A stretch of DNA of 59,020 nucleotides from contig WAKQ01000010.1 of the NCBI GenBank assembly GCA_015523295.1, forward strand, positions 1 to 59,020, given 5' to 3'. The notes under the pieces were generated by a model. It worked only from the letters and a program-made list of their open reading frames with translations, was not told the origin of the DNA and did not search any database. Positions 1 to 59,020 of this stretch are shown here, piece after piece. Source of the DNA: Desulfurococcales archaeon. Its GTDB lineage: Archaea > Thermoproteota > Thermoprotei_A > Sulfolobales > NBVN01. Positions within the stretch are counted from its first letter, which is position 1, and each line of letters opens with the position of its first letter. The position numbers were made by a program, and so were the translations under genes.

Positions 1-1
1 C

Positions 2-742
2 CTTCTAGGCCTATACGATGATTTTAGAGATATAGATGCTAAAATGAAGGTATTGGTCTTCACCCTGCCGGCCCTCCCAGTGATTCTCTCAAGAATATAC
101 GTGCCAAGACCGTTTATCCCTCTCGTCGGGGAGCTTAGGCTTACGATAGTATATCCTATTCTGCTCCTTATAGGTTATACAGTAGCTTGCAATGCGTTAA
201 ACATGGCTGATACACATAATGGTTTAGCACCAGCCTCAAGCATAATAATAATAAGCGCTATGATTGCTTCAACGTTTCTTCCCGGCCCCAAACCACTAGA
301 ACACGGGCTCGAATTAGCGACCACTATCCTAATAGCCCTTATCGCGTACATGCCCTTCAACGCATATCCAGCCAAGCTTCTAAATGGAAACGTGGGTTCA
401 TTCCTTCTAGGGGCTGCAATCATGACGGTATCAGTTGCCTTAAGGAGAGAGTTTCTACTCTTGCTACTCATGGTTCCCTTAGGCCTAAACGGCTTCAGCA
501 TTCTGACTTCTATAAGAGGATTCATCAACAGAACCAGGTTAGAGGCCAGACCAGTATACCTTGATGACGAGCTAAGAATGCATGCATCTACCGACCCACG
601 CGCTCCTATAACACTTGTGCAGCTACTCACATTAAAGGTACCCCTCACCGAAAAAGAGTTGATAATAGCATACCTTACATTAATAGCCATCAATACAGCA
701 ATCTCATTAGCCATCTACTATGTTTTAACTACCTTCATATAG
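2..742 (+). CDS. UDP-GlcNAc-1-phosphate transferase-like GT4 protein (5' partial)
   Basis: The frame is open from the window edge and reads GLYDDF just before the first ATG at 44, so the gene starts outside the window. That DD motif plus the NALNMADTHNGL segment matches the MraY/WecA/GPT (glycosyltransferase 4) family, which moves a sugar-1-phosphate from a UDP-sugar onto a polyprenyl or dolichyl phosphate in the membrane. In archaea this normally starts N-glycan (AglH-like) or other surface glycan assembly. Several hydrophobic membrane segments are visible, including a C-terminal one ending at the stop. The gene converges on mptG. The exact sugar cannot be read from the sequence. The DxxN segment reads D-T-H-N-G rather than the usual D-G-x-N-G. 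Confidence 0.75.
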   Translation, partial: LLGLYDDFRDIDAKMKVLVFTLPALPVILSRIYVPRPFIPLVGELRLTIVYPILLLIGYTVACNALNMADTHNGLAPASSIIIISAMIASTFLPGPKPLEHGLELATTILIALIAYMPFNAYPAKLLNGNVGSFLLGAAIMTVSVALRREFLLLLLMVPLGLNGFSILTSIRGFINRTRLEARPVYLDDELRMHASTDPRAPITLVQLLTLKVPLTEKELIIAYLTLIAINTAISLAIYYVLTTFI

Positions 743-805
743 AGCTTGTTGTATGAAGAATTACATTGGTTATTGCATGAGGCCATAGCAATACAGGTCC
801 TCTAT

Positions 806-1780
806 TCAAGAAGAAGGTTGAGATGAGAATGACATATCGACTCCTTGATTCCGTACTTGTGTAACCCACGCCTCTCCTTCAATCCCCAACTCATCCATGT
901 ACTTCCTCAGTTCCTTGATCACCTTATCCGCTAACAATCTATTATCTATGAAACCGTAGATGAGGGGACCCCAACTGCTTTGACCCACTCCACCAGCCCC
1001 CAGATTCTTAAGCTTTTCAGCTAGTAATTTGGAAACTTCACAACAGTAGATATCCCCCTGATATTTGGAGAAATACTTACCAGTAAGCTGTTGAATTCTT
1101 TCGACTGAATTAGTAAAGAGGGTGAAGTCCTTTTTCTTTATTGAGTGGATCAGTGAAAGCAAGCTCCCGTAGAGGATTTTCTGCTCAGGATGATGCTCAG
1201 GTTTGCTCATCGCTGGCCTTTCCTCTACCTCCGTAAGTCCAGACACTCCCTCAGGGAGGGCTAGCACTATTTTCCAATCTTTAGGAAAATCGAGTCGAAT
1301 AAGAAGATCAGGTATATCTTTAAACGCCTCAACAACCCCCGAATCGACTACAAGACCTCCATATAAAAAGGTGTAAATGCCGACCGCTGAAAAGTTACCG
1401 ATGTTCAGTTTTCGTAGATAAGGGAAAATATCAGGGTTTAAAGCATGTAAGGCTCTTAGCGCCTCAAGCAGCATAAGCGATAGCCTAGTTCTAGTACCTA
1501 GTCCGACATGATGTCTAAGGAAGCCATCGATAATAATCTTCCCTCTTAAATTGATATCCAAGCTATCGAGAACGTGTTTAACTATTGTTCTTGCCTCTTC
1601 TGTTGAGGCATTAATGGTCAGCCTTCCAGTGTTGGGATTACTTACTAGGATTAACCTAACAGTGGGCTCGTCAATCGCTATACCAAGGGATCCATATATG
1701 TATGGAGGATCGAGAAATCTGTAGAACCCTAAATGTATTCTATACCCACTCATAACCTCTACAGTCGTAACATTCGACAT
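806..1780 (-). CDS. mptG: beta-ribofuranosylaminobenzene 5'-phosphate synthase
   Basis: This GHMP-kinase-fold enzyme condenses 4-hydroxybenzoate or p-aminobenzoate with PRPP, releasing CO2 and pyrophosphate, in the pathway to tetrahydromethanopterin. The 324-residue length is normal for the family. Visible signatures are an N-terminal SGYRIHLGFY, a GHMP nucleotide-loop equivalent VGLGTRTR (about 92-98), and the diagnostic C-terminal GGVGQSSWGPLIYGF. I chose the ATG at 1780 because GGAGGGT lies 8 nt upstream; the next ATG at 1753 has a purine-rich site too close. The start overlaps the end of mptE by about 40 bp, so the two are co-transcribed and probably translationally coupled. Confidence 0.88.
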   Translation of the reverse strand: MSNVTTVEVMSGYRIHLGFYRFLDPPYIYGSLGIAIDEPTVRLILVSNPNTGRLTINASTEEARTIVKHVLDSLDINLRGKIIIDGFLRHHVGLGTRTRLSLMLLEALRALHALNPDIFPYLRKLNIGNFSAVGIYTFLYGGLVVDSGVVEAFKDIPDLLIRLDFPKDWKIVLALPEGVSGLTEVEERPAMSKPEHHPEQKILYGSLLSLIHSIKKKDFTLFTNSVERIQQLTGKYFSKYQGDIYCCEVSKLLAEKLKNLGAGGVGQSSWGPLIYGFIDNRLLADKVIKELRKYMDELGIEGEAWVTQVRNQGVDMSFSSQPSS

Positions 1781-2483
1781 CAGCTGTACCCTCCATCCTC
1801 AGCCATGAAATCATTATTGAGGCCCAATAAAGTTTCCTTGCCTTACGCCTGGAGGATCTAACAGCCTTCCCAAGATATGGTTTTGAGTATCTCCCAGTCA
1901 CGCCACTGAAGTCGAAGCCCACTAGCCTGATTCTAGACGCTGAGAAATAGTTGGCGGTGAAGGCTGCTCTATCTCCATCAGTAAAGCCTCCGAATACATG
2001 TAGCAGATTATCGACTGGGAGTGTTTGAGACGTACCAACTACCCGTTTTCCAGCCTTGATTAGATTAGGTATATAGTTATAGAGAGCCTGAATGTTATCG
2101 CCATGCGAATGAACGACGATAATTCCTTCGAAGCTCGTTAAATCCTCAAGCGTCACTCCATCTAGGTCGGTCACGATAATATCAGGCTCTACCCCATTAT
2201 CCCTACAGCATCTTAGCGCTCCATCCGCCGCTATCACGGTATCTACCTTATCCGCTATTTTGCCACATCTCCAGCATTCTGGACCAGCCCCTACCACTAG
2301 GACATTCTTACCTTTGAGCTTGCCGTTGAGTGACGTGAGGAGATCCTCAGTACATAGGGAGCTTTCCTTGAGCATCGTCCTGAGGTTCGAGGCCGCGAAT
2401 TCATCTGCCTCTTTAACCAGGTGTAGGTCATCTCTTATGGTCTCATATATTCCAATCCAAGTGTAAGGATCTCTGAGATTCAT
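1740..2483 (-). CDS. mptE: 6-hydroxymethyl-7,8-dihydropterin pyrophosphokinase (MptE, DUF115)
   Basis: MptE transfers diphosphate from ATP to 6-hydroxymethyl-7,8-dihydropterin, activating it for condensation with the MptG product. The family signatures are VLVVGAGPECW (about 61-71) and PDIIVTDLDG (about 100-109); the 247-residue length fits. A strong archaeal Shine-Dalgarno GGTGA lies about 6 nt before the ATG. It is the first gene of a two-gene operon with mptG. Having both genes together argues that this organism makes a methanopterin-type C1 carrier rather than folate. That does not prove methanogenesis, since many non-methanogenic archaea use H4MPT. Confidence 0.87.
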   Translation of the reverse strand: MNLRDPYTWIGIYETIRDDLHLVKEADEFAASNLRTMLKESSLCTEDLLTSLNGKLKGKNVLVVGAGPECWRCGKIADKVDTVIAADGALRCCRDNGVEPDIIVTDLDGVTLEDLTSFEGIIVVHSHGDNIQALYNYIPNLIKAGKRVVGTSQTLPVDNLLHVFGGFTDGDRAAFTANYFSASRIRLVGFDFSGVTGRYSKPYLGKAVRSSRRKARKLYWASIMISWLRMEGTADVECYDCRGYEWV

Positions 2484-2515
2484 TCGGTCACCTTAATTAG
2501 AAAATGGAGAGAAGT

Positions 2516-2524
2516 ACTATATGG
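2516..2524 (+). promoter_or_regulatory. TATA box for the DUF447-OPT-ABC operon
   Basis: ACTATATGG is centred about 25 bp upstream of the ATG at 2544, the archaeal TATA spacing that places transcription start on or next to that ATG. The first gene of the run would then be leaderless. It sits in the 60-bp gap between divergent mptE and the DUF447 gene. Assigned by eye. Confidence 0.45.
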
Positions 2525-2543
2525 ATTTAGCTGGGGATGGAAG

Positions 2544-3188
2544 ATGCATGAATTGCTGGAAAGATATTTAAGACACGGACATCATGAGGGAATCGTTGTG
2601 ACTGTTGGAAGAGATCTCCGACCAAATCCAGCACCTATGGGAGTAGAGTATCTTGCTTCCAGTAAAATCATCGTCATAAGGCCCTATGTGAAAACTGCGA
2701 CATATAAAAATTCCCTCTCATCTAAGGAGATTACGGTTAACCTAACAAGTGATTCACTTTTATTCTTTAATGCCCTCTTCAGGAGAGATATGATGAAGTA
2801 TCAACCCTCCAGGAAGGTTAAAACTCCTGTTATTGACGGGGCAGTGGATCTATATGTCGAGGGTGAAATTCAGGGCATTCTCCGGGAAACTGCCGAAAGA
2901 GCCCAACTTTCCGTTAAGCCCGTGGCTGTCTATCCAGGTAGGGGTTCCCAACTAGCTTATAGTAGAAGCGACCACGCTCTTATTGAGGCATTGGTTTACA
3001 TAACGAAGTTGGAGGCCTTAAGGGAGTGTTTGAGTAAGGAAGCCGTTCAAGTTCTTCAGGAAAGGATATTACAGAATCTGTCCATAGCGGAGAGGCTGGG
3101 GAGTAATGAAGTCGTTAAAAGTGCCTCCTATCTTAAGAAGAGGTTAAGCAGTCTCTCATCAGGTGGGTTGAATGGGAAGGCTGCTTAG
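2544..3188 (+). CDS. DUF447 family protein (flavin-reductase-like fold)
   Basis: The N-terminal half, with HEGIVVTVGRDLRPNPAPMGVEY and IIVIRPYVKTATYKN, matches the archaeal DUF447 family. That family resembles split-barrel flavin reductases/FMN-binding proteins, but no reaction is established that I know of. The 214-residue length is typical. The C-terminal third is helical and ends in a Ser/Gly tail. Its stop overlaps the next gene's start by 17 bp, so it is co-transcribed with the OPT-like gene. DUF447 genes are commonly found in H4MPT- or coenzyme-using archaea, and here the gene is divergent from mptE/mptG. A link to that pathway is inference only. Confidence 0.7.
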   Translation: MHELLERYLRHGHHEGIVVTVGRDLRPNPAPMGVEYLASSKIIVIRPYVKTATYKNSLSSKEITVNLTSDSLLFFNALFRRDMMKYQPSRKVKTPVIDGAVDLYVEGEIQGILRETAERAQLSVKPVAVYPGRGSQLAYSRSDHALIEALVYITKLEALRECLSKEAVQVLQERILQNLSIAERLGSNEVVKSASYLKKRLSSLSSGGLNGKAA

Positions 3189-4887
3189 AGCAGTTTCCAT
3201 TGGAGTTTTGACTGGGCTTTTCCTGGGATTCATAGATACATACGGATACGCAGTAACCGGGTACACAACGTCAGAGCTTGCCGGGGTAGTAGGGTCTATA
3301 ATTTTTCTGGTTCTTTATGTGATGATCTTCCGTAAGCAGCCTACCTTATTCGAACACTTTCTTGGGGTAGTGATAGCATTCGGGTTCTCTCTTTCTACTG
3401 CTATAACCTCAGGAATGTACATAACTTACACCATGCTAGCTGAGGTCGGCGACCCTCAGGCATTACACCTTCCAGGATGGATGTACTTCAGAGGACCCCG
3501 AATTGAGATTAACACCCTATCCTTTTACCTCTATGCGACGGCACTCTCTGCTTCAGGTGCCTTGATTGCCTATGTATTTCATAAACATTATATAGAGATA
3601 GAGAAGCTTCCCTTCCCTATAGGTTCGGCTGTAGCTATAATGATCGAGGTCGGAAAGGCACTTAAATCTCGTAGTGTGTTACTTGCTGTAGTTCTAGGTG
3701 GTGCACTGGCCGAATTCATTGTGATTATGTCTGGTAACCCGTCTCTAGACCCTACTCCAGCGCTTCAGTCTGTGCTGCCCGGTTCCTCAATAGCTTTATC
3801 CTTCGATGTCTTCATATTTTTCCTTGCTCTCCTCCTCCCTCTCAATACGTCCCTGGGTGTAGGACTAGGTAATATATCTACTTTTCTTTTCCTGACACCC
3901 ATACTCGTCGGTGAAGGGTTGCTCGTCTCGGTACCCTCCATGACGTCTTCTGATATTGCCTCTGCAGCAGCTCCTTATACAGCCTCCATGATAATAGGAT
4001 TCTTAATCATTGCATCTAGCGCTTACATGATTCAAAATAGAAGAGCGTTAGGTGAAACGTTCAGATATTTGAAAATAAGTAGGTACTTAGTACGTTACCT
4101 TGTGATATCGGTGGTATTGATATCGACGGCTCTGATTCCTGTAGCTATACTCTATAGGCCATCCTCACTCTTCTATGGTGTTATGCCTTTCTATATTCTT
4201 CTTCAGCTTTTTCTAGCGATTGTAACTATAAGGGTTGTTGGTGAGGCTGGTACCTCATCTCAATCAACTCTACCCTTGTCTACACTAACACTTTTCGCCT
4301 CTGGGGCTAGAACCGCATTACCTTACACATTTCTAGATCCCTATACTGGAGTGCCTATGCCTCAGTTTATAGCTGGAGCATCACTCAATGCCATCAAAGC
4401 CGGTAAGGCGCTAGACATTGATCCTGAAGTCCCAGTTTTTTGGCTTATGCTTTCTATGCTTGTGGGTGCGCCAATAACCTTGTTGTATGGGCATATGCTT
4501 CTTTCAGTTTTTGGCACAACTTCACCTAAGCTAAACCTTCTCAGGTGGGTTCCAGTTGTTACTTGGATGAACGCCTTATTCAAAGGCGACACCGCATCCT
4601 TCAATCTCTTCTCAATAGCTTTAGGTGCTCTATTCGCGTTAGCTATTCTCCTCTGTTTGAAAGTTCTCGGGCTGGGCGGGATATCACTTTACGCTGTCCT
4701 TATAGGGATGACCCTCACTCCCGATGTTGGTCTCCTCTTTCTCATAGCTGCCTCCATAAAGTATGTGGCTTTCAGAGTGGGCACTGATGTTTATGAGGGT
4801 TTGATAGCTTATTCCTCTCTTGCCTTGGCAGGTGCAGGGATGGGCGTGGCGCTCTCCGTCATAGCATCCATGTTAGGGGTAAGCTAA
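3172..4887 (+). CDS. OPT-family-like polytopic membrane transporter
   Basis: This 571-residue protein is almost wholly hydrophobic, with roughly 13-15 predicted membrane segments. The segment EIEKLPFPIGSAVAIMIEVG resembles the LPFPxGxA signature of the OPT (oligopeptide/metal-chelate) transporter family. A second OPT-like block, FIAGASLNAIKAGKALDIDPE, occurs near residues 400-420. OPT proteins import small peptides or metal chelates coupled to protons, but substrate cannot be told here. The start has AGGTGGGTTGA just upstream and overlaps the DUF447 gene. The next gene begins 1 bp after its stop. A divergent or novel carrier is the alternative. Confidence 0.55.
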   Translation: MGRLLRAVSIGVLTGLFLGFIDTYGYAVTGYTTSELAGVVGSIIFLVLYVMIFRKQPTLFEHFLGVVIAFGFSLSTAITSGMYITYTMLAEVGDPQALHLPGWMYFRGPRIEINTLSFYLYATALSASGALIAYVFHKHYIEIEKLPFPIGSAVAIMIEVGKALKSRSVLLAVVLGGALAEFIVIMSGNPSLDPTPALQSVLPGSSIALSFDVFIFFLALLLPLNTSLGVGLGNISTFLFLTPILVGEGLLVSVPSMTSSDIASAAAPYTASMIIGFLIIASSAYMIQNRRALGETFRYLKISRYLVRYLVISVVLISTALIPVAILYRPSSLFYGVMPFYILLQLFLAIVTIRVVGEAGTSSQSTLPLSTLTLFASGARTALPYTFLDPYTGVPMPQFIAGASLNAIKAGKALDIDPEVPVFWLMLSMLVGAPITLLYGHMLLSVFGTTSPKLNLLRWVPVVTWMNALFKGDTASFNLFSIALGALFALAILLCLKVLGLGGISLYAVLIGMTLTPDVGLLFLIAASIKYVAFRVGTDVYEGLIAYSSLALAGAGMGVALSVIASMLGVS

Positions 4888-4888
4888 A

Positions 4889-6499
4889 ATGTTGGGAGTA
4901 TTCATGGGCATAATATACCTTCTGTTGCTGATCTTCTCAGTTGTGTTAGCTATTAAGTACGTAAGGCTTGAAATGCAGCATCAAAGGAGGTCGATTTTAA
5001 GAATTAGGACGGCAGTGCCTAGGCTAGTACTAATGTATAAATTTATGTATATCTTGGCTAAGAAGCCTTTTACTTTACTGATAATCTCGATAGTGGCTCT
5101 TTCCTTGTTAATATCCGGGTTTTCAGCTACTCCTACATCCTACATTAAAGAAGTCAATAACATTGGGGGGCCTACCAATACTACTGTTGCTCTAATAAGC
5201 TTCACTCAACCCGTTAACCTAACCTGCGGGCAATTGCTAAGCCGTTTAGATATTGGTAGTAGATACGGCAATGCCTCTTGCGTTACCTACTTAAGAATGA
5301 CCCTTGAGGAACCTTTTAGAATAAATATCTCTAAGAGCGCTATTTACGTTGTAATAGGTGTGCCGGAATCCCTCTTCCGTAGGATTGGTGGGGATGATGT
5401 TTTTGGAATTTATGCGGGTACCCCATGGGAAGGCGTTAAGGTTTTAGACCTTGAGCTTCCCACAGGTGAGGTTAAGACCGTTAGAGTACGTCTCGTAAAT
5501 GAAGACTTTGTTAACTCATTGAAAATTTATGGAACCCTACCTTTGGCTCCCATAGAGTCGTATATAGGCTACAAGCCTGTAACGCCTCCACCTAAATACA
5601 TTCTGATTTCCTCCCTTAGCAGGTTACAGAAGGAGCTAGGTTTAGGCAACATAATAACAGATATCTTAGTGACCATACCGAGGTCTCTTCCTCCTAAAGC
5701 CTTTATTAGAGAACTAACCACTCAAACCGCTAAATTACCAGTAAAGGATATCTGGGTTTTCAGCAATGGCAAGACCTACGTCTCTTCTAGGGTTGAAGTA
5801 CCTACCCCCTCGTCCATTATTACCGCCTCTATAGCTGCTGGATTGGCTGTCCTCCTATCCGTTTCACTGTTTACATCAGCTATCCCTTACTTGAAGGACA
5901 TTTACATGAGAATGATATTGCAAGGCCTCCCTCCATGGGCAATGAGTATAGTGCTGCTCACATATATTACGGGCATTGTGGTGGTGTTAAGTGTGACGAT
6001 TTCGGTGGCCTCATACTTGTATTTAGGTAGTATATCGACATTGAATATACTCATTGCCTCAATCATTATTTGGATTTCACTTATAGTTTATGCAAACTCA
6101 GCCATGAAGCCCCCTACCTTAAAGAGCGATGTCTATATTCCACCGACAGACCGTTATACACTTGTGAGTGAAATCCTGGACATAGATACCGTAGCTGAGT
6201 TAATAATCACCTCAATTAAAGGAAACGAGTTCTTTACCTTGGAAGGGTTGGAAAGGACTAAAATAGATGGCGATGTCCTCATACATGCGAGACTAGGGTA
6301 TAATGAATCATGGGGTTCAGGTATAGATCTTAGCATAGTTGTGAGCCCGGAAGAGGCATCCTCCATAATATCCATAACTTCCAATATATGGAGCGTGGAG
6401 GAGATCTCGGAGGCTATCACTAGAAACATGATTGCGTTGACACTTTCCCGTATTGTGGGGGTGATTAAGTCATGGGAAGAGCATATATCACTAAAGTGA
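4889..6499 (+). CDS. FtsX/MacB-like membrane protein, probable ABC permease subunit
   Basis: This 536-residue protein has an N-terminal membrane segment (about 7-23), a second at about 73-92, and a large non-hydrophobic region to about residue 305 that is probably extracytoplasmic. Three more membrane segments follow between about 308 and 405, then a soluble C-terminal tail of about 130 residues. The block of three closely spaced C-terminal helices with an intervening ILQGLPPWAMS loop resembles FtsX-like permeases. The ATPase two genes downstream is of the LolD/MacB class that pairs with such permeases. AGGGG lies 9 nt ahead of the ATG. No family name is certain. Confidence 0.5.
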   Translation: MLGVFMGIIYLLLLIFSVVLAIKYVRLEMQHQRRSILRIRTAVPRLVLMYKFMYILAKKPFTLLIISIVALSLLISGFSATPTSYIKEVNNIGGPTNTTVALISFTQPVNLTCGQLLSRLDIGSRYGNASCVTYLRMTLEEPFRINISKSAIYVVIGVPESLFRRIGGDDVFGIYAGTPWEGVKVLDLELPTGEVKTVRVRLVNEDFVNSLKIYGTLPLAPIESYIGYKPVTPPPKYILISSLSRLQKELGLGNIITDILVTIPRSLPPKAFIRELTTQTAKLPVKDIWVFSNGKTYVSSRVEVPTPSSIITASIAAGLAVLLSVSLFTSAIPYLKDIYMRMILQGLPPWAMSIVLLTYITGIVVVLSVTISVASYLYLGSISTLNILIASIIIWISLIVYANSAMKPPTLKSDVYIPPTDRYTLVSEILDIDTVAELIITSIKGNEFFTLEGLERTKIDGDVLIHARLGYNESWGSGIDLSIVVSPEEASSIISITSNIWSVEEISEAITRNMIALTLSRIVGVIKSWEEHISLK

Positions 6500-6891
6500 T
6501 CTTCAAAGCCCTTTTAAGGGGATACAGTGGTAAGGTCTTAATTATAGTCTCGTTAAGTGTGGGGGCCCTAGTTCAACTCTCTATAGCTGTCACTCCTCCT
6601 GCTCTTTTACTAGCTCTTTTAGTCCCTGCATCAATATCGATTGTGGTCACTGACTCACTGCTCTACGAGTCGATAATTTACGCCCTACTAATCAATGGTG
6701 CACCACCGAGAGACTTCACATACATGAAGGTGCTGGCATCATTGCTGATAGGCATTATACTGTCAATTCCTTACATGTTAATTGGTGTTTGGCTTGCCTC
6801 CCTGGCGACCTTAGAATCCATCGCAACTGTGTTCATATCATTGAGCGCCCTTCACAGATCCGTGAAGTTAAAGCTGGGATCAGCTATTTAG
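6472..6891 (+). CDS. small integral membrane protein of the ABC operon
   Basis: Of 139 residues, most lie in three or four hydrophobic segments (about 20-35, 39-60, 77-102, 105-120). A textbook Shine-Dalgarno GGGGTGAT precedes the ATG, which lies inside the end of the preceding gene (28-bp overlap), so the two are translationally coupled. I recognise no family. The position between a FtsX-like permease and an ABC ATPase suggests a second, small membrane subunit of the same complex. That role is inferred from context. Confidence 0.6.
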   Translation: MGRAYITKVIFKALLRGYSGKVLIIVSLSVGALVQLSIAVTPPALLLALLVPASISIVVTDSLLYESIIYALLINGAPPRDFTYMKVLASLLIGIILSIPYMLIGVWLASLATLESIATVFISLSALHRSVKLKLGSAI

Positions 6892-6948
6892 GTAATCTCT
6901 TACCTTAAAACTCTAAAGCCTAGAAGAGCCCATAAATATGGCTAGGGT

Positions 6949-7662
6949 GTGATAGTGGCCGATCCTGTCGTTGTGCTGAGGAACGTGTGGAAGACCTACA
7001 GAGAAGGGCAAAGCATTATTACTATTCTGAGAAATGTTTCTGCGATAATATATCGGAAGGAAATTGTAGGTGTTCACGGACCCAGTGGTGCTGGGAAGAC
7101 GACGCTTCTGAAACTCATTGCAGGCCTTGACAGACCTGATAGGGGGGAAGTAATAGTGGATGGCTATAACTTGAACATGTTGGACGACCTAGGTCTGTCG
7201 TTAATTAGAAACACTGTTGTGGCCTATATTCCACAAGATTATGGTCTTATACCCGAGTTTACAGTATGGGAAAACATTGAGTTACCTTTACTTATAGCTG
7301 GCATCGATAGAAATGAAAGAGAGAAAAAGATCTATGAGGTTCTTGAATATATGGGGCTTACAGCTAAGATTAAGGCCTATCCAAGGAAGCTTAGCGGGGG
7401 TGAAAAACAGAGAGTAGCTATAGCACGTGCGTTAGTTACTACGCCAACTGTTCTCTTGGCGGACGAGCCTACTGCAAATCTAGACTGGGAGAATGCTGTC
7501 AGGGTTGCTGAACTTCTTCATAAAGTCAGAGATGATTTTGGCACAACAGTAATCTTAGTCACTCACGACCCTAGGCTTTTAGAGTACGTTGATAGGTCAA
7601 TGAATTTAATAGACGGTATTCTGAAAGATAAGGAAGGCATGCCTTATGCAAAGCTCCACTAA
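6949..7662 (+). CDS. ABC transporter ATPase, LolD/MacB type
   Basis: All ABC ATPase motifs are present: Walker A GPSGAGKTT (44-52), Q-loop IPQDYG (94-99), signature LSGGEKQR (148-155), Walker B VLLADEPT (168-175) and switch histidine VTHD (204-207). The 237-residue length and the sequence around the signature fit the LolD/MacB/FtsE subgroup, which drives extrusion or mechanotransmission through FtsX-type permeases rather than import. The start is GTG; a second GTG six bases on is possible. It follows the two membrane genes by 57 bp and is probably the last gene of the run beginning at 2544. Confidence 0.88.
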   Translation: MIVADPVVVLRNVWKTYREGQSIITILRNVSAIIYRKEIVGVHGPSGAGKTTLLKLIAGLDRPDRGEVIVDGYNLNMLDDLGLSLIRNTVVAYIPQDYGLIPEFTVWENIELPLLIAGIDRNEREKKIYEVLEYMGLTAKIKAYPRKLSGGEKQRVAIARALVTTPTVLLADEPTANLDWENAVRVAELLHKVRDDFGTTVILVTHDPRLLEYVDRSMNLIDGILKDKEGMPYAKLH

Positions 7663-7741
7663 CAGAGGTTAATATAGTTACGCAGTGTAAGTTATTTAGC
7701 TTTTATTCTGGTTCGCATGGATTATTATTTGGTGGGCGTGA

Positions 7742-8440
7742 GTGAAGGCGGCCATAATTGCTGGAGGGTTAGCTAGAAGATTAAGGCCTATAACTGAAGA
7801 AGTTCCTAAAGCTCTAGTGCCTGTAGGAGGGAAGCCAATAATAGAGTGGCAGATTAAGTGGCTTAAGGCTTTTGGCGTAGACACCATTGTGGTTCTTGCT
7901 GGATATCTTCATGAAAAATTGATAGAGTTCCTAGGCTCTGGGCGGAGATTTGGAGTTAGAGTCGTTTACTCAATAGAGGAAAAGCCTCTGGGAACCGCTG
8001 GAGCGTTGAAGAACGCGGAAGGAGTTCTAGGAAGTGAGCCTTTTCTAACAATTAACGGGGATATCATAACTAACCTAGATATAGCTAAGCTGATTCAAGA
8101 GGTTAACGAGTCGCAGGGAGTGCTCATGGGCATGGCTTTAGTACCGTTAAAATCCCCCTATGGGATAGTGGAAATAGATAAAGACGGTTATATCCGGGCG
8201 TTCAAAGAGAAGCCAGTGCTTTCTAATTACCTCATCAATGCTGGGGTCTATTATATGAAGCCTGGGGTACTAGAATATGTGCCTTTCGAAGGTGATCTCG
8301 AGAGAACAACCTTCCCGCAGTTGGCTCGTGAGATGAAGATTAAGGGGGTCTCCTATCCTGATGTTTTCTGGAGATCTATAGATACTGTGAAAGATGTACA
8401 GGAAGCTTCTAAGGAAGTGGAGTTAATATTTAGCCATTAA
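7742..8440 (+). CDS. sugar-phosphate nucleotidyltransferase
   Basis: The N-terminus MKAAIIAGGLARRLRPIT is the nucleotide-binding loop of the hexose-1-phosphate nucleotidylyltransferase family, with the usual downstream PKALVPVGGKPI. A metal-binding Asp occurs in TINGD (about 104). At 232 residues it is the short form, catalytic domain only, without a left-handed beta-helix acyltransferase domain. It makes a nucleoside-diphosphate sugar from NTP and a sugar-1-phosphate. Mannose-1-P guanylyltransferase or glucose-1-P thymidylyltransferase are the likely activities, and sequence by eye cannot separate them. The start is GTG after a GGTGGGCG purine-rich stretch. Products would feed glycan genes such as those at 2 and 13834. 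Confidence 0.85.
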   Translation: MKAAIIAGGLARRLRPITEEVPKALVPVGGKPIIEWQIKWLKAFGVDTIVVLAGYLHEKLIEFLGSGRRFGVRVVYSIEEKPLGTAGALKNAEGVLGSEPFLTINGDIITNLDIAKLIQEVNESQGVLMGMALVPLKSPYGIVEIDKDGYIRAFKEKPVLSNYLINAGVYYMKPGVLEYVPFEGDLERTTFPQLAREMKIKGVSYPDVFWRSIDTVKDVQEASKEVELIFSH

Positions 8441-8498
8441 ACCTAACAGGGATATCAAGAATATATGTTTAGATGTAGAGTATTACATCGGTGGTTAA

Positions 8499-9071
8499 AT
8501 GCCTGAAAATGAGCCCCTTATCTATCTCGCGCTGAACGAGGCCCAAGGTTGCAATGAGGAGGTTATTAAAAAGTATAGGAAAGAGATAGACGGCCTGTCA
8601 TATACTATAACATCCAGTAAAGATAAAGCAGTAGATATTCTGAAGTCTCTTAAAAAATGCGCAGCAAGTGAAGGTTTGAAGGTTGCGTTAATTTTAGACT
8701 CGTATGAAACGGCTGAGAAAGAGTTGAAGGAGGTTTGGGAGGATAAACCGGATCTGACGCTCTTTCTCCCAGATCCCGAGGGAGTTCCTAAATTAAGGGA
8801 GCTGTTTAAGCAGTCAGTCATAGGTATAAAGATAAATAACCCCTTCCCAAATTTTGCAGTTCTTAGGAATAGGGGGGTTGATGCCGTCTTAATGCCTCAT
8901 TCCCTGATAAAGGGAAGGGTTGTGAGGGAGGCCAAGGCAAGGGATATAAGGGTTTTCAGTATCCTAGTCAATGACGCAGCCATATACCTTAAAATGAAGA
9001 CAGCGGGCGTCAACGCAGTTATTACAGAGAAGCCCCTAATAGCTAAAGAAGCGTTAAAACTGAGAATCTAA
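8499..9071 (+). CDS. GDPD-like half TIM-barrel protein, catalytic residues missing
   Basis: The C-terminal half resembles the end of glycerophosphodiester phosphodiesterases: NRGVDAVLMPHSLI, then REAKARDIRVFSILVNDAAIYLKMKTAG, then VNAVITEKP, where GDPDs read GVDGIITDxP. At 190 residues it lacks the N-terminal half of the barrel and the catalytic HRG of a true GDPD, which is about 240 residues. It is either a degenerate family member or a non-enzymatic relative. The ATG is intact and the frame uninterrupted, so it is not an obvious pseudogene. A TATA-like AATATATGT lies about 35 bp upstream. Confidence 0.5.
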   Translation: MPENEPLIYLALNEAQGCNEEVIKKYRKEIDGLSYTITSSKDKAVDILKSLKKCAASEGLKVALILDSYETAEKELKEVWEDKPDLTLFLPDPEGVPKLRELFKQSVIGIKINNPFPNFAVLRNRGVDAVLMPHSLIKGRVVREAKARDIRVFSILVNDAAIYLKMKTAGVNAVITEKPLIAKEALKLRI

Positions 9072-9073
9072 AA

Positions 9074-9099
9074 CTTGGGTATCAATCAGATACCCCAAG
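9074..9099 (+). terminator. hairpin downstream of the GDPD-like gene
   Basis: CTTGGGTATC pairs with GATACCCCAAG across a 5-nt loop with a single bulged C, starting 3 bp after the stop codon. A run of five T follows 11 bp later. The position and structure suit a transcription terminator or RNA 3'-end hairpin. Archaeal termination mostly relies on U-tracts alone, so the role of the hairpin is inferred. Confidence 0.4.
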
Positions 9100-9186
9100 G
9101 AGCTCATCATTTTTCAGCTGGCATGACTCACATCACTAAACTTGCTCTTAGTCTACTGTAGCTATATATTAACTAGGTTTAAACGC

Positions 9187-9795
9187 TTAACCCAGAGATA
9201 TGTTTAAGCCTTGACCACCGGTGAGCAATATGTAAACTGCGAAGAGGAGAGGAGTAACGAATACCTCGATGAAAGCGGCAACTGCTAGAAGCACAATGAC
9301 CCACTTGAAATTCCTACAGCTAGAGGAGAGAGCAAGTCTGACATTGGATTTCATTCCTCTCAGTTTCCTTAATGATTCCATTCCAACCCTTAACCCTAAG
9401 AGTGCCGAGTAAAGGATTCCCGCAACTTCAACGATCCCATGAGGTAGTAGGAGGATAGCATTACGGATTACGTCACCGTAAGTCAGGAAAGCCCCTATCA
9501 CGTAGCCGTTGAATCCTATAATAGCTATCGGTATAACAATAGTGAACCCGAGCAGCAAGTCGACCACGGCTACTCGAAGATTATTATAAAGAATAAGAGT
9601 GTAGAGGCCTAAAAGTACGTAACCGGCCTCACCCTTAGATGTCATTTCCTTAAACGTCTCATTAACAGGTGAAAGGTAGCTTTCAGTAGATTCAACAAGT
9701 GACTTCTTTACACCGAGGGGAGTTAGGGCTCCAGCTATTACAGCTAAGGCGAAGATTGCCGCGATGACTGAAGCTATGAGTATATCGTTTTTCAT
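9187..9795 (-). CDS. SpoIIM-like (DUF95) membrane protein
   Basis: The central segment NNLRVAVVDLLLGF, followed by IGFNGYVIGAF and LLPHGIVEVAGILYSALLGLRVG, is diagnostic of the stage II sporulation protein M / DUF95 family, where the LLPHGIxE motif is nearly invariant. About five membrane segments are visible across 202 residues. In archaea the role is unknown; links to membrane or envelope remodelling are proposed only by analogy to bacterial SpoIIM. It stands alone between two plus-strand genes and converges on the GDPD-like gene. Confidence 0.82.
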   Translation of the reverse strand: MKNDILIASVIAAIFALAVIAGALTPLGVKKSLVESTESYLSPVNETFKEMTSKGEAGYVLLGLYTLILYNNLRVAVVDLLLGFTIVIPIAIIGFNGYVIGAFLTYGDVIRNAILLLPHGIVEVAGILYSALLGLRVGMESLRKLRGMKSNVRLALSSSCRNFKWVIVLLAVAAFIEVFVTPLLFAVYILLTGGQGLNISLG

Positions 9796-9899
9796 CAGGA
9801 TGACACCTAACTTGTAATGCCTGCCTATCTTCCTAATCTATTTTCCTTAATTAGGCTTGATACTTTACTGATTATTGAATATCTAGGTCGGCTATAGGG

Positions 9900-12800
9900 A
9901 TGAAAGAGGTGAATGAGCGTCTGAAGGTTTGGCGGAGTTATTTAAACGAATATACTCTGAGGTGGTTCACAAATAAGTATGGGGACTTCACACCCGCTCA
10001 AGAGAAGGCCATACCTATTATAAAGAAAGGGAAGAATGTGCTCATTTCATCTCCAACAGGTACTGGAAAGACCCTCGCAGCATTTCTAGCTATAATAGAT
10101 GACTTGGTCACCCTGGCTTTAAAAGGCATGCTTGAGAACATGATCTATGCTGTTTACGTTTCTCCTTTGAGGGCACTAGATAATGACATGAGAAGGAACC
10201 TCATTCCACCGCTCGAAGGAATAAGAAAAATGATCCTTGACGACGGTCTTGAAGTTCCTGAAATAAGGGTCGCTGTACGAACTGGAGATACTACCCCCTC
10301 TGAAAGAGCTAAAATGTTGAAGCATCCTCCGCACATACTGATCACCACCCCTGAATCGTTGGCATTAGCTGTTACAGCACCGAAGTTTAGGCTGAGGTTG
10401 AAGAATGTACGCTGGGTTATCGTTGATGAGATACATGAGCTAGCTGCGAGCAAGAGGGGGGCCCACTTAGCCCTGACTTTAGAAAGGCTTGAAGAGAATG
10501 GGGAAAGTCCTTTTCAGAGAATAGGTTTAAGTGCAACAATATACCCTCTTGACGTTGTTGCTCAATTTCTAGTAGGTTATAAAGATGACGGGTGTTTAAG
10601 GGATTATGAGTTAGTGGACGCACGATTTGTTAAACCAATGAAGATTAAAGTGATGAGCCCGGATGTTGACATAGTGACTTCTCCAGCAGATAAAATTAAT
10701 GAGTCGATCTACAGGCTACTTAAGAAAATAATAAAGAAGCATAGGACCACCCTGATATTCACCAACACTAGAAGCGCTACAGAAAGAGTAGTCTATAAGT
10801 TAAAGAAATTGCTGAAAAGTGAAGGTATAGCGGATGTTGACGAGATCGAGGCACATCACAGCTCTCTCAGTAGGGACGTTAGAATTGAAGTTGAGGAGAA
10901 GCTCAAGAAAGGCCTTTTAAAGGCTGTTGTGTGTGTTTCAGGCGACTCGCTCATACTTACAGAGGATGGAGAGGTACCTATAAGTACCTTAAGGTATGGC
11001 CAGAAAATATATGGCTACACTGATAACAAAATCAAGGCAGTTAGTCACGGTGGGATACAGAAGATCCGGTATGGCGGTCAGGGATTATACATAGTCACTC
11101 AGTCTGGAAGAGAGCTTAAGGCTACACGTGAACATAAGCTGCTAAAAGCCACGAGTAGTGGTAAAGGTGAATGGGTTGAAGCCAAGGACGTAAGGATTGG
11201 CGATCTCTTAATGGTTGTGACGAAGGGTAAAGGCGGATTTGAGGTCAAGCCTGACAAGGTTGTTGAGATTCAGTCCATCCCGCTAGAACATGTCTACGGT
11301 GTGGTGGATTCTGAGACTGGTAACTTCATAGTTAACGGATTCATATCTAAAAACAGCTCATCCTCCCTCGAGTTAGGTATTGACATAGGTTATATAGATG
11401 CTGTTGTGCTTCTAAGCAGTCCTAAGAGCGTGACCCGCCTAATACAAAGGGTGGGAAGGTCTGGACATAGTGTCTCTGATATTAGTTTAGGATATATTGT
11501 GGCAGTGGATAGGGATGACTTAGTTGAGGACACTGTTCTAGCTAAACTAGCAATTGAGAGAAAGTTGGATAGGGTCAGGATACCTATGAAGCCTCTAGAC
11601 ATACTCGCTCAGCACTTGGTGGGGATGTCTCTAGAGAGAAAGTGGAGGATTGAAGAAGCTTATAGGGTAGTTAAGCGAGCCTATAACTATCACAAACTAA
11701 CTTATGATGAGTTTATGAATGTCCTACGATATTTAGCTGGAAGGTTCTCTACCGGGGTTTATAGTGTGCCTTTATATTCAAAGATATGGATGGATGAGGT
11801 TGAAGGCGTATTTGGTAGAAAGCGCTCTGTAAGAATGATTTACTATCTCAACTCTGGGGCGATACCAGACGAAGCCAAGGTTAGGGTGTTTCTAGACGGG
11901 AGGAAATACGTAGGTGATTTAGAGGAGGGTTTCGTAGAATACTTAGAGCCCGGCGATATTTTTGTGCTTGGAGGGAGGACGTATAGGTTCGTTAAAACAG
12001 TAGGTTTAAAGGCGATAGTGAAAGCTGCTGAAGGATTACGACCCACTGTGCCTAGCTGGTATTCGGAGATGCTGCCCTTGACCTATGATTCTGCGTTGGA
12101 GGTCGGAAGATTTAGACGTTTAATTGCTGAGCAGATCCAGGAGAAAGGATTAGAGGCCTCAGAGAATTATCTGATGAGGAAATATAGGGTTGGTAGGAGT
12201 GTTGCTAAAAATATTGTTAAGTATTTATGGGAACAGGTAGCTTATACAGGTGGAGTCACCCCATCTGATAAGGAGGTTGTTATAGAGGTATGGGAGGACG
12301 TAGCTAATAAAGAAACCGACATAATATTCCACTACTTGTTTGGCAGAAGAGTAAACTCAGCTCTTTCTAGGGCCTACGCAGCCATCTTAAGTAATAAGAT
12401 CACATCACCTGTTAGGGTAACTGTAACGGATAATGGTTTTATGCTGACAGTGCCCTCCACTGAGATTGTCGATGAAGTATTGTTGAAGGAACTGCTCCGG
12501 GAGGTCAGAGACGACAATATCCGGGAAGTCTTGAGAAAGGCGTTAAGAAGGAGCGAGCTAATTAAGAGACGATTTCGGCACGTAGCTGAGAGATCCTTTG
12601 CGATACTTAAAAACTATAAGGGGAGAGAGACAAGCGTCAATAGAAGGCAGGTCAACTCGGAGATATTATTTAAAGCCGCTGAATCAATACCGGGCTTTCC
12701 TCTTATCGAGGAGGTATATCGTGAGGTCTTAGAAGATGTCATGGATATAGGCAATGCTGAGGAAGTTTTAAGGTCGATTAAGGAGGGACAGATAAAAGCC

Positions 12801-12959
12801 AGTATAATTCGATCATTTGACGTTCCGTCACCCTTTGCGCATAATATCGTTGTTCACGGCTATAGCGATGTTGTTTTAATGGAGGACAGAAGAAAGCTTC
12901 TTATGAAGCTTTATGAGAGGGTTATGAAGAAAATAAGGTCTCAGGGTGATGCGGGTTAA
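9900..12959 (+). CDS. lhr: Lhr-type ATP-dependent helicase interrupted by a mini-intein
   Basis: This superfamily 2 helicase acts in DNA repair or RNA processing. Walker A SPTGTGKT is at 51-58, DEIH at 176-179, SAT at 211-213, and motif VI QRVGRSGH at 516-523, followed by the winged-helix and Lhr-core domains. The 1019-residue precursor holds a 141-residue intein (345-485). Removing it leaves 878 residues, a normal archaeal Lhr length, and restores motif V as VVSSSSLELGIDIG, matching the family's VVATSSLELGIDIG. The gene is first in an operon: the kinase-like gene follows after 2 bp. Confidence 0.9.
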   Translation: MKEVNERLKVWRSYLNEYTLRWFTNKYGDFTPAQEKAIPIIKKGKNVLISSPTGTGKTLAAFLAIIDDLVTLALKGMLENMIYAVYVSPLRALDNDMRRNLIPPLEGIRKMILDDGLEVPEIRVAVRTGDTTPSERAKMLKHPPHILITTPESLALAVTAPKFRLRLKNVRWVIVDEIHELAASKRGAHLALTLERLEENGESPFQRIGLSATIYPLDVVAQFLVGYKDDGCLRDYELVDARFVKPMKIKVMSPDVDIVTSPADKINESIYRLLKKIIKKHRTTLIFTNTRSATERVVYKLKKLLKSEGIADVDEIEAHHSSLSRDVRIEVEEKLKKGLLKAVVCVSGDSLILTEDGEVPISTLRYGQKIYGYTDNKIKAVSHGGIQKIRYGGQGLYIVTQSGRELKATREHKLLKATSSGKGEWVEAKDVRIGDLLMVVTKGKGGFEVKPDKVVEIQSIPLEHVYGVVDSETGNFIVNGFISKNSSSSLELGIDIGYIDAVVLLSSPKSVTRLIQRVGRSGHSVSDISLGYIVAVDRDDLVEDTVLAKLAIERKLDRVRIPMKPLDILAQHLVGMSLERKWRIEEAYRVVKRAYNYHKLTYDEFMNVLRYLAGRFSTGVYSVPLYSKIWMDEVEGVFGRKRSVRMIYYLNSGAIPDEAKVRVFLDGRKYVGDLEEGFVEYLEPGDIFVLGGRTYRFVKTVGLKAIVKAAEGLRPTVPSWYSEMLPLTYDSALEVGRFRRLIAEQIQEKGLEASENYLMRKYRVGRSVAKNIVKYLWEQVAYTGGVTPSDKEVVIEVWEDVANKETDIIFHYLFGRRVNSALSRAYAAILSNKITSPVRVTVTDNGFMLTVPSTEIVDEVLLKELLREVRDDNIREVLRKALRRSELIKRRFRHVAERSFAILKNYKGRETSVNRRQVNSEILFKAAESIPGFPLIEEVYREVLEDVMDIGNAEEVLRSIKEGQIKASIIRSFDVPSPFAHNIVVHGYSDVVLMEDRRKLLMKLYERVMKKIRSQGDAG
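10932..11354 (+). other. mini-intein inside lhr (helicase motif V)
   Basis: The segment starts at Cys345 with block A-like CVSGDSLILTEDG. It has a block B-like GRELKATREHKLL (TxxH) and a block F-like HVYGVVDSETGNFIVNGF, and ends at Asn485 followed by Ser486 (+1 nucleophile). At 141 residues it is a minimal splicing domain with no room for a LAGLIDADG homing endonuclease. The penultimate residue is Lys (S-K-N) where most inteins have His, a known but uncommon variant that can slow Asn cyclisation. Boundaries are set by restoring the motif V consensus in the spliced protein. Splicing itself is inferred. Confidence 0.88.
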
Positions 12960-12961
12960 CC

Positions 12962-13849
12962 GTGAAGGCCTTGGTAATAGGAGGGACGTCAGTAGATATA
13001 ATTGAAGGGGAGAAGAGAATTGGAGGCTCCGCTTACTATTCATCAATGGCTTTGATCTCTTTAGGAGCATACCCTACTCTGATAACTAATACACACATGC
13101 TCGATGTTCTCTTCAGAGGTGTGGCGGATATCATAGCACCTAGTGAAGGAAGAGAGATTATTTATCTTTTAAGTTATAAGGGAAGCTTCAGAACTCTGAG
13201 GGCTATTAGATCTTCGTTAATTTCTCTTGATAAGCTGATTAAAGGGAGGGAGTTAAGAGGGGATGCCCTCATAATATCACCTATACTTAATGAGATAAGC
13301 GTAAACGACCTGGGGACATTGGCAAAGCTCAGCAGGAACTTCAAGCTAACTGCCTTAGACCTTCAAGGCTTTGTAAGAGTGGTAAGGGAAGAAGGATGTA
13401 TAGTGAATGATGTGTCCAGGTCATATAATGTTCTGAGTTCTTTAAAGGAATTTGAAGGTCCTGTTGTAGTTAGAGGGGAAATCGGCGAGTATCCTGAAGA
13501 ATGTCGTGGGAGTTCATTAGTCAGATGTGCTCAATATCTTCCTAAAGCATTATATTTGCAGACTGCAGGCCCTAGAGATGTGCTTGTATATGATGGTGCT
13601 TCAGATAGATTGTGTAAATTCACTCCATTACCCAATATATTGGGAGATGAAACCGGGGCAGGAGACATCTTTCTTGCTGTCGTAGCGTATTATCTTTCAA
13701 CAGGTGACGGAATAGTGGATGCTATTGCTAAAGGGATCTCAGCAAGCGGGTTAAAGACAGCAAGGCCGAATACTTCATGGTTTACTGAATATGAGCTAAA
13801 CATAATTAGTGAAAAAGTGAAGGGGTCCCGGCAATGCATAGGGAGGTAG
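12962..13849 (+). CDS. PfkB/ribokinase-family sugar or nucleoside kinase
   Basis: The C-terminal PfkB signature is intact as GDETGAGDIF (228-237), including the catalytic-base Asp235. The N-terminus carries the substrate-site GGSAYYSS element. The 295-residue length is typical. The enzyme phosphorylates a sugar or nucleoside hydroxyl with ATP, but the substrate cannot be predicted from this sequence. It begins at a GTG 2 bp after the lhr stop and overlaps the following glycosyltransferase start by 16 bp, so it is the middle gene of a three-gene transcription unit. Confidence 0.78.
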   Translation: MKALVIGGTSVDIIEGEKRIGGSAYYSSMALISLGAYPTLITNTHMLDVLFRGVADIIAPSEGREIIYLLSYKGSFRTLRAIRSSLISLDKLIKGRELRGDALIISPILNEISVNDLGTLAKLSRNFKLTALDLQGFVRVVREEGCIVNDVSRSYNVLSSLKEFEGPVVVRGEIGEYPEECRGSSLVRCAQYLPKALYLQTAGPRDVLVYDGASDRLCKFTPLPNILGDETGAGDIFLAVVAYYLSTGDGIVDAIAKGISASGLKTARPNTSWFTEYELNIISEKVKGSRQCIGR

Positions 13850-14907
13850 AGATTAGTATTATAGTTCCTACATATAATGAGAGGGACAACATAGCCGTAT
13901 TAATTGAACGAATTGATAAGGCCTTAGGGCAGCATAGGCTAAATTATGAGGTAATAGTGGTTGATGATTCCTCTCCAGACGGTACAGCCGTAATAGCCAA
14001 GAACCTCTCCTCAAAATATCCGGTTAAGGTTATTGTACGTGAAGGAAAGAAGGGACTCTCCTCCGCTGTCTTAGAGGGTGTAAAGGAAGCGGAGGGCCGC
14101 TTTTTAGTTGTCATGGATGCAGACCTGCAGCATCCTCCTGAACTCATACCAAGGCTCTATCAGAGAGCCGTTGAAGACTCATGTGAGGTGGTAATAGCAT
14201 CACGATATGTGCCAGGGGGGTCTCCGGGACAGTGGAGCTTTACGAGGAAGTTAATGTCTAAGGGCGCTACTTATATGGCAAGGATCTTACTGCCTAGGGT
14301 AAGGCATGTTAAGGATCCTATGTCAGGTTTTTTCCTCTTAAGGAAAGATGTTCTTGAAGGTGTTAAACTTAATCCTAGAGGCTTCAAAATACTTCTCGAG
14401 GTTCTTGCCAAGGGGAACTATAGAAAAGTATGTGAGGAGCCTTATGTGTTCGGTGAGCGCTTAAGAGGTGAATCAAAACTTGGGGCTAAAGAGATTGTCG
14501 ACTACATATTTCATGTTGTGGAACTTTCTCCCCGCTGGGTAAAATTCGCAATAGTTGGAGGTGTTGGGACAGCCGTAAATCTTTCAATAGTTGCACTTTT
14601 GCGATACCTTTTGAATGTAGTGCACGTAATAGCTGCTGCTATAGGCGTTGAGGTCTCAGTGCTTAGTAACTTCTATCTAAACGATATCTGGACCTTCAAA
14701 GACAGCAGGAAGGGAAGCGGCCTTTATAGGCTCGTCAAATTTCATGTATCGAGCGCAGCTGGGATAGTGGTGCAATACCTGACCTCTAACGCCCTATTTT
14801 ACTCAGGAATAGTTCACGAATCAGTGACATCTCAATTTATAGGAATACTAATGGGGTTTGTTGCCAATTACCTCCTGAGTAAGAGATATGTGTGGAGGTT
14901 AAGCTAA
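13834..14907 (+). CDS. dolichol-phosphate hexosyltransferase (GT2 + GtrA-like membrane domain)
   Basis: Residues 1-235 form a GT-A fold: EISIIVPTYNERDN at the start, VVDDSSPDGT (about 46-55), and DADLQHPPE (about 93-101) as the metal-binding DxD region. Residues about 240-357 hold four membrane segments of GtrA type, starting VKFAIVGGVGTAVN. This two-domain layout is that of archaeal dolichol-phosphate mannose synthases, such as the Pyrococcus furiosus enzyme, which transfer mannose or glucose from GDP/UDP-sugar to dolichyl phosphate on the cytoplasmic face. It is last in the lhr operon and likely supplies lipid-linked sugar for N-glycosylation. Confidence 0.87.
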   Translation: MHREVEISIIVPTYNERDNIAVLIERIDKALGQHRLNYEVIVVDDSSPDGTAVIAKNLSSKYPVKVIVREGKKGLSSAVLEGVKEAEGRFLVVMDADLQHPPELIPRLYQRAVEDSCEVVIASRYVPGGSPGQWSFTRKLMSKGATYMARILLPRVRHVKDPMSGFFLLRKDVLEGVKLNPRGFKILLEVLAKGNYRKVCEEPYVFGERLRGESKLGAKEIVDYIFHVVELSPRWVKFAIVGGVGTAVNLSIVALLRYLLNVVHVIAAAIGVEVSVLSNFYLNDIWTFKDSRKGSGLYRLVKFHVSSAAGIVVQYLTSNALFYSGIVHESVTSQFIGILMGFVANYLLSKRYVWRLS

Positions 14908-14918
14908 AAATACTGTCT

Positions 14919-15716
14919 TTATTCGACAATATTTATGGATGGGTTATATTCACGTATAGCGTTGTTTATCTTCTTTAATGTTTTGAAGAGATCGTTGCTC
15001 CTTACAGGGGTGGATAGAGGTATTAAATGTAGAGTGAATGTCAGCCTGTCCTTGCTTAGGGAGTTGAGAGGTATTCTGGTTTCATCGAGTCTGAAGGGCG
15101 TTTCCTCCACCACCTCCTTAACTTTCTCTATCAACGGTTCAAGAGAAGCTTCAGGAGCCATATCGACACTCACCCTTAACGTCACTATAGGTCTATACTC
15201 CTTGATCAGCGAGTTGACAAGGATGGAGTTGGCTATGTAAAGCTGATTTCCATGCAGGTCCTCTATTATTGAGCTGAAGGGGTCTATTTCCACGATCCTT
15301 CCTCTAACAGGCGTGGATACATTGGGTAGGTAAGCCTCTATCCATGTGCCCCTGGCATATTTCTGGAGTTGCACAGTTATGAAGGCCGTGAACTCCCTTA
15401 TTTCATAGTAGAAGAGGATAAACAACATGATGCCGAGTACGAGGACGATAATATAAGGTGTGAGTGAAGCGGTTATTGACTCAACGATCCCTAAGATTAT
15501 TGTTATTATGACAGTTAAGTCAAGTATTCTGATGATGACTGATTTCGTGCTAAGGGAGATGATACCTCTGTTCATTAGGGTGGATACAAACCAGGCGACT
15601 AAGTATCTAATGAGAACGACGACAGTAACGAAGATGAAAACCCCTATCATCCAATCTTCTAACTCGGCAGGGTTCCACGTAAACGACGTAATATTTATGA
15701 TGTTATTCATTAACAT
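14919..15716 (-). CDS. MscS-type small-conductance mechanosensitive channel
   Basis: Three N-terminal membrane segments (about 25-45, 64-84, 87-108) precede a beta domain with RGRIVEIDPFSSIIEDLHGNQLYIANSILVN, the MscS pattern in which a beta barrel follows the pore helix and ends in a conserved Asn. The C-terminal 90 residues form the MscS alpha/beta vestibule. The 265-residue length is typical. Its ATG overlaps the trkA stop in an ATGA arrangement. Being transcribed with K+ uptake genes suggests a combined turgor-control unit: uptake by Trk, release by MscS. Confidence 0.85.
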   Translation of the reverse strand: MLMNNIINITSFTWNPAELEDWMIGVFIFVTVVVLIRYLVAWFVSTLMNRGIISLSTKSVIIRILDLTVIITIILGIVESITASLTPYIIVLVLGIMLFILFYYEIREFTAFITVQLQKYARGTWIEAYLPNVSTPVRGRIVEIDPFSSIIEDLHGNQLYIANSILVNSLIKEYRPIVTLRVSVDMAPEASLEPLIEKVKEVVEETPFRLDETRIPLNSLSKDRLTFTLHLIPLSTPVRSNDLFKTLKKINNAIREYNPSINIVE

Positions 15717-16360
15717 CAGCCCTTGAAGATTTCGTTAACATTAGAGCTTTTAGCCATTACGAGAAGCTGATAACCGTTCAGAAGAATATCATCCTCCTTG
15801 GGAACTCTGAATCTCTCCCCATCAAACATTAGCAATATGCTGACGTCATCAGGCAAATTTATCTCCCCAACTTTCTTGTTGATGACCTTATCTGTCTCAG
15901 ATAAGGTGACTGCGTATATGGTGTATTCTTTGAAGCGGCCTACAGGCTTGGCCTCACCTAAGGCACTTAAGTAAGATCGGACCATGTCCGCAATGATCGA
16001 TGAATGGGATATTGGAACCCCTAGCTGAAGCCTTGTTATTAGCTCGGCTACTTTCGGGTTCTTGACACGTGCTAGTCGGAAGGGGACTTTGTAAAGCTTG
16101 GCAACAGTTAGTGTGAATATATTGACTTCATCCTTATCTGTTAATGCTAGAAGTGCTTCGAACTCAGACATAGAGATGTCATCGCTGTAGACTGAGACGT
16201 CGGTAGCATCCTTGTTGATAACCAACACATCGTATCTACTGCTCAGGCTTGAGCATCTTTCAGGATTTTTCTCGATAACTACTGCTTGGTTCTTTTTCAG
16301 GTTTATTGAGTTGAGCAGTTGCTCTGTGACCACGCCACCACCAACGATCAATATCTTCAT
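15716..16360 (-). CDS. trkA: TrkA-family potassium uptake regulatory protein
   Basis: The N-terminal Rossmann (RCK) domain begins MKILIVGGGVVTEQLL with a glycine-rich dinucleotide loop and Glu30 at the end of strand 2 (VVIEKNPE), which favours NAD(H). A C-terminal TrkA-C (RCK-C) domain with KVGEINLPDDVSILLM and EDDILLNGYQLLVMAKS follows. The 214-residue single-RCK length is the common archaeal form. It gates the TrkH channel encoded 70 bp upstream in response to nucleotides. Its stop overlaps the MscS start by one base. Confidence 0.88.
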   Translation of the reverse strand: MKILIVGGGVVTEQLLNSINLKKNQAVVIEKNPERCSSLSSRYDVLVINKDATDVSVYSDDISMSEFEALLALTDKDEVNIFTLTVAKLYKVPFRLARVKNPKVAELITRLQLGVPISHSSIIADMVRSYLSALGEAKPVGRFKEYTIYAVTLSETDKVINKKVGEINLPDDVSILLMFDGERFRVPKEDDILLNGYQLLVMAKSSNVNEIFKG

Positions 16361-16430
16361 AACTCGCTGACCACCTCTATCTTAATGGGTCGTCGTTTGT
16401 TATTAATGTTTCACGGGCCTTAGCCTTATC

Positions 16431-17867
16431 TCACTGCCTTGTGAGGGTGATGGTTCTCTTACCGAATATTATGGCCATTAAGAGAAGTACATGGAGGTAC
16501 TCTATCCTTCCGAGGAGCATGTCGGCAATGATTACCGACTTGGCTAAAACTGTAGCGTGTGCGGATACTACTCCAGCACTGAGGCCTACACAGCCTGCAG
16601 CTGAGGTGGTCTCGAACAAGGAGTTTACGAAGCTATATCCGTCGGCTGAGATTAGTATAGCTGAGAGAAATATTACTGCAGCATGAAACGCAATGAAGAG
16701 AAGGGCTGCAGATATATCAGCCTCATTGACTCTCCTCCCTTGAACGGAGATCTCGCGAATCATTGAGGATGGTGACACCATAGACTGGGCGTAATGTTTG
16801 ATTTTCTTCATGAGGAGCATTAGGCGAAAGCTCTTTATTCCTCCCGCTGTAGAGAAGGTCATTGCCCCTATGAACATACCCAACGTTATGAGCATTTTAG
16901 TGCTGTCCGATAACGCTGAGATACTCCCGATATTGAAGCCGGTGGTCGTCATGCCTGAAATCGTGTTGAAAAACCCTAGCTTGAGGCTTGTGAGAAGGCT
17001 GCCTGCATGGTCTACGAAGAAGTAGGAGAGAGACGTTAGGAATGAGACAACTATTAGAGAGGCTAGATAATACTTCAGTTCTTCAGAAGCTCTTAACTCT
17101 CTAAACCTACCTGTAAAGAGCTTATGAAGATCTAAGAAGTTCATGCCTCCAAGCACCATGAATATGATGACGGGATAATAGGTTGCCGGTGCATGATGGT
17201 ATATGAAGTCATAACCTGTGTCATAGGTCGACATACCCCCAGTAGCTACCGTTGTCATAACATGGTTTATTGCGTCAAAGAACGACATACCCGTAATGAC
17301 GTAGAAGAACGTGCCTAAGATGGTCAGCAGCACGTAAATTGTTATAAGCCTTAGAGCCGTCCGGTAAAAAGTCGTCTCTATCTTAAGAGGTCTTTCAACA
17401 CCGTACAGGTTTCTAGCAAGCGAGTAGAAATAAGGTATGAGAACCATTGCAAACACCACGAACCCTAACTCCCCGGTCCACTGCATCAGGGATCTCCATA
17501 GCAGAATCGAATGTTTGAGCGTGGAGGGGGTCAGAACTGTGAAGCCCGTGCCTGTGAACCCACTGACGGATTCAAACAATGCGTCTAAATAGGATATGTG
17601 TATGTCGCTCATGAGGGCGTATGCAGATATTGCGGGTATTATTATCCAGCCTATTGCTGCAGTTACTAAAGCCTCCAACGTTGAGAGAGGTTCCCCCTCT
17701 ATTTGGCTTGAGAGGAGACCCGCTGCTATCACTGCTAAGGCTGTAAACAAGAAGGTAGTGCTTAAAGGCTCGTTATAGAGGATGTCTGTAAGAGGCACTA
17801 GAAGCATTAGTATCCCTAGAACAGTGAGCAAGCTTCCTAAAGCCTTGACTATATTCCTTAGCTTCAA
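16431..17867 (-). CDS. trkH: TrkH/KtrB-type potassium transporter
   Basis: The four pore loops expected of a Trk/Ktr protein are readable: SGFTGTGFTVL, TVATGGMSTYD, GMTTTGFNIGS and TSAAGCVGLSAG, each with the selectivity-filter glycine. The 478-residue length with about ten membrane helices fits TrkH. It imports K+ across the membrane and is gated by the downstream TrkA. It is the first gene of the trkH-trkA-mscS run on the minus strand. Potassium accumulation is the usual osmotic and thermal stabiliser in thermophilic archaea. Confidence 0.9.
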   Translation of the reverse strand: MKLRNIVKALGSLLTVLGILMLLVPLTDILYNEPLSTTFLFTALAVIAAGLLSSQIEGEPLSTLEALVTAAIGWIIIPAISAYALMSDIHISYLDALFESVSGFTGTGFTVLTPSTLKHSILLWRSLMQWTGELGFVVFAMVLIPYFYSLARNLYGVERPLKIETTFYRTALRLITIYVLLTILGTFFYVITGMSFFDAINHVMTTVATGGMSTYDTGYDFIYHHAPATYYPVIIFMVLGGMNFLDLHKLFTGRFRELRASEELKYYLASLIVVSFLTSLSYFFVDHAGSLLTSLKLGFFNTISGMTTTGFNIGSISALSDSTKMLITLGMFIGAMTFSTAGGIKSFRLMLLMKKIKHYAQSMVSPSSMIREISVQGRRVNEADISAALLFIAFHAAVIFLSAILISADGYSFVNSLFETTSAAGCVGLSAGVVSAHATVLAKSVIIADMLLGRIEYLHVLLLMAIIFGKRTITLTRQ

Positions 17868-17979
17868 GCCTTACCCCTCTTCAGGCAGGGAAGACCTACA
17901 TTATAATGTTAAGAAGCCTTCATTAAAATAATATGCCCCCGCTAATCATAAGATAATTATATTAGGCTAGGCTCAGAAG

Positions 17980-18360
17980 TCAAGCATTTTTACTTGTTGA
18001 GGAGACATTAAGGCATTCATGAATACCCTTTAGCCCAAGAATGTCCTTCTTATCGCCTGTTATCTTCCTACACAGGATGCAAAGCACGTCACCAGCCTCC
18101 ATTTCATTATTTACTAGCTCCCTAGCGTATTTTCTCATCAGTTCATTCAGCTTCTCATCCTCTAAAATTGCTCGAACAAGTTTTTCATCGGATCTCTTGG
18201 CAGTCAGATAGTTTGAGATCGCTGCTGGTGTAACACCTAGCAACTTCCCAGCCTGGTATATTGAGTATCCGTAATCCTTGATGATTATGTTAGCTAGGCA
18301 TGCTCTCAGAAGCGGCATCAGTTCCTTAACTATTACTTCGCAGGGAGGTCGCTTCATCAC
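17980..18360 (-). CDS. HTH transcriptional regulator (COG2522-like) with C-terminal CxxC
   Basis: The sequence PPCEVIVKELMPLLRA, then IYQAGKLLGVTPAAISNYLTAKRS, is the archaeal XRE-like helix-turn-helix family in which an N-terminal helix precedes the HTH. The C-terminus carries DVLCILCRKI (CxxC), plus two single cysteines (Cys7, and one near the end), which could bind metal or an Fe-S cluster. The 126-residue length is usual. It faces away from dnaG, and a perfect 17-bp palindrome lies 38 bp upstream of its ATG, a likely autoregulatory operator. Its ligand is unknown. Confidence 0.72.
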   Translation of the reverse strand: MMKRPPCEVIVKELMPLLRACLANIIIKDYGYSIYQAGKLLGVTPAAISNYLTAKRSDEKLVRAILEDEKLNELMRKYARELVNNEMEAGDVLCILCRKITGDKKDILGLKGIHECLNVSSTSKNA

Positions 18361-18397
18361 TAACCCACTAATAAGGAACGATTTGAAGTTAAAAAAA

Positions 18398-18414
18398 CTT
18401 TAACTAAGTTAAAG
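18398..18414. promoter_or_regulatory. 17-bp palindrome, candidate operator
   Basis: CTTTAACTAAGTTAAAG is a perfect inverted repeat, two 8-bp arms around a central A. It lies between the HTH regulator (start 18360, minus strand) and a possible leaderless small gene starting at 18419 (plus strand). An A-rich TATA-like TTAAAAAA sits just to its left at 18389-18396. The placement between TATA box and transcription start is where archaeal repressors commonly bind. Binding by the neighbouring regulator is inference. Confidence 0.45.
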
Positions 18415-18418
18415 TATT

Positions 18419-18523
18419 ATGCTTGAACCTTTTAACGCATTCATTAACGCAGCTCCGGTAAGCCTCACCGGAATACCCCATATCGGCACATCTGTCCCTA
18501 CAGACCCTCACAACATGCGTTAG
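18419..18523 (+). CDS. possible 34-codon leaderless small ORF
   Basis: ATG at 18419 opens a 34-codon frame ending in TAG, beginning MLEPFNAFINAAPVSLTG. The A-rich TATA-like element at 18389-18396 is centred about 26 bp ahead, which would make the ORF leaderless. The palindrome lies between the two. No homology is recognised. The same stretch can also fold (see the structured-RNA entry), so it may be non-coding. Codon choice looks unremarkable for this genome, which is weak support. Confidence 0.25.
   Translation: MLEPFNAFINAAPVSLTGIPHIGTSVPTDPHNMR
18433..18522 (+). ncRNA. possible structured RNA in the regulator-dnaG gap
   Basis: TAACGCAT (18433-18440) pairs perfectly with ATGCGTTA (18515-18522). 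The enclosed 74 nt contain TCCGGT/ACCGGA with a 7-nt loop (18454-18472) and TCTGT/ACAGA with a 4-nt loop (18491-18504), giving a three-way-junction shape. Either strand could carry it. It is not a tRNA and matches no RNA class I know. It overlaps the possible 34-codon ORF, so the two readings compete. Confidence 0.25.
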
Positions 18524-18579
18524 AGAATAATAGTCGCTCAAGGTCCCACCAACTTCAGGCCTATTTCATAGATAGGACT

Positions 18580-18631
18580 CTAGTAAGTGGATTATTAACT
18601 TATTTAGGCTAGATAAACCTACTAAGTGGAT
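18580..18631 (+). repeat. two direct copies of CTASTAAGTGGAT upstream of dnaG
   Basis: CTAGTAAGTGGAT (18580-18592) and CTACTAAGTGGAT (18619-18631) differ at one position and start 39 bp apart in the dnaG leader. A TATA-like AACTTATTT lies between them at about 18596-18604. They could be a regulator site or chance. The rest of the 297-bp gap between the regulator and dnaG holds the palindrome and ORF/RNA candidates listed separately. Confidence 0.3.
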
Positions 18632-18657
18632 GCTCATGTCTCATGAGGTGATGATGT

Positions 18658-19854
18658 ATGAAGTACGTGATTAAGGCAAAAATAGAAGTCGATGGCATGG
18701 TTGACAAACCTGACATAATAGGTGCTGTCTTCGGGCAGACTGAGGGACTCTTCGGTCCTGACTTCGATTTAAGAGAGCTCCAGGATAAGGGACGCATAGG
18801 CAGAATTGCAGTAGACATAAAGCATCATGGCGGAAAGACGGTAGGGGAGATCCTCCTACCATCCAATCTCGATAAAGCTGAGACTGCCCTAGTTGCTGCA
18901 ATGCTTGAATTCGTTGACAAGGTAGGTCCTTTTAACGCTAAGATCAGGGTTACAGATATTGTTGATTTAAGGCAGGAGAAAATAAAGAAAATAGCTGAAA
19001 GGGCGAAGGAGTTACTCCAGCAGTGGTTCAAGGAGAGATCAGTAGACGTAAAGGAGATACTCTATGATATAGAAGCATCGGTTAAGACAGGTGAGGTAAT
19101 CCGTTATGGTTCTGAAGGCCTTGTTGCAGGTCCAGAAGTGGAGAAGTCAGACACTCTCATAATTGTTGAGGGCCGGGCTGACGTTATAAACCTCCTACGC
19201 TATGGATATAAAAACGCTATAGCTATCGAGGGCGCCAAGGGTAAGATACCTGATTCGGTGATCCAGCTAAGCAAGAGGAAGAAAAAGGTAATTGCATTCT
19301 TAGACGGCGATCATGCGGGAGACCTGATCCTTAAAGAGCTATTGAGAGTTGCTAAGGTGGACTATGTAGCAAGGGCACCTCCAGGAAGGGAGGTGGAGGA
19401 ACTCACAGGTAAGGAGATTATGAAGGCATTAAAGAACGCTGTTCCAGTTAAAGAGCTTGCCCAGGCAACACAACCGACGCCTTCATCAGCCAAGCAAGCG
19501 GCAGTGACAGTTCCTGAAACAGGTGTGACACCTCAGGCAGAGTACGTTGAGACGTTGAATATACCGAACACGGTTTTAAACGATATTCAGTCATTAAGAG
19601 GCACATTGGAGGCCATAGTATATGATTCGGCGTGGAAACCCTTAGAGAGGGTGCCTGTGAGGGACATTGTCGACTATATTCTCAACACAGATAAAGAGAT
19701 ATATGCCGTGGTTATGGATGGAATAATTACTCAAAGAGTGGTCGACGCTGCAGCAGTAAAGGGTGTTAAGGCATTGATCGGTGCTAGAATAGCGACGATA
19801 ACTAAGAAGCCAACGGATATCATCATGCTCTCTTTTGACGACCTCGTTCAGTGA
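18658..19854 (+). CDS. dnaG: archaeal DnaG-like primase / exosome subunit
   Basis: The N-terminus KYVIKAKIEVDGMVDKPDIIGAVFGQTEGL is the archaeal DnaG signature. A Toprim domain follows with IIVEGRADV (catalytic Glu about 170) and FLDGDHAGD (Asp about 216 onwards). The C-terminal region after about residue 265 is low-complexity (Thr/Pro/Ala) and then a helical tail. Archaeal DnaG is a stable subunit of the RNA exosome, where it aids poly(A)-rich RNA binding, and can make primers in vitro. The Shine-Dalgarno GAGGTGATG precedes the ATG. It converges on polB with a 13-bp gap. Confidence 0.93.
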   Translation: MKYVIKAKIEVDGMVDKPDIIGAVFGQTEGLFGPDFDLRELQDKGRIGRIAVDIKHHGGKTVGEILLPSNLDKAETALVAAMLEFVDKVGPFNAKIRVTDIVDLRQEKIKKIAERAKELLQQWFKERSVDVKEILYDIEASVKTGEVIRYGSEGLVAGPEVEKSDTLIIVEGRADVINLLRYGYKNAIAIEGAKGKIPDSVIQLSKRKKKVIAFLDGDHAGDLILKELLRVAKVDYVARAPPGREVEELTGKEIMKALKNAVPVKELAQATQPTPSSAKQAAVTVPETGVTPQAEYVETLNIPNTVLNDIQSLRGTLEAIVYDSAWKPLERVPVRDIVDYILNTDKEIYAVVMDGIITQRVVDAAAVKGVKALIGARIATITKKPTDIIMLSFDDLVQ

Positions 19855-19867
19855 CTTTGAGTTATCG

Positions 19868-22264
19868 TCATTTACTCTTTTGCTTTTTTGATGTGAGGAA
19901 ATCAACTAACGTCTTCTGGGCTTTACCTGCAGCCTCTAGCTGTTTTTCTGTGATTCCGAAGTAGGAGAGTATTCTCAAGGCGGCAGGAAGTATTTGATGC
20001 TTCACATAGTACTCAGTGTCTATATCCTCCGGCTTAGCAATTATGAAGGGAACAGCCCTTGATGATATGCTTCCAGAGCCTTTAGTTATTACGTATCCCA
20101 CCTCAGTTCCCGGCACCACTTTAACACCCAGCTCCACTAATTTCTTCGCTGCCTCAACATGCGGTGCACTTACATCATATTCCTCAAGCTTTTTAGTCAG
20201 CTTCTTCCAAATCACCAGCTTCTCTAAGGGTATACGACCCATCCTCAAATCCTTAATAACTCTTCTCACGTACTCGATTGCATCTTCAGGCTTTCCTGAG
20301 GTTAGGAGTGCCTGAGCGACTTTCTCTTGGACATCCTTGGCTATATCAGTCCAGTCACCCCTAACCGCCTCGAAGCCCACTATATCGATCCTGCCATCTA
20401 ATGTAAGGCCAACATATCTTTTCTTGGCTTCAGTGAAGAATACCCTGGTGTAGACTTTGTCAACCTTTATTTCAAGCCCGAGTTCATCTCTCACTTTCTC
20501 TATAAACTGCTCTATCTTATCTCTGTCATTGGAGACGAAGAGGGAATCTGTATCGCCGTAGATCACCCTAAGTCCTAGCTCTTTAGCTATTTCTATGGCC
20601 TTCTGTATTGTTTCCCTTCCTAATGCGGTGACTGCTTCAGCCCCCTCCTTGAAGTACCATCTAGCCCCTGTCCATCCCATATACCCGTAGGAGGCATTAG
20701 CCAACACCTTCAACGCTTTCTGCCTTTCATTCAGCAATCTGTATTGCGGTGAGTCAGGCTTATACTTTCTAAGCTCTTCCTTAACCTTCTTCCTGAGCGA
20801 TAGCAATGTCGTCAGGACATTCTTATAGAAACCGGGAGGTTCCTTCCTGAACCTATAATTAAGACCTGGAATAACATAGCATTCCTCTTCGCTACACTCC
20901 CCATCCACAAAAGTGTCTGGGCCTATGTTATACTTAATCATAAGACTGGGGTACATAGAAGAGAAATCGAGCACAGCTATATTTTCATGAATGCCCTTCA
21001 CTGGCTGGAGAACTATTGCTCCTTTATAGGTTGAGTAGGGTCTCTCCACCCTGTTAGGAACTAATTCCTTAAATTTCCTAGCTGCCCGTATGAGGAACCA
21101 TTCCAGCCTGAAGCCGACTGAGGCAGCACCCACTTGATCTAGGGGGAGACCGGTGAGGGAGGAGAGCTGAATTGCAAACGGGATGAACTTATCTGCTAAG
21201 CCTAGAGTAGATATCACGTCATCCCTAGCGTACTTTAAGAGCGTTTCTCTTTTTGCCTTATCGTCCCAATACTTATAGATCTCGAACCACGGAATCAGCA
21301 CTCTCTCAGACTTCTTCATCACGCCTAGGTATTCAGCAACCTCTTCGAGCGACTTCACCTTAACCTCGTAAATCTCTTTAGCGAAGTCATAGAGGTCTAC
21401 GTTAAGCCTGCCCGGGATGGATATATGCCCGTATACGGAAGTTCTTGGTAGACCATCAGCCGAACGGCCGACATCTAGCTTTATTCCTAGTAGCTCAGCT
21501 CGTTTGACTAGGTAAGGCCAGTCAAACCCATTACTATTATAGCCAACAATTATATCCGGGTCCTTAGCTCGTACACGTTCAGTGAACTGAGGTATCAGAT
21601 CGAGGTCACCTTTAGGCCCTTCTCCGGCAGTAAGTATCTCCAAATCCCCTGAGTTGTCCGCTAATGACACGATAATTACAGGGTCTTTTTCTGGGATGGG
21701 GGAACCTCTCGGGTTATAGGCCTCGATATCAAAGGCCATAACCTTTAAGGGGGGAGGGAGATCTATTCCCGCATTCTTGAACTCGCCCTTCACCTCATAG
21801 ATTTTCCTAACTCTGAACCTTTGTGAGCCTTCACTCTCTACTGCCTCTACCTCTAACCACGTTGAGGGACTGATGTCCTTGTCTATTAAGTACCTCATTG
21901 AGAACCTGATATCCGCTTCAAGAACTTCTGATACGCCTTTAACCTTCTTGGCCTCCTCTCTATAGGTTCTCACATATTCAGGTATTGATGTTGTGACCTT
22001 CAATGCCTTGACTGGCCTGCCATAGTACTTCCTGTCTACTACCTTAACCTCAAGTATAGGTGATGAAGGCTTACTTAATGCCTTGATTAGGGGGATGAGC
22101 TTCTCAGCATCCACATCCTCTTCCGGTAGGATGTAGAAATATGGTCTGAAGCTCTTGTCTATGAGGAGTATAGGCTCTGACTTTTCATTTAGTCCCCAAA
22201 GAAGAATCACGGGCTCCCTACCGCGTACCTCATAACTCACATCAAGTAAGTAGAATCTAATCAT
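19868..22264 (-). CDS. polB: family B DNA polymerase with 3'-5' exonuclease
   Basis: Exonuclease motifs are complete: DIE (Asp180, Glu182, counted from the TTG), YNSNGFDWPYL (Asp249) and YARDD (346-350). Polymerase motifs are also complete: A DFSSMYPSLM (434-443), B KVLANASYGYMGW (519-531) and C YGDTDS (569-574). The roughly 798-residue length is that of a replicative archaeal PolB, and no intein is present. I prefer the ATG at 22264 over the TTG 3 bases upstream, because a TATA stretch at 22281-22292 gives a near-leaderless start. All catalytic residues argue for an active enzyme rather than an inactivated paralogue. Confidence 0.93.
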   Translation of the reverse strand: MIRFYLLDVSYEVRGREPVILLWGLNEKSEPILLIDKSFRPYFYILPEEDVDAEKLIPLIKALSKPSSPILEVKVVDRKYYGRPVKALKVTTSIPEYVRTYREEAKKVKGVSEVLEADIRFSMRYLIDKDISPSTWLEVEAVESEGSQRFRVRKIYEVKGEFKNAGIDLPPPLKVMAFDIEAYNPRGSPIPEKDPVIIVSLADNSGDLEILTAGEGPKGDLDLIPQFTERVRAKDPDIIVGYNSNGFDWPYLVKRAELLGIKLDVGRSADGLPRTSVYGHISIPGRLNVDLYDFAKEIYEVKVKSLEEVAEYLGVMKKSERVLIPWFEIYKYWDDKAKRETLLKYARDDVISTLGLADKFIPFAIQLSSLTGLPLDQVGAASVGFRLEWFLIRAARKFKELVPNRVERPYSTYKGAIVLQPVKGIHENIAVLDFSSMYPSLMIKYNIGPDTFVDGECSEEECYVIPGLNYRFRKEPPGFYKNVLTTLLSLRKKVKEELRKYKPDSPQYRLLNERQKALKVLANASYGYMGWTGARWYFKEGAEAVTALGRETIQKAIEIAKELGLRVIYGDTDSLFVSNDRDKIEQFIEKVRDELGLEIKVDKVYTRVFFTEAKKRYVGLTLDGRIDIVGFEAVRGDWTDIAKDVQEKVAQALLTSGKPEDAIEYVRRVIKDLRMGRIPLEKLVIWKKLTKKLEEYDVSAPHVEAAKKLVELGVKVVPGTEVGYVITKGSGSISSRAVPFIIAKPEDIDTEYYVKHQILPAALRILSYFGITEKQLEAAGKAQKTLVDFLTSKKQKSK

Positions 22265-22280
22265 CAATTCAAAAGCCCCT

Positions 22281-22292
22281 ATATAATATAAT
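22281..22292 (-). promoter_or_regulatory. TATA box for polB
   Basis: Read on the minus strand, this is an AT-only run CATTATATTATAT ending about 17-20 bp before the polB ATG at 22264. The upstream part of the run is centred about 25 bp from that ATG, consistent with a leaderless or very short-leader transcript. Assigned by eye. Confidence 0.4.
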
Positions 22293-22449
22293 GGTTAAAA
22301 ATGTATTATAATATTTAGAGAAATATCATAAACATGCCATAGCTTTCTAGGAATACATCCTTTAATTGGGAGCTTGCATCAGAGATGTTGAAAACATTTC
22401 GAAGCTAATTTTAACGGCCTCTAACTAGTTCCTTAGAGGGAGATGTAAT

Positions 22450-23943
22450 TTGAGACTGCTTCTTACTAACGTTGAAGTTTTCGGTGAAGAAGGTGATTCT
22501 ATTCTGGTCGGGAAGGGCAAGATCCTCTCCATCGGTTATGAGGACAGGGTGAGAAAGGAGGGATTAGGGGGTAAGACTATAGATTTAGGAGGTTCTACGG
22601 TTATACCTTCTCTTCATGACTCACACGCCCATATACCGGTATTGGCTGTCAACTCTGTTGAGTTAAAGGGAGTTACGAGCTTAGAGGGTTTAAGAGTAAA
22701 GCTTGTAAGGGCGGTGAGATCGGGTAATAAGTTCATCTATGGTAGGGGATGGGACGAGCGGGCTTTCAGAGAAAGGAGGAGGCCTACGAGATGGGATATA
22801 GATGACGTTACAGGCGACATACCTACTGTTCTGGTGAGGGTATGCGGCCATGTAGCCCTACTTAATACTAAGGCATTGAACCAGCTTCTCAACACTTACG
22901 GTGATAGGATTAGGGATTTCATAGAATTAGAGGATGGAAAACCTAACGGGCTTGTATATGAAGACGGCGTTGACTACGCCCTTAAACTGATCCCTAAACC
23001 GAGTGAGACGGAGATCGAGGACTTCATCAGGAAGTATGCTGCCGAATACCTCAGTTATGGCGTTACGCACATCAATGTCATGAGCGTAGACTATGAGCTT
23101 CTACGCATACTTAAAAAAGCTTTAAATGGGATACCATTGAACGCAGGAGTTTACGTCACACCTGAAGCGGCCGAACTGATTGCTGACAAGGGATTAATGG
23201 ATCCCATGATCTGTGGAGTTAAGGTCTTTGCCGACGGTTCTTTTGGAGGTAGAACAGCCTTCCTAAGAGAACCATATAAGGAGGGTGGGAGGGGTGTACA
23301 GCTTCTAAATCTTTCCAGTTTCAAGAACTACTTTGAACTAGCAAGTAGTTTAGGTGGCCAGCTTGCAGTCCACGCCATAGGTGACGGGGCTATAGAGAAC
23401 GTAGTCTCCTATAGTAGGTCCCTAGGCATCAATGGTCATAGGTTGAGGATCGAGCATGCCTCCCTAACACAACCTGATATTATTGAAGGATTAGCGAGTT
23501 TGAATCCTCATGTCGTGGTTCAACCGCATTTTCTGGTAAGCGACTGGTGGTTGGCTGATGTGATAGGCCCTGAAAGGGCCAGATGGGGGTATGCGTTCAG
23601 ATCCTTGACTGAAGCAGGCCTCAGCCTTTACGGGAGCAGTGACTTCCCTGTGGAACCTAAGGATCCCTACCTCTCCATCTCAGCTGCAGTGAGTAGGGGT
23701 ATGCTCCAGAAATACTCCTATAGTGAGGCCCTTACAAAAGAACAGGCTTTCAGCATGTATTTCAGAGATCCCTGCTTCGGGGTGAGTATGCTAAAGGGAG
23801 GGAGGCGAGCTGACTTAGTCGTCCTCAATAATAGCTTATCAGCGTTACACGGGTATGATGTAAGTGCCGTAAAACCACTGCTAGTGGTTTCTTCGGGAAG
23901 AATCGCTTATATAGGCAATGACATCCTTAGCAAGCTCTTCTGA
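22450..23943 (+). CDS. YtcJ-like metal-dependent amidohydrolase (Amidohydro_3)
   Basis: The metal-site motifs of this family are all visible: HDSHAHI (HxH), VKVFADGSFGGRTAFL, AVHAIGDGAI, RIEHA, and YGSSDFPVEP. The 497-residue length is typical of YtcJ-type proteins, which hydrolyse amide or formamide-like bonds; physiological substrates are mostly unknown. The start is TTG at 22450, preceded by GAGGGAGATG. Its last 63 bp overlap the 3' end of the convergent FAD gene. A cytosolic catabolic or salvage enzyme is likely, without a precise assignment. Confidence 0.85.
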   Translation: MRLLLTNVEVFGEEGDSILVGKGKILSIGYEDRVRKEGLGGKTIDLGGSTVIPSLHDSHAHIPVLAVNSVELKGVTSLEGLRVKLVRAVRSGNKFIYGRGWDERAFRERRRPTRWDIDDVTGDIPTVLVRVCGHVALLNTKALNQLLNTYGDRIRDFIELEDGKPNGLVYEDGVDYALKLIPKPSETEIEDFIRKYAAEYLSYGVTHINVMSVDYELLRILKKALNGIPLNAGVYVTPEAAELIADKGLMDPMICGVKVFADGSFGGRTAFLREPYKEGGRGVQLLNLSSFKNYFELASSLGGQLAVHAIGDGAIENVVSYSRSLGINGHRLRIEHASLTQPDIIEGLASLNPHVVVQPHFLVSDWWLADVIGPERARWGYAFRSLTEAGLSLYGSSDFPVEPKDPYLSISAAVSRGMLQKYSYSEALTKEQAFSMYFRDPCFGVSMLKGGRRADLVVLNNSLSALHGYDVSAVKPLLVVSSGRIAYIGNDILSKLF

Positions 23944-25254
23944 CCGCTTAAAAACTGCATCCATATTCAAATAGTTCCATGATCCGAACCTACCATGAAG
24001 GAATATTCCATGTGTTTTCAGCACAGGGGTGACAGACTCTAAAACAGTTTTCCTATCTTGGTTGTAAATTATGTAGGCATCTCTCCACCTCCATACCCTC
24101 CTGACTATGACATCCTCTCGCTTCCTGACTATGCCCACGCCTATCAGGCCCTCTATGACGCGATCAACTAGCTCTCCTTCATCTGCTTTATCCAAGGCTT
24201 CCTGAGTTGGGAATGAAATCTCCGCAATGATTGTAGTGTGATTAGGCGGGGACGTGTTCCTTGAGTAATTACTTATGAATGCAACTCTATGGAAGGGTAC
24301 CTCGGTTTCTGGGAAGTAAACCCAATGATAGGGCAGTGAGTTCCCTCTAATTCCTAACCCGATGACTGCGAGGGGCACTGACTTAAGTCTGCCTAGGCTT
24401 TTAGCCATACCGCCCAGAAGCTCCTCAAGTATCTCGCCAGACCTGTTTATTGGGGCAGTGTAAATCACTGATCTGCAGGAGGCTAAGACCTTACCCTCAA
24501 CATCATATAGCTTTACAGAATCACCATATGTTGATTTCCTTATACTACCTACAGGGGCTGATGTGACTATCCTAATTCCTTTGCTTACGATATAGTCAGC
24601 TAATGCACTGGCTAGGCTCTCTATACCCCCTTCCTTAGGGTAGTAGAAGTTAAGCTGGTGTTTATACCCCTCGACTTCAAGGCCAACAGCGGCTTTCATC
24701 ACGTCCTCTATGGGTGGGTTGGGGACTCTTCCACCAACCCATTCAAGGGTTATCTCCCTAAGATCCGTTTTCCATAACTTGCTGTTATAGGGTATCAGGT
24801 ACTTCCTCGCTATTGCCTTTCCGAACACGTATTCCAGCCATTCAAGGAAGTTAGAGGGCGGTGGAAGTTCTTCGCACCTCCTTCTCACGTAGTTCATCAC
24901 GATGTCTCTTAGGCATTCGAACCTCTCCTCTGGTGGGAGGTCGGCTAATCCATTCTCGAACGGGTATTTCACGAATATTCCCTTATAGTAGATCTTCGTA
25001 TTCCTGTAGTGCTTGACATAATTGTTTTGGAGAAAACCTAGAAGTTGTGTCAGGACATCCACGTCTTTACTGAAAATTATGTGGGAACCGCCTGTGTCAA
25101 ACGTAAAACCTCTCACATGCTCGCTTTTTAGAAGCCCTCCGGGTTTATCACTTGCTTCGAAAACTATTGTGTTATTCACGCCTTTCCTCACTAGGTGATA
25201 GGCTGATGACAGGCCAGCTAGCCCCCCACCTACGACGCAGACGTCATAATGCAT
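23881..25254 (-). CDS. FAD-dependent oxidoreductase, protoporphyrinogen-oxidase / UDP-galactopyranose-mutase-like
   Basis: The N-terminus DVCVVGGGLAGLSSAYHL is a dinucleotide-binding GxGxxG fold, followed by EASDKPGGLLKSE (FAD ribose Glu). Later blocks YNSKLWKTDL and FYYPKEGGIESL resemble amine-oxidase-like enzymes found with glycan genes. The 457-residue length suits protoporphyrinogen oxidase-like or sugar-mutase-like flavoproteins, and I cannot separate these. Its ATG overlaps the stop of the PPC protein gene (shared base 25254), so the pair is co-translated. The gene ends inside the 3' end of the convergent amidohydrolase. Confidence 0.72.
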   Translation of the reverse strand: MHYDVCVVGGGLAGLSSAYHLVRKGVNNTIVFEASDKPGGLLKSEHVRGFTFDTGGSHIIFSKDVDVLTQLLGFLQNNYVKHYRNTKIYYKGIFVKYPFENGLADLPPEERFECLRDIVMNYVRRRCEELPPPSNFLEWLEYVFGKAIARKYLIPYNSKLWKTDLREITLEWVGGRVPNPPIEDVMKAAVGLEVEGYKHQLNFYYPKEGGIESLASALADYIVSKGIRIVTSAPVGSIRKSTYGDSVKLYDVEGKVLASCRSVIYTAPINRSGEILEELLGGMAKSLGRLKSVPLAVIGLGIRGNSLPYHWVYFPETEVPFHRVAFISNYSRNTSPPNHTTIIAEISFPTQEALDKADEGELVDRVIEGLIGVGIVRKREDVIVRRVWRWRDAYIIYNQDRKTVLESVTPVLKTHGIFLHGRFGSWNYLNMDAVFKRSEELAKDVIAYISDSSRRNH

Positions 25255-25712
25255 TACTTGCTCACTCTATGATTGAATACCTCAGTCAAGTCATTCGATG
25301 CTTCCAGAAGGAAGACCTCTAAGAAGGGGCTTACCTCGGCTTTGACTAGGTGACCCGCGTAGACCTCACCAAAGTCCTTTCCCAGGGTTACATGCAGGTG
25401 CACGCTCACCTTACCGTCAGGTCTCAGTAGGTAGTTACCCATTAGGCTTGCAACCTCGAGGACGTGGTCTTCCTGCGGAAGAACTAGTTCCACATCATAG
25501 TCCCTGCCTGTATAAATGCCGACTTTCGCCCACCTAAAGCCGCCTATCCCCACTATAGCTCCTCCTTTCAGCGATTTCTCCTTAATTATTGAGGAGAGGT
25601 ATTCAGCCGGGTCTGCACCCTCAGGTACTTTAACCGCCAACATATTTGCCAACCCTACTAAAGCTATGGGTGAGGGTATAATAGGTTTCACTATTGAAAT
25701 AAGGCTGGACAA
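25254..25712 (-). CDS. PPC (DUF296) domain protein
   Basis: The segments MLAVKVPEGADPAEYL, GAIVGIGGF and GKVSVHLHVTLG, then VYAGHLVKAEV, follow the PPC/DUF296 fold. In that fold the HLH histidines and the GHL histidine bind zinc in archaeal trimers. The function of free-standing archaeal PPC proteins is unknown. The long form uses TTG at 25712. An internal ATG at 25643 begins exactly where the conserved domain begins and may be the true start, since TATA-like sequence CTATTATACC lies between them. It is coupled to the downstream FAD enzyme. Confidence 0.78.
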   Translation of the reverse strand: MSSLISIVKPIIPSPIALVGLANMLAVKVPEGADPAEYLSSIIKEKSLKGGAIVGIGGFRWAKVGIYTGRDYDVELVLPQEDHVLEVASLMGNYLLRPDGKVSVHLHVTLGKDFGEVYAGHLVKAEVSPFLEVFLLEASNDLTEVFNHRVSK

Positions 25713-25748
25713 TGTTAATATCTTACTAATTAAATAAGGTATTGGTGT

Positions 25749-26588
25749 TTGAAAATTAAGTCGTTTAAGACAGGTATACCCCCGCTAGACTACGCATTAC
25801 CTGGGGGCTTCCCCTTAGGTGGGGCGGTAGTTATTGCTGGTGAGCCAGGCTCAGGTAAAAGCGTGATGGTCTCCAACCTCTCATGGAATGTTCTAAGATC
25901 AGGTGGATCTGTGATCTACGTGAATCTGGACGACTCTCCAGATGCGATTATTGAACTATTCACAAGCTTTGGTTGGGAGCCTCTAAAGTATATAGAGAGT
26001 AGGGACTTCAAAATAATTGACTGCTTCTCATTCAGGTTAGGCCGTCTCAGGAAGAGCTACCCAGGAGTAATCGCATATGAAAGGCTTGACGACATGGACG
26101 CGGTAATCCATGACATCTACGAGGCCGTGAGTGGGATTGATAAGGAACTCAAGTTAGTGGTGATCGACTCACTTAACGAGCTTATGTTCAGGTATGAGAT
26201 GGGGAGAGTGCTTGAGATCGTGAAAACTTTAAGGGCCCTGATATCTAAGGGCCTAGGCGCCTCACTCATTATGACTCTCCACACCTCAACAGAGGCATTA
26301 GGCGAGTTGGCAGCACACCTAGAGTACTTGGTTGACGGGTTTGCGGTGACTAGGGTGGAACCTAACATGAGGGAGATGGGCATCCCGCTTAAGCAACTAA
26401 TGGTTAGGAAGATGCGAGGGTTGCCGACCAACTCTTTCTGGATACCCTACGTGATAACGGATGAAGGAATCACTTCAGTCGACACAACCAAATTAGCGCT
26501 CCTCCTCAAGCAGAAACTAAAAGAAGCTCAGGCCTTCAAGGTAAGCCTGCAGGGCCTGCAAGGTGAAGGTAAGGATAGAAATCAGTGA
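25749..26588 (+). CDS. KaiC/RadA-like RecA-superfamily ATPase
   Basis: The opening KSFKTGIPPLDYALPGGFPLGGAVVIAGEPGSGKS is the KaiC-type GIxxLD plus Walker A (GEPGSGKS, about 31-38). Walker B is LKLVVIDSLNEL (about 133-144). The single 279-residue domain matches the many archaeal KaiC-like ATPases of unknown role in signalling or regulation; it lacks the RadA N-terminal HhH domain. The start is TTG. The ferredoxin gene starts 26 bp before its end, so the two are co-translated, an unusual pairing that hints at redox-linked regulation (inference). Confidence 0.8.
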   Translation: MKIKSFKTGIPPLDYALPGGFPLGGAVVIAGEPGSGKSVMVSNLSWNVLRSGGSVIYVNLDDSPDAIIELFTSFGWEPLKYIESRDFKIIDCFSFRLGRLRKSYPGVIAYERLDDMDAVIHDIYEAVSGIDKELKLVVIDSLNELMFRYEMGRVLEIVKTLRALISKGLGASLIMTLHTSTEALGELAAHLEYLVDGFAVTRVEPNMREMGIPLKQLMVRKMRGLPTNSFWIPYVITDEGITSVDTTKLALLLKQKLKEAQAFKVSLQGLQGEGKDRNQ

Positions 26589-26787
26589 CTCCTGCAACCT
26601 GTGCGGCCTGTGCGTTGACCTCTGCCCTATGCAGGTATTCGAGATAGTTCAAAGCCAGCTATACGTCTATGATGAACACTGCATATATTGCAGGGGATGT
26701 GAGGTCTTTTGCCCTCAAAAAGCGATTAACCTGCTTCCAATGAACCAGACACTTAAGTTCAAGGAGGTAAGAACTCTAAGCGATTAA
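26563..26787 (+). CDS. 2[4Fe-4S] ferredoxin
   Basis: This 74-residue protein has two cluster motifs: CNLCGLCVDLCP (CxxCxxCxxxCP) and CIYCRGCEVFCP, the pattern of a bacterial-type dicluster ferredoxin. The GTG start lies within the KaiC-like gene. It could serve as an electron carrier or as a dedicated subunit of a partner enzyme. The overlap with an ATPase gene suggests a specific rather than general role, but that is inference. Confidence 0.9.
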   Translation: MKVRIEISDSCNLCGLCVDLCPMQVFEIVQSQLYVYDEHCIYCRGCEVFCPQKAINLLPMNQTLKFKEVRTLSD

Positions 26788-26807
26788 TACTACGTCAGGC
26801 AAACAAT

Positions 26808-26816
26808 ACTTATAAC
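26808..26816 (+). promoter_or_regulatory. TATA box for tRNA-Ser
   Basis: ACTTATAAC lies about 29 bp ahead of the mature 5' end of tRNA-Ser(GCU), the expected spacing for an archaeal tRNA promoter with a few nucleotides of leader. Confidence 0.55.
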
Positions 26817-26840
26817 CCTCAGAATTTAAGACATTACGGA

Positions 26841-26928
26841 GCCGGGGTCGCCTAGCCCGGTAGGGCGCCGGCCTGCTAAGCCGGTGGGGTACGCCCCCGC
26901 GCGGGTTCGAATCCCGCCCCCGGCGCCA
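26841..26928 (+). tRNA. tRNA-Ser (anticodon GCU)
   Basis: Acceptor GCCGGGG pairs with CCCCGGC. The anticodon stem CCGGC/GCCGG holds loop CTGCTAA with anticodon GCT at 26875-26877. The T arm is GCGGG/CCCGC around TTCGAAT, and a long variable arm with a GGGG/CCCC stem marks it as class II serine. G73 and an encoded CCA (26926-26928) follow. No intron. The 3' half continues in frame into an integrase remnant and recurs in part at 28456, so it is the likely attachment site of an integrated element. Confidence 0.95.
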
Positions 26929-27427
26929 CACCCACACTCCTGAGCAACGGAGGGAGATTCTGAGGAGGTTGGTTGAGAATAATTACGTTATGGCCCTCGC
27001 CAAGGAGTTTTGGGTTGGGAGGGTTAGCATTTACAGATACATGAAGGGGGAGAGGACAATACCGCCTTCACTCGACCCTAAACTATGTAGTTTGATCAGC
27101 GAGAGGAGTTGCTGGCTCTACTAAATAACAGGAAGTTGCTTGAGAATGTGGGCATACTGAAGGAAGGAGATAACCTCACTAGTTAATAACAACCTTAACA
27201 CGGCACTAGAACATCCTACCGCAAGGGATGTTATACTGAAGCATATCGCTAAACGATATAAGACAGAGCTTCAAGAGCTTCTCTCGCAATCCCTACCTAG
27301 AGTCAAACTGAATTAAAGCGAAGGGTTGAGAATGGCTATGGATAATGGAGGAAAGGCGTGCATAGATGAGTTCAGTAATTCATGTAGCAGTAGCAACGTT
27401 ACTGAGGAGGCGCTGAAGCACCAATAG
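26864..27427 (+). pseudogene. decayed tyrosine-recombinase (archaeal integrase) gene fragment
   Basis: The frame through the tRNA 3' half reads on as RGFESRPRRH into TPEQRREILRRLVENN, then LAKEFWVGRVSIYRYMKGER, an N-terminal HTH region like that of archaeal tRNA-targeting integrases. It then shifts frame (EELLALLNNRKLLENVGILKEG) and shifts again (EHPTARDVILKHIAKRYKTELQ, then LPRVKLN). A stop stands where Trp is expected, and the rest is unrecognisable. The catalytic domain with R..HxxR..Y is absent. Several frameshifts and stops make this a relic. The open frame crossing the tRNA is the arrangement expected when the attachment core lies within the integrase gene. Confidence 0.65.
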
Positions 27428-27492
27428 CGATCCACGTGGTCCTAGTCTTAACTGGGCAGGGTAGTATTATTCTTGGTGTTTGGTGGAGATGT

Positions 27493-28185
27493 TCATGTGA
27501 GTTGGCTGTTGGATTGTTGTTTGGGTGTAAGGTCCTGTGGATTGATGAGGTGTTGCTTCAAGCCTGTAGGACTGCCCTTGGATTGAGGTTCCTGCGCCGT
27601 TGCTCTTAGTAACTGCTCATGACTTAGTGAACGGGAAGGCGAGTCAGAGCCCTCAAGCAAGATAGTGTCCATGTAAAACGGCTGGATTGAGCGCTTATGT
27701 AAGATAAGTTTCCTGGAATGAGTTTTACTGGACCGGTGATTCATGCCTCGGATAAAGTACTCATCACTGGAATACACGGTAACGCCTCTCTGAAGGATTT
27801 CCTTGATCTTGCTTTTATGTAGCTTGGCTTCTTCCATAAGCTTGACGTCATCCGTTATCAATGGCGCATTGAGCAGAGCTGCTGAAACTATATAGGAGGA
27901 GTCATAGTAGGTCAGCATTAATTCATGGGCTAATCTTAACACTACCATGCTATTTTTCGGACTCACAATGTTCAGACAGGTGAATAGCTTCAAAATCATG
28001 TTAAGTAAGGTTATTGCTTCACCAATTGTTAAGTTTTTCACTAACGTAGCCTCCTTCCATAAAGCATCGCCTATCTCATAGGGTATGAGCGTTAGGACGT
28101 AACTTCCCCTCAAGTACTGCAACGGGTTTGCTCCGTAAGCCCTAATGATGTTAAGCAAGGCTGATGCATCGAATAACGCTTTCAA
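27493..28185 (-). CDS. VapC-like PIN-domain ribonuclease toxin with long C-terminal tail
   Basis: Residues 1-140 form a PIN domain: FDASALLN (Asp6), PYEIGDALWKE (Glu near 38), YYDSSYIVSAALL (Asp near 94) and LITDD. PIN toxins cleave RNA, often tRNA. The TTG start overlaps the stop of an antitoxin stub (TTGA). Residues 141-230 are a Ser/Gln-rich tail of no recognised family, beyond the usual 130-145-residue VapC, and may be read-through into former non-coding DNA after loss of the stop. With no full antitoxin, the toxin may be inactive or controlled elsewhere. Confidence 0.7.
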   Translation of the reverse strand: MKALFDASALLNIIRAYGANPLQYLRGSYVLTLIPYEIGDALWKEATLVKNLTIGEAITLLNMILKLFTCLNIVSPKNSMVVLRLAHELMLTYYDSSYIVSAALLNAPLITDDVKLMEEAKLHKSKIKEILQRGVTVYSSDEYFIRGMNHRSSKTHSRKLILHKRSIQPFYMDTILLEGSDSPSRSLSHEQLLRATAQEPQSKGSPTGLKQHLINPQDLTPKQQSNSQLT

Positions 28186-28235
28186 CCATCTTCACGATTC
28201 TCCCTAATCACAGCAACGATTTCCTCGGCCTTAAT
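28182..28235 (-). pseudogene. C-terminal stub of a VapB-like antitoxin
   Basis: Directly upstream of vapC the minus strand reads KAEEIVAVIRENREDG and a stop, the type of tail found on VapB antitoxins. The stop overlaps the toxin start, as in normal vapBC operons. A TAA lies just two codons upstream of this stretch (28234 region) and no DNA-binding domain precedes it, so the antitoxin is 5'-truncated. Assigned from sequence character and position. Confidence 0.45.
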
Positions 28236-28455
28236 TTAAGGCTAAAGGGTGAACTTAACTAAACACTAAACTGTATATTAATTTATTGTTCTCCTCCTGG
28301 GACTTGCAAGAACAATAAGATGCATTCTCTGCTGATATCTTCTCATGGTATAGTTATGTATCCGGTCTATAATTCAACTCTTTTTAACCCTATCCTTTCT
28401 CATTTATTTCCATTCAAGGTTAGATATTGGATATAATTACTTTTATAGAGCTAGT

Positions 28456-28497
28456 CTGCTAAGCCGGTGGGTATGTCCTACACGGTGTTATAACCGC
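28456..28497 (+). repeat. degenerate second copy of the tRNA-Ser 3' half (att-like)
   Basis: CTGCTAAGCCGGTGGG (28456-28471) is identical to the anticodon loop, anticodon-stem 3' side and variable-arm start of tRNA-Ser at 26873-26888. The next 25 bp still resemble the variable and T arms, with mainly C-to-T and G-to-A changes. No tRNA 5' half precedes it. It therefore marks the far boundary of a 1.6-kb remnant element. The surrounding stretch 28236-28550 holds no gene and is AT-rich. Confidence 0.7.
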
Positions 28498-28550
28498 TAT
28501 TTGAATTTTATTTGTGTTGAACACATATAGAGTTAGTATAGAAGTGTATG

Positions 28551-28976
28551 CTAGGCACTTCTACTTATGTTGTTGAAGGCTGAGAACGCGTCTATGAATC
28601 CGTAGATTAGGCTGGCCGCTATTACAGTGTAGATTATTGTTGATATGTTTATTGAGATCGATATTGTGTATCCGTTTGTGGTATAAGTCCCAGAGAGTTC
28701 ACCACCGTTTACTATTGTATAGAGGAAAAGCGCTCCGAGGAGCTTGGAAAGCATTCTAAGTGGTATGGAGATAGGGTGTGTCTTTAGGATTGACTCTCCC
28801 ACACCCAGGGCTATGAAGAACCATATATAGTAGGCTAGCACTCTTTCGCTTGGAACAGGTATTTTCATGAGTGAAGTGATGAAGTAGGGTAGAGTTATAA
28901 CGTAGATTAAGTAGTAGAGCAATCCTATTAGAACCCCTATGAGAACCTCTTTAACTATTTTCATAATTTCAGCCAT
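28551..28976 (-). CDS. unknown membrane protein, third gene of a three-gene operon
   Basis: About four hydrophobic segments span the protein (near residues 10-30, 45-60, 75-90 and 115-135), with a short polar loop containing NGGELSGTYTTNGYT between the last two. I recognise no family. The ATG at 28976 is preferred over a GTG 9 bases upstream. It overlaps the end of the preceding gene by 8 bp, which indicates translational coupling. A membrane complex with the two upstream products is likely. Confidence 0.6.
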   Translation of the reverse strand: MAEIMKIVKEVLIGVLIGLLYYLIYVITLPYFITSLMKIPVPSERVLAYYIWFFIALGVGESILKTHPISIPLRMLSKLLGALFLYTIVNGGELSGTYTTNGYTISISINISTIIYTVIAASLIYGFIDAFSAFNNISRSA

Positions 28977-29364
28977 GGGGACCACCTGAAACCTGGATCT
29001 TAATGGGGTAGAGGCCCGCTAGTCTGAAGGTGAGGATTACATTTAATTTCCCTTCCTCTATCTTAGAAGGCTCGGTAATGGAGGAGAGCATGTAAGTGCC
29101 CTTCCTGACCTCAGGTAAGGTGAACTTAACGCCGTAGAGAATTACTTCGAGGTGCTTAAGTGTAATTGTTCCACTATAGTTAAGTCTTAAGGTGACATTC
29201 ACATGCTTACTGTCGTTCGTCTCCTTAACACTTACAGGTGCTACAGTCAGGAGTTCCTGATGACTTGATAACATCTCGATGAAGAATACAGCTAATGGGG
29301 AAACCAGAGCTACTATTAATAGGGTCAGGATTGTTGCGACCCCGATTTTTGCTGCTGTGTACAC
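28969..29364 (-). CDS. unknown membrane-anchored extracytoplasmic protein
   Basis: An N-terminal hydrophobic helix (about 8-30) is followed by a 100-residue soluble domain rich in beta-strand-like alternation, with NVTL and NYSG glycosylation-type sequons. It ends in a Gly/Pro tail. The topology suggests a protein anchored by its N-terminus and exposed outside the cell. The GTG start lies within the preceding gene (40-bp overlap). No family recognised; a beta-sandwich domain is possible. Confidence 0.55.
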   Translation of the reverse strand: MYTAAKIGVATILTLLIVALVSPLAVFFIEMLSSHQELLTVAPVSVKETNDSKHVNVTLRLNYSGTITLKHLEVILYGVKFTLPEVRKGTYMLSSITEPSKIEEGKLNVILTFRLAGLYPIKIQVSGGPHG

Positions 29365-29651
29365 TTGTTAACACCTTTATCTATTCTATAGCTCTCGATT
29401 ACTGAGGAGATCCCATGGTTTAAGATCATTCCGCCGGACCATACAAGGATTCCTAAGAAACCGAGTTTAAGGACGAGATTCACAAGTTCGTAGGTAGTGT
29501 TCGTTATTGCCTGGTCAAGGCTTGAAGCCTTAGGCAGTACTGGTTTATAAGTTTGATAAGCATCATATGCGAGGTACGCTCCTAGACCAACTATTGCAAT
29601 CCCTATAATTACTAACATAAGGCCGATGATGTGCGGGTTAGCCAGCTTCAT
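29325..29651 (-). CDS. unknown two-helix membrane protein, first gene of the operon
   Basis: Two hydrophobic helices (about 7-30 and 58-80) enclose a polar loop with TNTTYEL, and the C-terminus is Gln/Ser-rich. The ATG at 29651 sits about 37 bp downstream of a TATA element (29686-29693). This 108-residue protein leads the three-gene operon ending at 28551. No family recognised. Confidence 0.55.
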   Translation of the reverse strand: MKLANPHIIGLMLVIIGIAIVGLGAYLAYDAYQTYKPVLPKASSLDQAITNTTYELVNLVLKLGFLGILVWSGGMILNHGISSVIESYRIDKGVNKCTQQQKSGSQQS

Positions 29652-29685
29652 AAAGCATCAGCAAATAGAGATCCCTATTAAGCCA

Positions 29686-29693
29686 TATATAAG
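29686..29693 (-). promoter_or_regulatory. TATA box of the three-gene membrane operon
   Basis: On the minus strand the element reads CTTATATA. Its spacing puts transcription start near 29663, 12 bp before the first ATG. The remainder of the 283-bp gap up to the MATE gene contains one 6-bp hairpin (AGCCGG/CCGGCT, 29740-29761) and nothing else I can support. Confidence 0.5.
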
Positions 29694-29934
29694 CGTGCTA
29701 GATTCTCATTGCGTTACATTTTCTCTATTAGTCGTAGTTAGCCGGCTGAAGCCCTCCGGCTTACACCTCATGTATCATGCAACATAGTTTCAGCCTATCA
29801 ATCTTGTATTTAGGATGGAGTGAGCAAGGTAAAGCTTTATCAACCTAGTAGTTGATCCATGATGGACTCAGGTTAAAGATTGAAGTAATAACGTTGGAAA
29901 TAGGCAGTCATTACCAACGTGTACGTATGAGCTG

Positions 29935-31365
29935 ATGAGCATGGGTGGTGTAAAGGGAAGCCCTCTGGAATTCAGGGATAGGATAATTAACGGGGAGCCA
30001 GTTAGAACCACTCTATGGTTAGCTTGGCCGATAATCATAGCAAACCTTGTAAACATATCATATAACATAATAGATACTTTCTGGCTAGGGAAGCTCGGTA
30101 AGGCAAGCCTTTCAGCCCCGGTAGTGAGTTGGCCGCTGATAATGTTCTTTCACGCCATTGGCATGGGGTTCAGCTTCGCAGGAGTGACTTTCATATCGCA
30201 GTATGTTGGTGCCGGTTATGCGATTAAGGCTAGGAAGGCAGCTGGTATGCTGGTTAGCTTCTCGCTACTTCTATCAGTTATCATCATGGGATTCGGCTTG
30301 TGTACCTCCCCATTTATTCTAACCTTCATAGGAGTCCCTTCAGACGTCCTCCCTAAGGCCATCTCTTATATAACTATCATCTTTCTAGGTGAGCCCATAG
30401 TCTACCTTGGCTTTGTCTTCAGCGCGATAGTGAATGGATTAGGGGATACTAAGACCCCAACATACTTAGGGATAGTGTCCTCAATGACTAACCTAGTACT
30501 CGATCCATTGCTTATTTTCGGCTGGTTCGGGTTCCCATCACTAGGGGTTAAGGGGGCGGCATTAGCGACGATCCTCTCAAGATCTATCGTGGGGGTTACC
30601 GGCATTTACCTTCTGGCCAACGGCTTCAGAGGGTTGAAGATAGGTATTCATGATTTAGGTATCGAAAGTAGCTGGGTTAGTAAGGTAGTCAGGGTGGGCA
30701 CTCCGATGGCTGTACAACAATCAGCTAACTCCCTTGGTTTCGTAGTCATGACTTCTATAGTAAGCGCTTTCGGCTCATCAGTCATTGCAGCATACGGCAT
30801 AGCAGTGAGGATAGTTGACATTACCCAGGCCTTCACCTGGGGGATAATGAGGGCTACCTCTATAATGGTCGGCCAAAATATAGGTGCGAGCAAATTCAAA
30901 CGCGCTGATGATATAGTTAAGAAGAATATTGTAATGCTCTCATCATTGCTTGCAATGGGCGTGCTCCTAATAGTATTCTTCAGAGATCAGCTAGTCGCCT
31001 TTTTCATAAACGACCCATCAGTTCTCTCAGTCGCCTCCTCCCTAATACTTATATTTGCTCCATCCCTACCCTTCTTCGGTATCTTCTTCATCGGCAACGC
31101 AGTGGCTAGAGGGTCAGGCCACACAATACCTGTGATGATAATTAGCATTATCAGGCTATGGGTTCTGAGAATAGGTCTTTCCTACTTTCTCGCAATGTAC
31201 CTCGGATGGGGGCCTCTTGGCGTGTGGACAGCGATGTCACTAAGCAACATAGGGGCAGGGATAGCGGCATATGCCTGGATAACCTACGGTTCTTGGAAAA
31301 AACCGGTTGTGGAAGTACCTAAAGCGACAGAGGTGAGCCAGGAAGCTGAGGTCATCACTGAGTGA
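29935..31365 (+). CDS. MATE-family multidrug/Na+ antiporter
   Basis: The N-terminal repeat starts with ANLVNISYNIIDTFWLGKLGKASLSA, typical of MATE transporters, and the second repeat mirrors it at PMAVQQSANSLGFVVMTSIVSAFGSSVIAAYGIA. Twelve membrane helices in 476 residues fit the family. MATE proteins export cationic drugs or metabolites in exchange for Na+ or H+. The C-terminal 20 residues are charged and Glu-rich. It has no obvious operon partner. Confidence 0.92.
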   Translation: MSMGGVKGSPLEFRDRIINGEPVRTTLWLAWPIIIANLVNISYNIIDTFWLGKLGKASLSAPVVSWPLIMFFHAIGMGFSFAGVTFISQYVGAGYAIKARKAAGMLVSFSLLLSVIIMGFGLCTSPFILTFIGVPSDVLPKAISYITIIFLGEPIVYLGFVFSAIVNGLGDTKTPTYLGIVSSMTNLVLDPLLIFGWFGFPSLGVKGAALATILSRSIVGVTGIYLLANGFRGLKIGIHDLGIESSWVSKVVRVGTPMAVQQSANSLGFVVMTSIVSAFGSSVIAAYGIAVRIVDITQAFTWGIMRATSIMVGQNIGASKFKRADDIVKKNIVMLSSLLAMGVLLIVFFRDQLVAFFINDPSVLSVASSLILIFAPSLPFFGIFFIGNAVARGSGHTIPVMIISIIRLWVLRIGLSYFLAMYLGWGPLGVWTAMSLSNIGAGIAAYAWITYGSWKKPVVEVPKATEVSQEAEVITE

Positions 31366-31405
31366 CTCCCTACTGTATTCCTGCAGTTGAAAGATGTGTA
31401 GAGTT

Positions 31406-32497
31406 TTAGAGTTTGCCGCTTAACACCTCCTCAACCTCCTTGAGCCTAGCAAGGTATTCCTTCCATACTATCTCACTGGAAACGTTGGGTGAATCGTTGA
31501 CAGGGTCTTCACCGCCTAAAAGACCGAATATAAAGCTCGGCAACCCTTTAAGCAGCCCGTCTCCATACCCGCCTTCAACAATTACCACCACCTTAGCTCC
31601 AAGCCCCATTAACTTTCTACCGAGTATGTTGAAGGACGACGAAGTTATCATTAAAGAGACCATGTCATTGTCGTTGATATAGCCATCGAAACCCGCGTCT
31701 ACTACAAGGACATCAGGGTCATGCGCTCTAATCAGGTCTAGGGCCCTCTCAGAAGCGTTAATGAATATGTCATCACCTGATCCGGGAGGAAGGTTTATGT
31801 TTATCTTCGTTCTTTTCCCCTCTCCCACCCCACTCTGACAGGGGAATCCTGTGCCCGGATATATGGTCGAACTGTCCTGATGAATATCAACATGTAGGAT
31901 ATCACCCCTTCCATAGAATATCTCCTGCGTTCCATTACCATGATGGGCATCAAAGTCAAGCATCCCTACCTTGTAGCCTTTTTTAGAGAGCAGTTGAGCT
32001 ATCAAGGCTGATAGGTTAAATATGCAGAAGCCCTGTGTGGGAGCCCCTAACGCTCTGCCGTTAACTCCTGCATGATGCCCTGGCGGTCTTGGAAGAATAA
32101 TGATTTGATCCCATCTCATGATTCCCTCAGGAATCATGTGTGCTGTACCGCTTAAGGCTTTTAAAGCGTCTGAAGTCCCAGGTGATATATATGTGTCCAT
32201 GTCAATCCATTCCACTTTTTTCCTAGCGGCAAGAATATAGTCCACGTACTCCTTGGAGTGGACCTCCTGGAACATCCTGGGATCCCCATGTGAGGGTTTC
32301 AGGAGCTTTAAATGCTGGAGGATCGAGTATTCCCTAAGACCTTTCATCATCTTATCGAGTCTCCCTGGGTTTTCAGGGTGTGAGAAAGGCTGCGGATCAT
32401 GTTTTTTGAAGTCGTTACTGTAAATTAAAATCCTGCCCTTCTCCATAGGAGATCCCAATTTCATCTCCGTGCACCTACTTTTCTGTTTCTGCACCAA
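31406..32497 (-). CDS. histone-deacetylase-family amidohydrolase (AcuC/HDAC-like)
   Basis: Class II HDAC-like signatures are complete: HPENPGR near the start, RPPGHHAG (catalytic His pair), DFDAHHGNGTQEIFY (zinc Asp and His) and DAGFDGY (zinc Asp). A late GGY is the catalytic-tyrosine region. Members deacetylate acetyl-lysine, acetylpolyamines or related amides; the archaeal substrate is unknown. The conserved region begins at ILIYSND, so the ATG at 32446 may be the real start, with the first 17 codons extra. It is divergent from the Dph6-like gene. Confidence 0.9.
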   Translation of the reverse strand: MVQKQKSRCTEMKLGSPMEKGRILIYSNDFKKHDPQPFSHPENPGRLDKMMKGLREYSILQHLKLLKPSHGDPRMFQEVHSKEYVDYILAARKKVEWIDMDTYISPGTSDALKALSGTAHMIPEGIMRWDQIIILPRPPGHHAGVNGRALGAPTQGFCIFNLSALIAQLLSKKGYKVGMLDFDAHHGNGTQEIFYGRGDILHVDIHQDSSTIYPGTGFPCQSGVGEGKRTKININLPPGSGDDIFINASERALDLIRAHDPDVLVVDAGFDGYINDNDMVSLMITSSSFNILGRKLMGLGAKVVVIVEGGYGDGLLKGLPSFIFGLLGGEDPVNDSPNVSSEIVWKEYLARLKEVEEVLSGKL

Positions 32498-32530
32498 CCT
32501 CGGAGGATCTCTTGAAACGGAAAGGAATAC

Positions 32531-32540
32531 CTTATATTGC
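32531..32540 (+). promoter_or_regulatory. TATA box for the Dph6-like gene
   Basis: CTTATATTGC with a purine-rich stretch (AAAGGAATAC) upstream forms a BRE/TATA-like element. Transcription would start near 32562, leaving a roughly 35-nt leader with a Shine-Dalgarno AAGGTG before the ATG at 32597. Confidence 0.45.
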
Positions 32541-32596
32541 TTTATTTCAGACGATTAGCAATTATTCTCCTGAGGAAGTACGGTAAGGTGTCATTA

Positions 32597-33232
32597 ATGA
32601 GTAGGATTGCCTTCCTATCAGGTGGAAAAGATTCCCTATATGCAGCTACCAGGTACTGGCCCCCTGACTTCGGCCTTTTCCTGGTCTATGAGTTCCCTGT
32701 TCCAAGCCCACACATAGTGAATCTGGGCAAGAGTGTGGAAACTATCCTTCTTGCAGGAATTCCCGTGGTAGTGGCAAGGTTGAATAAGAGCAGGGAGAGG
32801 GATGAAACCATACGTATCTTAAGAAAGTTAAGGGCCACTGAAATAATAGCAGGCGATGTCTATATTGAGGATCATCTTAAATACATGTCGGAAATTGCAG
32901 TTGAGGCCGGTGCTGAGCTAAGGGAGCCTTTATGGGGTCGGAATCCTGAGGAACTTCTTCGTGAGATTATGGGACAGGGTTTCGAAGCTCTCATCACAGG
33001 TATTAAGGGCTGTATGAAGGACTGGATTGGAGAGACCTTAAATAAAGCTACTGTTGAAGATTTTGTGAAAGATGCTCATAAATGTGGTTATGACCCGCTT
33101 GGTGAGAGGGGAGAGTATCATACATTGATTATAAAATCTCCTTACCATAAAAGCGCACTCACTTATAAAGCCCTCGACGTTGAAGTGAAACGTAAGGAAG
33201 GTGAAGACTACTATATACTTAAACTGGCTTAA
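32597..33232 (+). CDS. diphthine-ammonia ligase (Dph6-like PP-loop ATPase)
   Basis: The protein opens MSRIAFLSGGKDSLYA, the SGGKDS PP-loop, and has ITGIKGCMKDWIGE and DPLGERGEYHT, diagnostic of the Dph6/ATPbind_4 family. That family amidates diphthine on translation elongation factor 2. The 211-residue form from ATG 32597 fits family length; a TTG 60 bases upstream is open but is too close to the promoter. In archaea this is the last step of diphthamide synthesis. A role outside diphthamide cannot be excluded. Confidence 0.87.
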   Translation: MSRIAFLSGGKDSLYAATRYWPPDFGLFLVYEFPVPSPHIVNLGKSVETILLAGIPVVVARLNKSRERDETIRILRKLRATEIIAGDVYIEDHLKYMSEIAVEAGAELREPLWGRNPEELLREIMGQGFEALITGIKGCMKDWIGETLNKATVEDFVKDAHKCGYDPLGERGEYHTLIIKSPYHKSALTYKALDVEVKRKEGEDYYILKLA

Positions 33233-33307
33233 ACTCTTGAAGGAACCTGCATTAATGAGATTACATGCAAGTTAGGGAGAATACGTGCGTGTTATGCAAA
33301 GCCCCGT

Positions 33308-33361
33308 AGTCAGCAACGGGACTTCCAATCACGCTTCATCGAAGAGCGCTTTCATCATCCT
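33308..33361 (-). ncRNA. candidate C/D box sRNA
   Basis: On the minus strand, ATGATGA (C box, 33352-33358) is followed by a C'-like CGATGAA, a 21-nt stretch, and CTGA (D box, 33310-33313), spanning 49 nt, the usual size of archaeal 2'-O-methylation guides. The D' box is not clear, so this is weak. The 291-bp gap (33233-33523) holds nothing else I can support. Confidence 0.3.
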
Positions 33362-33523
33362 GTTTTAAAAGCGCACATCAATATCCATTATATCCCTTAA
33401 AAAGTGAAGAGAGCCCAAGTATGTTCTACACATCATTTGATATCCATGGATAATCTTAAATGCCTTCTAACATTGCAAGTTCTTAAGGACTGAAGACGTA
33501 AGTAATGAAGCGAGGGATAAACA

Positions 33524-34312
33524 GTGAAGTTAGTAAACTGGAGGCTTGTGCGGGAATTGTTGAAGTCAGTTGATGTAGCGCTTGAAGTAATGGATGCGAG
33601 AGATCCTCTCTCTACCAGAAGCAGGAAATTTGAAATCACTGCTGAGAGTTTAGGCGTTCCTATCCTGGTAGTGTTAAACAAGGCTGACTTAGTACCCCGC
33701 CACCTATGCCAGGGGTGGGTGTCATATTTAGAACGGCGTGAGGGTCTAAGAAGCGTTTGCATATCCGCGAGAAAAAGACTCGGTACCCGGGTTCTGAGAA
33801 GGTCCATCAAAGAGATTACTCGGAAAACCCCACTTTCCGTGGGAGTATTCGGCGTTCCTAAGGTGGGGAAATCAACACTAATTAATGTCCTTAAAGGAAG
33901 ACACTCAGCCTCTACATCTCCATATCCTGGCCTCCCAGGCTATACGAGAAGGGTTCAAATATATAGAATAGGTGGTGATATTTACCTCATCGATACTCCG
34001 GGGATAATACCTCCTGAAGCAGTGGGTGTTGACGCGGAGATCAGGTTACACGCGATAGACTCTCTAAGCAATCCAGTAGCTTCGGCAGTGAAACTCATCA
34101 AGAAAATCGTTGAGCATAACCCAAAGGCCTTCTTTAAGGCTTACGGTATTGACAGCATTGAACCTGACAAGGTCCTCAGGGAGCTGGCGGTGAAGAGAGG
34201 ATGGTTTTACAGGAAGGATAAAGAGCCGTTATTGATTGAATCCGCTAAAGCCATCATTAGGGATTACCTTGAAGGCAGGATACCCTTCTATGCTAGGCCT
34301 CCACGACTCTGA
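33524..34312 (+). CDS. circularly permuted GTPase, YlqF/RbgA-like
   Basis: G-motifs occur in permuted order: NKAD (G4, about 51), then G1 FGVPKVGKST (about 108-117), then G3 DTPG (about 155). This is the hallmark of YlqF/RbgA and YawG-type ribosome assembly GTPases. The N-terminus MDARDPLSTRS is typical. The protein probably helps assemble the large ribosomal subunit. The GTG start is 12 bp after a GAGGG. The archaeal-specific C-terminal tail has no recognised domain. Confidence 0.85.
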   Translation: MKLVNWRLVRELLKSVDVALEVMDARDPLSTRSRKFEITAESLGVPILVVLNKADLVPRHLCQGWVSYLERREGLRSVCISARKRLGTRVLRRSIKEITRKTPLSVGVFGVPKVGKSTLINVLKGRHSASTSPYPGLPGYTRRVQIYRIGGDIYLIDTPGIIPPEAVGVDAEIRLHAIDSLSNPVASAVKLIKKIVEHNPKAFFKAYGIDSIEPDKVLRELAVKRGWFYRKDKEPLLIESAKAIIRDYLEGRIPFYARPPRL

Positions 34313-35573
34313 GGATTTCGTCCTTGCTTAATTTGATGACCCTTAAGTAAGCGTCACTTATATCTCTTAGATCCCTGTTTTCTCCCATTATCATGACTGT
34401 GATTAGCCTAGCGTTCACCTCTCTAACTCTCTTAGATACATAATTTACTGATAGGTTATCCTCGCCGTCAGTGACTAGGACTATATCGGAGGCACCCTTA
34501 GCAGAGCTTGACCTAATATCGTCGCAAGCTGTTAGAATGGCCTTGCTGATATCAGTACCGCCGCTTCCAGCAACTCTAGCCAAGTATTTCACAGTTTCGA
34601 TCACCTCCTTAGGCTTGGGGCGCTTGGAGATCTTTATAAGTGAATGAGGGGAGCTATCGAAGAATCTAAGGTAGTACGCCCTCTGCTCTTTCCTAGCCTT
34701 AGTGAGGAGGGCTATGGCCGTCGCCTTAGCCCATCTAATCTTATCACCGTCCATACTTCCAGACTTGTCCGTGAGCAGGTAGATAGGACCATGTACTTTA
34801 GGGAGCACCTTCTCATAGAGAAGAAGGCGGGACTCCAAGAACTTCACCATGAAATAGATTTTAGGGGAAGCAAGTTCTGTAGGGACGACCCTCTCTAATA
34901 CATCCCCAAGCTCATAACCCCTGAACTCCCCATGATTAAATCTAACATAGTGCCTCTTAACCGATCTTCCGACATCAGGGACGAGGGTTAAGTACTCAAG
35001 CAACTCCTGAACCTCTGTTGACCTTGCAAGCTTGATTATCTCTGAACCGTCCTCAAGGAGATCCATCCTACTCCCCCTCCCAGGCTCCTCACCTCTCCCT
35101 AGAAGCTTCCTGAGCTCCCTTATGTAGACTAGCTCATTTCTTACATTGTTTACAGCTCGACGCACTGCATTCATTACGGATTTAGAGTCTGTGCCTCCCC
35201 CACCGCCTTCATCGCTCCTCCCACCCCTCTCTTCACTCAACTCTGTGAGGACATGATCTGCGATGGATGCAGAAAGTAGGGTACTTAACTCGGAGTCAGC
35301 TATTGAGTGCCTGCGGAGTTCTAAGGCCTCATCAGCCGTAATCAGGCCCTTAATTATATAGTAATGGGTCTCCATTTCCGCAGGAACTTGTGATAGAGGA
35401 AGAATAAGCGGGTAGGGAAGGTACATCGAGTAAAAGATATCTATGGCGAGCTCCAGCCTTAAATCCTTAATTCGTTCTCTTCTACCCACTTTCTTAGCCA
35501 GCTCAATCACTGACTCCCCTCTGTACCTGACCACGGGAGCGCTATATTTGATTCCTTTTAAAACGCCGGTCAT
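34293..35573 (-). CDS. VWA domain protein, partner of MoxR/RavA-type ATPase
   Basis: The C-terminal 200 residues contain a von Willebrand A domain with a MIDAS: LTDKSGSMDG (DxSxS), a central Thr within SGGTDISKA, and VTDGEDN (Asp). The N-terminal half is helical, with an acidic/Gly-rich stretch around residue 120. It is coupled to the ATPase gene upstream by an ATGA overlap. MoxR/VWA pairs act as metal-dependent chaperones that remodel or insert cofactors into enzymes, and the client here is unknown. Its 3' end overlaps the GTPase gene by 20 bp. Confidence 0.85.
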   Translation of the reverse strand: MTGVLKGIKYSAPVVRYRGESVIELAKKVGRRERIKDLRLELAIDIFYSMYLPYPLILPLSQVPAEMETHYYIIKGLITADEALELRRHSIADSELSTLLSASIADHVLTELSEERGGRSDEGGGGGTDSKSVMNAVRRAVNNVRNELVYIRELRKLLGRGEEPGRGSRMDLLEDGSEIIKLARSTEVQELLEYLTLVPDVGRSVKRHYVRFNHGEFRGYELGDVLERVVPTELASPKIYFMVKFLESRLLLYEKVLPKVHGPIYLLTDKSGSMDGDKIRWAKATAIALLTKARKEQRAYYLRFFDSSPHSLIKISKRPKPKEVIETVKYLARVAGSGGTDISKAILTACDDIRSSSAKGASDIVLVTDGEDNLSVNYVSKRVREVNARLITVMIMGENRDLRDISDAYLRVIKLSKDEILRVVEA

Positions 35574-36724
35574 TACATGGGATTCCTCCCATCAATCACT
35601 TCTAGGGTGTTATCGATAATTTCAATGACTTCACTTGCGAGCCTCATAACCTTGCTGTCCCTGCATTCCTCTGCTATGCTCACCACTCTATCTCTTGTGG
35701 TCTTAAGATCCCGGGAGATGAGTCTGAACCTTGAATCTATGTACTTGCTCTCAATACCTTGAAGTGAGAGGACATAATTCATAACATCTCTCACATTTTC
35801 TTTGATTTCCTCCAACTCCCTAAGATATTTGTATGAAGTCTTTAGTTCCTCAGCAAGGACTGTCTCAACCTTCTCCAGCTCTTCCCAGTCATGTGGAATT
35901 ACGTATTTGGCGACCAGCAAGTCCTTCTCAACAGCCTTATCCCTACCTTCAAGCAATGCGTTGGCGGCCATGTACTTGAGGAGCTTGCCCTTCCTTCTAT
36001 CAGTGACGTGGATCCCCCTGTTTTCGAAGATGGCGAGTAACTTCGTGAGCTTCCCTATTGCAGGCGTTAGATCGACGTTTAGAACTTTCTCATGATACCT
36101 CCTCAGGTCCCTGAGATCTAGTGTCTTAGTACCGCCTAATCCTCCCATGTAGTACTGCTTTTTCTCTATCTCCCAAGACTTCCTCAGGAGGTCAGGCCAT
36201 AAATCCTCTGGTATAGGTCTGACGAAATGTCTTGCCGCAAACCTATCGTAGAGTGCTTCAACCTCGGGATCTTCAGGTACCTCATTGCTCGCCCCGAAAA
36301 GAGACCAGAGAGGTACGCTGACCTCCGAATAACCATCATAAAGAACTCTCTCCTGAAGGAGTGAATTAAGTGCGTTAAGGATTGCTGAGTTAGCTTTGAA
36401 TATTTCATCGAGGAACGCTATCTCAGCTTCAGGGAGTTTGTTCCTAGATAACCTAACATATACGCCCTTCTCCAGGGCTTTAATGTCTATAGGTCCGAAA
36501 AGTTCGGAGGGTTCTGTAAATCTTGTTAGAAGATATTTAAAGAAACGAGCATTGAGGAGCTCCGCCGCTCTACGAACAAGTGCTGATTTAGCAGAGCCCG
36601 GCTCCCCAATAAAGACGCAGTGCTCCCTTGCTAGAAGGGTCAATGTTATCACCTTAGCCTCCTCCTCCCTGCCTACAAAGGGGAGGCTGAGCTCCCTCAT
36701 AAAGGTTCCAAGACCGTCGAGCAA
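35573..36724 (-). CDS. MoxR/RavA-family AAA+ ATPase
   Basis: The sequence LPFVGREEEAK with EHCVFIGEPGSAKSALVRRAA (Walker A about 39-46) and IAFLDEIFKANSAILNALNSLLQER (Walker B, sensor helix) is the RavA/MoxR signature; sensor 1 is LFGASNEVPED. The 383-residue length and long helical C-terminal third fit the RavA branch. With the downstream VWA protein it forms a typical chaperone pair. Confidence 0.9.
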   Translation of the reverse strand: MLDGLGTFMRELSLPFVGREEEAKVITLTLLAREHCVFIGEPGSAKSALVRRAAELLNARFFKYLLTRFTEPSELFGPIDIKALEKGVYVRLSRNKLPEAEIAFLDEIFKANSAILNALNSLLQERVLYDGYSEVSVPLWSLFGASNEVPEDPEVEALYDRFAARHFVRPIPEDLWPDLLRKSWEIEKKQYYMGGLGGTKTLDLRDLRRYHEKVLNVDLTPAIGKLTKLLAIFENRGIHVTDRRKGKLLKYMAANALLEGRDKAVEKDLLVAKYVIPHDWEELEKVETVLAEELKTSYKYLRELEEIKENVRDVMNYVLSLQGIESKYIDSRFRLISRDLKTTRDRVVSIAEECRDSKVMRLASEVIEIIDNTLEVIDGRNPM

Positions 36725-36853
36725 CCTCCGTACCCTAAAATTGATGAAGCCTACATGATTAATAAGTGGCTTGGTTAAGCCTTGATTGATGTCGTAAGGG
36801 AGGAAAGCAAAGATAAAGGAAATAAGGCCTTATATTAAAGACATGGTTGATCG

Positions 36854-36954
36854 GGGGCCGTAGTTTAGCTTGGGAGAATGCGGGGTTCGGGTCCTCACTC
36901 GCACGGCGGCGGAAGTCCCCGTGGTCCGGGGTTCAAATCCCCGCGGCCCCACCA
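36854..36954 (+). tRNA. tRNA-Pro (anticodon CGG) with 24-nt intron
   Basis: Acceptor GGGGCCG/CGGCCCC, D stem GTTT/GAAT, anticodon stem CGGGG/CCCCG, T arm CGGGG/CCCCG around TTCAAAT, A73 and encoded CCA are all present. The anticodon loop is T-T-C-G-G-G then T, with anticodon CGG at 36888-36890. A 24-nt intron (36892-36915) interrupts after position 37, the canonical archaeal site. A TATA-like CTTATATTAAA ends 15 bp upstream. Removal by the bulge-helix-bulge endonuclease is inferred. Confidence 0.9.
36892..36915 (+). other. tRNA intron (24 nt) in tRNA-Pro
   Basis: Removing these 24 nt restores a 7-nt anticodon loop TTCGGGT and a 5-bp anticodon stem. The ends could shift by one base. It contains a GC-rich CACGGCGGCGG stretch that can support the splicing helix. 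Confidence 0.8.
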
Positions 36955-36965
36955 ACTTCTATGCC

Positions 36966-37262
36966 TTATGTAAGCTTTCTGCAGATCTCCATCCCCTTAC
37001 TACTAAGCATGTATATCGTGACTTTCCTAGGAGGAATGCCGCTTCCTCTGAGGGGGCATATCTTTGAGAGAGGACATGAGTTACAGTTGGACGTCTGCGC
37101 TGCTTCAAGTAAAACACCTTCTGAGAGGAGAAAGTTAATCGTCTTCCTCACCTCACTCTCTGGGACTCTGGCAAGCTTGGCTATTGAATAAGTTGAACCT
37201 CCTTTAAACTTGCATACTATCTTCAAGATCTTTAGAAACCTATCGTCTTCATGCAACATCAC
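36966..37262 (-). CDS. winged-helix regulator with cysteine cluster
   Basis: The first 60 residues form a winged helix (STYSIAKLARVPESEVRKTINFLLSEGVLLE). A loop with CNSCPLSKICPLRG (CxxCxxxxxC) follows, plus one further cysteine near the end, and a short beta stretch. The cysteine spacing suggests an Fe-S cluster or zinc-dependent sensor. Its ATG overlaps the stop of the SIS gene (ATGA), so the pair is co-translated. It might sense redox or iron; the target is unknown. Confidence 0.65.
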   Translation of the reverse strand: MMLHEDDRFLKILKIVCKFKGGSTYSIAKLARVPESEVRKTINFLLSEGVLLEAAQTSNCNSCPLSKICPLRGSGIPPRKVTIYMLSSKGMEICRKLT

Positions 37263-38182
37263 TCACCGTAAATCACGGGTGTGGATTCTTCAAGAATGGA
37301 CTTTCGCTGCATGAAGCAAGGCTTTGTAAGCATAAGTTCATCAGCGACATGAGCTAAGGTAAGAACCGCGATCCTAAAGGTGTTAAGGAAGTCGCTTATG
37401 GAGTTCATTCCTGTATTTAAATGGATGGCATTAAATCCGGAATTACCTACTATTTCGTACGCTCTCCGGGTCCTTAAATCATTGCCTATGAAAATTGCTG
37501 TAGTTCCCTCACCAAGGGAATAGATAGGTGCGTGAAGGAACTGTTCACTGGAATAAGTCCTGGCCGGTTTACATAGGATTTCATAAAGTTTGAGTGCTAT
37601 GAATTCAGCTAAGAGTCTGCCAAGCCCGCTACCCACTAAAACGACCTCCTTAGCTCTACCAAGATCTATGTAAGGGAGGTGAATACTACTAACGTCCCTT
37701 ACTTCAAGCGTGCGTATACCATAAAGAGCCGCGACAGCAGCTACCGCAGAAACGAAATTCCCCACCCCTATAGGGAGTTCCCCACCCTTATAAGATATCC
37801 TAATTACGTAATCCGATGATTTAGCAAGCGGCGAGTCCCCCTCAGCCGTCATACTTACTGCAGTCCAACCCCTCCTTTCCCTCAACGACTTTAACGCATT
37901 AATGACCTCCTTAGTCTTGCCTTTAACTGAAATCCCTATAACTACCCCTTCATTCCATGAGGGAGGGTTTTGAACAACCTCATAGGGGTCTAGGGCTACA
38001 ACCCTGTTCCTAGAGACATACTGGAGAATCTCAGCAACAACCATTGAGTCCCCAGCTCCTGTAGCTACCCCATGATGATTTTTCAGATGGGTATTGACTT
38101 CATAGTTCTCACGTATTTGACGATCTATTATTTCAGGGATTAGAGACACCTCTCTCCTCAAGTAATCTCCTACAGATACCAT
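37259..38182 (-). CDS. SIS-domain sugar-phosphate isomerase-like protein
   Basis: Two SIS subdomains are visible: first AVATGAGDSMVVAEILQ then VVIGISVKGKTKEVINALK, and second VVLVGSGLGRLLAEFIALKLYE. The layout resembles the archaeal bifunctional phosphoglucose/phosphomannose isomerase, about 300-330 residues; this one has 307. The Ser/Thr phosphate-binding residues look partly replaced (SVKGKT for S-x-S-GNT), so activity is uncertain. It precedes a winged-helix gene with overlapping stop/start codons. Confidence 0.7.
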   Translation of the reverse strand: MVSVGDYLRREVSLIPEIIDRQIRENYEVNTHLKNHHGVATGAGDSMVVAEILQYVSRNRVVALDPYEVVQNPPSWNEGVVIGISVKGKTKEVINALKSLRERRGWTAVSMTAEGDSPLAKSSDYVIRISYKGGELPIGVGNFVSAVAAVAALYGIRTLEVRDVSSIHLPYIDLGRAKEVVLVGSGLGRLLAEFIALKLYEILCKPARTYSSEQFLHAPIYSLGEGTTAIFIGNDLRTRRAYEIVGNSGFNAIHLNTGMNSISDFLNTFRIAVLTLAHVADELMLTKPCFMQRKSILEESTPVIYGE

Positions 38183-38238
38183 TGTATATTACCCAACCAT
38201 TTTATCCCTCCAAAGAGGATAAGTGTTGGTGATACTGT

Positions 38239-38535
38239 TTGTCTAATCCAGTTAAGCCTTGTAAGGATGGCTCACTCATATATGTATATGTTATCCCTTC
38301 CTCGAGGGTTACTAAGATTGAGGGTGTTGAAAATGGTAGGCTAGTAGTTAAGATCTCCTCGCCGCCTGTGAAGGGTAAGGCTAATGTGGAACTCCTGAAA
38401 ACGTTTAAAAAGATCCTGAAGACTAAGGTTTCCCTCATATCTGGTGAGACATCTAGGGAGAAATTAATTAAGGTTGATGGCTTACCCCCTTCCGAGGTGG
38501 CAAAGAAGCTCGGTTTGAAGGGCGGAAGTTTATGA
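38239..38535 (+). CDS. DUF167/YggU family protein
   Basis: This 98-residue protein reads IYVYVIPSSRVTKIEGVENGRLVVKISSPPVKGKANVELLKTF and VSLISGETSREKLIKVDG, the DUF167 pattern with its PPVxGKAN and SGxxSRxK motifs. The family is small and widespread, and has no established function. The start is TTG. It is divergent from the SIS gene. Confidence 0.85.
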   Translation: MSNPVKPCKDGSLIYVYVIPSSRVTKIEGVENGRLVVKISSPPVKGKANVELLKTFKKILKTKVSLISGETSREKLIKVDGLPPSEVAKKLGLKGGSL

Positions 38536-38546
38536 TTCCTTAAGAG

Positions 38547-39827
38547 CTAAAACTCGAAGAGAAGTCTTTCGCCATTTGTGGGGAAGAGGACGTTTTCCTC
38601 ACCTACTAACACATCAAGACGTTCTTTAAAGTGAATGCCTACTTCAGGATCTGAGTGAACTATGATAACCTTCTTCAAGTTCTTAACGGTTCTAACTAGG
38701 TTTGTGAGCCCGTCAACTCCTGCATGGCTTGAGAAGTCAAACCACTGCAGCCTAGCTTTGAGAAGAGGTGCATTGTCAGCGAACTTTCCCTCCTCAAAGA
38801 GCCTTCTACCAGGTGTATTGGGTGCTTGGTAAGATACAAGGAATACTGCATTCTTTCTTTTATCCCCTAGTTTCTTTATGTAGTACTGCGCAGGACCCCC
38901 CTTAAGCATCCCTGCCGATGATATGATTATATTTCCTTCACCTTTAACTATTCTGCGTCTATCACCGGAATTTCTCACAGACTTGAAATTATCTACGGCT
39001 TTAGTGAGGAGATTGTAACGATTAATGAATTCTGGATGGCTGACCATGATCTCAGTAACGGTTCTAATCATTCCATCATAGAATACGTTTGCCTCAGGTA
39101 GCTTTTCGGCTAAAAGGGACATGATTTCCTGAGACCTACCGAGACTGAATGCAGGGACTAAAACATTCCCCCCTCCCTCTATAACCTCCTTGACAGATTC
39201 AATGAATTCTTTCTCTATCTCTTCACGTGGAGGATGAGTGGAATTACCGTATGTTCCCTCAATAACCATTACGTCAGCCTCGACACCATCTAAACGTGCT
39301 CCGTCAACTAACCTAGTAGGCACTGTGTTGACATCACCTGTGTACAGCACTTTCGCATCGCCTAAGTCAACGCGGATCATCCCACTACCGGGAATATGGC
39401 CTGCATTGATGAACTCAACTCCATAGTCACCGTACTCGTATATTTTACCGTAAGTTACCTCGCTTACGTTATCAAGCATTAAATCCACATCCACCTGCTC
39501 GAATGGCAAGTAGTAACCTGAGAGCTTCATGAAGTCGTGAATCATGAGTTTCCCCAGCTCTTTCGTAATCGAGGTCATTAAGGCAGGCAATTGCGAGGTA
39601 GTGTAAAGGAAGGGAGCCGCACCTATGTGATCTAGGTGGGCATGCGTTATAGCTAAAGCAACGACCTCTGAGGGCTTTATATGTAAGGGAAGCTGAGGCT
39701 CGTCCCTTTCGTTAAAGTTAACTCCGTAATCCATTAATACGTACATACCAGAGCCGTTGCCTACGGCTATTGCAGCTCTCCCTACCTCTCTCCCACCTCC
39801 TAACACTTTTATTTCAATTCTTGCCAT
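38547..39827 (-). CDS. beta-CASP RNase, aCPSF2 type
   Basis: Metallo-beta-lactamase motifs are present: THAHLDHIGA (HxHxDH), HIPGSGMIRVD (His) and YTGDVNT (Asp). They are followed by beta-CASP motifs: FIEGTYGN-type Glu region (A), SSHAGVDG (B) and VHSD (C). At 427 residues with no N-terminal KH domains, it matches the shorter archaeal aCPSF2 rather than aCPSF1. The enzyme processes or degrades RNA with endo- and 5'-exonuclease activity. I start at the ATG 39827, preceded by GGTGAAGATACAT, rather than a GTG 12 bases upstream. Confidence 0.88.
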   Translation of the reverse strand: MARIEIKVLGGGREVGRAAIAVGNGSGMYVLMDYGVNFNERDEPQLPLHIKPSEVVALAITHAHLDHIGAAPFLYTTSQLPALMTSITKELGKLMIHDFMKLSGYYLPFEQVDVDLMLDNVSEVTYGKIYEYGDYGVEFINAGHIPGSGMIRVDLGDAKVLYTGDVNTVPTRLVDGARLDGVEADVMVIEGTYGNSTHPPREEIEKEFIESVKEVIEGGGNVLVPAFSLGRSQEIMSLLAEKLPEANVFYDGMIRTVTEIMVSHPEFINRYNLLTKAVDNFKSVRNSGDRRRIVKGEGNIIISSAGMLKGGPAQYYIKKLGDKRKNAVFLVSYQAPNTPGRRLFEEGKFADNAPLLKARLQWFDFSSHAGVDGLTNLVRTVKNLKKVIIVHSDPEVGIHFKERLDVLVGEENVLFPTNGERLLFEF

Positions 39828-39889
39828 ATGTATCTTCACCTAGGAAAACCTATTTTATTTGAAGTTATAAGTTGAATTGAGGTTGGACT

Positions 39890-40249
39890 ATGTTTCCCAT
39901 GAATCCCAGGGACTTAAGGAGAATGATGAAGAGGATGGGTATTGATGTAGAGGAGGTTAAAGGGGTTAAATCCGTCACCATCTCGACTGAGGGTAAGGAC
40001 ATAATATTGAGGGAGCCGCAGGTCACTGTGATGAGCGTACAAGGAAAGAAAATCTATCAGATAATATCGACGATACCGGAGGAAGTTGTTGAGGCTAATG
40101 AGGAGGAAGTAGCAGAGGTGAACTTTACGGAAGATGATATCTCATTTGTGATGAGTCAAGCTGGGGTTGACAGGGAGAAGGCGGTAGAGGCTTTGAAAAA
40201 AGCCGAAGGTGATATAGCTAAGGCCATACTCCTGCTTACTGGAGGATAA
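39890..40249 (+). CDS. nac: nascent polypeptide-associated complex protein
   Basis: The NAC domain (about 30-80) has GKDIILREPQVTVMSVQGKKIYQI, and a C-terminal UBA domain has DISFVMSQAGVDREKAVEALKKAEGDIAKAILLL. The N-terminal MNPRDLRRMMKRMGI is typical of archaeal NAC, which forms a homodimer on ribosomes to shield nascent chains. A GAGGTTGG Shine-Dalgarno precedes the ATG. Confidence 0.96.
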   Translation: MFPMNPRDLRRMMKRMGIDVEEVKGVKSVTISTEGKDIILREPQVTVMSVQGKKIYQIISTIPEEVVEANEEEVAEVNFTEDDISFVMSQAGVDREKAVEALKKAEGDIAKAILLLTGG

Positions 40250-40287
40250 ACGCCTAGGGAAGTTTTATAACTGCAGAACCTTAAAAA

Positions 40288-41688
40288 TCAGATAATAGGC
40301 CACTTTATCTCAGGCTCTTTACATATACCAGCTCTCTCGAATAGCTCCCTTGCATGCCTTCCTACATCTTCCAGAACCTTATCTTCATTGATGGTTAAGA
40401 TCTTCCTGTTCTTCATGACGACCTTACCATCAATAATGACGTCGCTCACATCGTCGCCATGGGCTGCGTATACTATGTGGGACACTGGGTCATTCATGGG
40501 CATTAGCTTCGGATCCCAGTAGTTTATCGTTATGATGTCTGCTTTCTTACCAGGCTCGATAGACCCTATAACGTCCTGAAGACCTAATGCCTTAGCCCCT
40601 CTCAGGGTCGCCATCTCTATTATGTCTTCTGCTCTGACGGCCTCAGGATCTAGCTTAGATGCTGTCTGGAGAAGGGCAGCAATCTTCATTTCTTCAATTA
40701 AGTCATAATTGTCGTTGCTTGGCCCTCCGTCACAGCCTAGGGTAACATTTACTCCAGCATTGAGCATGTCCGCCACCCTTGCAATACCTGATCCTAGCTT
40801 GCTATTGCAGGATGGGTTATGGCTTACGTTCGTGGACGTGTCTGCCAGCAGTTTGATTTCATCGTCAGTTATCCATACAGTGTGAACTAAGACAACATTA
40901 GGTCCTGTAAGGCCTACATAATGTGCAAACTCTATTGGCTTTCTCCCAAACTCCCTGGTTAGGTAGATGACGTCATCCTTCACCTCAGCCAGGTGCATTG
41001 TTATGCCGGTGCCCAGCTCTTTTGCTTTTGAGGAAATCTCCCTGAAGAGTTCCAGGCTCACAGCACCGGGGGTTCTAGGACCGAACCATATGAATATCCG
41101 GCCGTCCCATCCATTATACTTGTTGAATAACCTTATGGTGTCACCCATGCTTTGTTCGCCTGTCTCCACTAAGCCTGGGTGCAGTGCGTTTTCCTCAGTC
41201 GCATATCCTGTCATATCCATGACGTGTCTTGAGATCGCTGCCCTGAGCCCTACATCGTGGACTCTCTCAATAATTCTGTCAGGGCCGTAACGTCCGACCA
41301 ACCCAGTTTCGAGAAATGTTGTTGTCCCAGTCTTGATCATCTCCACCATAGTTAGGGTCGCAGCGGCTAGGGCGTCGTCAGCCGTCATATTACCTTGGAG
41401 GGGCCAGACCCTATCCTTAAGCCAGGGAATCAGCCTCCTATAGTTGGCGCATGCCTTAAGCATGCCCTGAACTAAATGTACATGAGTGTCTACCAAGCCT
41501 GGCATGACAATATGTTTCGAAGCGTCTATGACCTCATCAGCTTTCCCCATATAATCCTTATCGAGTTCCGAGCACTTACCCACTGCTCTTATAATGCCAT
41601 CCTCTACAGCCACACAGCCGTCCTTTATTATCTCCCTTTTCTTATTCATGGTTATAACAAATTTACCCCTGATGTACAGGTCGGTCAT
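40288..41688 (-). CDS. S-adenosylhomocysteine/5'-methylthioadenosine/adenosine deaminase (MtaD-like)
   Basis: Metal-site motifs are complete: LVDTHVHL (HxH), MHLAEV (His), LVHTVW (His) and GCDGGPSND (Asp). The 466 residues and overall layout match archaeal and bacterial MtaD/DadD/TrzA-type deaminases, which act on purine nucleosides such as SAH, MTA, or 5'-deoxyadenosine. The start ATG has GGTGATC upstream. Together with adenine deaminase 80 bp away on the opposite strand, it points to purine salvage. Confidence 0.87.
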   Translation of the reverse strand: MTDLYIRGKFVITMNKKREIIKDGCVAVEDGIIRAVGKCSELDKDYMGKADEVIDASKHIVMPGLVDTHVHLVQGMLKACANYRRLIPWLKDRVWPLQGNMTADDALAAATLTMVEMIKTGTTTFLETGLVGRYGPDRIIERVHDVGLRAAISRHVMDMTGYATEENALHPGLVETGEQSMGDTIRLFNKYNGWDGRIFIWFGPRTPGAVSLELFREISSKAKELGTGITMHLAEVKDDVIYLTREFGRKPIEFAHYVGLTGPNVVLVHTVWITDDEIKLLADTSTNVSHNPSCNSKLGSGIARVADMLNAGVNVTLGCDGGPSNDNYDLIEEMKIAALLQTASKLDPEAVRAEDIIEMATLRGAKALGLQDVIGSIEPGKKADIITINYWDPKLMPMNDPVSHIVYAAHGDDVSDVIIDGKVVMKNRKILTINEDKVLEDVGRHARELFERAGICKEPEIKWPII

Positions 41689-41768
41689 ACGATCACCATG
41701 TTAATTTATGAGATGTATATAAATCCTTATTACTACATGAATAATTTAATGCATAAGTGATTTGAACC

Positions 41769-43613
41769 ATGTCTGAGAGCGGAGTTATTAACAAGAAAAT
41801 CCTTCGGATGAAGTACGATGTCGATACACTAAGGAAGATAATCCTGGCATCTCAAGGAGCTATTAAGTCAACTCTCCTGATCAAGAACGCCAATCTCGTA
41901 GATGTGATTGTAGGTGACATCAGGGAGAAGGTGAATATAGCTATATGGAATAATTACATTGTGAGGGTAGGTTATTTCGATACAGGTAAATACATAGGTA
42001 GCCAGACGAGAGTAATTGATGCTGGAGACGCGGAAGCTGTAACCCCCGGCTTCGTCGAGCCACATGTTCACGTAGAGTCCTCCCTTATGACGGTGCAAGA
42101 ATTCAGTAAGGCTGTACTTCTGCACGGCACGACTACAGTAGCTGCAGATCCTCATGAGATAGGCAACGTATTGGGAGTTGAAGGGGTCAAGTTATTCATC
42201 GAGGAGTCAAGGTATACTCCCCTACGTATTTTCTTCTACGTGCCCTCATGCGTCCCCCCCACGGCTGCAGGTCTTGACACACCAGGTCAGGTGATAACGG
42301 CTGATGATGTTGAGGAACTCCTAAAGTATGATGAGGTAATCGGGCTGGGTGAGGTTATGGATTTCCTCAGTGTTGTTAAAGGTGAGAATGAGGTATTGAG
42401 GAAGATAGTTGCTGCTAAAAGGTTGGGCAAGCTAGTGGATGGTCATGCGCCACAGCTTCCTGAAGATCTCATAGTACCCTATGCAGCTGCGGGCATCGAA
42501 GGAGATCACGAATCAGTATACCTTAATGAGGCATTGACGAAGCTCAGGAACGGAATGCATATCCTCATGAGGGAGGGATCGGCATGGAAGGATTTAGAGG
42601 AGCTCTCTAAAATGCTGACCTATATGAGGGTGAACACACATTACCTGATGTTCGCAACCGATGATATGGAAATACTTGATCTCGTTGACGAAGGTCACCT
42701 CGATCGAGTTATGCGCAGGGCGGTTTCATTAGGGGTGGATCCGATAACTGTTGTTCAAATGGCTACTCTAAACGCTGCAGAGTATCTGGGCTTAAAGGAG
42801 GTGGGTGCCATTGTTCCCGGGCGGTTCGCTGATATAGTGATTCTAGACAGTTTTAGAAGGTTCAAGGTGAGGGACGTCATAGTTAATGGTGAGATCGTCG
42901 TAAAGAATGGGAAATACATCTATAGACATGAAGGCAGATTCAGGTATCCTGACATTGCCTATAGGACCATGAACGTCGGCAGGAAGGTTAAGCCTGAGGA
43001 TCTCCGACCGGAACTGCCAATAAGTGAAGGAGAAGTCGATTATTTAGTGATCAAGGCAATCCCAGGCAAGGCCGTCACCAAGAAAGAAGAGAGGCGTTTA
43101 AGCGTTAGCAACGGAATGATTCAGCTACCTCTAGGGAGCGATTTAGCTTATATCGCTACAGTTGAAAGACATCATGCGACGGGAAACATAGGCAAAGCGG
43201 TGATCTCAGGGTTAGGTCTAAGTAAGGGAGCTCTAGCGCAGACTATAGCACATGACGTTCATAACATTATTGCCGTTGGCAAGACCTATGAAGAGATGGC
43301 CCTAGCCATAAACACCTTAATTGATATGGGAGGGGGGATGGTTGCAACGCTCAATAACACTGTTATAGCGACTATGAAGCTCCCTATCGCGGGTTTAATG
43401 ACTGATAAGCCTTTAGAGGATGCCTACCATGAGCTGGAGAAATATATAGACGCTTTAAAGGCATTAGGATTGAACTTCCGCTCATCCTTTATGACCATAG
43501 CCCTCCTATCACTTCCTGTCATTCCTGAGCTAAGGGTAACCGATAAGGGCGTTGTAGACGTGGTTGAGGGAAAGATAATAGATCCAGTGTTAAATATTTA
43601 TCGAAGAGGTTGA
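41769..43613 (+). CDS. ade: adenine deaminase
   Basis: The metal site TPGFVEPHVHVESSLM (HxH) and GTTTVAADPHEIGNVLG, GEVMDF, GHAPQL and ATDDMEI are the adenine-deaminase signatures, and the 614 residues fit the full-length enzyme including the C-terminal domain. It converts adenine to hypoxanthine. The start is ATG at 41769, preceded by TTGAACC. The dihydroorotase-like gene starts 5 bp after its stop. No other deaminase domain is fused. Confidence 0.95.
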   Translation: MSESGVINKKILRMKYDVDTLRKIILASQGAIKSTLLIKNANLVDVIVGDIREKVNIAIWNNYIVRVGYFDTGKYIGSQTRVIDAGDAEAVTPGFVEPHVHVESSLMTVQEFSKAVLLHGTTTVAADPHEIGNVLGVEGVKLFIEESRYTPLRIFFYVPSCVPPTAAGLDTPGQVITADDVEELLKYDEVIGLGEVMDFLSVVKGENEVLRKIVAAKRLGKLVDGHAPQLPEDLIVPYAAAGIEGDHESVYLNEALTKLRNGMHILMREGSAWKDLEELSKMLTYMRVNTHYLMFATDDMEILDLVDEGHLDRVMRRAVSLGVDPITVVQMATLNAAEYLGLKEVGAIVPGRFADIVILDSFRRFKVRDVIVNGEIVVKNGKYIYRHEGRFRYPDIAYRTMNVGRKVKPEDLRPELPISEGEVDYLVIKAIPGKAVTKKEERRLSVSNGMIQLPLGSDLAYIATVERHHATGNIGKAVISGLGLSKGALAQTIAHDVHNIIAVGKTYEEMALAINTLIDMGGGMVATLNNTVIATMKLPIAGLMTDKPLEDAYHELEKYIDALKALGLNFRSSFMTIALLSLPVIPELRVTDKGVVDVVEGKIIDPVLNIYRRG

Positions 43614-43618
43614 ACGAG

Positions 43619-44953
43619 ATGAGTGTTCTCCTAATAAAGAATGTTAAAATACCCTTGAAGTTGAACTACCTCACTGACGGAGCTATCGTTATAAAAGAGG
43701 GGCTCATAAGCGAAATTAAGAAGAATGCTTCACTGGCGTCTTACGACAAGATTATAGACGGCAAGGGTAGGATAGCAGTTCCAGGAGGTATAGACATTCA
43801 TGCACACGTGCATGATCCCGATTACACTCATCATGAGGATTTCAATACAGGCAGTACAGCAGCCGCTTACGGAGGTCTTACAGCCTTCTTTGACATGCCC
43901 CTAAGAATGTACGTCGAGGACCTTGAATCACTTAAGGTTAAGGTGAAGGCTGGTGAGGGGCAATCGCATATCAATTTCGGAATAATAGCGGGAATGCTCA
44001 ATGAAGGTAACCTGCATAACGTCAAGATTTTAAGGGAAAACGGGGTTAAGGCGTTTAAGCTATTCACATGCGAGCCCTTCAGGCCTGAGAAGGATGCAAC
44101 ACTAGTTGAAGCTATCAAATCCGTTGATTCAGTGGAAGGCTTAACAATGATTCACGCAGAAGATGATTCCTTGATAAACTATCTTGTTGCTAAGTTTAAA
44201 AGGGAAGGTAGGCATGACCCACTAGCGCATCATGAAAGCAGGCCCTCTGAGGGAGAGGCTTCAGCTATTAGAAGGGTTGCAGCAATTGCAGAGTACTTGA
44301 ATGCTAGGATTCATATAGTTCATGTCTCATCAGCAATGGGTGCTGAAGAGGTTAGACATGCGAAGGAGAGAGGAGTTAAAATAACTGCAGAGACATGTCC
44401 CCACTACCTCCACTTCACAAGGAAGGATGTCGAGAAGTGGGGTAACTATCTGAAGATGAATCCAGCCCTCAAGACATCGTCTGATGTGGCTGCACTCTGG
44501 AAGGCGCTAGCAGGTGGGGTAATTGACGCTGTGACCTCAGATCATGCACCCTCCCCTGAAAATGAGAAAGAAGTGGATGTATGGGAAGCCTGGGGAGGAA
44601 TTCCAGGTCTGGAGACAATGCTTCCTCTATTATTCACTAAAGGGGTAAAGGAGCTAGGTATCTTAACACTTGAGCGTTTCATAGAAGTTACGTCTAGTAA
44701 CCCGGCAAGGATAATGGGTGTGTATCCTAAGAAGGGAGCCCTTATACCGGGTGCGGATGCGGACATCGTGCTAATGGATCCAGGAGACTGTAAAGAGGTG
44801 AAGGCTTCAATACTACATCATAAGGTGAACTGGACTCCTTACGAGGGTCTTAGATTATGCGGATGGGCAAGTACAGTAATAGTTAATGGTGAGGTTCTGA
44901 TTGAGGAAGGTGTCTTCAACGATAGAGTAAAAGGAAAGTTCTTAGCCATCTAA
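43619..44953 (+). CDS. dihydroorotase/allantoinase-type cyclic amidohydrolase
   Basis: Motifs include GGIDIHAHVHDPD (HxH), a central lysine in VKAFKLFT that would be carbamylated, TMIHAED, RIHIVHVSS and DAVTSDHAPSPEN. These place it in the dihydroorotase/allantoinase/hydantoinase group at 445 residues. The residue after HxH is Asp rather than the Arg usual for dihydroorotase, so substrate is uncertain; pyrimidine synthesis or purine-ring catabolism are the options. It follows ade by 5 bp, likely co-transcribed. I prefer the ATG 43619 over a TTG overlapping the ade stop. Confidence 0.82.
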   Translation: MSVLLIKNVKIPLKLNYLTDGAIVIKEGLISEIKKNASLASYDKIIDGKGRIAVPGGIDIHAHVHDPDYTHHEDFNTGSTAAAYGGLTAFFDMPLRMYVEDLESLKVKVKAGEGQSHINFGIIAGMLNEGNLHNVKILRENGVKAFKLFTCEPFRPEKDATLVEAIKSVDSVEGLTMIHAEDDSLINYLVAKFKREGRHDPLAHHESRPSEGEASAIRRVAAIAEYLNARIHIVHVSSAMGAEEVRHAKERGVKITAETCPHYLHFTRKDVEKWGNYLKMNPALKTSSDVAALWKALAGGVIDAVTSDHAPSPENEKEVDVWEAWGGIPGLETMLPLLFTKGVKELGILTLERFIEVTSSNPARIMGVYPKKGALIPGADADIVLMDPGDCKEVKASILHHKVNWTPYEGLRLCGWASTVIVNGEVLIEEGVFNDRVKGKFLAI

Positions 44954-44996
44954 TTCTGAAAACCTGGCTAACCAATCTAAAGGCAGGCTAGAGATT

Positions 44997-45536
44997 TTGA
45001 ATGGAAGGGAGAGAATACTGGAAAACGTTAACGTTTTGCTACTTATTATAGGGGCAGCATTCTACTTCAATCCCATCATAGTCCTTATTCTAATCATGGC
45101 AGCTTCCCCATTACAGCTATATATTGATCTAAGGCTGAGAAAGGCGTTTTCTTGGTTACCTGCATTCTCCCTAGCTCTCTCTATAATATCGATATGCTTC
45201 TTAGCGCCTCCTCTCAACAAGTCAGTAGGAGGAGGTGCTCAATTAGCGTTACTTCTAACCAGTATGATACCCATAAGTGTGGATGTATGGGACGCTCTGG
45301 GAGGATCTAGGAGGAAGTTAATGATAGTTAGCCTCTTCCTCATCCTTATCGGAGCTCTCTTCTCAGGGTTATACGGTAAGGCTCCAAGCGTATCTCTCCT
45401 CTCCTCAGATTTCGGGAGCAGTCAGATGGTCTATGATTTAATAATTCTTTCTCCGTACTCTGCGACAAGTCTTATGGGGCTGGTCTTATATATTGCTGTC
45501 ATGATTGATTTGCTTACCCAGCGTCAGAGCAAGTGA
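44997..45536 (+). CDS. unknown polytopic membrane protein
   Basis: Five or six hydrophobic segments fill 179 residues (about 10-35, 45-70, 72-95, 105-122, 142-170). I recognise no family. The start is TTG, weak for ribosome binding, and the true start may be different. The last 23 bp overlap the XPD gene on the other strand. It may be the tail of the ade operon (43 bp gap). Confidence 0.6.
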   Translation: MNGRERILENVNVLLLIIGAAFYFNPIIVLILIMAASPLQLYIDLRLRKAFSWLPAFSLALSIISICFLAPPLNKSVGGGAQLALLLTSMIPISVDVWDALGGSRRKLMIVSLFLILIGALFSGLYGKAPSVSLLSSDFGSSQMVYDLIILSPYSATSLMGLVLYIAVMIDLLTQRQSK

Positions 45537-47319
45537 ACTCAGTTAATGCTTTTAAAACCTCCTTTAATTCTGAGGTGACGATATCATATTTGAGTCCAAG
45601 GACATCCCTTAGCCTTCTAGACAGAAATCTCCTATCAGCTAATATGATGAACGCTTTATCCTTCTCAGATCTTATCGCCCTCCCGATCGCCTGAGCTACC
45701 TTCACTGCGGCCTGCACATCCATCACGAACTTCCTGGCCACTTCCCTCCCTACTGAGGTCTCGAGCCGGCTCTTCAAGTCCTTAATGAAGTCGTCAGGTT
45801 GGGGGTATGGAACACCAGCTATAACCACAACCTTTATCAATGAGTTGCCATTGCTATCCAATAGTTCGAGGCCCTCCGTTAACTTTCCACCTGCAACGGC
45901 GTGAACTGCCAGCTTTTTCTCCTTCAAAGCTAATTGCATGACATCATTAAATGTTGTGGAGTATCCTTCAGCAACTTGACGTATTCCCTCCACCATTAAC
46001 TCTCTTATGACGCCCTCCATAAAGCTATAGCTGGGATACACGAAAAAGGCTACACCCGACTTCAACTTCTGAGCCACCTCCTTAATAAGCTCTCTATAAG
46101 CGGAATACATCTCCTCGGATCTATGTCTGTAACTCGAAGTGACTGCAGCGTATATAGCTACTAAGATATTGCTTTCAGGGAAAACAGAGCCATATTCCTT
46201 TTCAACGTCAATATATATGGCATCAGAGAACATCACCTTCCTTATAATCTCTTCACTAGGAAGTGTTCCCGACATTAGAAGGGCGCCCTTAAATGCGCTC
46301 ACAATGTCGCGAATGTATTTAAGATCTGGGGTGAGCACTTTGATGACCTTAACTCCCTCCCTATCAACGTATCCATAGGGTTGAAAGGAGGGCTGTGTTA
46401 GATATTCCACAAATTTAACAACCCTTCCTAGGGCTGTAGAGGATGACATGAGTTCATAGGGTGATATGGCTTTCCTAAGCTTTGCAATCCTCAGGGATAT
46501 TAGTGCATCCTGGAGAATGAATAGTTCTGAAGGATCGCGGAGGATATCTGATTTATCAATGCGTCTAAGCATTGATGACCTTAGTTCATGAAATACCTTC
46601 ATAATACCCTGTAGGTACCCAAGTATCTCGCTTCCAAGCCTATATGATTTGACCTCCTTGACCGCTTTATCTAGTGTGAATACATCAAGCTCCTCATCTA
46701 TAACCATAGCAGGGTTCAATATTGTGTGAGCCTCATCTAAGACGAGATAAAGGTCACCACGGCCAACGGTATCAAAGGCTGTGTCAAACACCTCATTCCT
46801 GAAGACGTAGGGGTAAGTAACAATGATAAAGGGAACTCTATCCACAAGCCTTGAAAGCGCAAAGAAAGGACAAACACCTAATCTTCTCACTATGTTATCG
46901 ACTAATTTATGAGGGTCTGTACTTCCTTCCCCTTTCAGAACTTCTAGGACTTCATCATCGCTAACCTCGCTCAACCGCTGATAGTAAGGACACATGTTCC
47001 TAGATCTCAGGAGCTTGCAATTAAGCCAAAACTCATGAGAATTACCTCCCTTATTCAAGGGACACATCCGTGCAGCACTATATATCAGTGTGAAGTCCTC
47101 TCCTAACCTCCTGAGTTCCCTAATCACAGGAGACATTTCATTTCTCGTTCTTACAGCATAGAGAACCTTACCCATGTGAATGTGTGACATCAGAGCCACA
47201 ATTGTTTTCCCAAATCCTGTGGGGGCCTTAAGGAACACCTTACTTCCTAAGACCCCTCTAATTCTATCTATGAGCTCCAACTGCCCTCTCCGTGCCTTAC
47301 TATATGGAAATTTCATCAC
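45514..47319 (-). CDS. xpd: XPD/Rad3-family iron-sulfur DNA helicase
   Basis: Walker A APTGFGKT (32-39) and DEAH (about 195-198) are intact. Between them four cysteines, in ARMCPLN, NCKLL, NMCPYY and GVCPFF, form the 4Fe-4S domain found in XPD. Motif VI QAIGRAIRSEKD is near the C-terminus. The 601 residues match archaeal XPD. The enzyme is a 5'-3' helicase acting in nucleotide excision repair or replication-linked unwinding. Confidence 0.92.
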   Translation of the reverse strand: MMKFPYSKARRGQLELIDRIRGVLGSKVFLKAPTGFGKTIVALMSHIHMGKVLYAVRTRNEMSPVIRELRRLGEDFTLIYSAARMCPLNKGGNSHEFWLNCKLLRSRNMCPYYQRLSEVSDDEVLEVLKGEGSTDPHKLVDNIVRRLGVCPFFALSRLVDRVPFIIVTYPYVFRNEVFDTAFDTVGRGDLYLVLDEAHTILNPAMVIDEELDVFTLDKAVKEVKSYRLGSEILGYLQGIMKVFHELRSSMLRRIDKSDILRDPSELFILQDALISLRIAKLRKAISPYELMSSSTALGRVVKFVEYLTQPSFQPYGYVDREGVKVIKVLTPDLKYIRDIVSAFKGALLMSGTLPSEEIIRKVMFSDAIYIDVEKEYGSVFPESNILVAIYAAVTSSYRHRSEEMYSAYRELIKEVAQKLKSGVAFFVYPSYSFMEGVIRELMVEGIRQVAEGYSTTFNDVMQLALKEKKLAVHAVAGGKLTEGLELLDSNGNSLIKVVVIAGVPYPQPDDFIKDLKSRLETSVGREVARKFVMDVQAAVKVAQAIGRAIRSEKDKAFIILADRRFLSRRLRDVLGLKYDIVTSELKEVLKALTEFTCSDAG

Positions 47320-47454
47320 TACCTCATCAACTCCTTCGAAGTTTCGAGCTTTATTCCTTGATCACCTTCCCACGTAAAAATTGTGGAAAACAGTAGAAAT
47401 TTTGAAAGCTTAACTCATTTTTAATATCCCTACCCATTACATTACGGTGGTAGA

Positions 47455-48324
47455 ATGCACCTGCAGTATGGCCCTGCATTAATAGAGGGTGTGTCAAAGG
47501 ACTCAGCCCTGATTGTCAGAGTTAAAAGGCTGGTGGTGAGCGCGAAGACTAAGTACCAGGAGGTTCAGATAGTTGATACTTACGACTTCGGTAGGGCCTT
47601 AGTCCTGGATGGGTATATTCAGTCAACTGAAGCTGACGAGTTCATATATCATGAAACCCTAGTTCATCCTGCCATGATAGCGCATCCGAGGCCGAGAAAA
47701 GTGTTAATTGTTGGAGGTGGGGAAGGTGCTACGTTGAGGGAGGTACTTAAACACCCAACGGTCGAGGAAGCTGTAATGGTTGACATTGATGGAGAGTTAA
47801 TAGAGCTCTCTCAGAAATACTTGGACTTCATGCATCAAGGGGCTTTTCAAGATCCTAGGACTAAGCTCATCATAGGTGATGGTTACGAATATGTTATGAA
47901 TGCAGAGGAGGGTCAGTTCGATGTAATAGTTTTAGATCTAACGGACCCGTACGGTCCCGAAATATCCAAGAAGCTCTACAGTAGGGAGTTCTATGCAGGT
48001 GTTAAGAGACTGCTACGCGATCAGGGGATCATAGTCACGCAGGCTGGCAACTCATTCTTCTACCCGAAAACATATGATTACGTCCTCAAGAATATTTCAG
48101 ATAACTTCGACATCGTTAGGGAGTATTGGTATTGGATACCCTCCTTCAGCTATGCCTGCAACTTCATAACGGCTTCCGACAAAGTTGATCCAGCGGGGCT
48201 CTCTGAGAATGAGGTTGAAAAGATTATAGAGGAGAGAGGGTTAAAACTAAGAATATACAGTGGCCTCCATCACATATCCCTCATGAAAGGGAAGGTTCTG
48301 AAGAGTGGCTTCTCTGGATACTAG
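47455..48324 (+). CDS. speE: polyamine aminopropyltransferase (spermidine synthase)
   Basis: The signature VLIVGGGEGATLREVLKH (decarboxylated SAM binding), VDIDGELI and VIVLDLTDPYGP, with catalytic Asp in the latter, are those of spermidine synthase. The 289 residues are normal. In thermophilic archaea the enzyme makes spermidine or longer polyamines from propylamine donors. GGTGGTAG lies before the ATG. It is convergent with the RuBisCO gene, separated by one base. Confidence 0.93.
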   Translation: MHLQYGPALIEGVSKDSALIVRVKRLVVSAKTKYQEVQIVDTYDFGRALVLDGYIQSTEADEFIYHETLVHPAMIAHPRPRKVLIVGGGEGATLREVLKHPTVEEAVMVDIDGELIELSQKYLDFMHQGAFQDPRTKLIIGDGYEYVMNAEEGQFDVIVLDLTDPYGPEISKKLYSREFYAGVKRLLRDQGIIVTQAGNSFFYPKTYDYVLKNISDNFDIVREYWYWIPSFSYACNFITASDKVDPAGLSENEVEKIIEERGLKLRIYSGLHHISLMKGKVLKSGFSGY

Positions 48325-48325
48325 G

Positions 48326-49624
48326 TTATTTAGGTCTTATCTTCCCCCACTTTATCAGGGCTTCCTTTAACTCCTTATGAGTTTCAGCATATTCCTCTAG
48401 CGGTACGCCTGAGTAATAGGCCTCCAAGGCCTGTCTGACCGCCTTCCCTCCTGCCATAGGACCGCTTGGATGTCCCGTGACGCCCCCACCGACCTGTATG
48501 ATGATGTCGGAACCCATAAAGTCTATGAGTTCCGGTAATACACCGGGATGAAGGCCTCCTGAAGCAACTGGAAATACGGGCTTCAACCCGTACCAGTCCT
48601 GACGGAACTTAGTTTCATCGTCTCCAGGATCGAAGGTGTCTTCGGTGATCACCTTCTCAGTAGCCCTAAGCTCCTTAAGATCGGTCTCCATCTTACCAAC
48701 ATTAGTGCCTATATGTATGTGGTCTACTCCGGCAAGCCTGGCGATCTTAGCGAGGAGGTACATCGTCATCCCATGATCTGGAAGCCTCGTGAACGCGGCA
48801 TGGAAAGCTCTATGAGCGTGTATTGCAATCCCATGTTCTTCGGCAGCCTCCCTCACAGTCTGAAGGGCTGCAAACCCGGCAGTGAGAATGTCCACCATGA
48901 CGAACCCATTGCCATAGTCTGCTATGAGTTTAAGCCTCCTAAGCATTTCTTCTGTCTCTGCTGTTATGTTGGCTAGCCAGCCCTTTCTCTCGCCAGTTTC
49001 CTTTTCTGCCTTGTCTATGGCCTTCATGACGGCCTTAGCACGATCTTCAAACTTGCAGAAGGACATACTTGTCAGGTTCTCGTCATCCTTAACTAGGTCC
49101 ATCCCGCCGGCCAAGATCTCGTAGGCTGCCTCACCATACTCGTCTGGAGTCATCCCAACCTTAGGCTTAGGTACTGTAGCAAGGACTGGCCTCCCGTAAA
49201 CCTTAAGCTTATCTCTAACTCCCTTAATCCCGAAGGCAGGTCCTTTGAAAGACTTAACATATTCCTTGGGGAACCTAATGTCAAGCACTCTAAGCCTGTC
49301 TATAGCTCTCATGCCGAAGATATTGCCTAGGACGGAGCTGAAGAGCTGTGGGATGGATCCTAACTCAAACAGCTCGATAGGGTAAGCCACTTTAACTAAG
49401 CCGTCTTCCCTTACTAGATATGCCTTAGCCATAAGCTTCCTAATATGGGGTTTGAGCGTAGAAAGTGTGGTCCATGTGCCTATACTGCTTTCAGAGGCGA
49501 TCCTTCCAGCCGCTCCTTTTAAGGAGGTACCAGGAGCGGGCTTAACCATGAATGAGACCAGTATCTCGTTCTCGGATGGGGTGTAACCTATTTTCACGAA
49601 TTCATCATACCATTCAAAGCTCAT
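48326..49624 (-). CDS. rbcL: archaeal form III RuBisCO large subunit
   Basis: Catalytic residues are conserved: VPKPKVG (Lys153/155), GGMDLVKDDEN with the carbamylated Lys179 and metal ligands Asp181/Glu182, HAHRAFHAAF, loop-6 GTNVGKME, SGGLHPG, and GGGVTGHPSG. The retained active-site Lys in loop 6 excludes a RuBisCO-like form IV. The 432 residues fit form III, which in archaea removes ribulose-1,5-bisphosphate made in AMP recycling, giving 3-phosphoglycerate. The AMP phosphorylase and ribose-bisphosphate isomerase partners are not in this window. AAGGTG lies upstream of the ATG. Confidence 0.94.
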   Translation of the reverse strand: MSFEWYDEFVKIGYTPSENEILVSFMVKPAPGTSLKGAAGRIASESSIGTWTTLSTLKPHIRKLMAKAYLVREDGLVKVAYPIELFELGSIPQLFSSVLGNIFGMRAIDRLRVLDIRFPKEYVKSFKGPAFGIKGVRDKLKVYGRPVLATVPKPKVGMTPDEYGEAAYEILAGGMDLVKDDENLTSMSFCKFEDRAKAVMKAIDKAEKETGERKGWLANITAETEEMLRRLKLIADYGNGFVMVDILTAGFAALQTVREAAEEHGIAIHAHRAFHAAFTRLPDHGMTMYLLAKIARLAGVDHIHIGTNVGKMETDLKELRATEKVITEDTFDPGDDETKFRQDWYGLKPVFPVASGGLHPGVLPELIDFMGSDIIIQVGGGVTGHPSGPMAGGKAVRQALEAYYSGVPLEEYAETHKELKEALIKWGKIRPK

Positions 49625-49716
49625 CCGACATACACCTTGATACTTAATTTGGAGTTAGCAAAAAAAGTGTTGTTCCATGTTTGACTTATTGCTTTATAGT
49701 AATAAACTATAGTCGA

Positions 49717-50574
49717 TTAACCTTCCTTCTTAAGATTCTCAACCAGCTCAATCACTCTCTTCGCTGCCTTAAGCAGGTTCTTTGCGGCTGGGGAGTCGGG
49801 GTATTTGAGAACGAATGGCTCTCCTGAGTCATTGGCCTCCGCTATTCTAGGGTCTAAAGGTATCTCTCCAAGGAACTCGATCCCGTATTTCTCAGCTATT
49901 AACTTACCTGATGCCTTGCCTAGAACCCGGTACTCTTTTCCACTATCTGGGCAGTAAAAGTAGGACATGTTCTCTATGACGCCTAAGGGCCTTATGTTAA
50001 GTTTCTTCGCAAAGGTTATCGATCTACCCACAACAAGTAATGAAACCTCTGAAGGTATGGTCACGAATATCGCACCGTCAACCTCAGGAAGCTCCTGCCC
50101 CACGGTAATTGCCTCATCCCCGGTCCCCGGAGGCATGTCGATCACTAAGAAATCGAGATTCCCCCAATTCACATCAGTGACAAACTGGGTGACAGCAGTC
50201 GACTTTATCGGTCCTCTCCAGATCACTGGTGAGTCATCATCGGGTAGGAGGAAGTCCAGGGACATGACGAGAAGCCCCAGGGGTCCTACTGCAGGCTGAA
50301 TTCCAGCTTCCGTTCCGAAAAGCCTCTGCCCTCTAATTCCTAGCATCTTAGGTGCTGATGGGCCGTGAAAATCAACATCCATTAAACCGGTCTTATAGCC
50401 CAATGACTGGAGCGCGACTGCTAGGTTAGATGCTATGAATGACTTACCCACACCCCCTTTGCCAGACATAACGACAATCTTATGTTTTATCTTACCCATC
50501 TTCTCCTTTATTTTCTGCTTTCTCTCAATTATTTTGGGGTTGATAATTGATGGCTTATTACTTGTTTCTGACAC
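49717..50574 (-). CDS. Mrp/NBP35-like P-loop ATPase (Fe-S cluster carrier)
   Basis: The deviant Walker A MSGKGGVGKS (about 35-44), VDFHGPSAPKMLG, and IDMPPGTGDE mark the MRP/ApbC/NBP35 family, which assembles and transfers Fe-S clusters. At 285 residues it is normal. The usual CxxC near FYCPDSGKEY is reduced to a single Cys (CPDS), so bridging of a cluster across the dimer would need other ligands; some archaeal members share this change. Confidence 0.9.
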   Translation of the reverse strand: MSETSNKPSIINPKIIERKQKIKEKMGKIKHKIVVMSGKGGVGKSFIASNLAVALQSLGYKTGLMDVDFHGPSAPKMLGIRGQRLFGTEAGIQPAVGPLGLLVMSLDFLLPDDDSPVIWRGPIKSTAVTQFVTDVNWGNLDFLVIDMPPGTGDEAITVGQELPEVDGAIFVTIPSEVSLLVVGRSITFAKKLNIRPLGVIENMSYFYCPDSGKEYRVLGKASGKLIAEKYGIEFLGEIPLDPRIAEANDSGEPFVLKYPDSPAAKNLLKAAKRVIELVENLKKEG

Positions 50575-50622
50575 AGTATATCACCCTTCTACACCAACTT
50601 AATCATTAACGAAGTTAAAAGG

Positions 50623-51396
50623 TTAAGCAGACCCGTATACGTTATATACAGCGGTCTCAAGTTCGAAGGCAACTTTCTGAGAATCCACGGTGACCACGAC
50701 CTTTACAGGGAGGGTGTAACGATTCTCAAACCAAGCTTCAATGGTGACATTTTTAACCTTGCCCTCGTTACTTATGCTATAACTGTAGAGATAGGTTGTT
50801 GTGTTGAACGTTGTCTTCATCCCCCTGAGGTAGACCTTCTCCTCTCCCAAGTATTTTACCTTCAGCGAGACGTTGTAGTCGTGTGTAAGGCGGGGTATAT
50901 TAACGATTATTTCTGAAGCGTTATCTATCATGTCTGTAAACCCGGTTAGGTTGAGCAGAGGGAAAATGTAGTATGTGCCTATAGGGAGGGCCGCATAGCC
51001 TGCAATGAAAGTCGTCGTATTGGTCTGGTTCTCCTTCGGTCTTATAGTTTGATTGTAGTAGAAGATCCTGAACTGCAGGAGATCCATTACAGTGGTTGGA
51101 ACGCCTCCCACTTCCACAGTTCCGCGAACTCGGTAGTAAAGGTCTAGAGTAGCCCTCTTGTTTTTATCCCTGAAGATGGCTTGCAATCCTTTATACAGCT
51201 CTTCGGAGGGACTCATACTCTGCTGAGCATGCGCAGCACCTGAATTAACGTATATGTAGGCCACTCCTCCACCTATCAAGATTAAGATGATGGCGACAAG
51301 AAGAACATCCTTTCTGATATTTATTGATGGCAGACTATGTGCCTTCTTCTTAACCACTACCTTCCCTACTTCCTTCTTCCTTTTACGTGCCAACAC
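50623..51396 (-). CDS. unknown membrane-anchored extracytoplasmic protein
   Basis: A Lys/Arg-rich start (1-28) is followed by one membrane helix (about 31-50) and a 200-residue outer domain with many N-glycosylation sequons, such as NQT, NTTT, NLT and NVS. The topology implies cytoplasmic N-terminus and external domain. I recognise no family. It lies 48 bp upstream of mrp on the same strand; no functional link is evident. Confidence 0.6.
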   Translation of the reverse strand: MLARKRKKEVGKVVVKKKAHSLPSINIRKDVLLVAIILILIGGGVAYIYVNSGAAHAQQSMSPSEELYKGLQAIFRDKNKRATLDLYYRVRGTVEVGGVPTTVMDLLQFRIFYYNQTIRPKENQTNTTTFIAGYAALPIGTYYIFPLLNLTGFTDMIDNASEIIVNIPRLTHDYNVSLKVKYLGEEKVYLRGMKTTFNTTTYLYSYSISNEGKVKNVTIEAWFENRYTLPVKVVVTVDSQKVAFELETAVYNVYGSA

Positions 51397-51440
51397 TCAC
51401 TACCTAATACCATAAATGGGGGAAGCTTAAATGAGTTCCC

Positions 51441-52823
51441 TTAAACTCTTCTCCTAACTTTAATGACTTGCTCATACTCTCTCAGGCCGTAAGTTAATAT
51501 TGAGATATCGCCCAACCCAATTACACCCCTAGAGATCAGTTCGCTATATGTATTCTCCAGACCTTCATTATAGTTGCTGGCAGATATGATGATGGGTTGA
51601 AGACCCCATAGGATGTTCACCTTCCTGCCAACCTCCCTGGTAGGGACACCCACATAAACCTCGGTGCGGGGCCTAACGGACGACAGGTACTTTGCAGTAT
51701 TACCGTTTAGTGAGTAGATGATTAGTTTAGCGTTTAAGTCCTCAGCAAGCTCGGCAACTCCTTCGGCATATCTTTTCTTTAAGGAGCCCCCCAATCTTTC
51801 AACCTTGGGGAACCATCCCTCCTCAGCTTTACAAGCGATCTTTATCAGCCACTTAACTGCTTCAACAGGATATCTGCCTGCAGCTGTCTCCCCAGTCAGC
51901 ATCAAAGCATCAACTCCTTCCCTCACAGCATTGAAGACGTCCATGACTTCAGCTCTCGTAGGTATTGGATTCTCAACCATTGATTCAAGTAGCTGCGTAG
52001 CTATCATCACAGGCTTGCCAGCTCTTAAAGCCGTCTTGACTATTCTGGATTGGAGGACAGGGATCTCTTCAAGGCTGTAATTCATTCCTAGATCTCCTCT
52101 AGCCACTAAGGTGATGTCTGACGAACCAACTATCTCTTCAAGCTTGGTTACTGCGGACCTAGTCTCTATCTTAGCTATAATTCCTGCATCGCATTCCAGT
52201 CTCTTCATATGCCCTCTTAAGGCAAGGACATCCTTAGCTGATCTAACATAGCTCAGTCCTATATAGTCCACACCAGCTGAGCACGCGAATTCTAGGTCAT
52301 GGAGGTCTTTCTCAGTTATTGAAGGTAGGTCGAATTCCTTCCCCTTAACTGCTAATCCTTTTTCAGGCTTTATTATCGCATCAGTCAAGGCCTCTACCTT
52401 AACCACCCCTCCAGAGACCTCAACAACCCTCATCCTCACCCTACCATCGTCCATGACGATCAGGTCTCCCTCCTCCAGCTTCTCAATCACTCTTCTTTCA
52501 GGAAGGGGAATAACCTTGTCCTCAGGTGAGAAGGTATCAGGTGATAGTTTAAGGGTCTCTCCCGCCTTAACTCGGATAGGTTGAGGGAAAGTGCCAAGCC
52601 TTATTGACGAGCCCTTGAGATCGGTGATGATCGTTAGTACGGTGTTGAGTTCTTCCTCAACTCTCCTAATCTTATTGATTAACTCCTTCCAGAAGTCTTG
52701 ATCTCCATGGGAGAAGTTAATCCTGAAGCCAGAAGCCCCTGCTTGAACCATTTCCTTAATTATCTCGTAATCTCTGGACGATGGTCCAAGAGAGGCTATA
52801 ACCTTGACATGCAAGTTATGCAC
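51441..52823 (-). CDS. pyk: pyruvate kinase
   Basis: The barrel start VKVIASLGPSSRD, FRINFSHG, the catalytic-Lys segment IIAKIETRSA, RGDLGMN and MIATQLLESMVENPIPTRAEVMDV with LTGETAAGRYPVEA are all pyruvate-kinase motifs; 460 residues is normal. It makes pyruvate and ATP from phosphoenolpyruvate, downstream of the 3-phosphoglycerate that RuBisCO produces. The start is GTG at 52823. The C-terminal domain is present and lacks obvious allosteric insertions. Confidence 0.94.
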   Translation of the reverse strand: MHNLHVKVIASLGPSSRDYEIIKEMVQAGASGFRINFSHGDQDFWKELINKIRRVEEELNTVLTIITDLKGSSIRLGTFPQPIRVKAGETLKLSPDTFSPEDKVIPLPERRVIEKLEEGDLIVMDDGRVRMRVVEVSGGVVKVEALTDAIIKPEKGLAVKGKEFDLPSITEKDLHDLEFACSAGVDYIGLSYVRSAKDVLALRGHMKRLECDAGIIAKIETRSAVTKLEEIVGSSDITLVARGDLGMNYSLEEIPVLQSRIVKTALRAGKPVMIATQLLESMVENPIPTRAEVMDVFNAVREGVDALMLTGETAAGRYPVEAVKWLIKIACKAEEGWFPKVERLGGSLKKRYAEGVAELAEDLNAKLIIYSLNGNTAKYLSSVRPRTEVYVGVPTREVGRKVNILWGLQPIIISASNYNEGLENTYSELISRGVIGLGDISILTYGLREYEQVIKVRRRV

Positions 52824-52903
52824 CTTGAGATCATAGGGTGTAACGATTAAAACGAGTTAATCACAACCTCAAATCATGTTCCTTCATCAATCCCTGTAGG
52901 GGA

Positions 52904-54685
52904 TTATTTAAAGTACTCCTCTCTTAGGTTCCTTCTCTCGTTCTCTAGTAGCTCACCTAGCTGCAGGAGCTTCTCACCAGCCTCTGTGACTCCAACGCGT
53001 CCGAGAAGTCCTAACCCTCTGAGAGCGTTTACAGTCTTCTTAACCTCCTCCACAGAGATGCTGGTGAGTCCTTTCAGGTTGTTGTAGATGATGGTTGTCT
53101 CCTCAACTACAACTCTCTTTATATCTCCCTTAGCCCATACTTTCTTCAGCTCCGTTAAGTTGTCCTTTATGACTGTTAATACCTTATAGAGGGTTGGAGT
53201 TATTGATACCCTCATCTTGATTATTTCTTCCGTCTTACCCAATGAGATCATATCCTTAGCTAGTCTACCAGCATTGGTGAGAATAATGTAGTCGTTGGGA
53301 ATCACCTCAACTAAGCCTTTGAACTCCGCATACCCCAAGTACTTCATCACTATATCATCTTCCTCACCTAGTTCATCTGCGACAGCCTTCACAGCATCTT
53401 TAAGCCTCATACCCTTGGCCGGCGTCTTATGAAGGAGGAGGGAATCATAAATAGTTAGGAAGGGAGTTCTTATTAAACGTGTTGATAGATCGATGATGAA
53501 ATCCCCCCTGCTAGTGATTTCAGAGGATATAAGACCTTCCTCCCTACCTAGGATCACCCACTCAGGGCTTGGAGGATATCCTGCAAGGGCATAGGTGCAT
53601 GCCTTAACCGCTGGTGAGAGAATATCAGTATCTGCATTCCCAAGCCTCTTAACTACCTCCTCACCCTCCGTTGTGAGAGTGTATGCGTCTTTACTTTTAA
53701 TCTCAATCCTCTTCACAAGGCCCACAGCCTCTAAGAAGTGAAGTATTTCACCTATAGTCTCACCAACACCCGAAGCCTCTCTCAACATGCTTTCAACGGC
53801 TGACTCAGGGTTTTTATCGTATAGTTCCTTCACAGCTTTAAGCAGTGAAAGCTCATTAAGCGTGAGTTGAACTGGTAAGATCTTCTTAGCCCTCCTAACC
53901 TGAAGATTAAATCCTTCAACAAGCCTCCTCCCAACCTCGGTAATGGAGCCAGCCTCCCTTAAATGCATACTCTCATACTGATGTTCCTTAAAGGTATCCA
54001 ACTCCTTACTCGTTAAAGCATTAACGACCTCCTCATCGATGAGCAGGACGGATGAGTAGATAGGCATTTCTTTAATGGCTTCTTTAATCTTTCTCCCAAC
54101 ATCCGTGACTACGTACGTAGCCTTACCCTTAATGGGAGGGGAGATTCTAAGTAACCTGCTGGCTTCTAACGCATGGATCACGTTATTTCCATAGCCTAAG
54201 GCGTCCCTGAAAGCAACCAAGTCATCGTAAAAAGCTGGCCCCGAAGGCAATCCTTGGATAAATTCAGAAATTTCAGGGGTTAAGTAGATTAGAGGCCTTG
54301 CCAAACTGTAAGCTTGAAGAACTTTCGACGCTACATCGCTTAATCCACCGTCCTTGATAAACCCCCTAGAAGACAGCAGCTCTCTCCATTCGTCGGGAAC
54401 ATACTCTGTCTCTCTAGTCAATTCAAGCGCATATATTATTGATGAATTGACCCACGGGTCAGAGACCTTAATCCCGGCTTCCCTAAACGCGTCCCTCAAG
54501 AGTCTGCCAGCTTCAGTCAACCTAACTACATCGCCCTTCCTTTCAACCAGCCCCATAATATGGAGCTCCATAACCCGTTTTATAAGGTGCATACGATTAA
54601 CACTTGAAAGCTTCACAAGCTCCTCCAGGCTACTAGACTCATCTAATGAATCTAAAACCCTAAGATGCTCTTCGACAACATACAT
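52904..54685 (-). CDS. DUF505 family multi-winged-helix protein
   Basis: The 593 residues contain four or more repeats of a winged-helix unit ending in a LTEAGRLL- or VTDVGRKI-type motif (near residues 55-62, 195-205, 340, 465 and 570). This organisation is that of archaeal DUF505, restricted to a subset of archaea, with no known function. Multiple winged helices imply DNA or protein binding. It sits alone between pyk and tRNA-Thr. Confidence 0.72.
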   Translation of the reverse strand: MYVVEEHLRVLDSLDESSSLEELVKLSSVNRMHLIKRVMELHIMGLVERKGDVVRLTEAGRLLRDAFREAGIKVSDPWVNSSIIYALELTRETEYVPDEWRELLSSRGFIKDGGLSDVASKVLQAYSLARPLIYLTPEISEFIQGLPSGPAFYDDLVAFRDALGYGNNVIHALEASRLLRISPPIKGKATYVVTDVGRKIKEAIKEMPIYSSVLLIDEEVVNALTSKELDTFKEHQYESMHLREAGSITEVGRRLVEGFNLQVRRAKKILPVQLTLNELSLLKAVKELYDKNPESAVESMLREASGVGETIGEILHFLEAVGLVKRIEIKSKDAYTLTTEGEEVVKRLGNADTDILSPAVKACTYALAGYPPSPEWVILGREEGLISSEITSRGDFIIDLSTRLIRTPFLTIYDSLLLHKTPAKGMRLKDAVKAVADELGEEDDIVMKYLGYAEFKGLVEVIPNDYIILTNAGRLAKDMISLGKTEEIIKMRVSITPTLYKVLTVIKDNLTELKKVWAKGDIKRVVVEETTIIYNNLKGLTSISVEEVKKTVNALRGLGLLGRVGVTEAGEKLLQLGELLENERRNLREEYFK

Positions 54686-54790
54686 TGACTATCACCCCAA
54701 GTAACTGATCAGGGAAATCTTATTAAGACATCCTAGTAATGAGTGAGCGAGCGAGAAAGATTTAACCTCAAACATAAAAAACATTTATGG

Positions 54791-54866
<76 letters not shown>

Positions 54867-54889
54867 TATAAATTGTGTGTCTAAGGTTC

Positions 54890-55945
54890 TTAGTAATCTG
54901 TTTTGGCGAGCTTATGGCTGATTTTAATGCCTGTGAGCGTTTCATATGCTTCGATAGCTTTTCTGTAAGGAAGCCCCTCGATCAATGCTCTCCCACTCCT
55001 GAATATTATAGCTCTGGACTTATCACTTAGCTTGAGCTTTACAGTGTAGGGGTTTGATGCTATAACCTTCGTTTTCTGCCTTCTTTTCAGTAATAGATTG
55101 AGGTCAATTTCCACTGGCTCTGGAGGTGTGATTTCGATTACGTTATTCTTCCCGCATGAAGGCTTGACTATTGGGATGAAATCCTTACCTAGAAGCTCGA
55201 ACTTTCTGTGCTGGCACGTAGGACATTCTGGGTTCTTGGCTACATGTATCTTCCTTACATCTAGTTCCCTGGAATCTATGAGGTGAAGGGTGCTCCAATC
55301 CTCCTCCTTGGTTAGCCCCAGGAGGTGTTTAACAGCTAGAGTGAGGGATGCCGATGTCACCATCTTAACAGCCATGGGTGTCACCCCTAACACCCTACAC
55401 CTCCTACTCCCTCCACTTATTGAGAGGCATTTGAAGCATGGGCCTCCTGCCCGAGTGTTAATTAGCCATGAATTCCCATACCATGATTCAACCCCGGTCA
55501 TCACCCACGGTATTCCATGCTTTACAGAGAACTCATTTATCAACAGTCTTGAGTCCATATTATCGGTGGCATCGATTATGAGGTCGTAGCCCTGTAGAAG
55601 GTTCTCAATGTTCAAGGGATTCACCTCATCCACTACGGGCTCAACTTGTGTGGAGGTGTTCACTTCAACGATCTTTTGGGCGCATGAGATCGCTTTAGGC
55701 ATTGCTTTAAGTGCATCATCCTCTGTGAAGAGTGCGGTTCTGTATAGATTACTCCATGACACTACATCCTTGTCTATGACTTTCAAGGTTCGGATGCCTA
55801 TCCTTGCTAACGCTTCAGCAAGGTGGGTGCCGGTAGCACCGCAGCCTACAATTACTACCTTAGACCCCATTAACCTGGTTAATGAGGCCTCTGTAAACTC
55901 GTTGACCAGTTTAAGCCTGGTAAAACGATCTTCGTTGACGTTCAA
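54890..55945 (-). CDS. E1-like ubiquitin/MoeB/ThiF-family adenylyltransferase
   Basis: The Rossmann loop VVIVGCGATGTHLAEALAR (GxGxxG) with VIDKDVVSWSNLYR and LIIDATDNMDSR match the ThiF/HesA/MoeB superfamily. Zinc-type cysteine pairs are CFKC (about 174-177) and CPTC (about 240-243). A further C-terminal 90-residue module ending AIIFRSGRALIEG resembles that of archaeal UbaA proteins. It activates a ubiquitin-like or sulfur-carrier protein by adenylation for thiolation or conjugation. No partner small protein is adjacent. It follows the encapsulin gene by 69 bp on the same strand. Confidence 0.86.
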   Translation of the reverse strand: MNVNEDRFTRLKLVNEFTEASLTRLMGSKVVIVGCGATGTHLAEALARIGIRTLKVIDKDVVSWSNLYRTALFTEDDALKAMPKAISCAQKIVEVNTSTQVEPVVDEVNPLNIENLLQGYDLIIDATDNMDSRLLINEFSVKHGIPWVMTGVESWYGNSWLINTRAGGPCFKCLSISGGSRRCRVLGVTPMAVKMVTSASLTLAVKHLLGLTKEEDWSTLHLIDSRELDVRKIHVAKNPECPTCQHRKFELLGKDFIPIVKPSCGKNNVIEITPPEPVEIDLNLLLKRRQKTKVIASNPYTVKLKLSDKSRAIIFRSGRALIEGLPYRKAIEAYETLTGIKISHKLAKTDY

Positions 55946-56014
55946 GAGAACTCTCCTCTTAAAAATGATGTAAAAATATTGGATTTAAATGGGCTTACAT
56001 TTTAGTCTCATTCA

Positions 56015-57136
56015 TTACTTTTTTTCAAGGAGGGCTATCGAGTAAGGCAATTTTATCCTTGGAGCTATTGTCTCCCATGCCCTGAACACATGTTGCGAGT
56101 CCTCTGGTCCTAGATAGTCTACTCTGAGATCCGTTCCTACGACTATGTCTATAGCTGAGGAATTCGCTGAGAGAACTATGACCTTGTCTGGCGGTATGGC
56201 TGTAGTAGTAATCACCTTGTTGACTAGGGCCTTTATCCTGTTGAGTTCCATAACCCCAGTTCTTTCATGTACTGATACAAGGTCAGCATACCTTACAGGG
56301 TTCAAGACTAATACGTAGGGTTCTGGAGCCCCCACTTTAGCGAGCTCCGAGATAGCATTGGCTACGTTATTTACTGCACTCCCACTAACTCCCCAGTCAC
56401 TAAGGTCTAGCTTTAAGGAGTCCTTGAAGGTGAGGAGCCCTGGAATACCTGACTCTTCATCGCCTTTGAGGAGGAACTCATCTTCTAAACGTCCAAGTCT
56501 TGATGCGGCGTAAAGTGTGCTTGAGGATATCGGCGTTTTCCCTAATCTCCTCAATGACGCTATGTCACGTTCGGCTATGCTGAACTTAACACTTAGTTCC
56601 TTCAAAGGAATCAGCTTTCTTGAAGCGGATTTTATGAGGTCTCCTACCTCAACTACTTCAAGAGGTATTGCCTCAACCCCTTCCCCTAATTCTATTGAGG
56701 TGAAGGCATCCCTAAGTTTTCTGGAGGAGGTGAAGGCATCCTTAAATGCTTTGAGTAGGGATGCCCATTCATCCTCTTTAAACATCTCTGGTGTTTGGTG
56801 CTCTACTATAGAGGCATTCCTGTCTGATGGTGGGTCATCTTGGACTTTAATTCCTGTGAGCTCAGCTACCTCGCTGCTGCCTGCCTTAAGCTCTTCAATT
56901 TGCTCTGGATCGACCGACTTTAAAAGCGTTAGAAATTCACCTACATGTGTCTTCTCTTCCTTCGCTATATCTTCAAATACTTTGCGTATATCTTCTCTCT
57001 CAATAGAGTTGGCGAGCTGGTAGTAAAGATTAATAGCGTCGAGCTCTGCGATAATGCCCAATCTTAAAGCCTGAGCAACTTCTGATGGCCCTAACTTCCT
57101 ATCCTTGGGAAGGTCTAGGGGGTTCTTTGAGAGCAT
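56015..57136 (-). CDS. ferritin-like / encapsulin fusion shell protein
   Basis: Residues about 20-75, numbered from the GTG at 57148, form a ferritin-like helix pair with Glu35 and ExxxH (Glu65, His68), the EncFtn di-iron pattern. After a linker (about 90-120), the rest matches family 1 encapsulin, an HK97-type shell subunit: RKLIPLKELSVKFSIAERDI, SGIPGLLTF, and C-terminal FRAWETIAPRIKLPYSIALL. This fused layout is known from Pyrococcus-type encapsulins, where the shell stores oxidised iron. I prefer the ATG 57136, preceded by GGGTG, over the GTG 12 bases upstream. Assembly into a compartment is inference. Confidence 0.87.
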   Translation of the reverse strand: MLSKNPLDLPKDRKLGPSEVAQALRLGIIAELDAINLYYQLANSIEREDIRKVFEDIAKEEKTHVGEFLTLLKSVDPEQIEELKAGSSEVAELTGIKVQDDPPSDRNASIVEHQTPEMFKEDEWASLLKAFKDAFTSSRKLRDAFTSIELGEGVEAIPLEVVEVGDLIKSASRKLIPLKELSVKFSIAERDIASLRRLGKTPISSSTLYAASRLGRLEDEFLLKGDEESGIPGLLTFKDSLKLDLSDWGVSGSAVNNVANAISELAKVGAPEPYVLVLNPVRYADLVSVHERTGVMELNRIKALVNKVITTTAIPPDKVIVLSANSSAIDIVVGTDLRVDYLGPEDSQHVFRAWETIAPRIKLPYSIALLEKK

Positions 57137-57289
57137 ATTCTTTAACACCCTTAATTACTAATTAGCAGAAGGTTCTAAAAAGTACTCACCTGGCCATTTT
57201 AGATAAGTAACTTCACGCGAGGATTTATTTAACTTGGTTTAGGATATTATCACAAGAGCTCGAATTATGGGAGAGCAGCGTGATGATGC

Positions 57290-57901
57290 TTGGTGGATTC
57301 GGCAGGGAAATTGCTCTTTAGAGCAATTAACCATTTACTTGAGTTCCTTGATAAGGTTAAGATCGTAGAGATCGCAATAAAATTATCTGGACATGGAGGA
57401 ATGGCCAAATGCGTGGTAAGGGAACATGGAGGTAAGGCCAGCATAATATTCAAACTTCCTGAGGAGGGGACAAGTGTGGAGAAGCTCGCCATCTCATGTA
57501 TTCATTACTTAGGTGATCCTTTGAGAACATATCTTCCAGCCTCATCATTCGCTTTCTTCTTTCTAGCTGCTGTAGCATCTTTCACTAGGTCAAGCATTTC
57601 GGGCATTCTTGTAGCGTCCCTAGGAATTATTGGTGTTGGCCTGATGGCGGCATCTGCCCTTTATATCTACATGGAGGAGAGCAGACTTCATAGAATAGGT
57701 GAGAGCATCCTTAAATTGAGTGAAAGTGACAGCCGAATTAGGGAGCTCTACAGCTTTTTCCTTGACTTCGTATCTTATCTATTAAGTCAATGTCAAGGAA
57801 GTTATAAAGCAACTGTCGATGCGGATAAGCTGTTGAAGGACTTCATGAAGGCCCATAGGAAAACCTTCAAAATTGTTAAATCTAAGAATAGATTTAGATG
57901 A
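57290..57901 (+). CDS. unknown membrane protein
   Basis: This 203-residue protein has a soluble N-terminal part (1-85), two central membrane helices (about 88-104 and 106-128) and a helical C-terminal part (about 135-203) ending in basic residues. No family recognised. The start may be TTG 57290 or GTG 57293. It is divergent from the encapsulin gene with a gap of about 150 bp, which could be a shared regulatory region. Confidence 0.5.
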   Translation: MVDSAGKLLFRAINHLLEFLDKVKIVEIAIKLSGHGGMAKCVVREHGGKASIIFKLPEEGTSVEKLAISCIHYLGDPLRTYLPASSFAFFFLAAVASFTRSSISGILVASLGIIGVGLMAASALYIYMEESRLHRIGESILKLSESDSRIRELYSFFLDFVSYLLSQCQGSYKATVDADKLLKDFMKAHRKTFKIVKSKNRFR

Positions 57902-58094
57902 AGTCTCTGTGATCGCCATGAATAAATTTTATAATAGTAGTTCGTCTAATGGAAGTTATGTTCTGTTAAAGATCTAAAAATCGTCTAAGACACTATATCT
58001 GCTTAGAAAGGTCATGAACAGATAAATCAAACCTTAAGATTTAATGATGCATTGTAATAGATGCCTTAGGAAGAAATGACATCCCTTATTACTC

Positions 58095-58101
58095 TATATA
58101 A
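58095..58101 (+). promoter_or_regulatory. TATA box of the CorA gene
   Basis: TATATAA is centred about 25 bp ahead of the ATG at 58123, implying a leaderless transcript beginning there. That favours this ATG over the GTG at 58111 and ATG at 58117. The rest of the 209-bp gap (57902-58110) shows nothing I can name. Confidence 0.5.
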
Positions 58102-58110
58102 GAATTCTAG

Positions 58111-58959
58111 GTGGAAATGCTTATGGTCAAGGGTACCCCCCATTTAAAGGTATGTTTAATAGAGGATGAAGTTCTCGAAGGTGAAGCTTGCGAAGGTAAG
58201 GGGAAATGGGTTTTCTCAACTGAAAAGCATGAATGGTGTGGAAGGTCTTTTACCTCTCATATACGTGAGGATGAGGTAATCCTCGCATTCCCTGCTACCT
58301 TGAAAGGAAGGATCACTAACGTATGTATCGATGCCGATAGGAGGGGTTTTCTAAAGGTTCACGGCTCTGAAGAATTAGCAGAGTTAGTGAAGGAAGCTAT
58401 GGAGAGCTCCATCACTTCAGGCATCACGGAAGTCGGTGAGTATTTGAGGGCTTTATTTACGGTGTTCCTCAGTCATTACCATAAAGAGCTCGCCCTACTT
58501 GATGAGGTGATAGAAAGGAATATTCACGATGTGGTCAAAGGCGGTGTCAAGGCATACAGCCTTTATCAAACATATACTAGGTCGATGAAACTTCATAGAG
58601 GTGTTCACGGCATGATCTATGCTTTACGGAAGCTCTCCACACTATTCGAGGAACTTAACCCCTTAATCACCGATGCCGTCATGCTTGAAAACATGTATAG
58701 TACTTCCATCGACAGAATAACGCAAACCTTTGACCTCCATTATACAGTTACTAGCGAGAGAACGAACAGCGTAGTGACCAAGTTGACTATAATATCTGCC
58801 ATCTTCCTTCCTCTCACACTTATAGCAGGCATATACGGCATGAACTTCAAGTATATGCCAGAGTTAAACTATCCCCTAGGCTACCCAGCAGTCCTCATAG
58901 TTATGGCGTTAATAGCTTTAGGCGAGATCATATACTTTAAATTAAAGAAATGGATCTAA
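58111..58959 (+). CDS. CorA-like divalent cation (Mg2+/Co2+) channel
   Basis: The C-terminus has two membrane helices, with GMN in the loop between them (LTLIAGIYGMNFKYMPEL), the CorA signature. Upstream is a long helical region (KHEWCGR to FDLHYTVTSERTNS) of the funnel type. At 282 residues it is on the short side for CorA. The true start is probably the ATG at 58123 (leaderless, see TATA). It imports Mg2+ or related ions and forms a pentamer in known members. Confidence 0.88.
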   Translation: MEMLMVKGTPHLKVCLIEDEVLEGEACEGKGKWVFSTEKHEWCGRSFTSHIREDEVILAFPATLKGRITNVCIDADRRGFLKVHGSEELAELVKEAMESSITSGITEVGEYLRALFTVFLSHYHKELALLDEVIERNIHDVVKGGVKAYSLYQTYTRSMKLHRGVHGMIYALRKLSTLFEELNPLITDAVMLENMYSTSIDRITQTFDLHYTVTSERTNSVVTKLTIISAIFLPLTLIAGIYGMNFKYMPELNYPLGYPAVLIVMALIALGEIIYFKLKKWI

Positions 58960-59020
58960 ATCTTCAATATAACAGTTTATGCATATTTAATAAACTCTAT
59001 GGAATTTCAGAGGGCTTCCA

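What the first reader, a model, noticed from the sequence alone, without database searches (positions are those of the whole stretch)
26841..28497. Remnant integrated element bounded by tRNA-Ser and a decayed tRNA 3' copy
The tRNA-Ser 3' half runs in frame into a decayed integrase N-terminal region. A 16-bp exact copy of CTGCTAAGCCGGTGGG starting in the anticodon loop occurs 1.6 kb on, followed by 25 bp of decayed tRNA sequence. Between them lie only the integrase relic, a toxin gene and an antitoxin stub. The two ends look like attL and attR of an old element that has lost nearly everything. The crossover in the anticodon loop is where many archaeal integrases act.
Basis: partly seen in the sequence, partly recalled or inferred. 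Interest (0 to 1): 0.7.

Follow-up and report, generated by a model that had tools for sequence, protein, structure and literature searches.

The report
Relic of a tRNA-integrated archaeal element
An uncultured heat-loving archaeon carries the worn-down stump of a mobile element that once inserted into a serine tRNA gene; it is a real but ordinary genomic fossil, useful mainly because it points to intact relatives with a slightly unexpected integrase layout.

Summary
tRNA-Ser(GCU) lies at 26841-26928. An exact 16-bp copy of its sequence, from the anticodon loop onward, recurs at 28456-28471 and nowhere else in the 933-kb draft genome. Between them lie an integrase relic, an orphan VapC (PIN) gene and a VapB stub. 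The relic matches an archaeal integrase family (Pfam Phage_integr_3; family-profile E 1.5e-15) over its N-terminal third only, with stops and a frameshifted bridge; the catalytic domain is gone. In relatives this integrase sits whole just downstream of a tRNA. Four such elements (about 9-32 kb) have right ends that repeat the tRNA 3' half from the anticodon region, as here. The same-genus relative that holds this tRNA has matching flanking genes but no element.

One correction: the in-frame run from tRNA into integrase is not an SSV-type overlap. Relatives have 109-268 nt between tRNA end and helix-turn-helix; here 14 remain, so spacer and start codon were probably deleted. The decayed tRNA tail beyond 16 bp is weakly supported (p about 0.01).

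Verdict: a dead remnant of a known kind of element, low interest. The better lead is the relatives' non-split integrase with an SSV-like catalytic domain.

The parts
26841..26928 (+). tRNA-Ser(GCU), intact; its 3' half from the anticodon loop on would be the copy brought by the element (attL)
   Evidence: ARAGORN and Rfam; 99% identical to the tRNA in same-genus G001
26873..26888 (+). attL core: CTGCTAAGCCGGTGGG, starting at the anticodon loop
   Evidence: exact direct repeat
26939..27331 (+). integrase relic, N-terminal third (HTH and following helices), three in-frame stops, start codon and spacer missing
   Evidence: match to intact integrase residues 8-143, E 7.7e-11; family profile columns 31-161, E 1.5e-15; spacing
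27097..27174 (+). section of the integrase relic that reads in the neighbouring frame (two frameshifts)
   Evidence: family profile columns 83-108 in that frame, weak alone (E 2-3) but collinear
27757..28185 (-). orphan VapC-type PIN toxin gene; its frame runs on to 27493 because the native stop is lost
   Evidence: 64% identity to G002 over 143 aa; PDB 1v8p E 4.5e-8; relatives' frames end earlier
28185..28235 (-). VapB antitoxin stub: only the C-terminal end IKAEEIVAVIRENREDG
   Evidence: relatives have a full VapB directly before vapC ending ...PPEEIVAVIRESREER
28456..28471 (+). attR: displaced copy of the tRNA sequence from the anticodon loop
   Evidence: exact repeat, single extra copy in the genome
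28472..28498 (+). probable decayed continuation of the displaced tRNA 3' half
   Evidence: anchored similarity, p about 0.008; weak

Best explanation
A tRNA-integrating element entered tRNA-Ser(GCU) by a tyrosine-recombinase crossover in or beside the anticodon loop. The element brought its own copy of the tRNA 3' half, which keeps the tRNA whole, and pushed the original 3' half to its far end (28456). Its integrase gene stood intact just downstream of the tRNA on the same strand (the Type II, non-split arrangement). Later the lineage lost the integrase spacer and start, its catalytic domain and nearly all cargo. A VapC gene, a VapB stub and two att scars remain in about 1.6 kb, and the element can no longer excise by itself. 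Shown: the two tRNA-derived copies, the integrase relic and its missing parts, the state of vapBC, the intact relatives, the element-free relative. Inferred: that the two repeats were the att sites of one element, the order of the deletions, and the original size (relatives are about 9-32 kb).
For: Exact 16-bp tRNA repeat in direct orientation, beyond chance and single in the genome. Integrase relic with significant family match. 19 of 26 family members lie just downstream of a tRNA 3' end on the same strand. Four intact elements have attR copies of the tRNA 3' half that begin in or next to the anticodon loop. Same-genus G001 has the same upstream genes and the downstream MATE gene but no integrase and no repeat. 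The gene trio right after attR is a set found in other genera.
Against: The sequence right after the tRNA is not conserved between G000 and G001, so the exact empty-site join cannot be aligned. The tRNA similarity beyond 16 bp is weak. No intact element at tRNA-Ser(GCU) was found in the relatives examined.
Confidence: 0.88

Rival explanations
1. An SSV-type (suicidal) element: the tRNA 3' half is part of the int reading frame, and integration split int into int(N) and int(C).
For: The tRNA 3' half reads in frame into the relic without a stop, and the intact relatives carry the Phage_integr_3 domain, which the 2021 review links with suicidal families.
Against: In the relatives the gene is whole beside the tRNA: in 15 of 19 loci the int frame is closed between tRNA and start, and in four elements with both ends known no int(N) lies before attR. 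In an SSV-type case the tRNA-side piece would hold the catalytic C-terminus, which is the part missing here.
Confidence: 0.05
2. The element was larger: the right end lies beyond the three-gene set at 28551-29651, near the MATE gene, and the 28456 repeat is internal or from another event.
For: The trio is absent from G001 and lies between the repeat and the conserved MATE gene.
Against: No further copy of the tRNA sequence exists downstream, and the trio is a gene set present in other genera.
Confidence: 0.06
3. The vapC gene and VapB stub are not cargo of this element but a chromosomal or later insertion into its remains.
For: VapC shows pairwise dN 0.25 against dS 1.66 to G002 and an open frame, while the integrase is heavily decayed; the three nearest vapBC relatives are not next to an integrase or tRNA in the 2.5-3.4 kb seen.
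Against: It lies between the two att scars, and an intact relative (G026) carries a PIN gene near its own right end.
Confidence: 0.35

Closest known systems
Type II (pNOB8-type, classical) archaeal integrative elements in tRNA genes
   Same: Integrase gene intact and immediately downstream of the restored tRNA on the same strand; displaced tRNA 3' half at the far end (as described in PMC3293823 and PMC8371274)
   Different: Family members carry Phage_integr_3 and mostly KXXR, not the YXXR signature given for pNOB8-type; the window copy is a dead remnant
SSV-type (suicidal) archaeal integrases: SSV1/2, pTN3, pT26-2
   Same: Pfam Phage_integr_3 catalytic domain, KXXR signature, tRNA target; crossover bordering the anticodon loop reported for SSV1 (PMC8371274)
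   Different: Gene not split by integration in the relatives examined; N-terminal HTH domain; att lies before the gene
Islander-type tDNA genomic islands, anticodon subclass
   Same: tRNA plus displaced 3' fragment in direct orientation (PMC4383910)
   Different: At 1.6 kb and without an integrase ORF it would fail Islander's 2-kb length and integrase filters
VapBC toxin-antitoxin systems
   Same: PIN-domain VapC, similar to PAE2754 (PDB 1v8p), with VapB remains directly upstream
   Different: VapB almost gone and the VapC stop lost

Membership tests
tRNA-integrated mobile element (remnant) | tRNA and a displaced 3' tRNA fragment in direct orientation | tested here: met
   16-bp exact copy; longer tail weak
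tRNA-integrated mobile element (remnant) | integrase gene or relic inside, next to the tRNA | tested here: met
tRNA-integrated mobile element (remnant) | absent from the same site in relatives | tested here: met
   G001 and nine other tRNA-Ser(GCT) loci lack relic and repeat in the sequence available; the exact empty join could not be aligned
Type II (non-split) integrase element | int gene remains whole after integration | tested here: met
   met for the intact family members; in the window only inferred, because the relic is truncated
Type II pNOB8-type integrase | R...YXXR...Y signature | tested here: not met
   22 of 26 relatives have KXXR; the relic lacks this region
SSV-type suicidal integrase | att inside int, gene split by integration | tested here: not met
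   relatives not split
SSV-type suicidal integrase | Phage_integr_3 domain and KXXR signature | tested here: met
   met for relatives; not testable on the relic
VapBC toxin-antitoxin pair | PIN-domain VapC | tested here: met
VapBC toxin-antitoxin pair | complete VapB directly upstream of vapC | tested here: not met
   only about 17 C-terminal residues left

The most novel reading that the evidence does not exclude
The relic belongs to a widespread Sulfolobales/Desulfurococcales integrase family that combines the SSV-like Phage_integr_3 catalytic domain and KXXR signature with an N-terminal HTH and that stays whole when integrated. If phylogeny places it as the non-suicidal sister or ancestor of the SSV, pTN3 and pT26-2 suicidal integrases, it would show what the enzyme looked like before att moved into the gene. 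The 2021 review names the Phage_integr_3 families as suicidal.
Probability: 0.35. Interest if true: 0.45.

Novelty: new member of a known kind. Interest (0 to 1): 0.22.

Why it matters
As a fossil it documents one more tRNA integration site, tRNA-Ser(GCU) entered at the anticodon loop, and how far such elements can erode while leaving diagnostic scars; automated island finders with length and integrase filters would miss it. The wider value lies in the intact relatives: a tRNA-targeting archaeal integrase family with an SSV-like catalytic domain that does not destroy its own gene on integration, which bears on how suicidal integration evolved.

Tried and rejected
Catalytic-domain pieces of int on either strand up to 29000: none by family profile; a weak reverse-strand blastx hit (E 2-5) was not confirmed by the profile and is treated as noise. 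A second relic or element at tRNA-Ser(GCT) in ten relatives: none in the downstream sequence available, 0.2-10 kb. att repeats were not found for seven other integrases in the downstream sequence fetched. The SSV-type reading of the in-frame fusion was rejected from the relatives' spacing and gene integrity. NCBIfam gave nothing informative for VapC or the membrane genes (one query there was a short hand-typed fragment with letters not from the window and is disregarded). Pfam alone does not recognise the relic or the VapC above cut-off; closer relatives were needed.

Full report
The window comes from an uncultured archaeon near Desulfurococcales MAGs. The closest named record by DNA polymerase is JALWQN010000077, a 17,773-base contig titled Desulfurococcales archaeon (72% identity), which has the same length as G001:C77, the same-genus genome used below. 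That the order is Sulfolobales in GTDB terms is my inference from the named relatives and genome sizes.

Observation. tRNA-Ser(GCT) is at 26841-26928 on the + strand. CTGCTAAGCCGGTGGG occurs at 26873, starting two bases before the anticodon, and again at 28456. It has no other exact copy in the 933-kb, 77%-complete draft. In shuffled copies of the 3 kb downstream, a 12-base match to the tRNA appeared in 0.6% of trials, so a 16-base match is not chance. The next 27 bases resemble the tRNA remainder only weakly: p about 0.008 anchored and ungapped, while 18% of genomic 45-mers do as well in the gapped test.

Integrase relic. The frame that leaves the tRNA encodes a helix-turn-helix stretch that matches the N-terminus of an intact 434-residue protein in relative G026, which carries Pfam Phage_integr_3 (E 2.3e-18) and HTH domains. 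Searched back against the whole draft, that protein hits only this locus, residues 8-143, E 7.7e-11, with one TGA and two TAA inside. A profile built from 26 relatives gives E 1.5e-15 over columns 31-161 of 438. A short piece in the neighbouring frame (columns 83-108) bridges a frameshifted section. Nothing of the catalytic domain is present on either strand, and 150 control translations from elsewhere in the window gave nothing better than 0.06.

Intact relatives. 80 of 197 genomes searched have a match to this integrase, the weakest of which may be other tyrosine recombinases. Of 26 extracted family members, 19 lie on the same strand just downstream of a tRNA 3' end (Arg, Thr, Gly, Ser or Asp), with 109-268 nt from tRNA end to the HTH start; the window has 14. 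Four elements have a locatable right end: G095 (17 kb, tRNA-Arg), G003 (32 kb, tRNA-Thr, same family as the host), G086 (11 kb, tRNA-Ser GGA) and G026 (9 kb, tRNA-Arg). Their repeats cover the tRNA 3' half and begin in or next to the anticodon loop, as in the window. In all four the integrase is not split: in three its frame is closed between att and the start codon, and in the fourth (G086) the frame closes four codons before att in the circular junction. Cargo in these elements includes a PIN gene (G026) and BrxL with an Eco57I-type methylase (G095).

Element-free relative. G001 has tRNA-Ser(GCT) with the same KaiC-like and ferredoxin genes upstream and the same MATE gene downstream, but 0.9 kb instead of 3.0 kb between tRNA and MATE, with no integrase and no tRNA repeat. 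Nine other relatives with this tRNA also lack both in the downstream sequence available. The stretch after the tRNA is not conserved, so the exact empty join cannot be aligned. In the window the ORFs at 28551-29651 have homologs in other genera, with the trio order kept in several, so they are taken as host genes beyond attR.

Toxin gene. The ORF at 27493-28185 (-) begins as a VapC-type PIN protein (64% identity over 143 residues to G002; PDB 1v8p, PAE2754, E 4.5e-8). The open frames of most near relatives end after 149-157 residues; here the frame runs on to 230, so the native stop is lost. Relatives have a complete VapB directly before vapC; here only its last 17 or so residues remain. Pairwise dN 0.25 and dS 1.66 against G002 suggest that the coding part was under selection for most of the shared history, unlike the integrase; dS is near saturation. 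Whether vapBC was cargo or a later arrival is open.

Mechanism. Established knowledge (PMC8371274, PMC3293823, PMC4383910): tyrosine integrases recombine attP with a tRNA attB, the element restores the tRNA 3' half, and the displaced original half marks the far end. The window fits this with the crossover in or beside the anticodon loop. The element is now dead: no start codon before the HTH, stops, a frameshifted section and no catalytic domain.

Classification. By arrangement the relatives are Type II (gene intact). By catalytic domain and the KXXR motif in 22 of 26 they resemble the SSV group, whose Phage_integr_3 families the 2021 review describes as suicidal. No paper found in the held library describes this combination, but that library is partial and no phylogeny was made here. 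This is the only part that might be new, and it concerns the relatives rather than the relic.

Score. The finding is real and in the main correctly interpreted, but it is an ordinary fossil; interest 0.22.

Noticed in passing
L066-L092; elements in G095 (L100), G003 (L104, L105), G086 (L108), G026 (L096): A tRNA-adjacent integrase family with Phage_integr_3 and an N-terminal HTH stays unsplit in integrated elements, although families with this domain are described as suicidal.
   Followed up: partly
L100 6610-11713: The 17-kb G095 element at tRNA-Arg carries BrxL and an Eco57I-type methylase, which looks like BREX-type defence cargo.
   Followed up: no
window 27493-28185 (-): The VapC frame is extended by about 87 codons past the point where most relatives stop, and it has no antitoxin; orphan toxin genes of this kind could show how a toxin is tolerated.
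   Followed up: partly
window 36854-36954 (+): The tRNA that ARAGORN left unassigned is tRNA-Leu(CAA) with a 24-nt intron in the anticodon loop.
   Followed up: yes
window 28551-29651 (-): Three small membrane-type ORFs form a conserved unnamed gene trio in several genera of the order; no Pfam family above cut-off.
   Followed up: partly
L055, between tRNA-Ser and MATE: In G001 the place after tRNA-Ser(GCT) holds a different membrane protein gene on the opposite strand, so the spot turns over between close relatives.
   Followed up: no

What the first reader, a model, noticed from the sequence alone, without database searches (positions are those of the whole stretch)
56015..57148. Ferritin-encapsulin fusion in a likely Thermoproteota-type genome
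A family 1 encapsulin shell domain is fused to an N-terminal EncFtn-like helix pair with Glu35, Glu65 and His68 in place. Such fusions are known from Pyrococcus/Thermococcus-type archaea but are sparse elsewhere. Divergent from the gene is a small membrane protein; downstream on the same strand is an E1-like enzyme. The membrane protein and E1-like enzyme could be cargo- or control-related, but that is untested. The domain layout is seen in the sequence, iron storage follows from the known family, and any partner role is inference.
Basis: partly seen in the sequence, partly recalled or inferred. Interest (0 to 1): 0.82.

Follow-up and report, generated by a model that had tools for sequence, protein, structure and literature searches.

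The report
Archaeal self-loading iron-storage shell protein
The gene encodes a protein that is both an iron-oxidising ferritin and the wall of a virus-like protein cage; this is a known kind of iron store, common in heat-loving archaea, and its neighbouring genes are not part of it.

Summary
Window 56015-57148 (-) encodes an EncFtn/Flp ferritin-like domain fused to a family 1 encapsulin shell. It matches the Pyrococcus furiosus virus-like particle protein end to end (2e0z, E 2.6e-48), passes NCBIfam's family 1 encapsulin cut-off (139 bits against 100), and its AlphaFold shell matches 2e0z with TM 0.88. Glu35, Glu65 and His68 are invariant in all 72 fusions compared plus PfV. The ATG at 57136 is the likelier start.

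Two parts of the interpretation fail. The fusion is not rare: 72 of 114 full Flp loci in the same order are fused, and the literature already says 'mostly Crenarchaeota'. The neighbours are not partners: relatives of the E1-like enzyme lie beside sulfur-transfer genes, unlinked to encapsulin, and the membrane protein has one convincing relative among 60 genomes.

So: a new member of a known kind. One wider point may be new. The other 42 loci hold an intact Flp domain in genomes with no intact shell gene, nine of them single-contig. One (G108) is syntenic on both sides with fused relatives; another (G109) keeps a decayed shell remnant. Shell loss looks recurrent.

The parts
56015..57136 (-). 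Flp-encapsulin fusion gene, preferred ATG start, 373 aa; the listed GTG start at 57148 gives 377 aa
56852..57136 (-). EncFtn/Flp ferritin-like domain (residues 5-99 of the 377-aa reading): two long antiparallel helices H21-48 and H52-79 plus H81-98
   Evidence: PDB 5n5e E 3.3e-26; flp HMM 1e-47; model
57044..57046 (-). Glu35 codon (ferroxidase ligand, Glu32 of R. rubrum EncFtn)
   Evidence: 73/73 fused and 42/42 stand-alone domains
56954..56956 (-). Glu65 codon (ferroxidase ligand, Glu62 of R. rubrum EncFtn)
   Evidence: 73/73 fused, 41/42 stand-alone
56945..56947 (-). His68 codon (ferroxidase ligand, His65 of R. rubrum EncFtn)
   Evidence: 73/73 fused, 41/42 stand-alone
56777..56851 (-). linker, residues 100-124, mostly low confidence (pLDDT under 50 at 103-116)
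56018..56776 (-). family 1 encapsulin shell domain, residues 125-377, HK97 fold
   Evidence: Pfam PF04454 and NCBIfam encap_f1; TM 0.88 to 2e0z_A
54890..55945 (-). MoeB/ThiF-type E1-like adenylyltransferase; downstream neighbour, judged NOT part of the system
   Evidence: no family match; 1 convincing relative in 60 genomes

Best explanation
The protein is a self-loading iron-storage nanocompartment subunit of the known archaeal Flp-fusion family 1 encapsulin class. The C-terminal HK97-fold domain is expected to assemble into an icosahedral shell (T=3, 180 copies in P. furiosus). Because each subunit carries an EncFtn domain at its N-terminus, assembly places up to 180 of these domains on the inside, with no cargo peptide needed. 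Pairs of the domain build a di-iron site from Glu35, Glu65 and His68 of each partner, oxidise Fe(II), and the ferric mineral collects in the shell, buffering iron and peroxide/oxygen stress. Shown here: both domains, their order, the ligands, the predicted shell fold and the family membership. Inferred from the family: assembly, T number, ferroxidase activity and iron storage. The adjacent E1-like enzyme and membrane protein are unrelated neighbours.
For: Full-length match to PfV, 2e0z. Family cut-offs passed for the shell. Shell fold TM 0.88 to 2e0z, mean pLDDT 85.7. Ferroxidase residues invariant across 72 fusions plus PfV. The motif D60-IAK-E64-E65-K-T-H68 is exactly the archaeal fusion form DxxxEExA(T)H given in PMC11202242. 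Relatives with this architecture sit beside a second ferritin-like protein, flavodiiron-like and peroxiredoxin genes, which fits iron and oxidative-stress roles.
Against: No assembly, iron content or activity was tested. Decamers of the Flp domain do not fit T=3 symmetry (noted in PMC11202242), so the inner arrangement is unsolved. Pfam's EncFtn-like model is below its cut-off (20.4 against 27 bits), although PDB and NCBIfam EncB-family matches are strong. The linker here is longer than in PfV (45 against 34 residues between comparable points, by my count).
Confidence: 0.93

Rival explanations
1. The gene is a domesticated or decaying capsid gene of an HK97-type provirus that happens to carry a ferritin-like fusion, with no present iron role.
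For: HK97 fold; the Sulfolobus relative was first described as a 'fossil record of an HK97-like provirus' (title cited in PMC8346489).
Against: Open frame without stops; ferroxidase ligands invariant across 72 fusions plus PfV; the genes read around it (50-59 kb of the window) are ordinary cellular ones such as pyruvate kinase-like, Mrp-like, ThiF, CorA.
Confidence: 0.03
2. The E1-like enzyme, and perhaps the divergent membrane protein, form a working unit with the encapsulin, for example by modifying the shell or a partner protein.
For: E1-like gene directly downstream on the same strand. A ferritin-like protein that accompanies many fusions ends in an invariant Gly-Gly, the kind of tail that E1 enzymes activate, and this genome has one.
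Against: E1 relatives in eight other genomes lie apart from Flp/encapsulin, mostly beside SufS- and TusA-like genes. Among 110 compared loci only one other has an E1-like gene nearby, in the opposite orientation and 34% identical. The membrane protein does not recur. The Gly-Gly protein is on another contig in this genome.
Confidence: 0.04

Closest known systems
Pyrococcus furiosus virus-like particle / Flp-fusion encapsulin (PfV, PDB 2e0z; EncFtn domain 5n5e)
   Same: Same domain order, same ferroxidase residues, same shell fold, full-length alignment
   Different: Longer Flp-to-shell linker; moderate identity; different lineage
Flp-fusion encapsulins of Crenarchaeota (Andreas and Giessen 2021, PMC8346489)
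   Same: Same class, same phylum; [quoted passage not shown]
   Different: In this genome no such neighbour is next to the gene; the conserved ferritin-like companion is on another contig
Two-gene EncFtn/encapsulin systems (R. rubrum, M. xanthus EncA/B/C, H. ochraceum)
   Same: Same EncFtn fold and family 1 shell
   Different: [quoted passage not shown] here it is part of the shell protein
Short EncFtn without targeting peptide (s-FLP, N. europaea NE0167, PDB 3k6c; 'Non-EncFtn' in PMC5012862)
   Same: Resembles the 42 stand-alone Flp genes found in relatives
   Different: The relatives' stand-alone genes are archaeal and many are close to the fused form (up to 67% identity to the window's domain)

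Membership tests
Family 1 encapsulin | Shell sequence scores above curated family models | tested here: met
   PF04454 134.8 bits (cut-off 24.3), encap_f1 139 bits (cut-off 100)
Family 1 encapsulin | HK97 capsid fold | tested here: met
   AlphaFold model, TM 0.76-0.91 (target length) to the listed solved shells, 0.88 to 2e0z_A
Family 1 encapsulin | Self-assembly into an icosahedral shell | not testable with these tools
   needs expression and electron microscopy
Archaeal Flp-fusion encapsulin | Flp/EncFtn domain fused to the N-terminus of the shell in one open frame | tested here: met
Archaeal Flp-fusion encapsulin | Archaeal motif DxxxEExA(T)H | tested here: met
   D60 IAK E64 E65 K T H68 against the motif quoted in PMC11202242
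EncFtn ferroxidase | Glu/Glu/His ligands on two antiparallel helices | tested here: met
   Glu35, Glu65, His68 on H21-48 and H52-79; invariant in all fusions compared
EncFtn ferroxidase | Pfam EncFtn-like model above its gathering score | tested here: not met
   20.4 against 27 bits. The stand-alone Flp of G108 only just reaches it (27 bits); the profile is probably tuned to bacterial members (inference). The direct match to the solved P. furiosus EncFtn domain 5n5e is strong
EncFtn ferroxidase | Metal-dependent dimer/decamer and Fe(II) oxidation | not testable with these tools
   needs purified protein
E1-like/encapsulin partnership | Recurrent gene neighbourhood | tested here: not met

The most novel reading that the evidence does not exclude
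In Thermoproteota the encapsulin shell has been lost repeatedly from the fusion while the ferritin-like domain was kept with its ferroxidase site intact. An EncFtn-type ferroxidase would then work without any shell, although the R. rubrum EncFtn needs its shell for iron storage. A ferritin-like companion with an invariant WxxxWxxSPWHGxPGG tail may take part. The window's gene is the ancestral, shell-bearing state.
Probability: 0.5. Interest if true: 0.5.

Novelty: new member of a known kind. Interest (0 to 1): 0.27.

Why it matters
The window gene adds one more lineage to a published class and corrects the idea that the class is rare outside Pyrococcus/Thermococcus. The comparison around it is more useful. 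42 relatives carry the same ferritin-like domain, nearly all with intact ligands, but no intact shell gene, including nine single-contig genomes and one case with conserved flanks on both sides. That makes a concrete question testable: what does an EncFtn ferroxidase do without a shell, and why is the shell dispensable?

Tried and rejected
E1-like enzyme as partner: no recurrence; relatives sit with sulfur-transfer genes. Membrane protein as partner: almost no relatives. Stop-codon readthrough between Flp and shell, suggested by 'TAG inside' flags in the genome search: rejected, because there is no shell behind those stops. Gly-Gly tail of the companion as an encapsulin loading peptide: unlikely, since the tail is equally conserved in genomes without a shell. 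Shell loss by simple deletion in genus g117: not shown, because fused and stand-alone genes lie at unrelated loci. Fold of the companion: the model gave only weak ferritin-type matches with very large rmsd, so nothing beyond 'ferritin-like four-helix protein' is claimed.

Full report
What is there. Window 56015-57148 on the minus strand is a 377-codon open frame. Its C-terminal part is a family 1 encapsulin shell: Pfam Linocin_M18 134.8 bits, NCBIfam encap_f1 139 bits against a cut-off of 100. Its N-terminal 100 residues are an EncFtn/Flp domain: PDB 5n5e, E 3.3e-26; the whole protein aligns with the P. furiosus virus-like particle protein 2e0z from residue 5 to 375, E 2.6e-48. Relatives and PfV start at the methionine that is residue 5 here, so the ATG at 57136 is the likelier start; residue numbers below keep the GTG numbering.

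Active site and fold. Glu35, Glu65 and His68 correspond to the R. rubrum EncFtn ligands Glu32, Glu62 and His65 (residue names from PMC11202242 and PMC5012862; correspondence by alignment). The stretch DIAKEEKTH is the archaeal fusion form of the motif given in PMC11202242. The three ligands, with Tyr42 and Glu71, are invariant in 72 fused loci plus PfV and nearly so in 42 stand-alone ones. AlphaFold with 29 relatives gives mean pLDDT 85.7, two long helices for the Flp domain, a low-confidence linker at 103-116 and an HK97-type shell. The shell matches solved family 1 shells, with TM 0.88 (target length) to 2e0z_A.

Mechanism. As in PfV, shell assembly should place the fused ferritin-like domains inside, so cargo loading is built into the subunit. 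Fe(II) would be oxidised at the dimer interface and the mineral kept in the cage. The anatomy is shown; assembly, T number and iron storage are inferred from the family. That 180 fused domains do not divide neatly into decamers on a T=3 shell is a known open point (PMC11202242).

How common it is. Of 214 genomes in the same order, 124 match. Of 114 loci with a full Flp domain, 72 are fused and 42 are stand-alone. Fusions also occur in several other families of the phylum. [quoted passage not shown] Hence 'sparse elsewhere' is wrong.

Neighbours. The E1-like gene is a MoeB/ThiF-type adenylyltransferase. Its relatives in eight other genomes (G001, G004, G010, G018, G021, G032, G049, G058) are not beside encapsulin genes. 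The seven whose surroundings were read lie beside cysteine desulfurase (SufS-like), TusA-like or MoaE-like genes, recognised by eye from their sequence motifs. The divergent membrane protein has one convincing relative, in G006, among 60 genomes. Neither is supported as a partner.

Stand-alone Flp genes. All 42 genomes with a stand-alone Flp were searched with the shell family; 41 have no match and G109 has only a 62-position remnant. Nine of them are single-contig genomes: G035, G045, G046, G048, G055, G108, G124, G126 and G170. In G108 the genes on both sides match those around the fusion genes of G057 and G038 from the same genus, and no trace of the shell remains; in G109 an intact Flp is followed by a stop-ridden stretch with a shell fragment. 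On a careful tree of Flp domains without long branches the fused/stand-alone state changes at least 14 times (5 forced by well supported branches), and one clade of stand-alone genes is rejected (p-AU 0.016). The tree rests on 95 columns and is poorly resolved, and in genus g117 the two forms lie at unrelated loci. Recurrent loss of the shell is therefore likely but not proven. The direction (loss rather than gain) rests on PfV being fused, on the G108 synteny and on the G109 remnant. Stand-alone EncFtn relatives as such are known ('Non-EncFtn' in PMC5012862; s-FLP in PMC11202242), and the R. rubrum work found that EncFtn must be inside its shell to store iron.

A ferritin-like companion. In 12 fusion loci and 3 stand-alone loci of the order, a 154-165 aa ferritin-like protein follows directly downstream on the same strand. 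It has 22 invariant columns and its C-terminus follows the pattern WxxxWxxSPWHGxPGG, ending in Gly-Gly in every copy aligned. It is present in the window's genome on another contig, behind a ferredoxin-like gene (G000:C22). It is present in 69 of 124 genomes with an Flp match and 25 of 90 without one (my count of typed lists, which omits several weak matches). Genome incompleteness and shared ancestry inflate such a test. Its tail is equally conserved without a shell, so it is probably not a shell-loading peptide.

Verdict. It is a new member of a known class; its rarity and the partner hints do not hold. The possible new point, repeated shell loss with the ferroxidase kept, lies in the relatives and deserves a proper study.

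Noticed in passing
L086:4016-4333 (G108) against L053 and L055 (G057, G038): Stand-alone Flp gene at the same locus as fused Flp-encapsulin genes of the same genus, with matching genes on both sides; the shell part is gone.
   Followed up: yes
L085:1618-2506 (G109): Intact Flp gene followed by a stop-ridden stretch that still holds a recognisable encapsulin shell fragment (36% identity over 66 residues).
   Followed up: yes
L195:6043-6531 (own genome, contig C22) and the loci of alignments A2/A3: Ferritin-like protein of about 160 aa with a near-invariant C-terminus WxxxWxxSPWHGxPGG, directly downstream of Flp-encapsulin fusions in at least 12 loci; no NCBIfam model passes its cut-off for the copy in the window's genome.
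   Followed up: partly
L164:3304-5593 (G200): Flp-encapsulin fusion gene apparently interrupted by a 367-aa transposase-like open frame lying between the Flp and shell parts.
   Followed up: no
L144:310-1434 (G179) and G196:C2:696228-697211: Fusion genes broken by one stop (G179) or five stops (G196), possible pseudogenes or assembly errors.
   Followed up: no
L053:6585-8580 and L086:4837-6821: Flavodiiron-like and peroxiredoxin genes lie downstream of the fused or stand-alone Flp gene in genus g19 (names judged from sequence by eye), suggesting an oxidative-stress gene group.
   Followed up: no
window 52904-54685 (-): DUF505 protein of 593 aa with predicted winged-helix stretches, two genes downstream of the encapsulin.
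   Followed up: no
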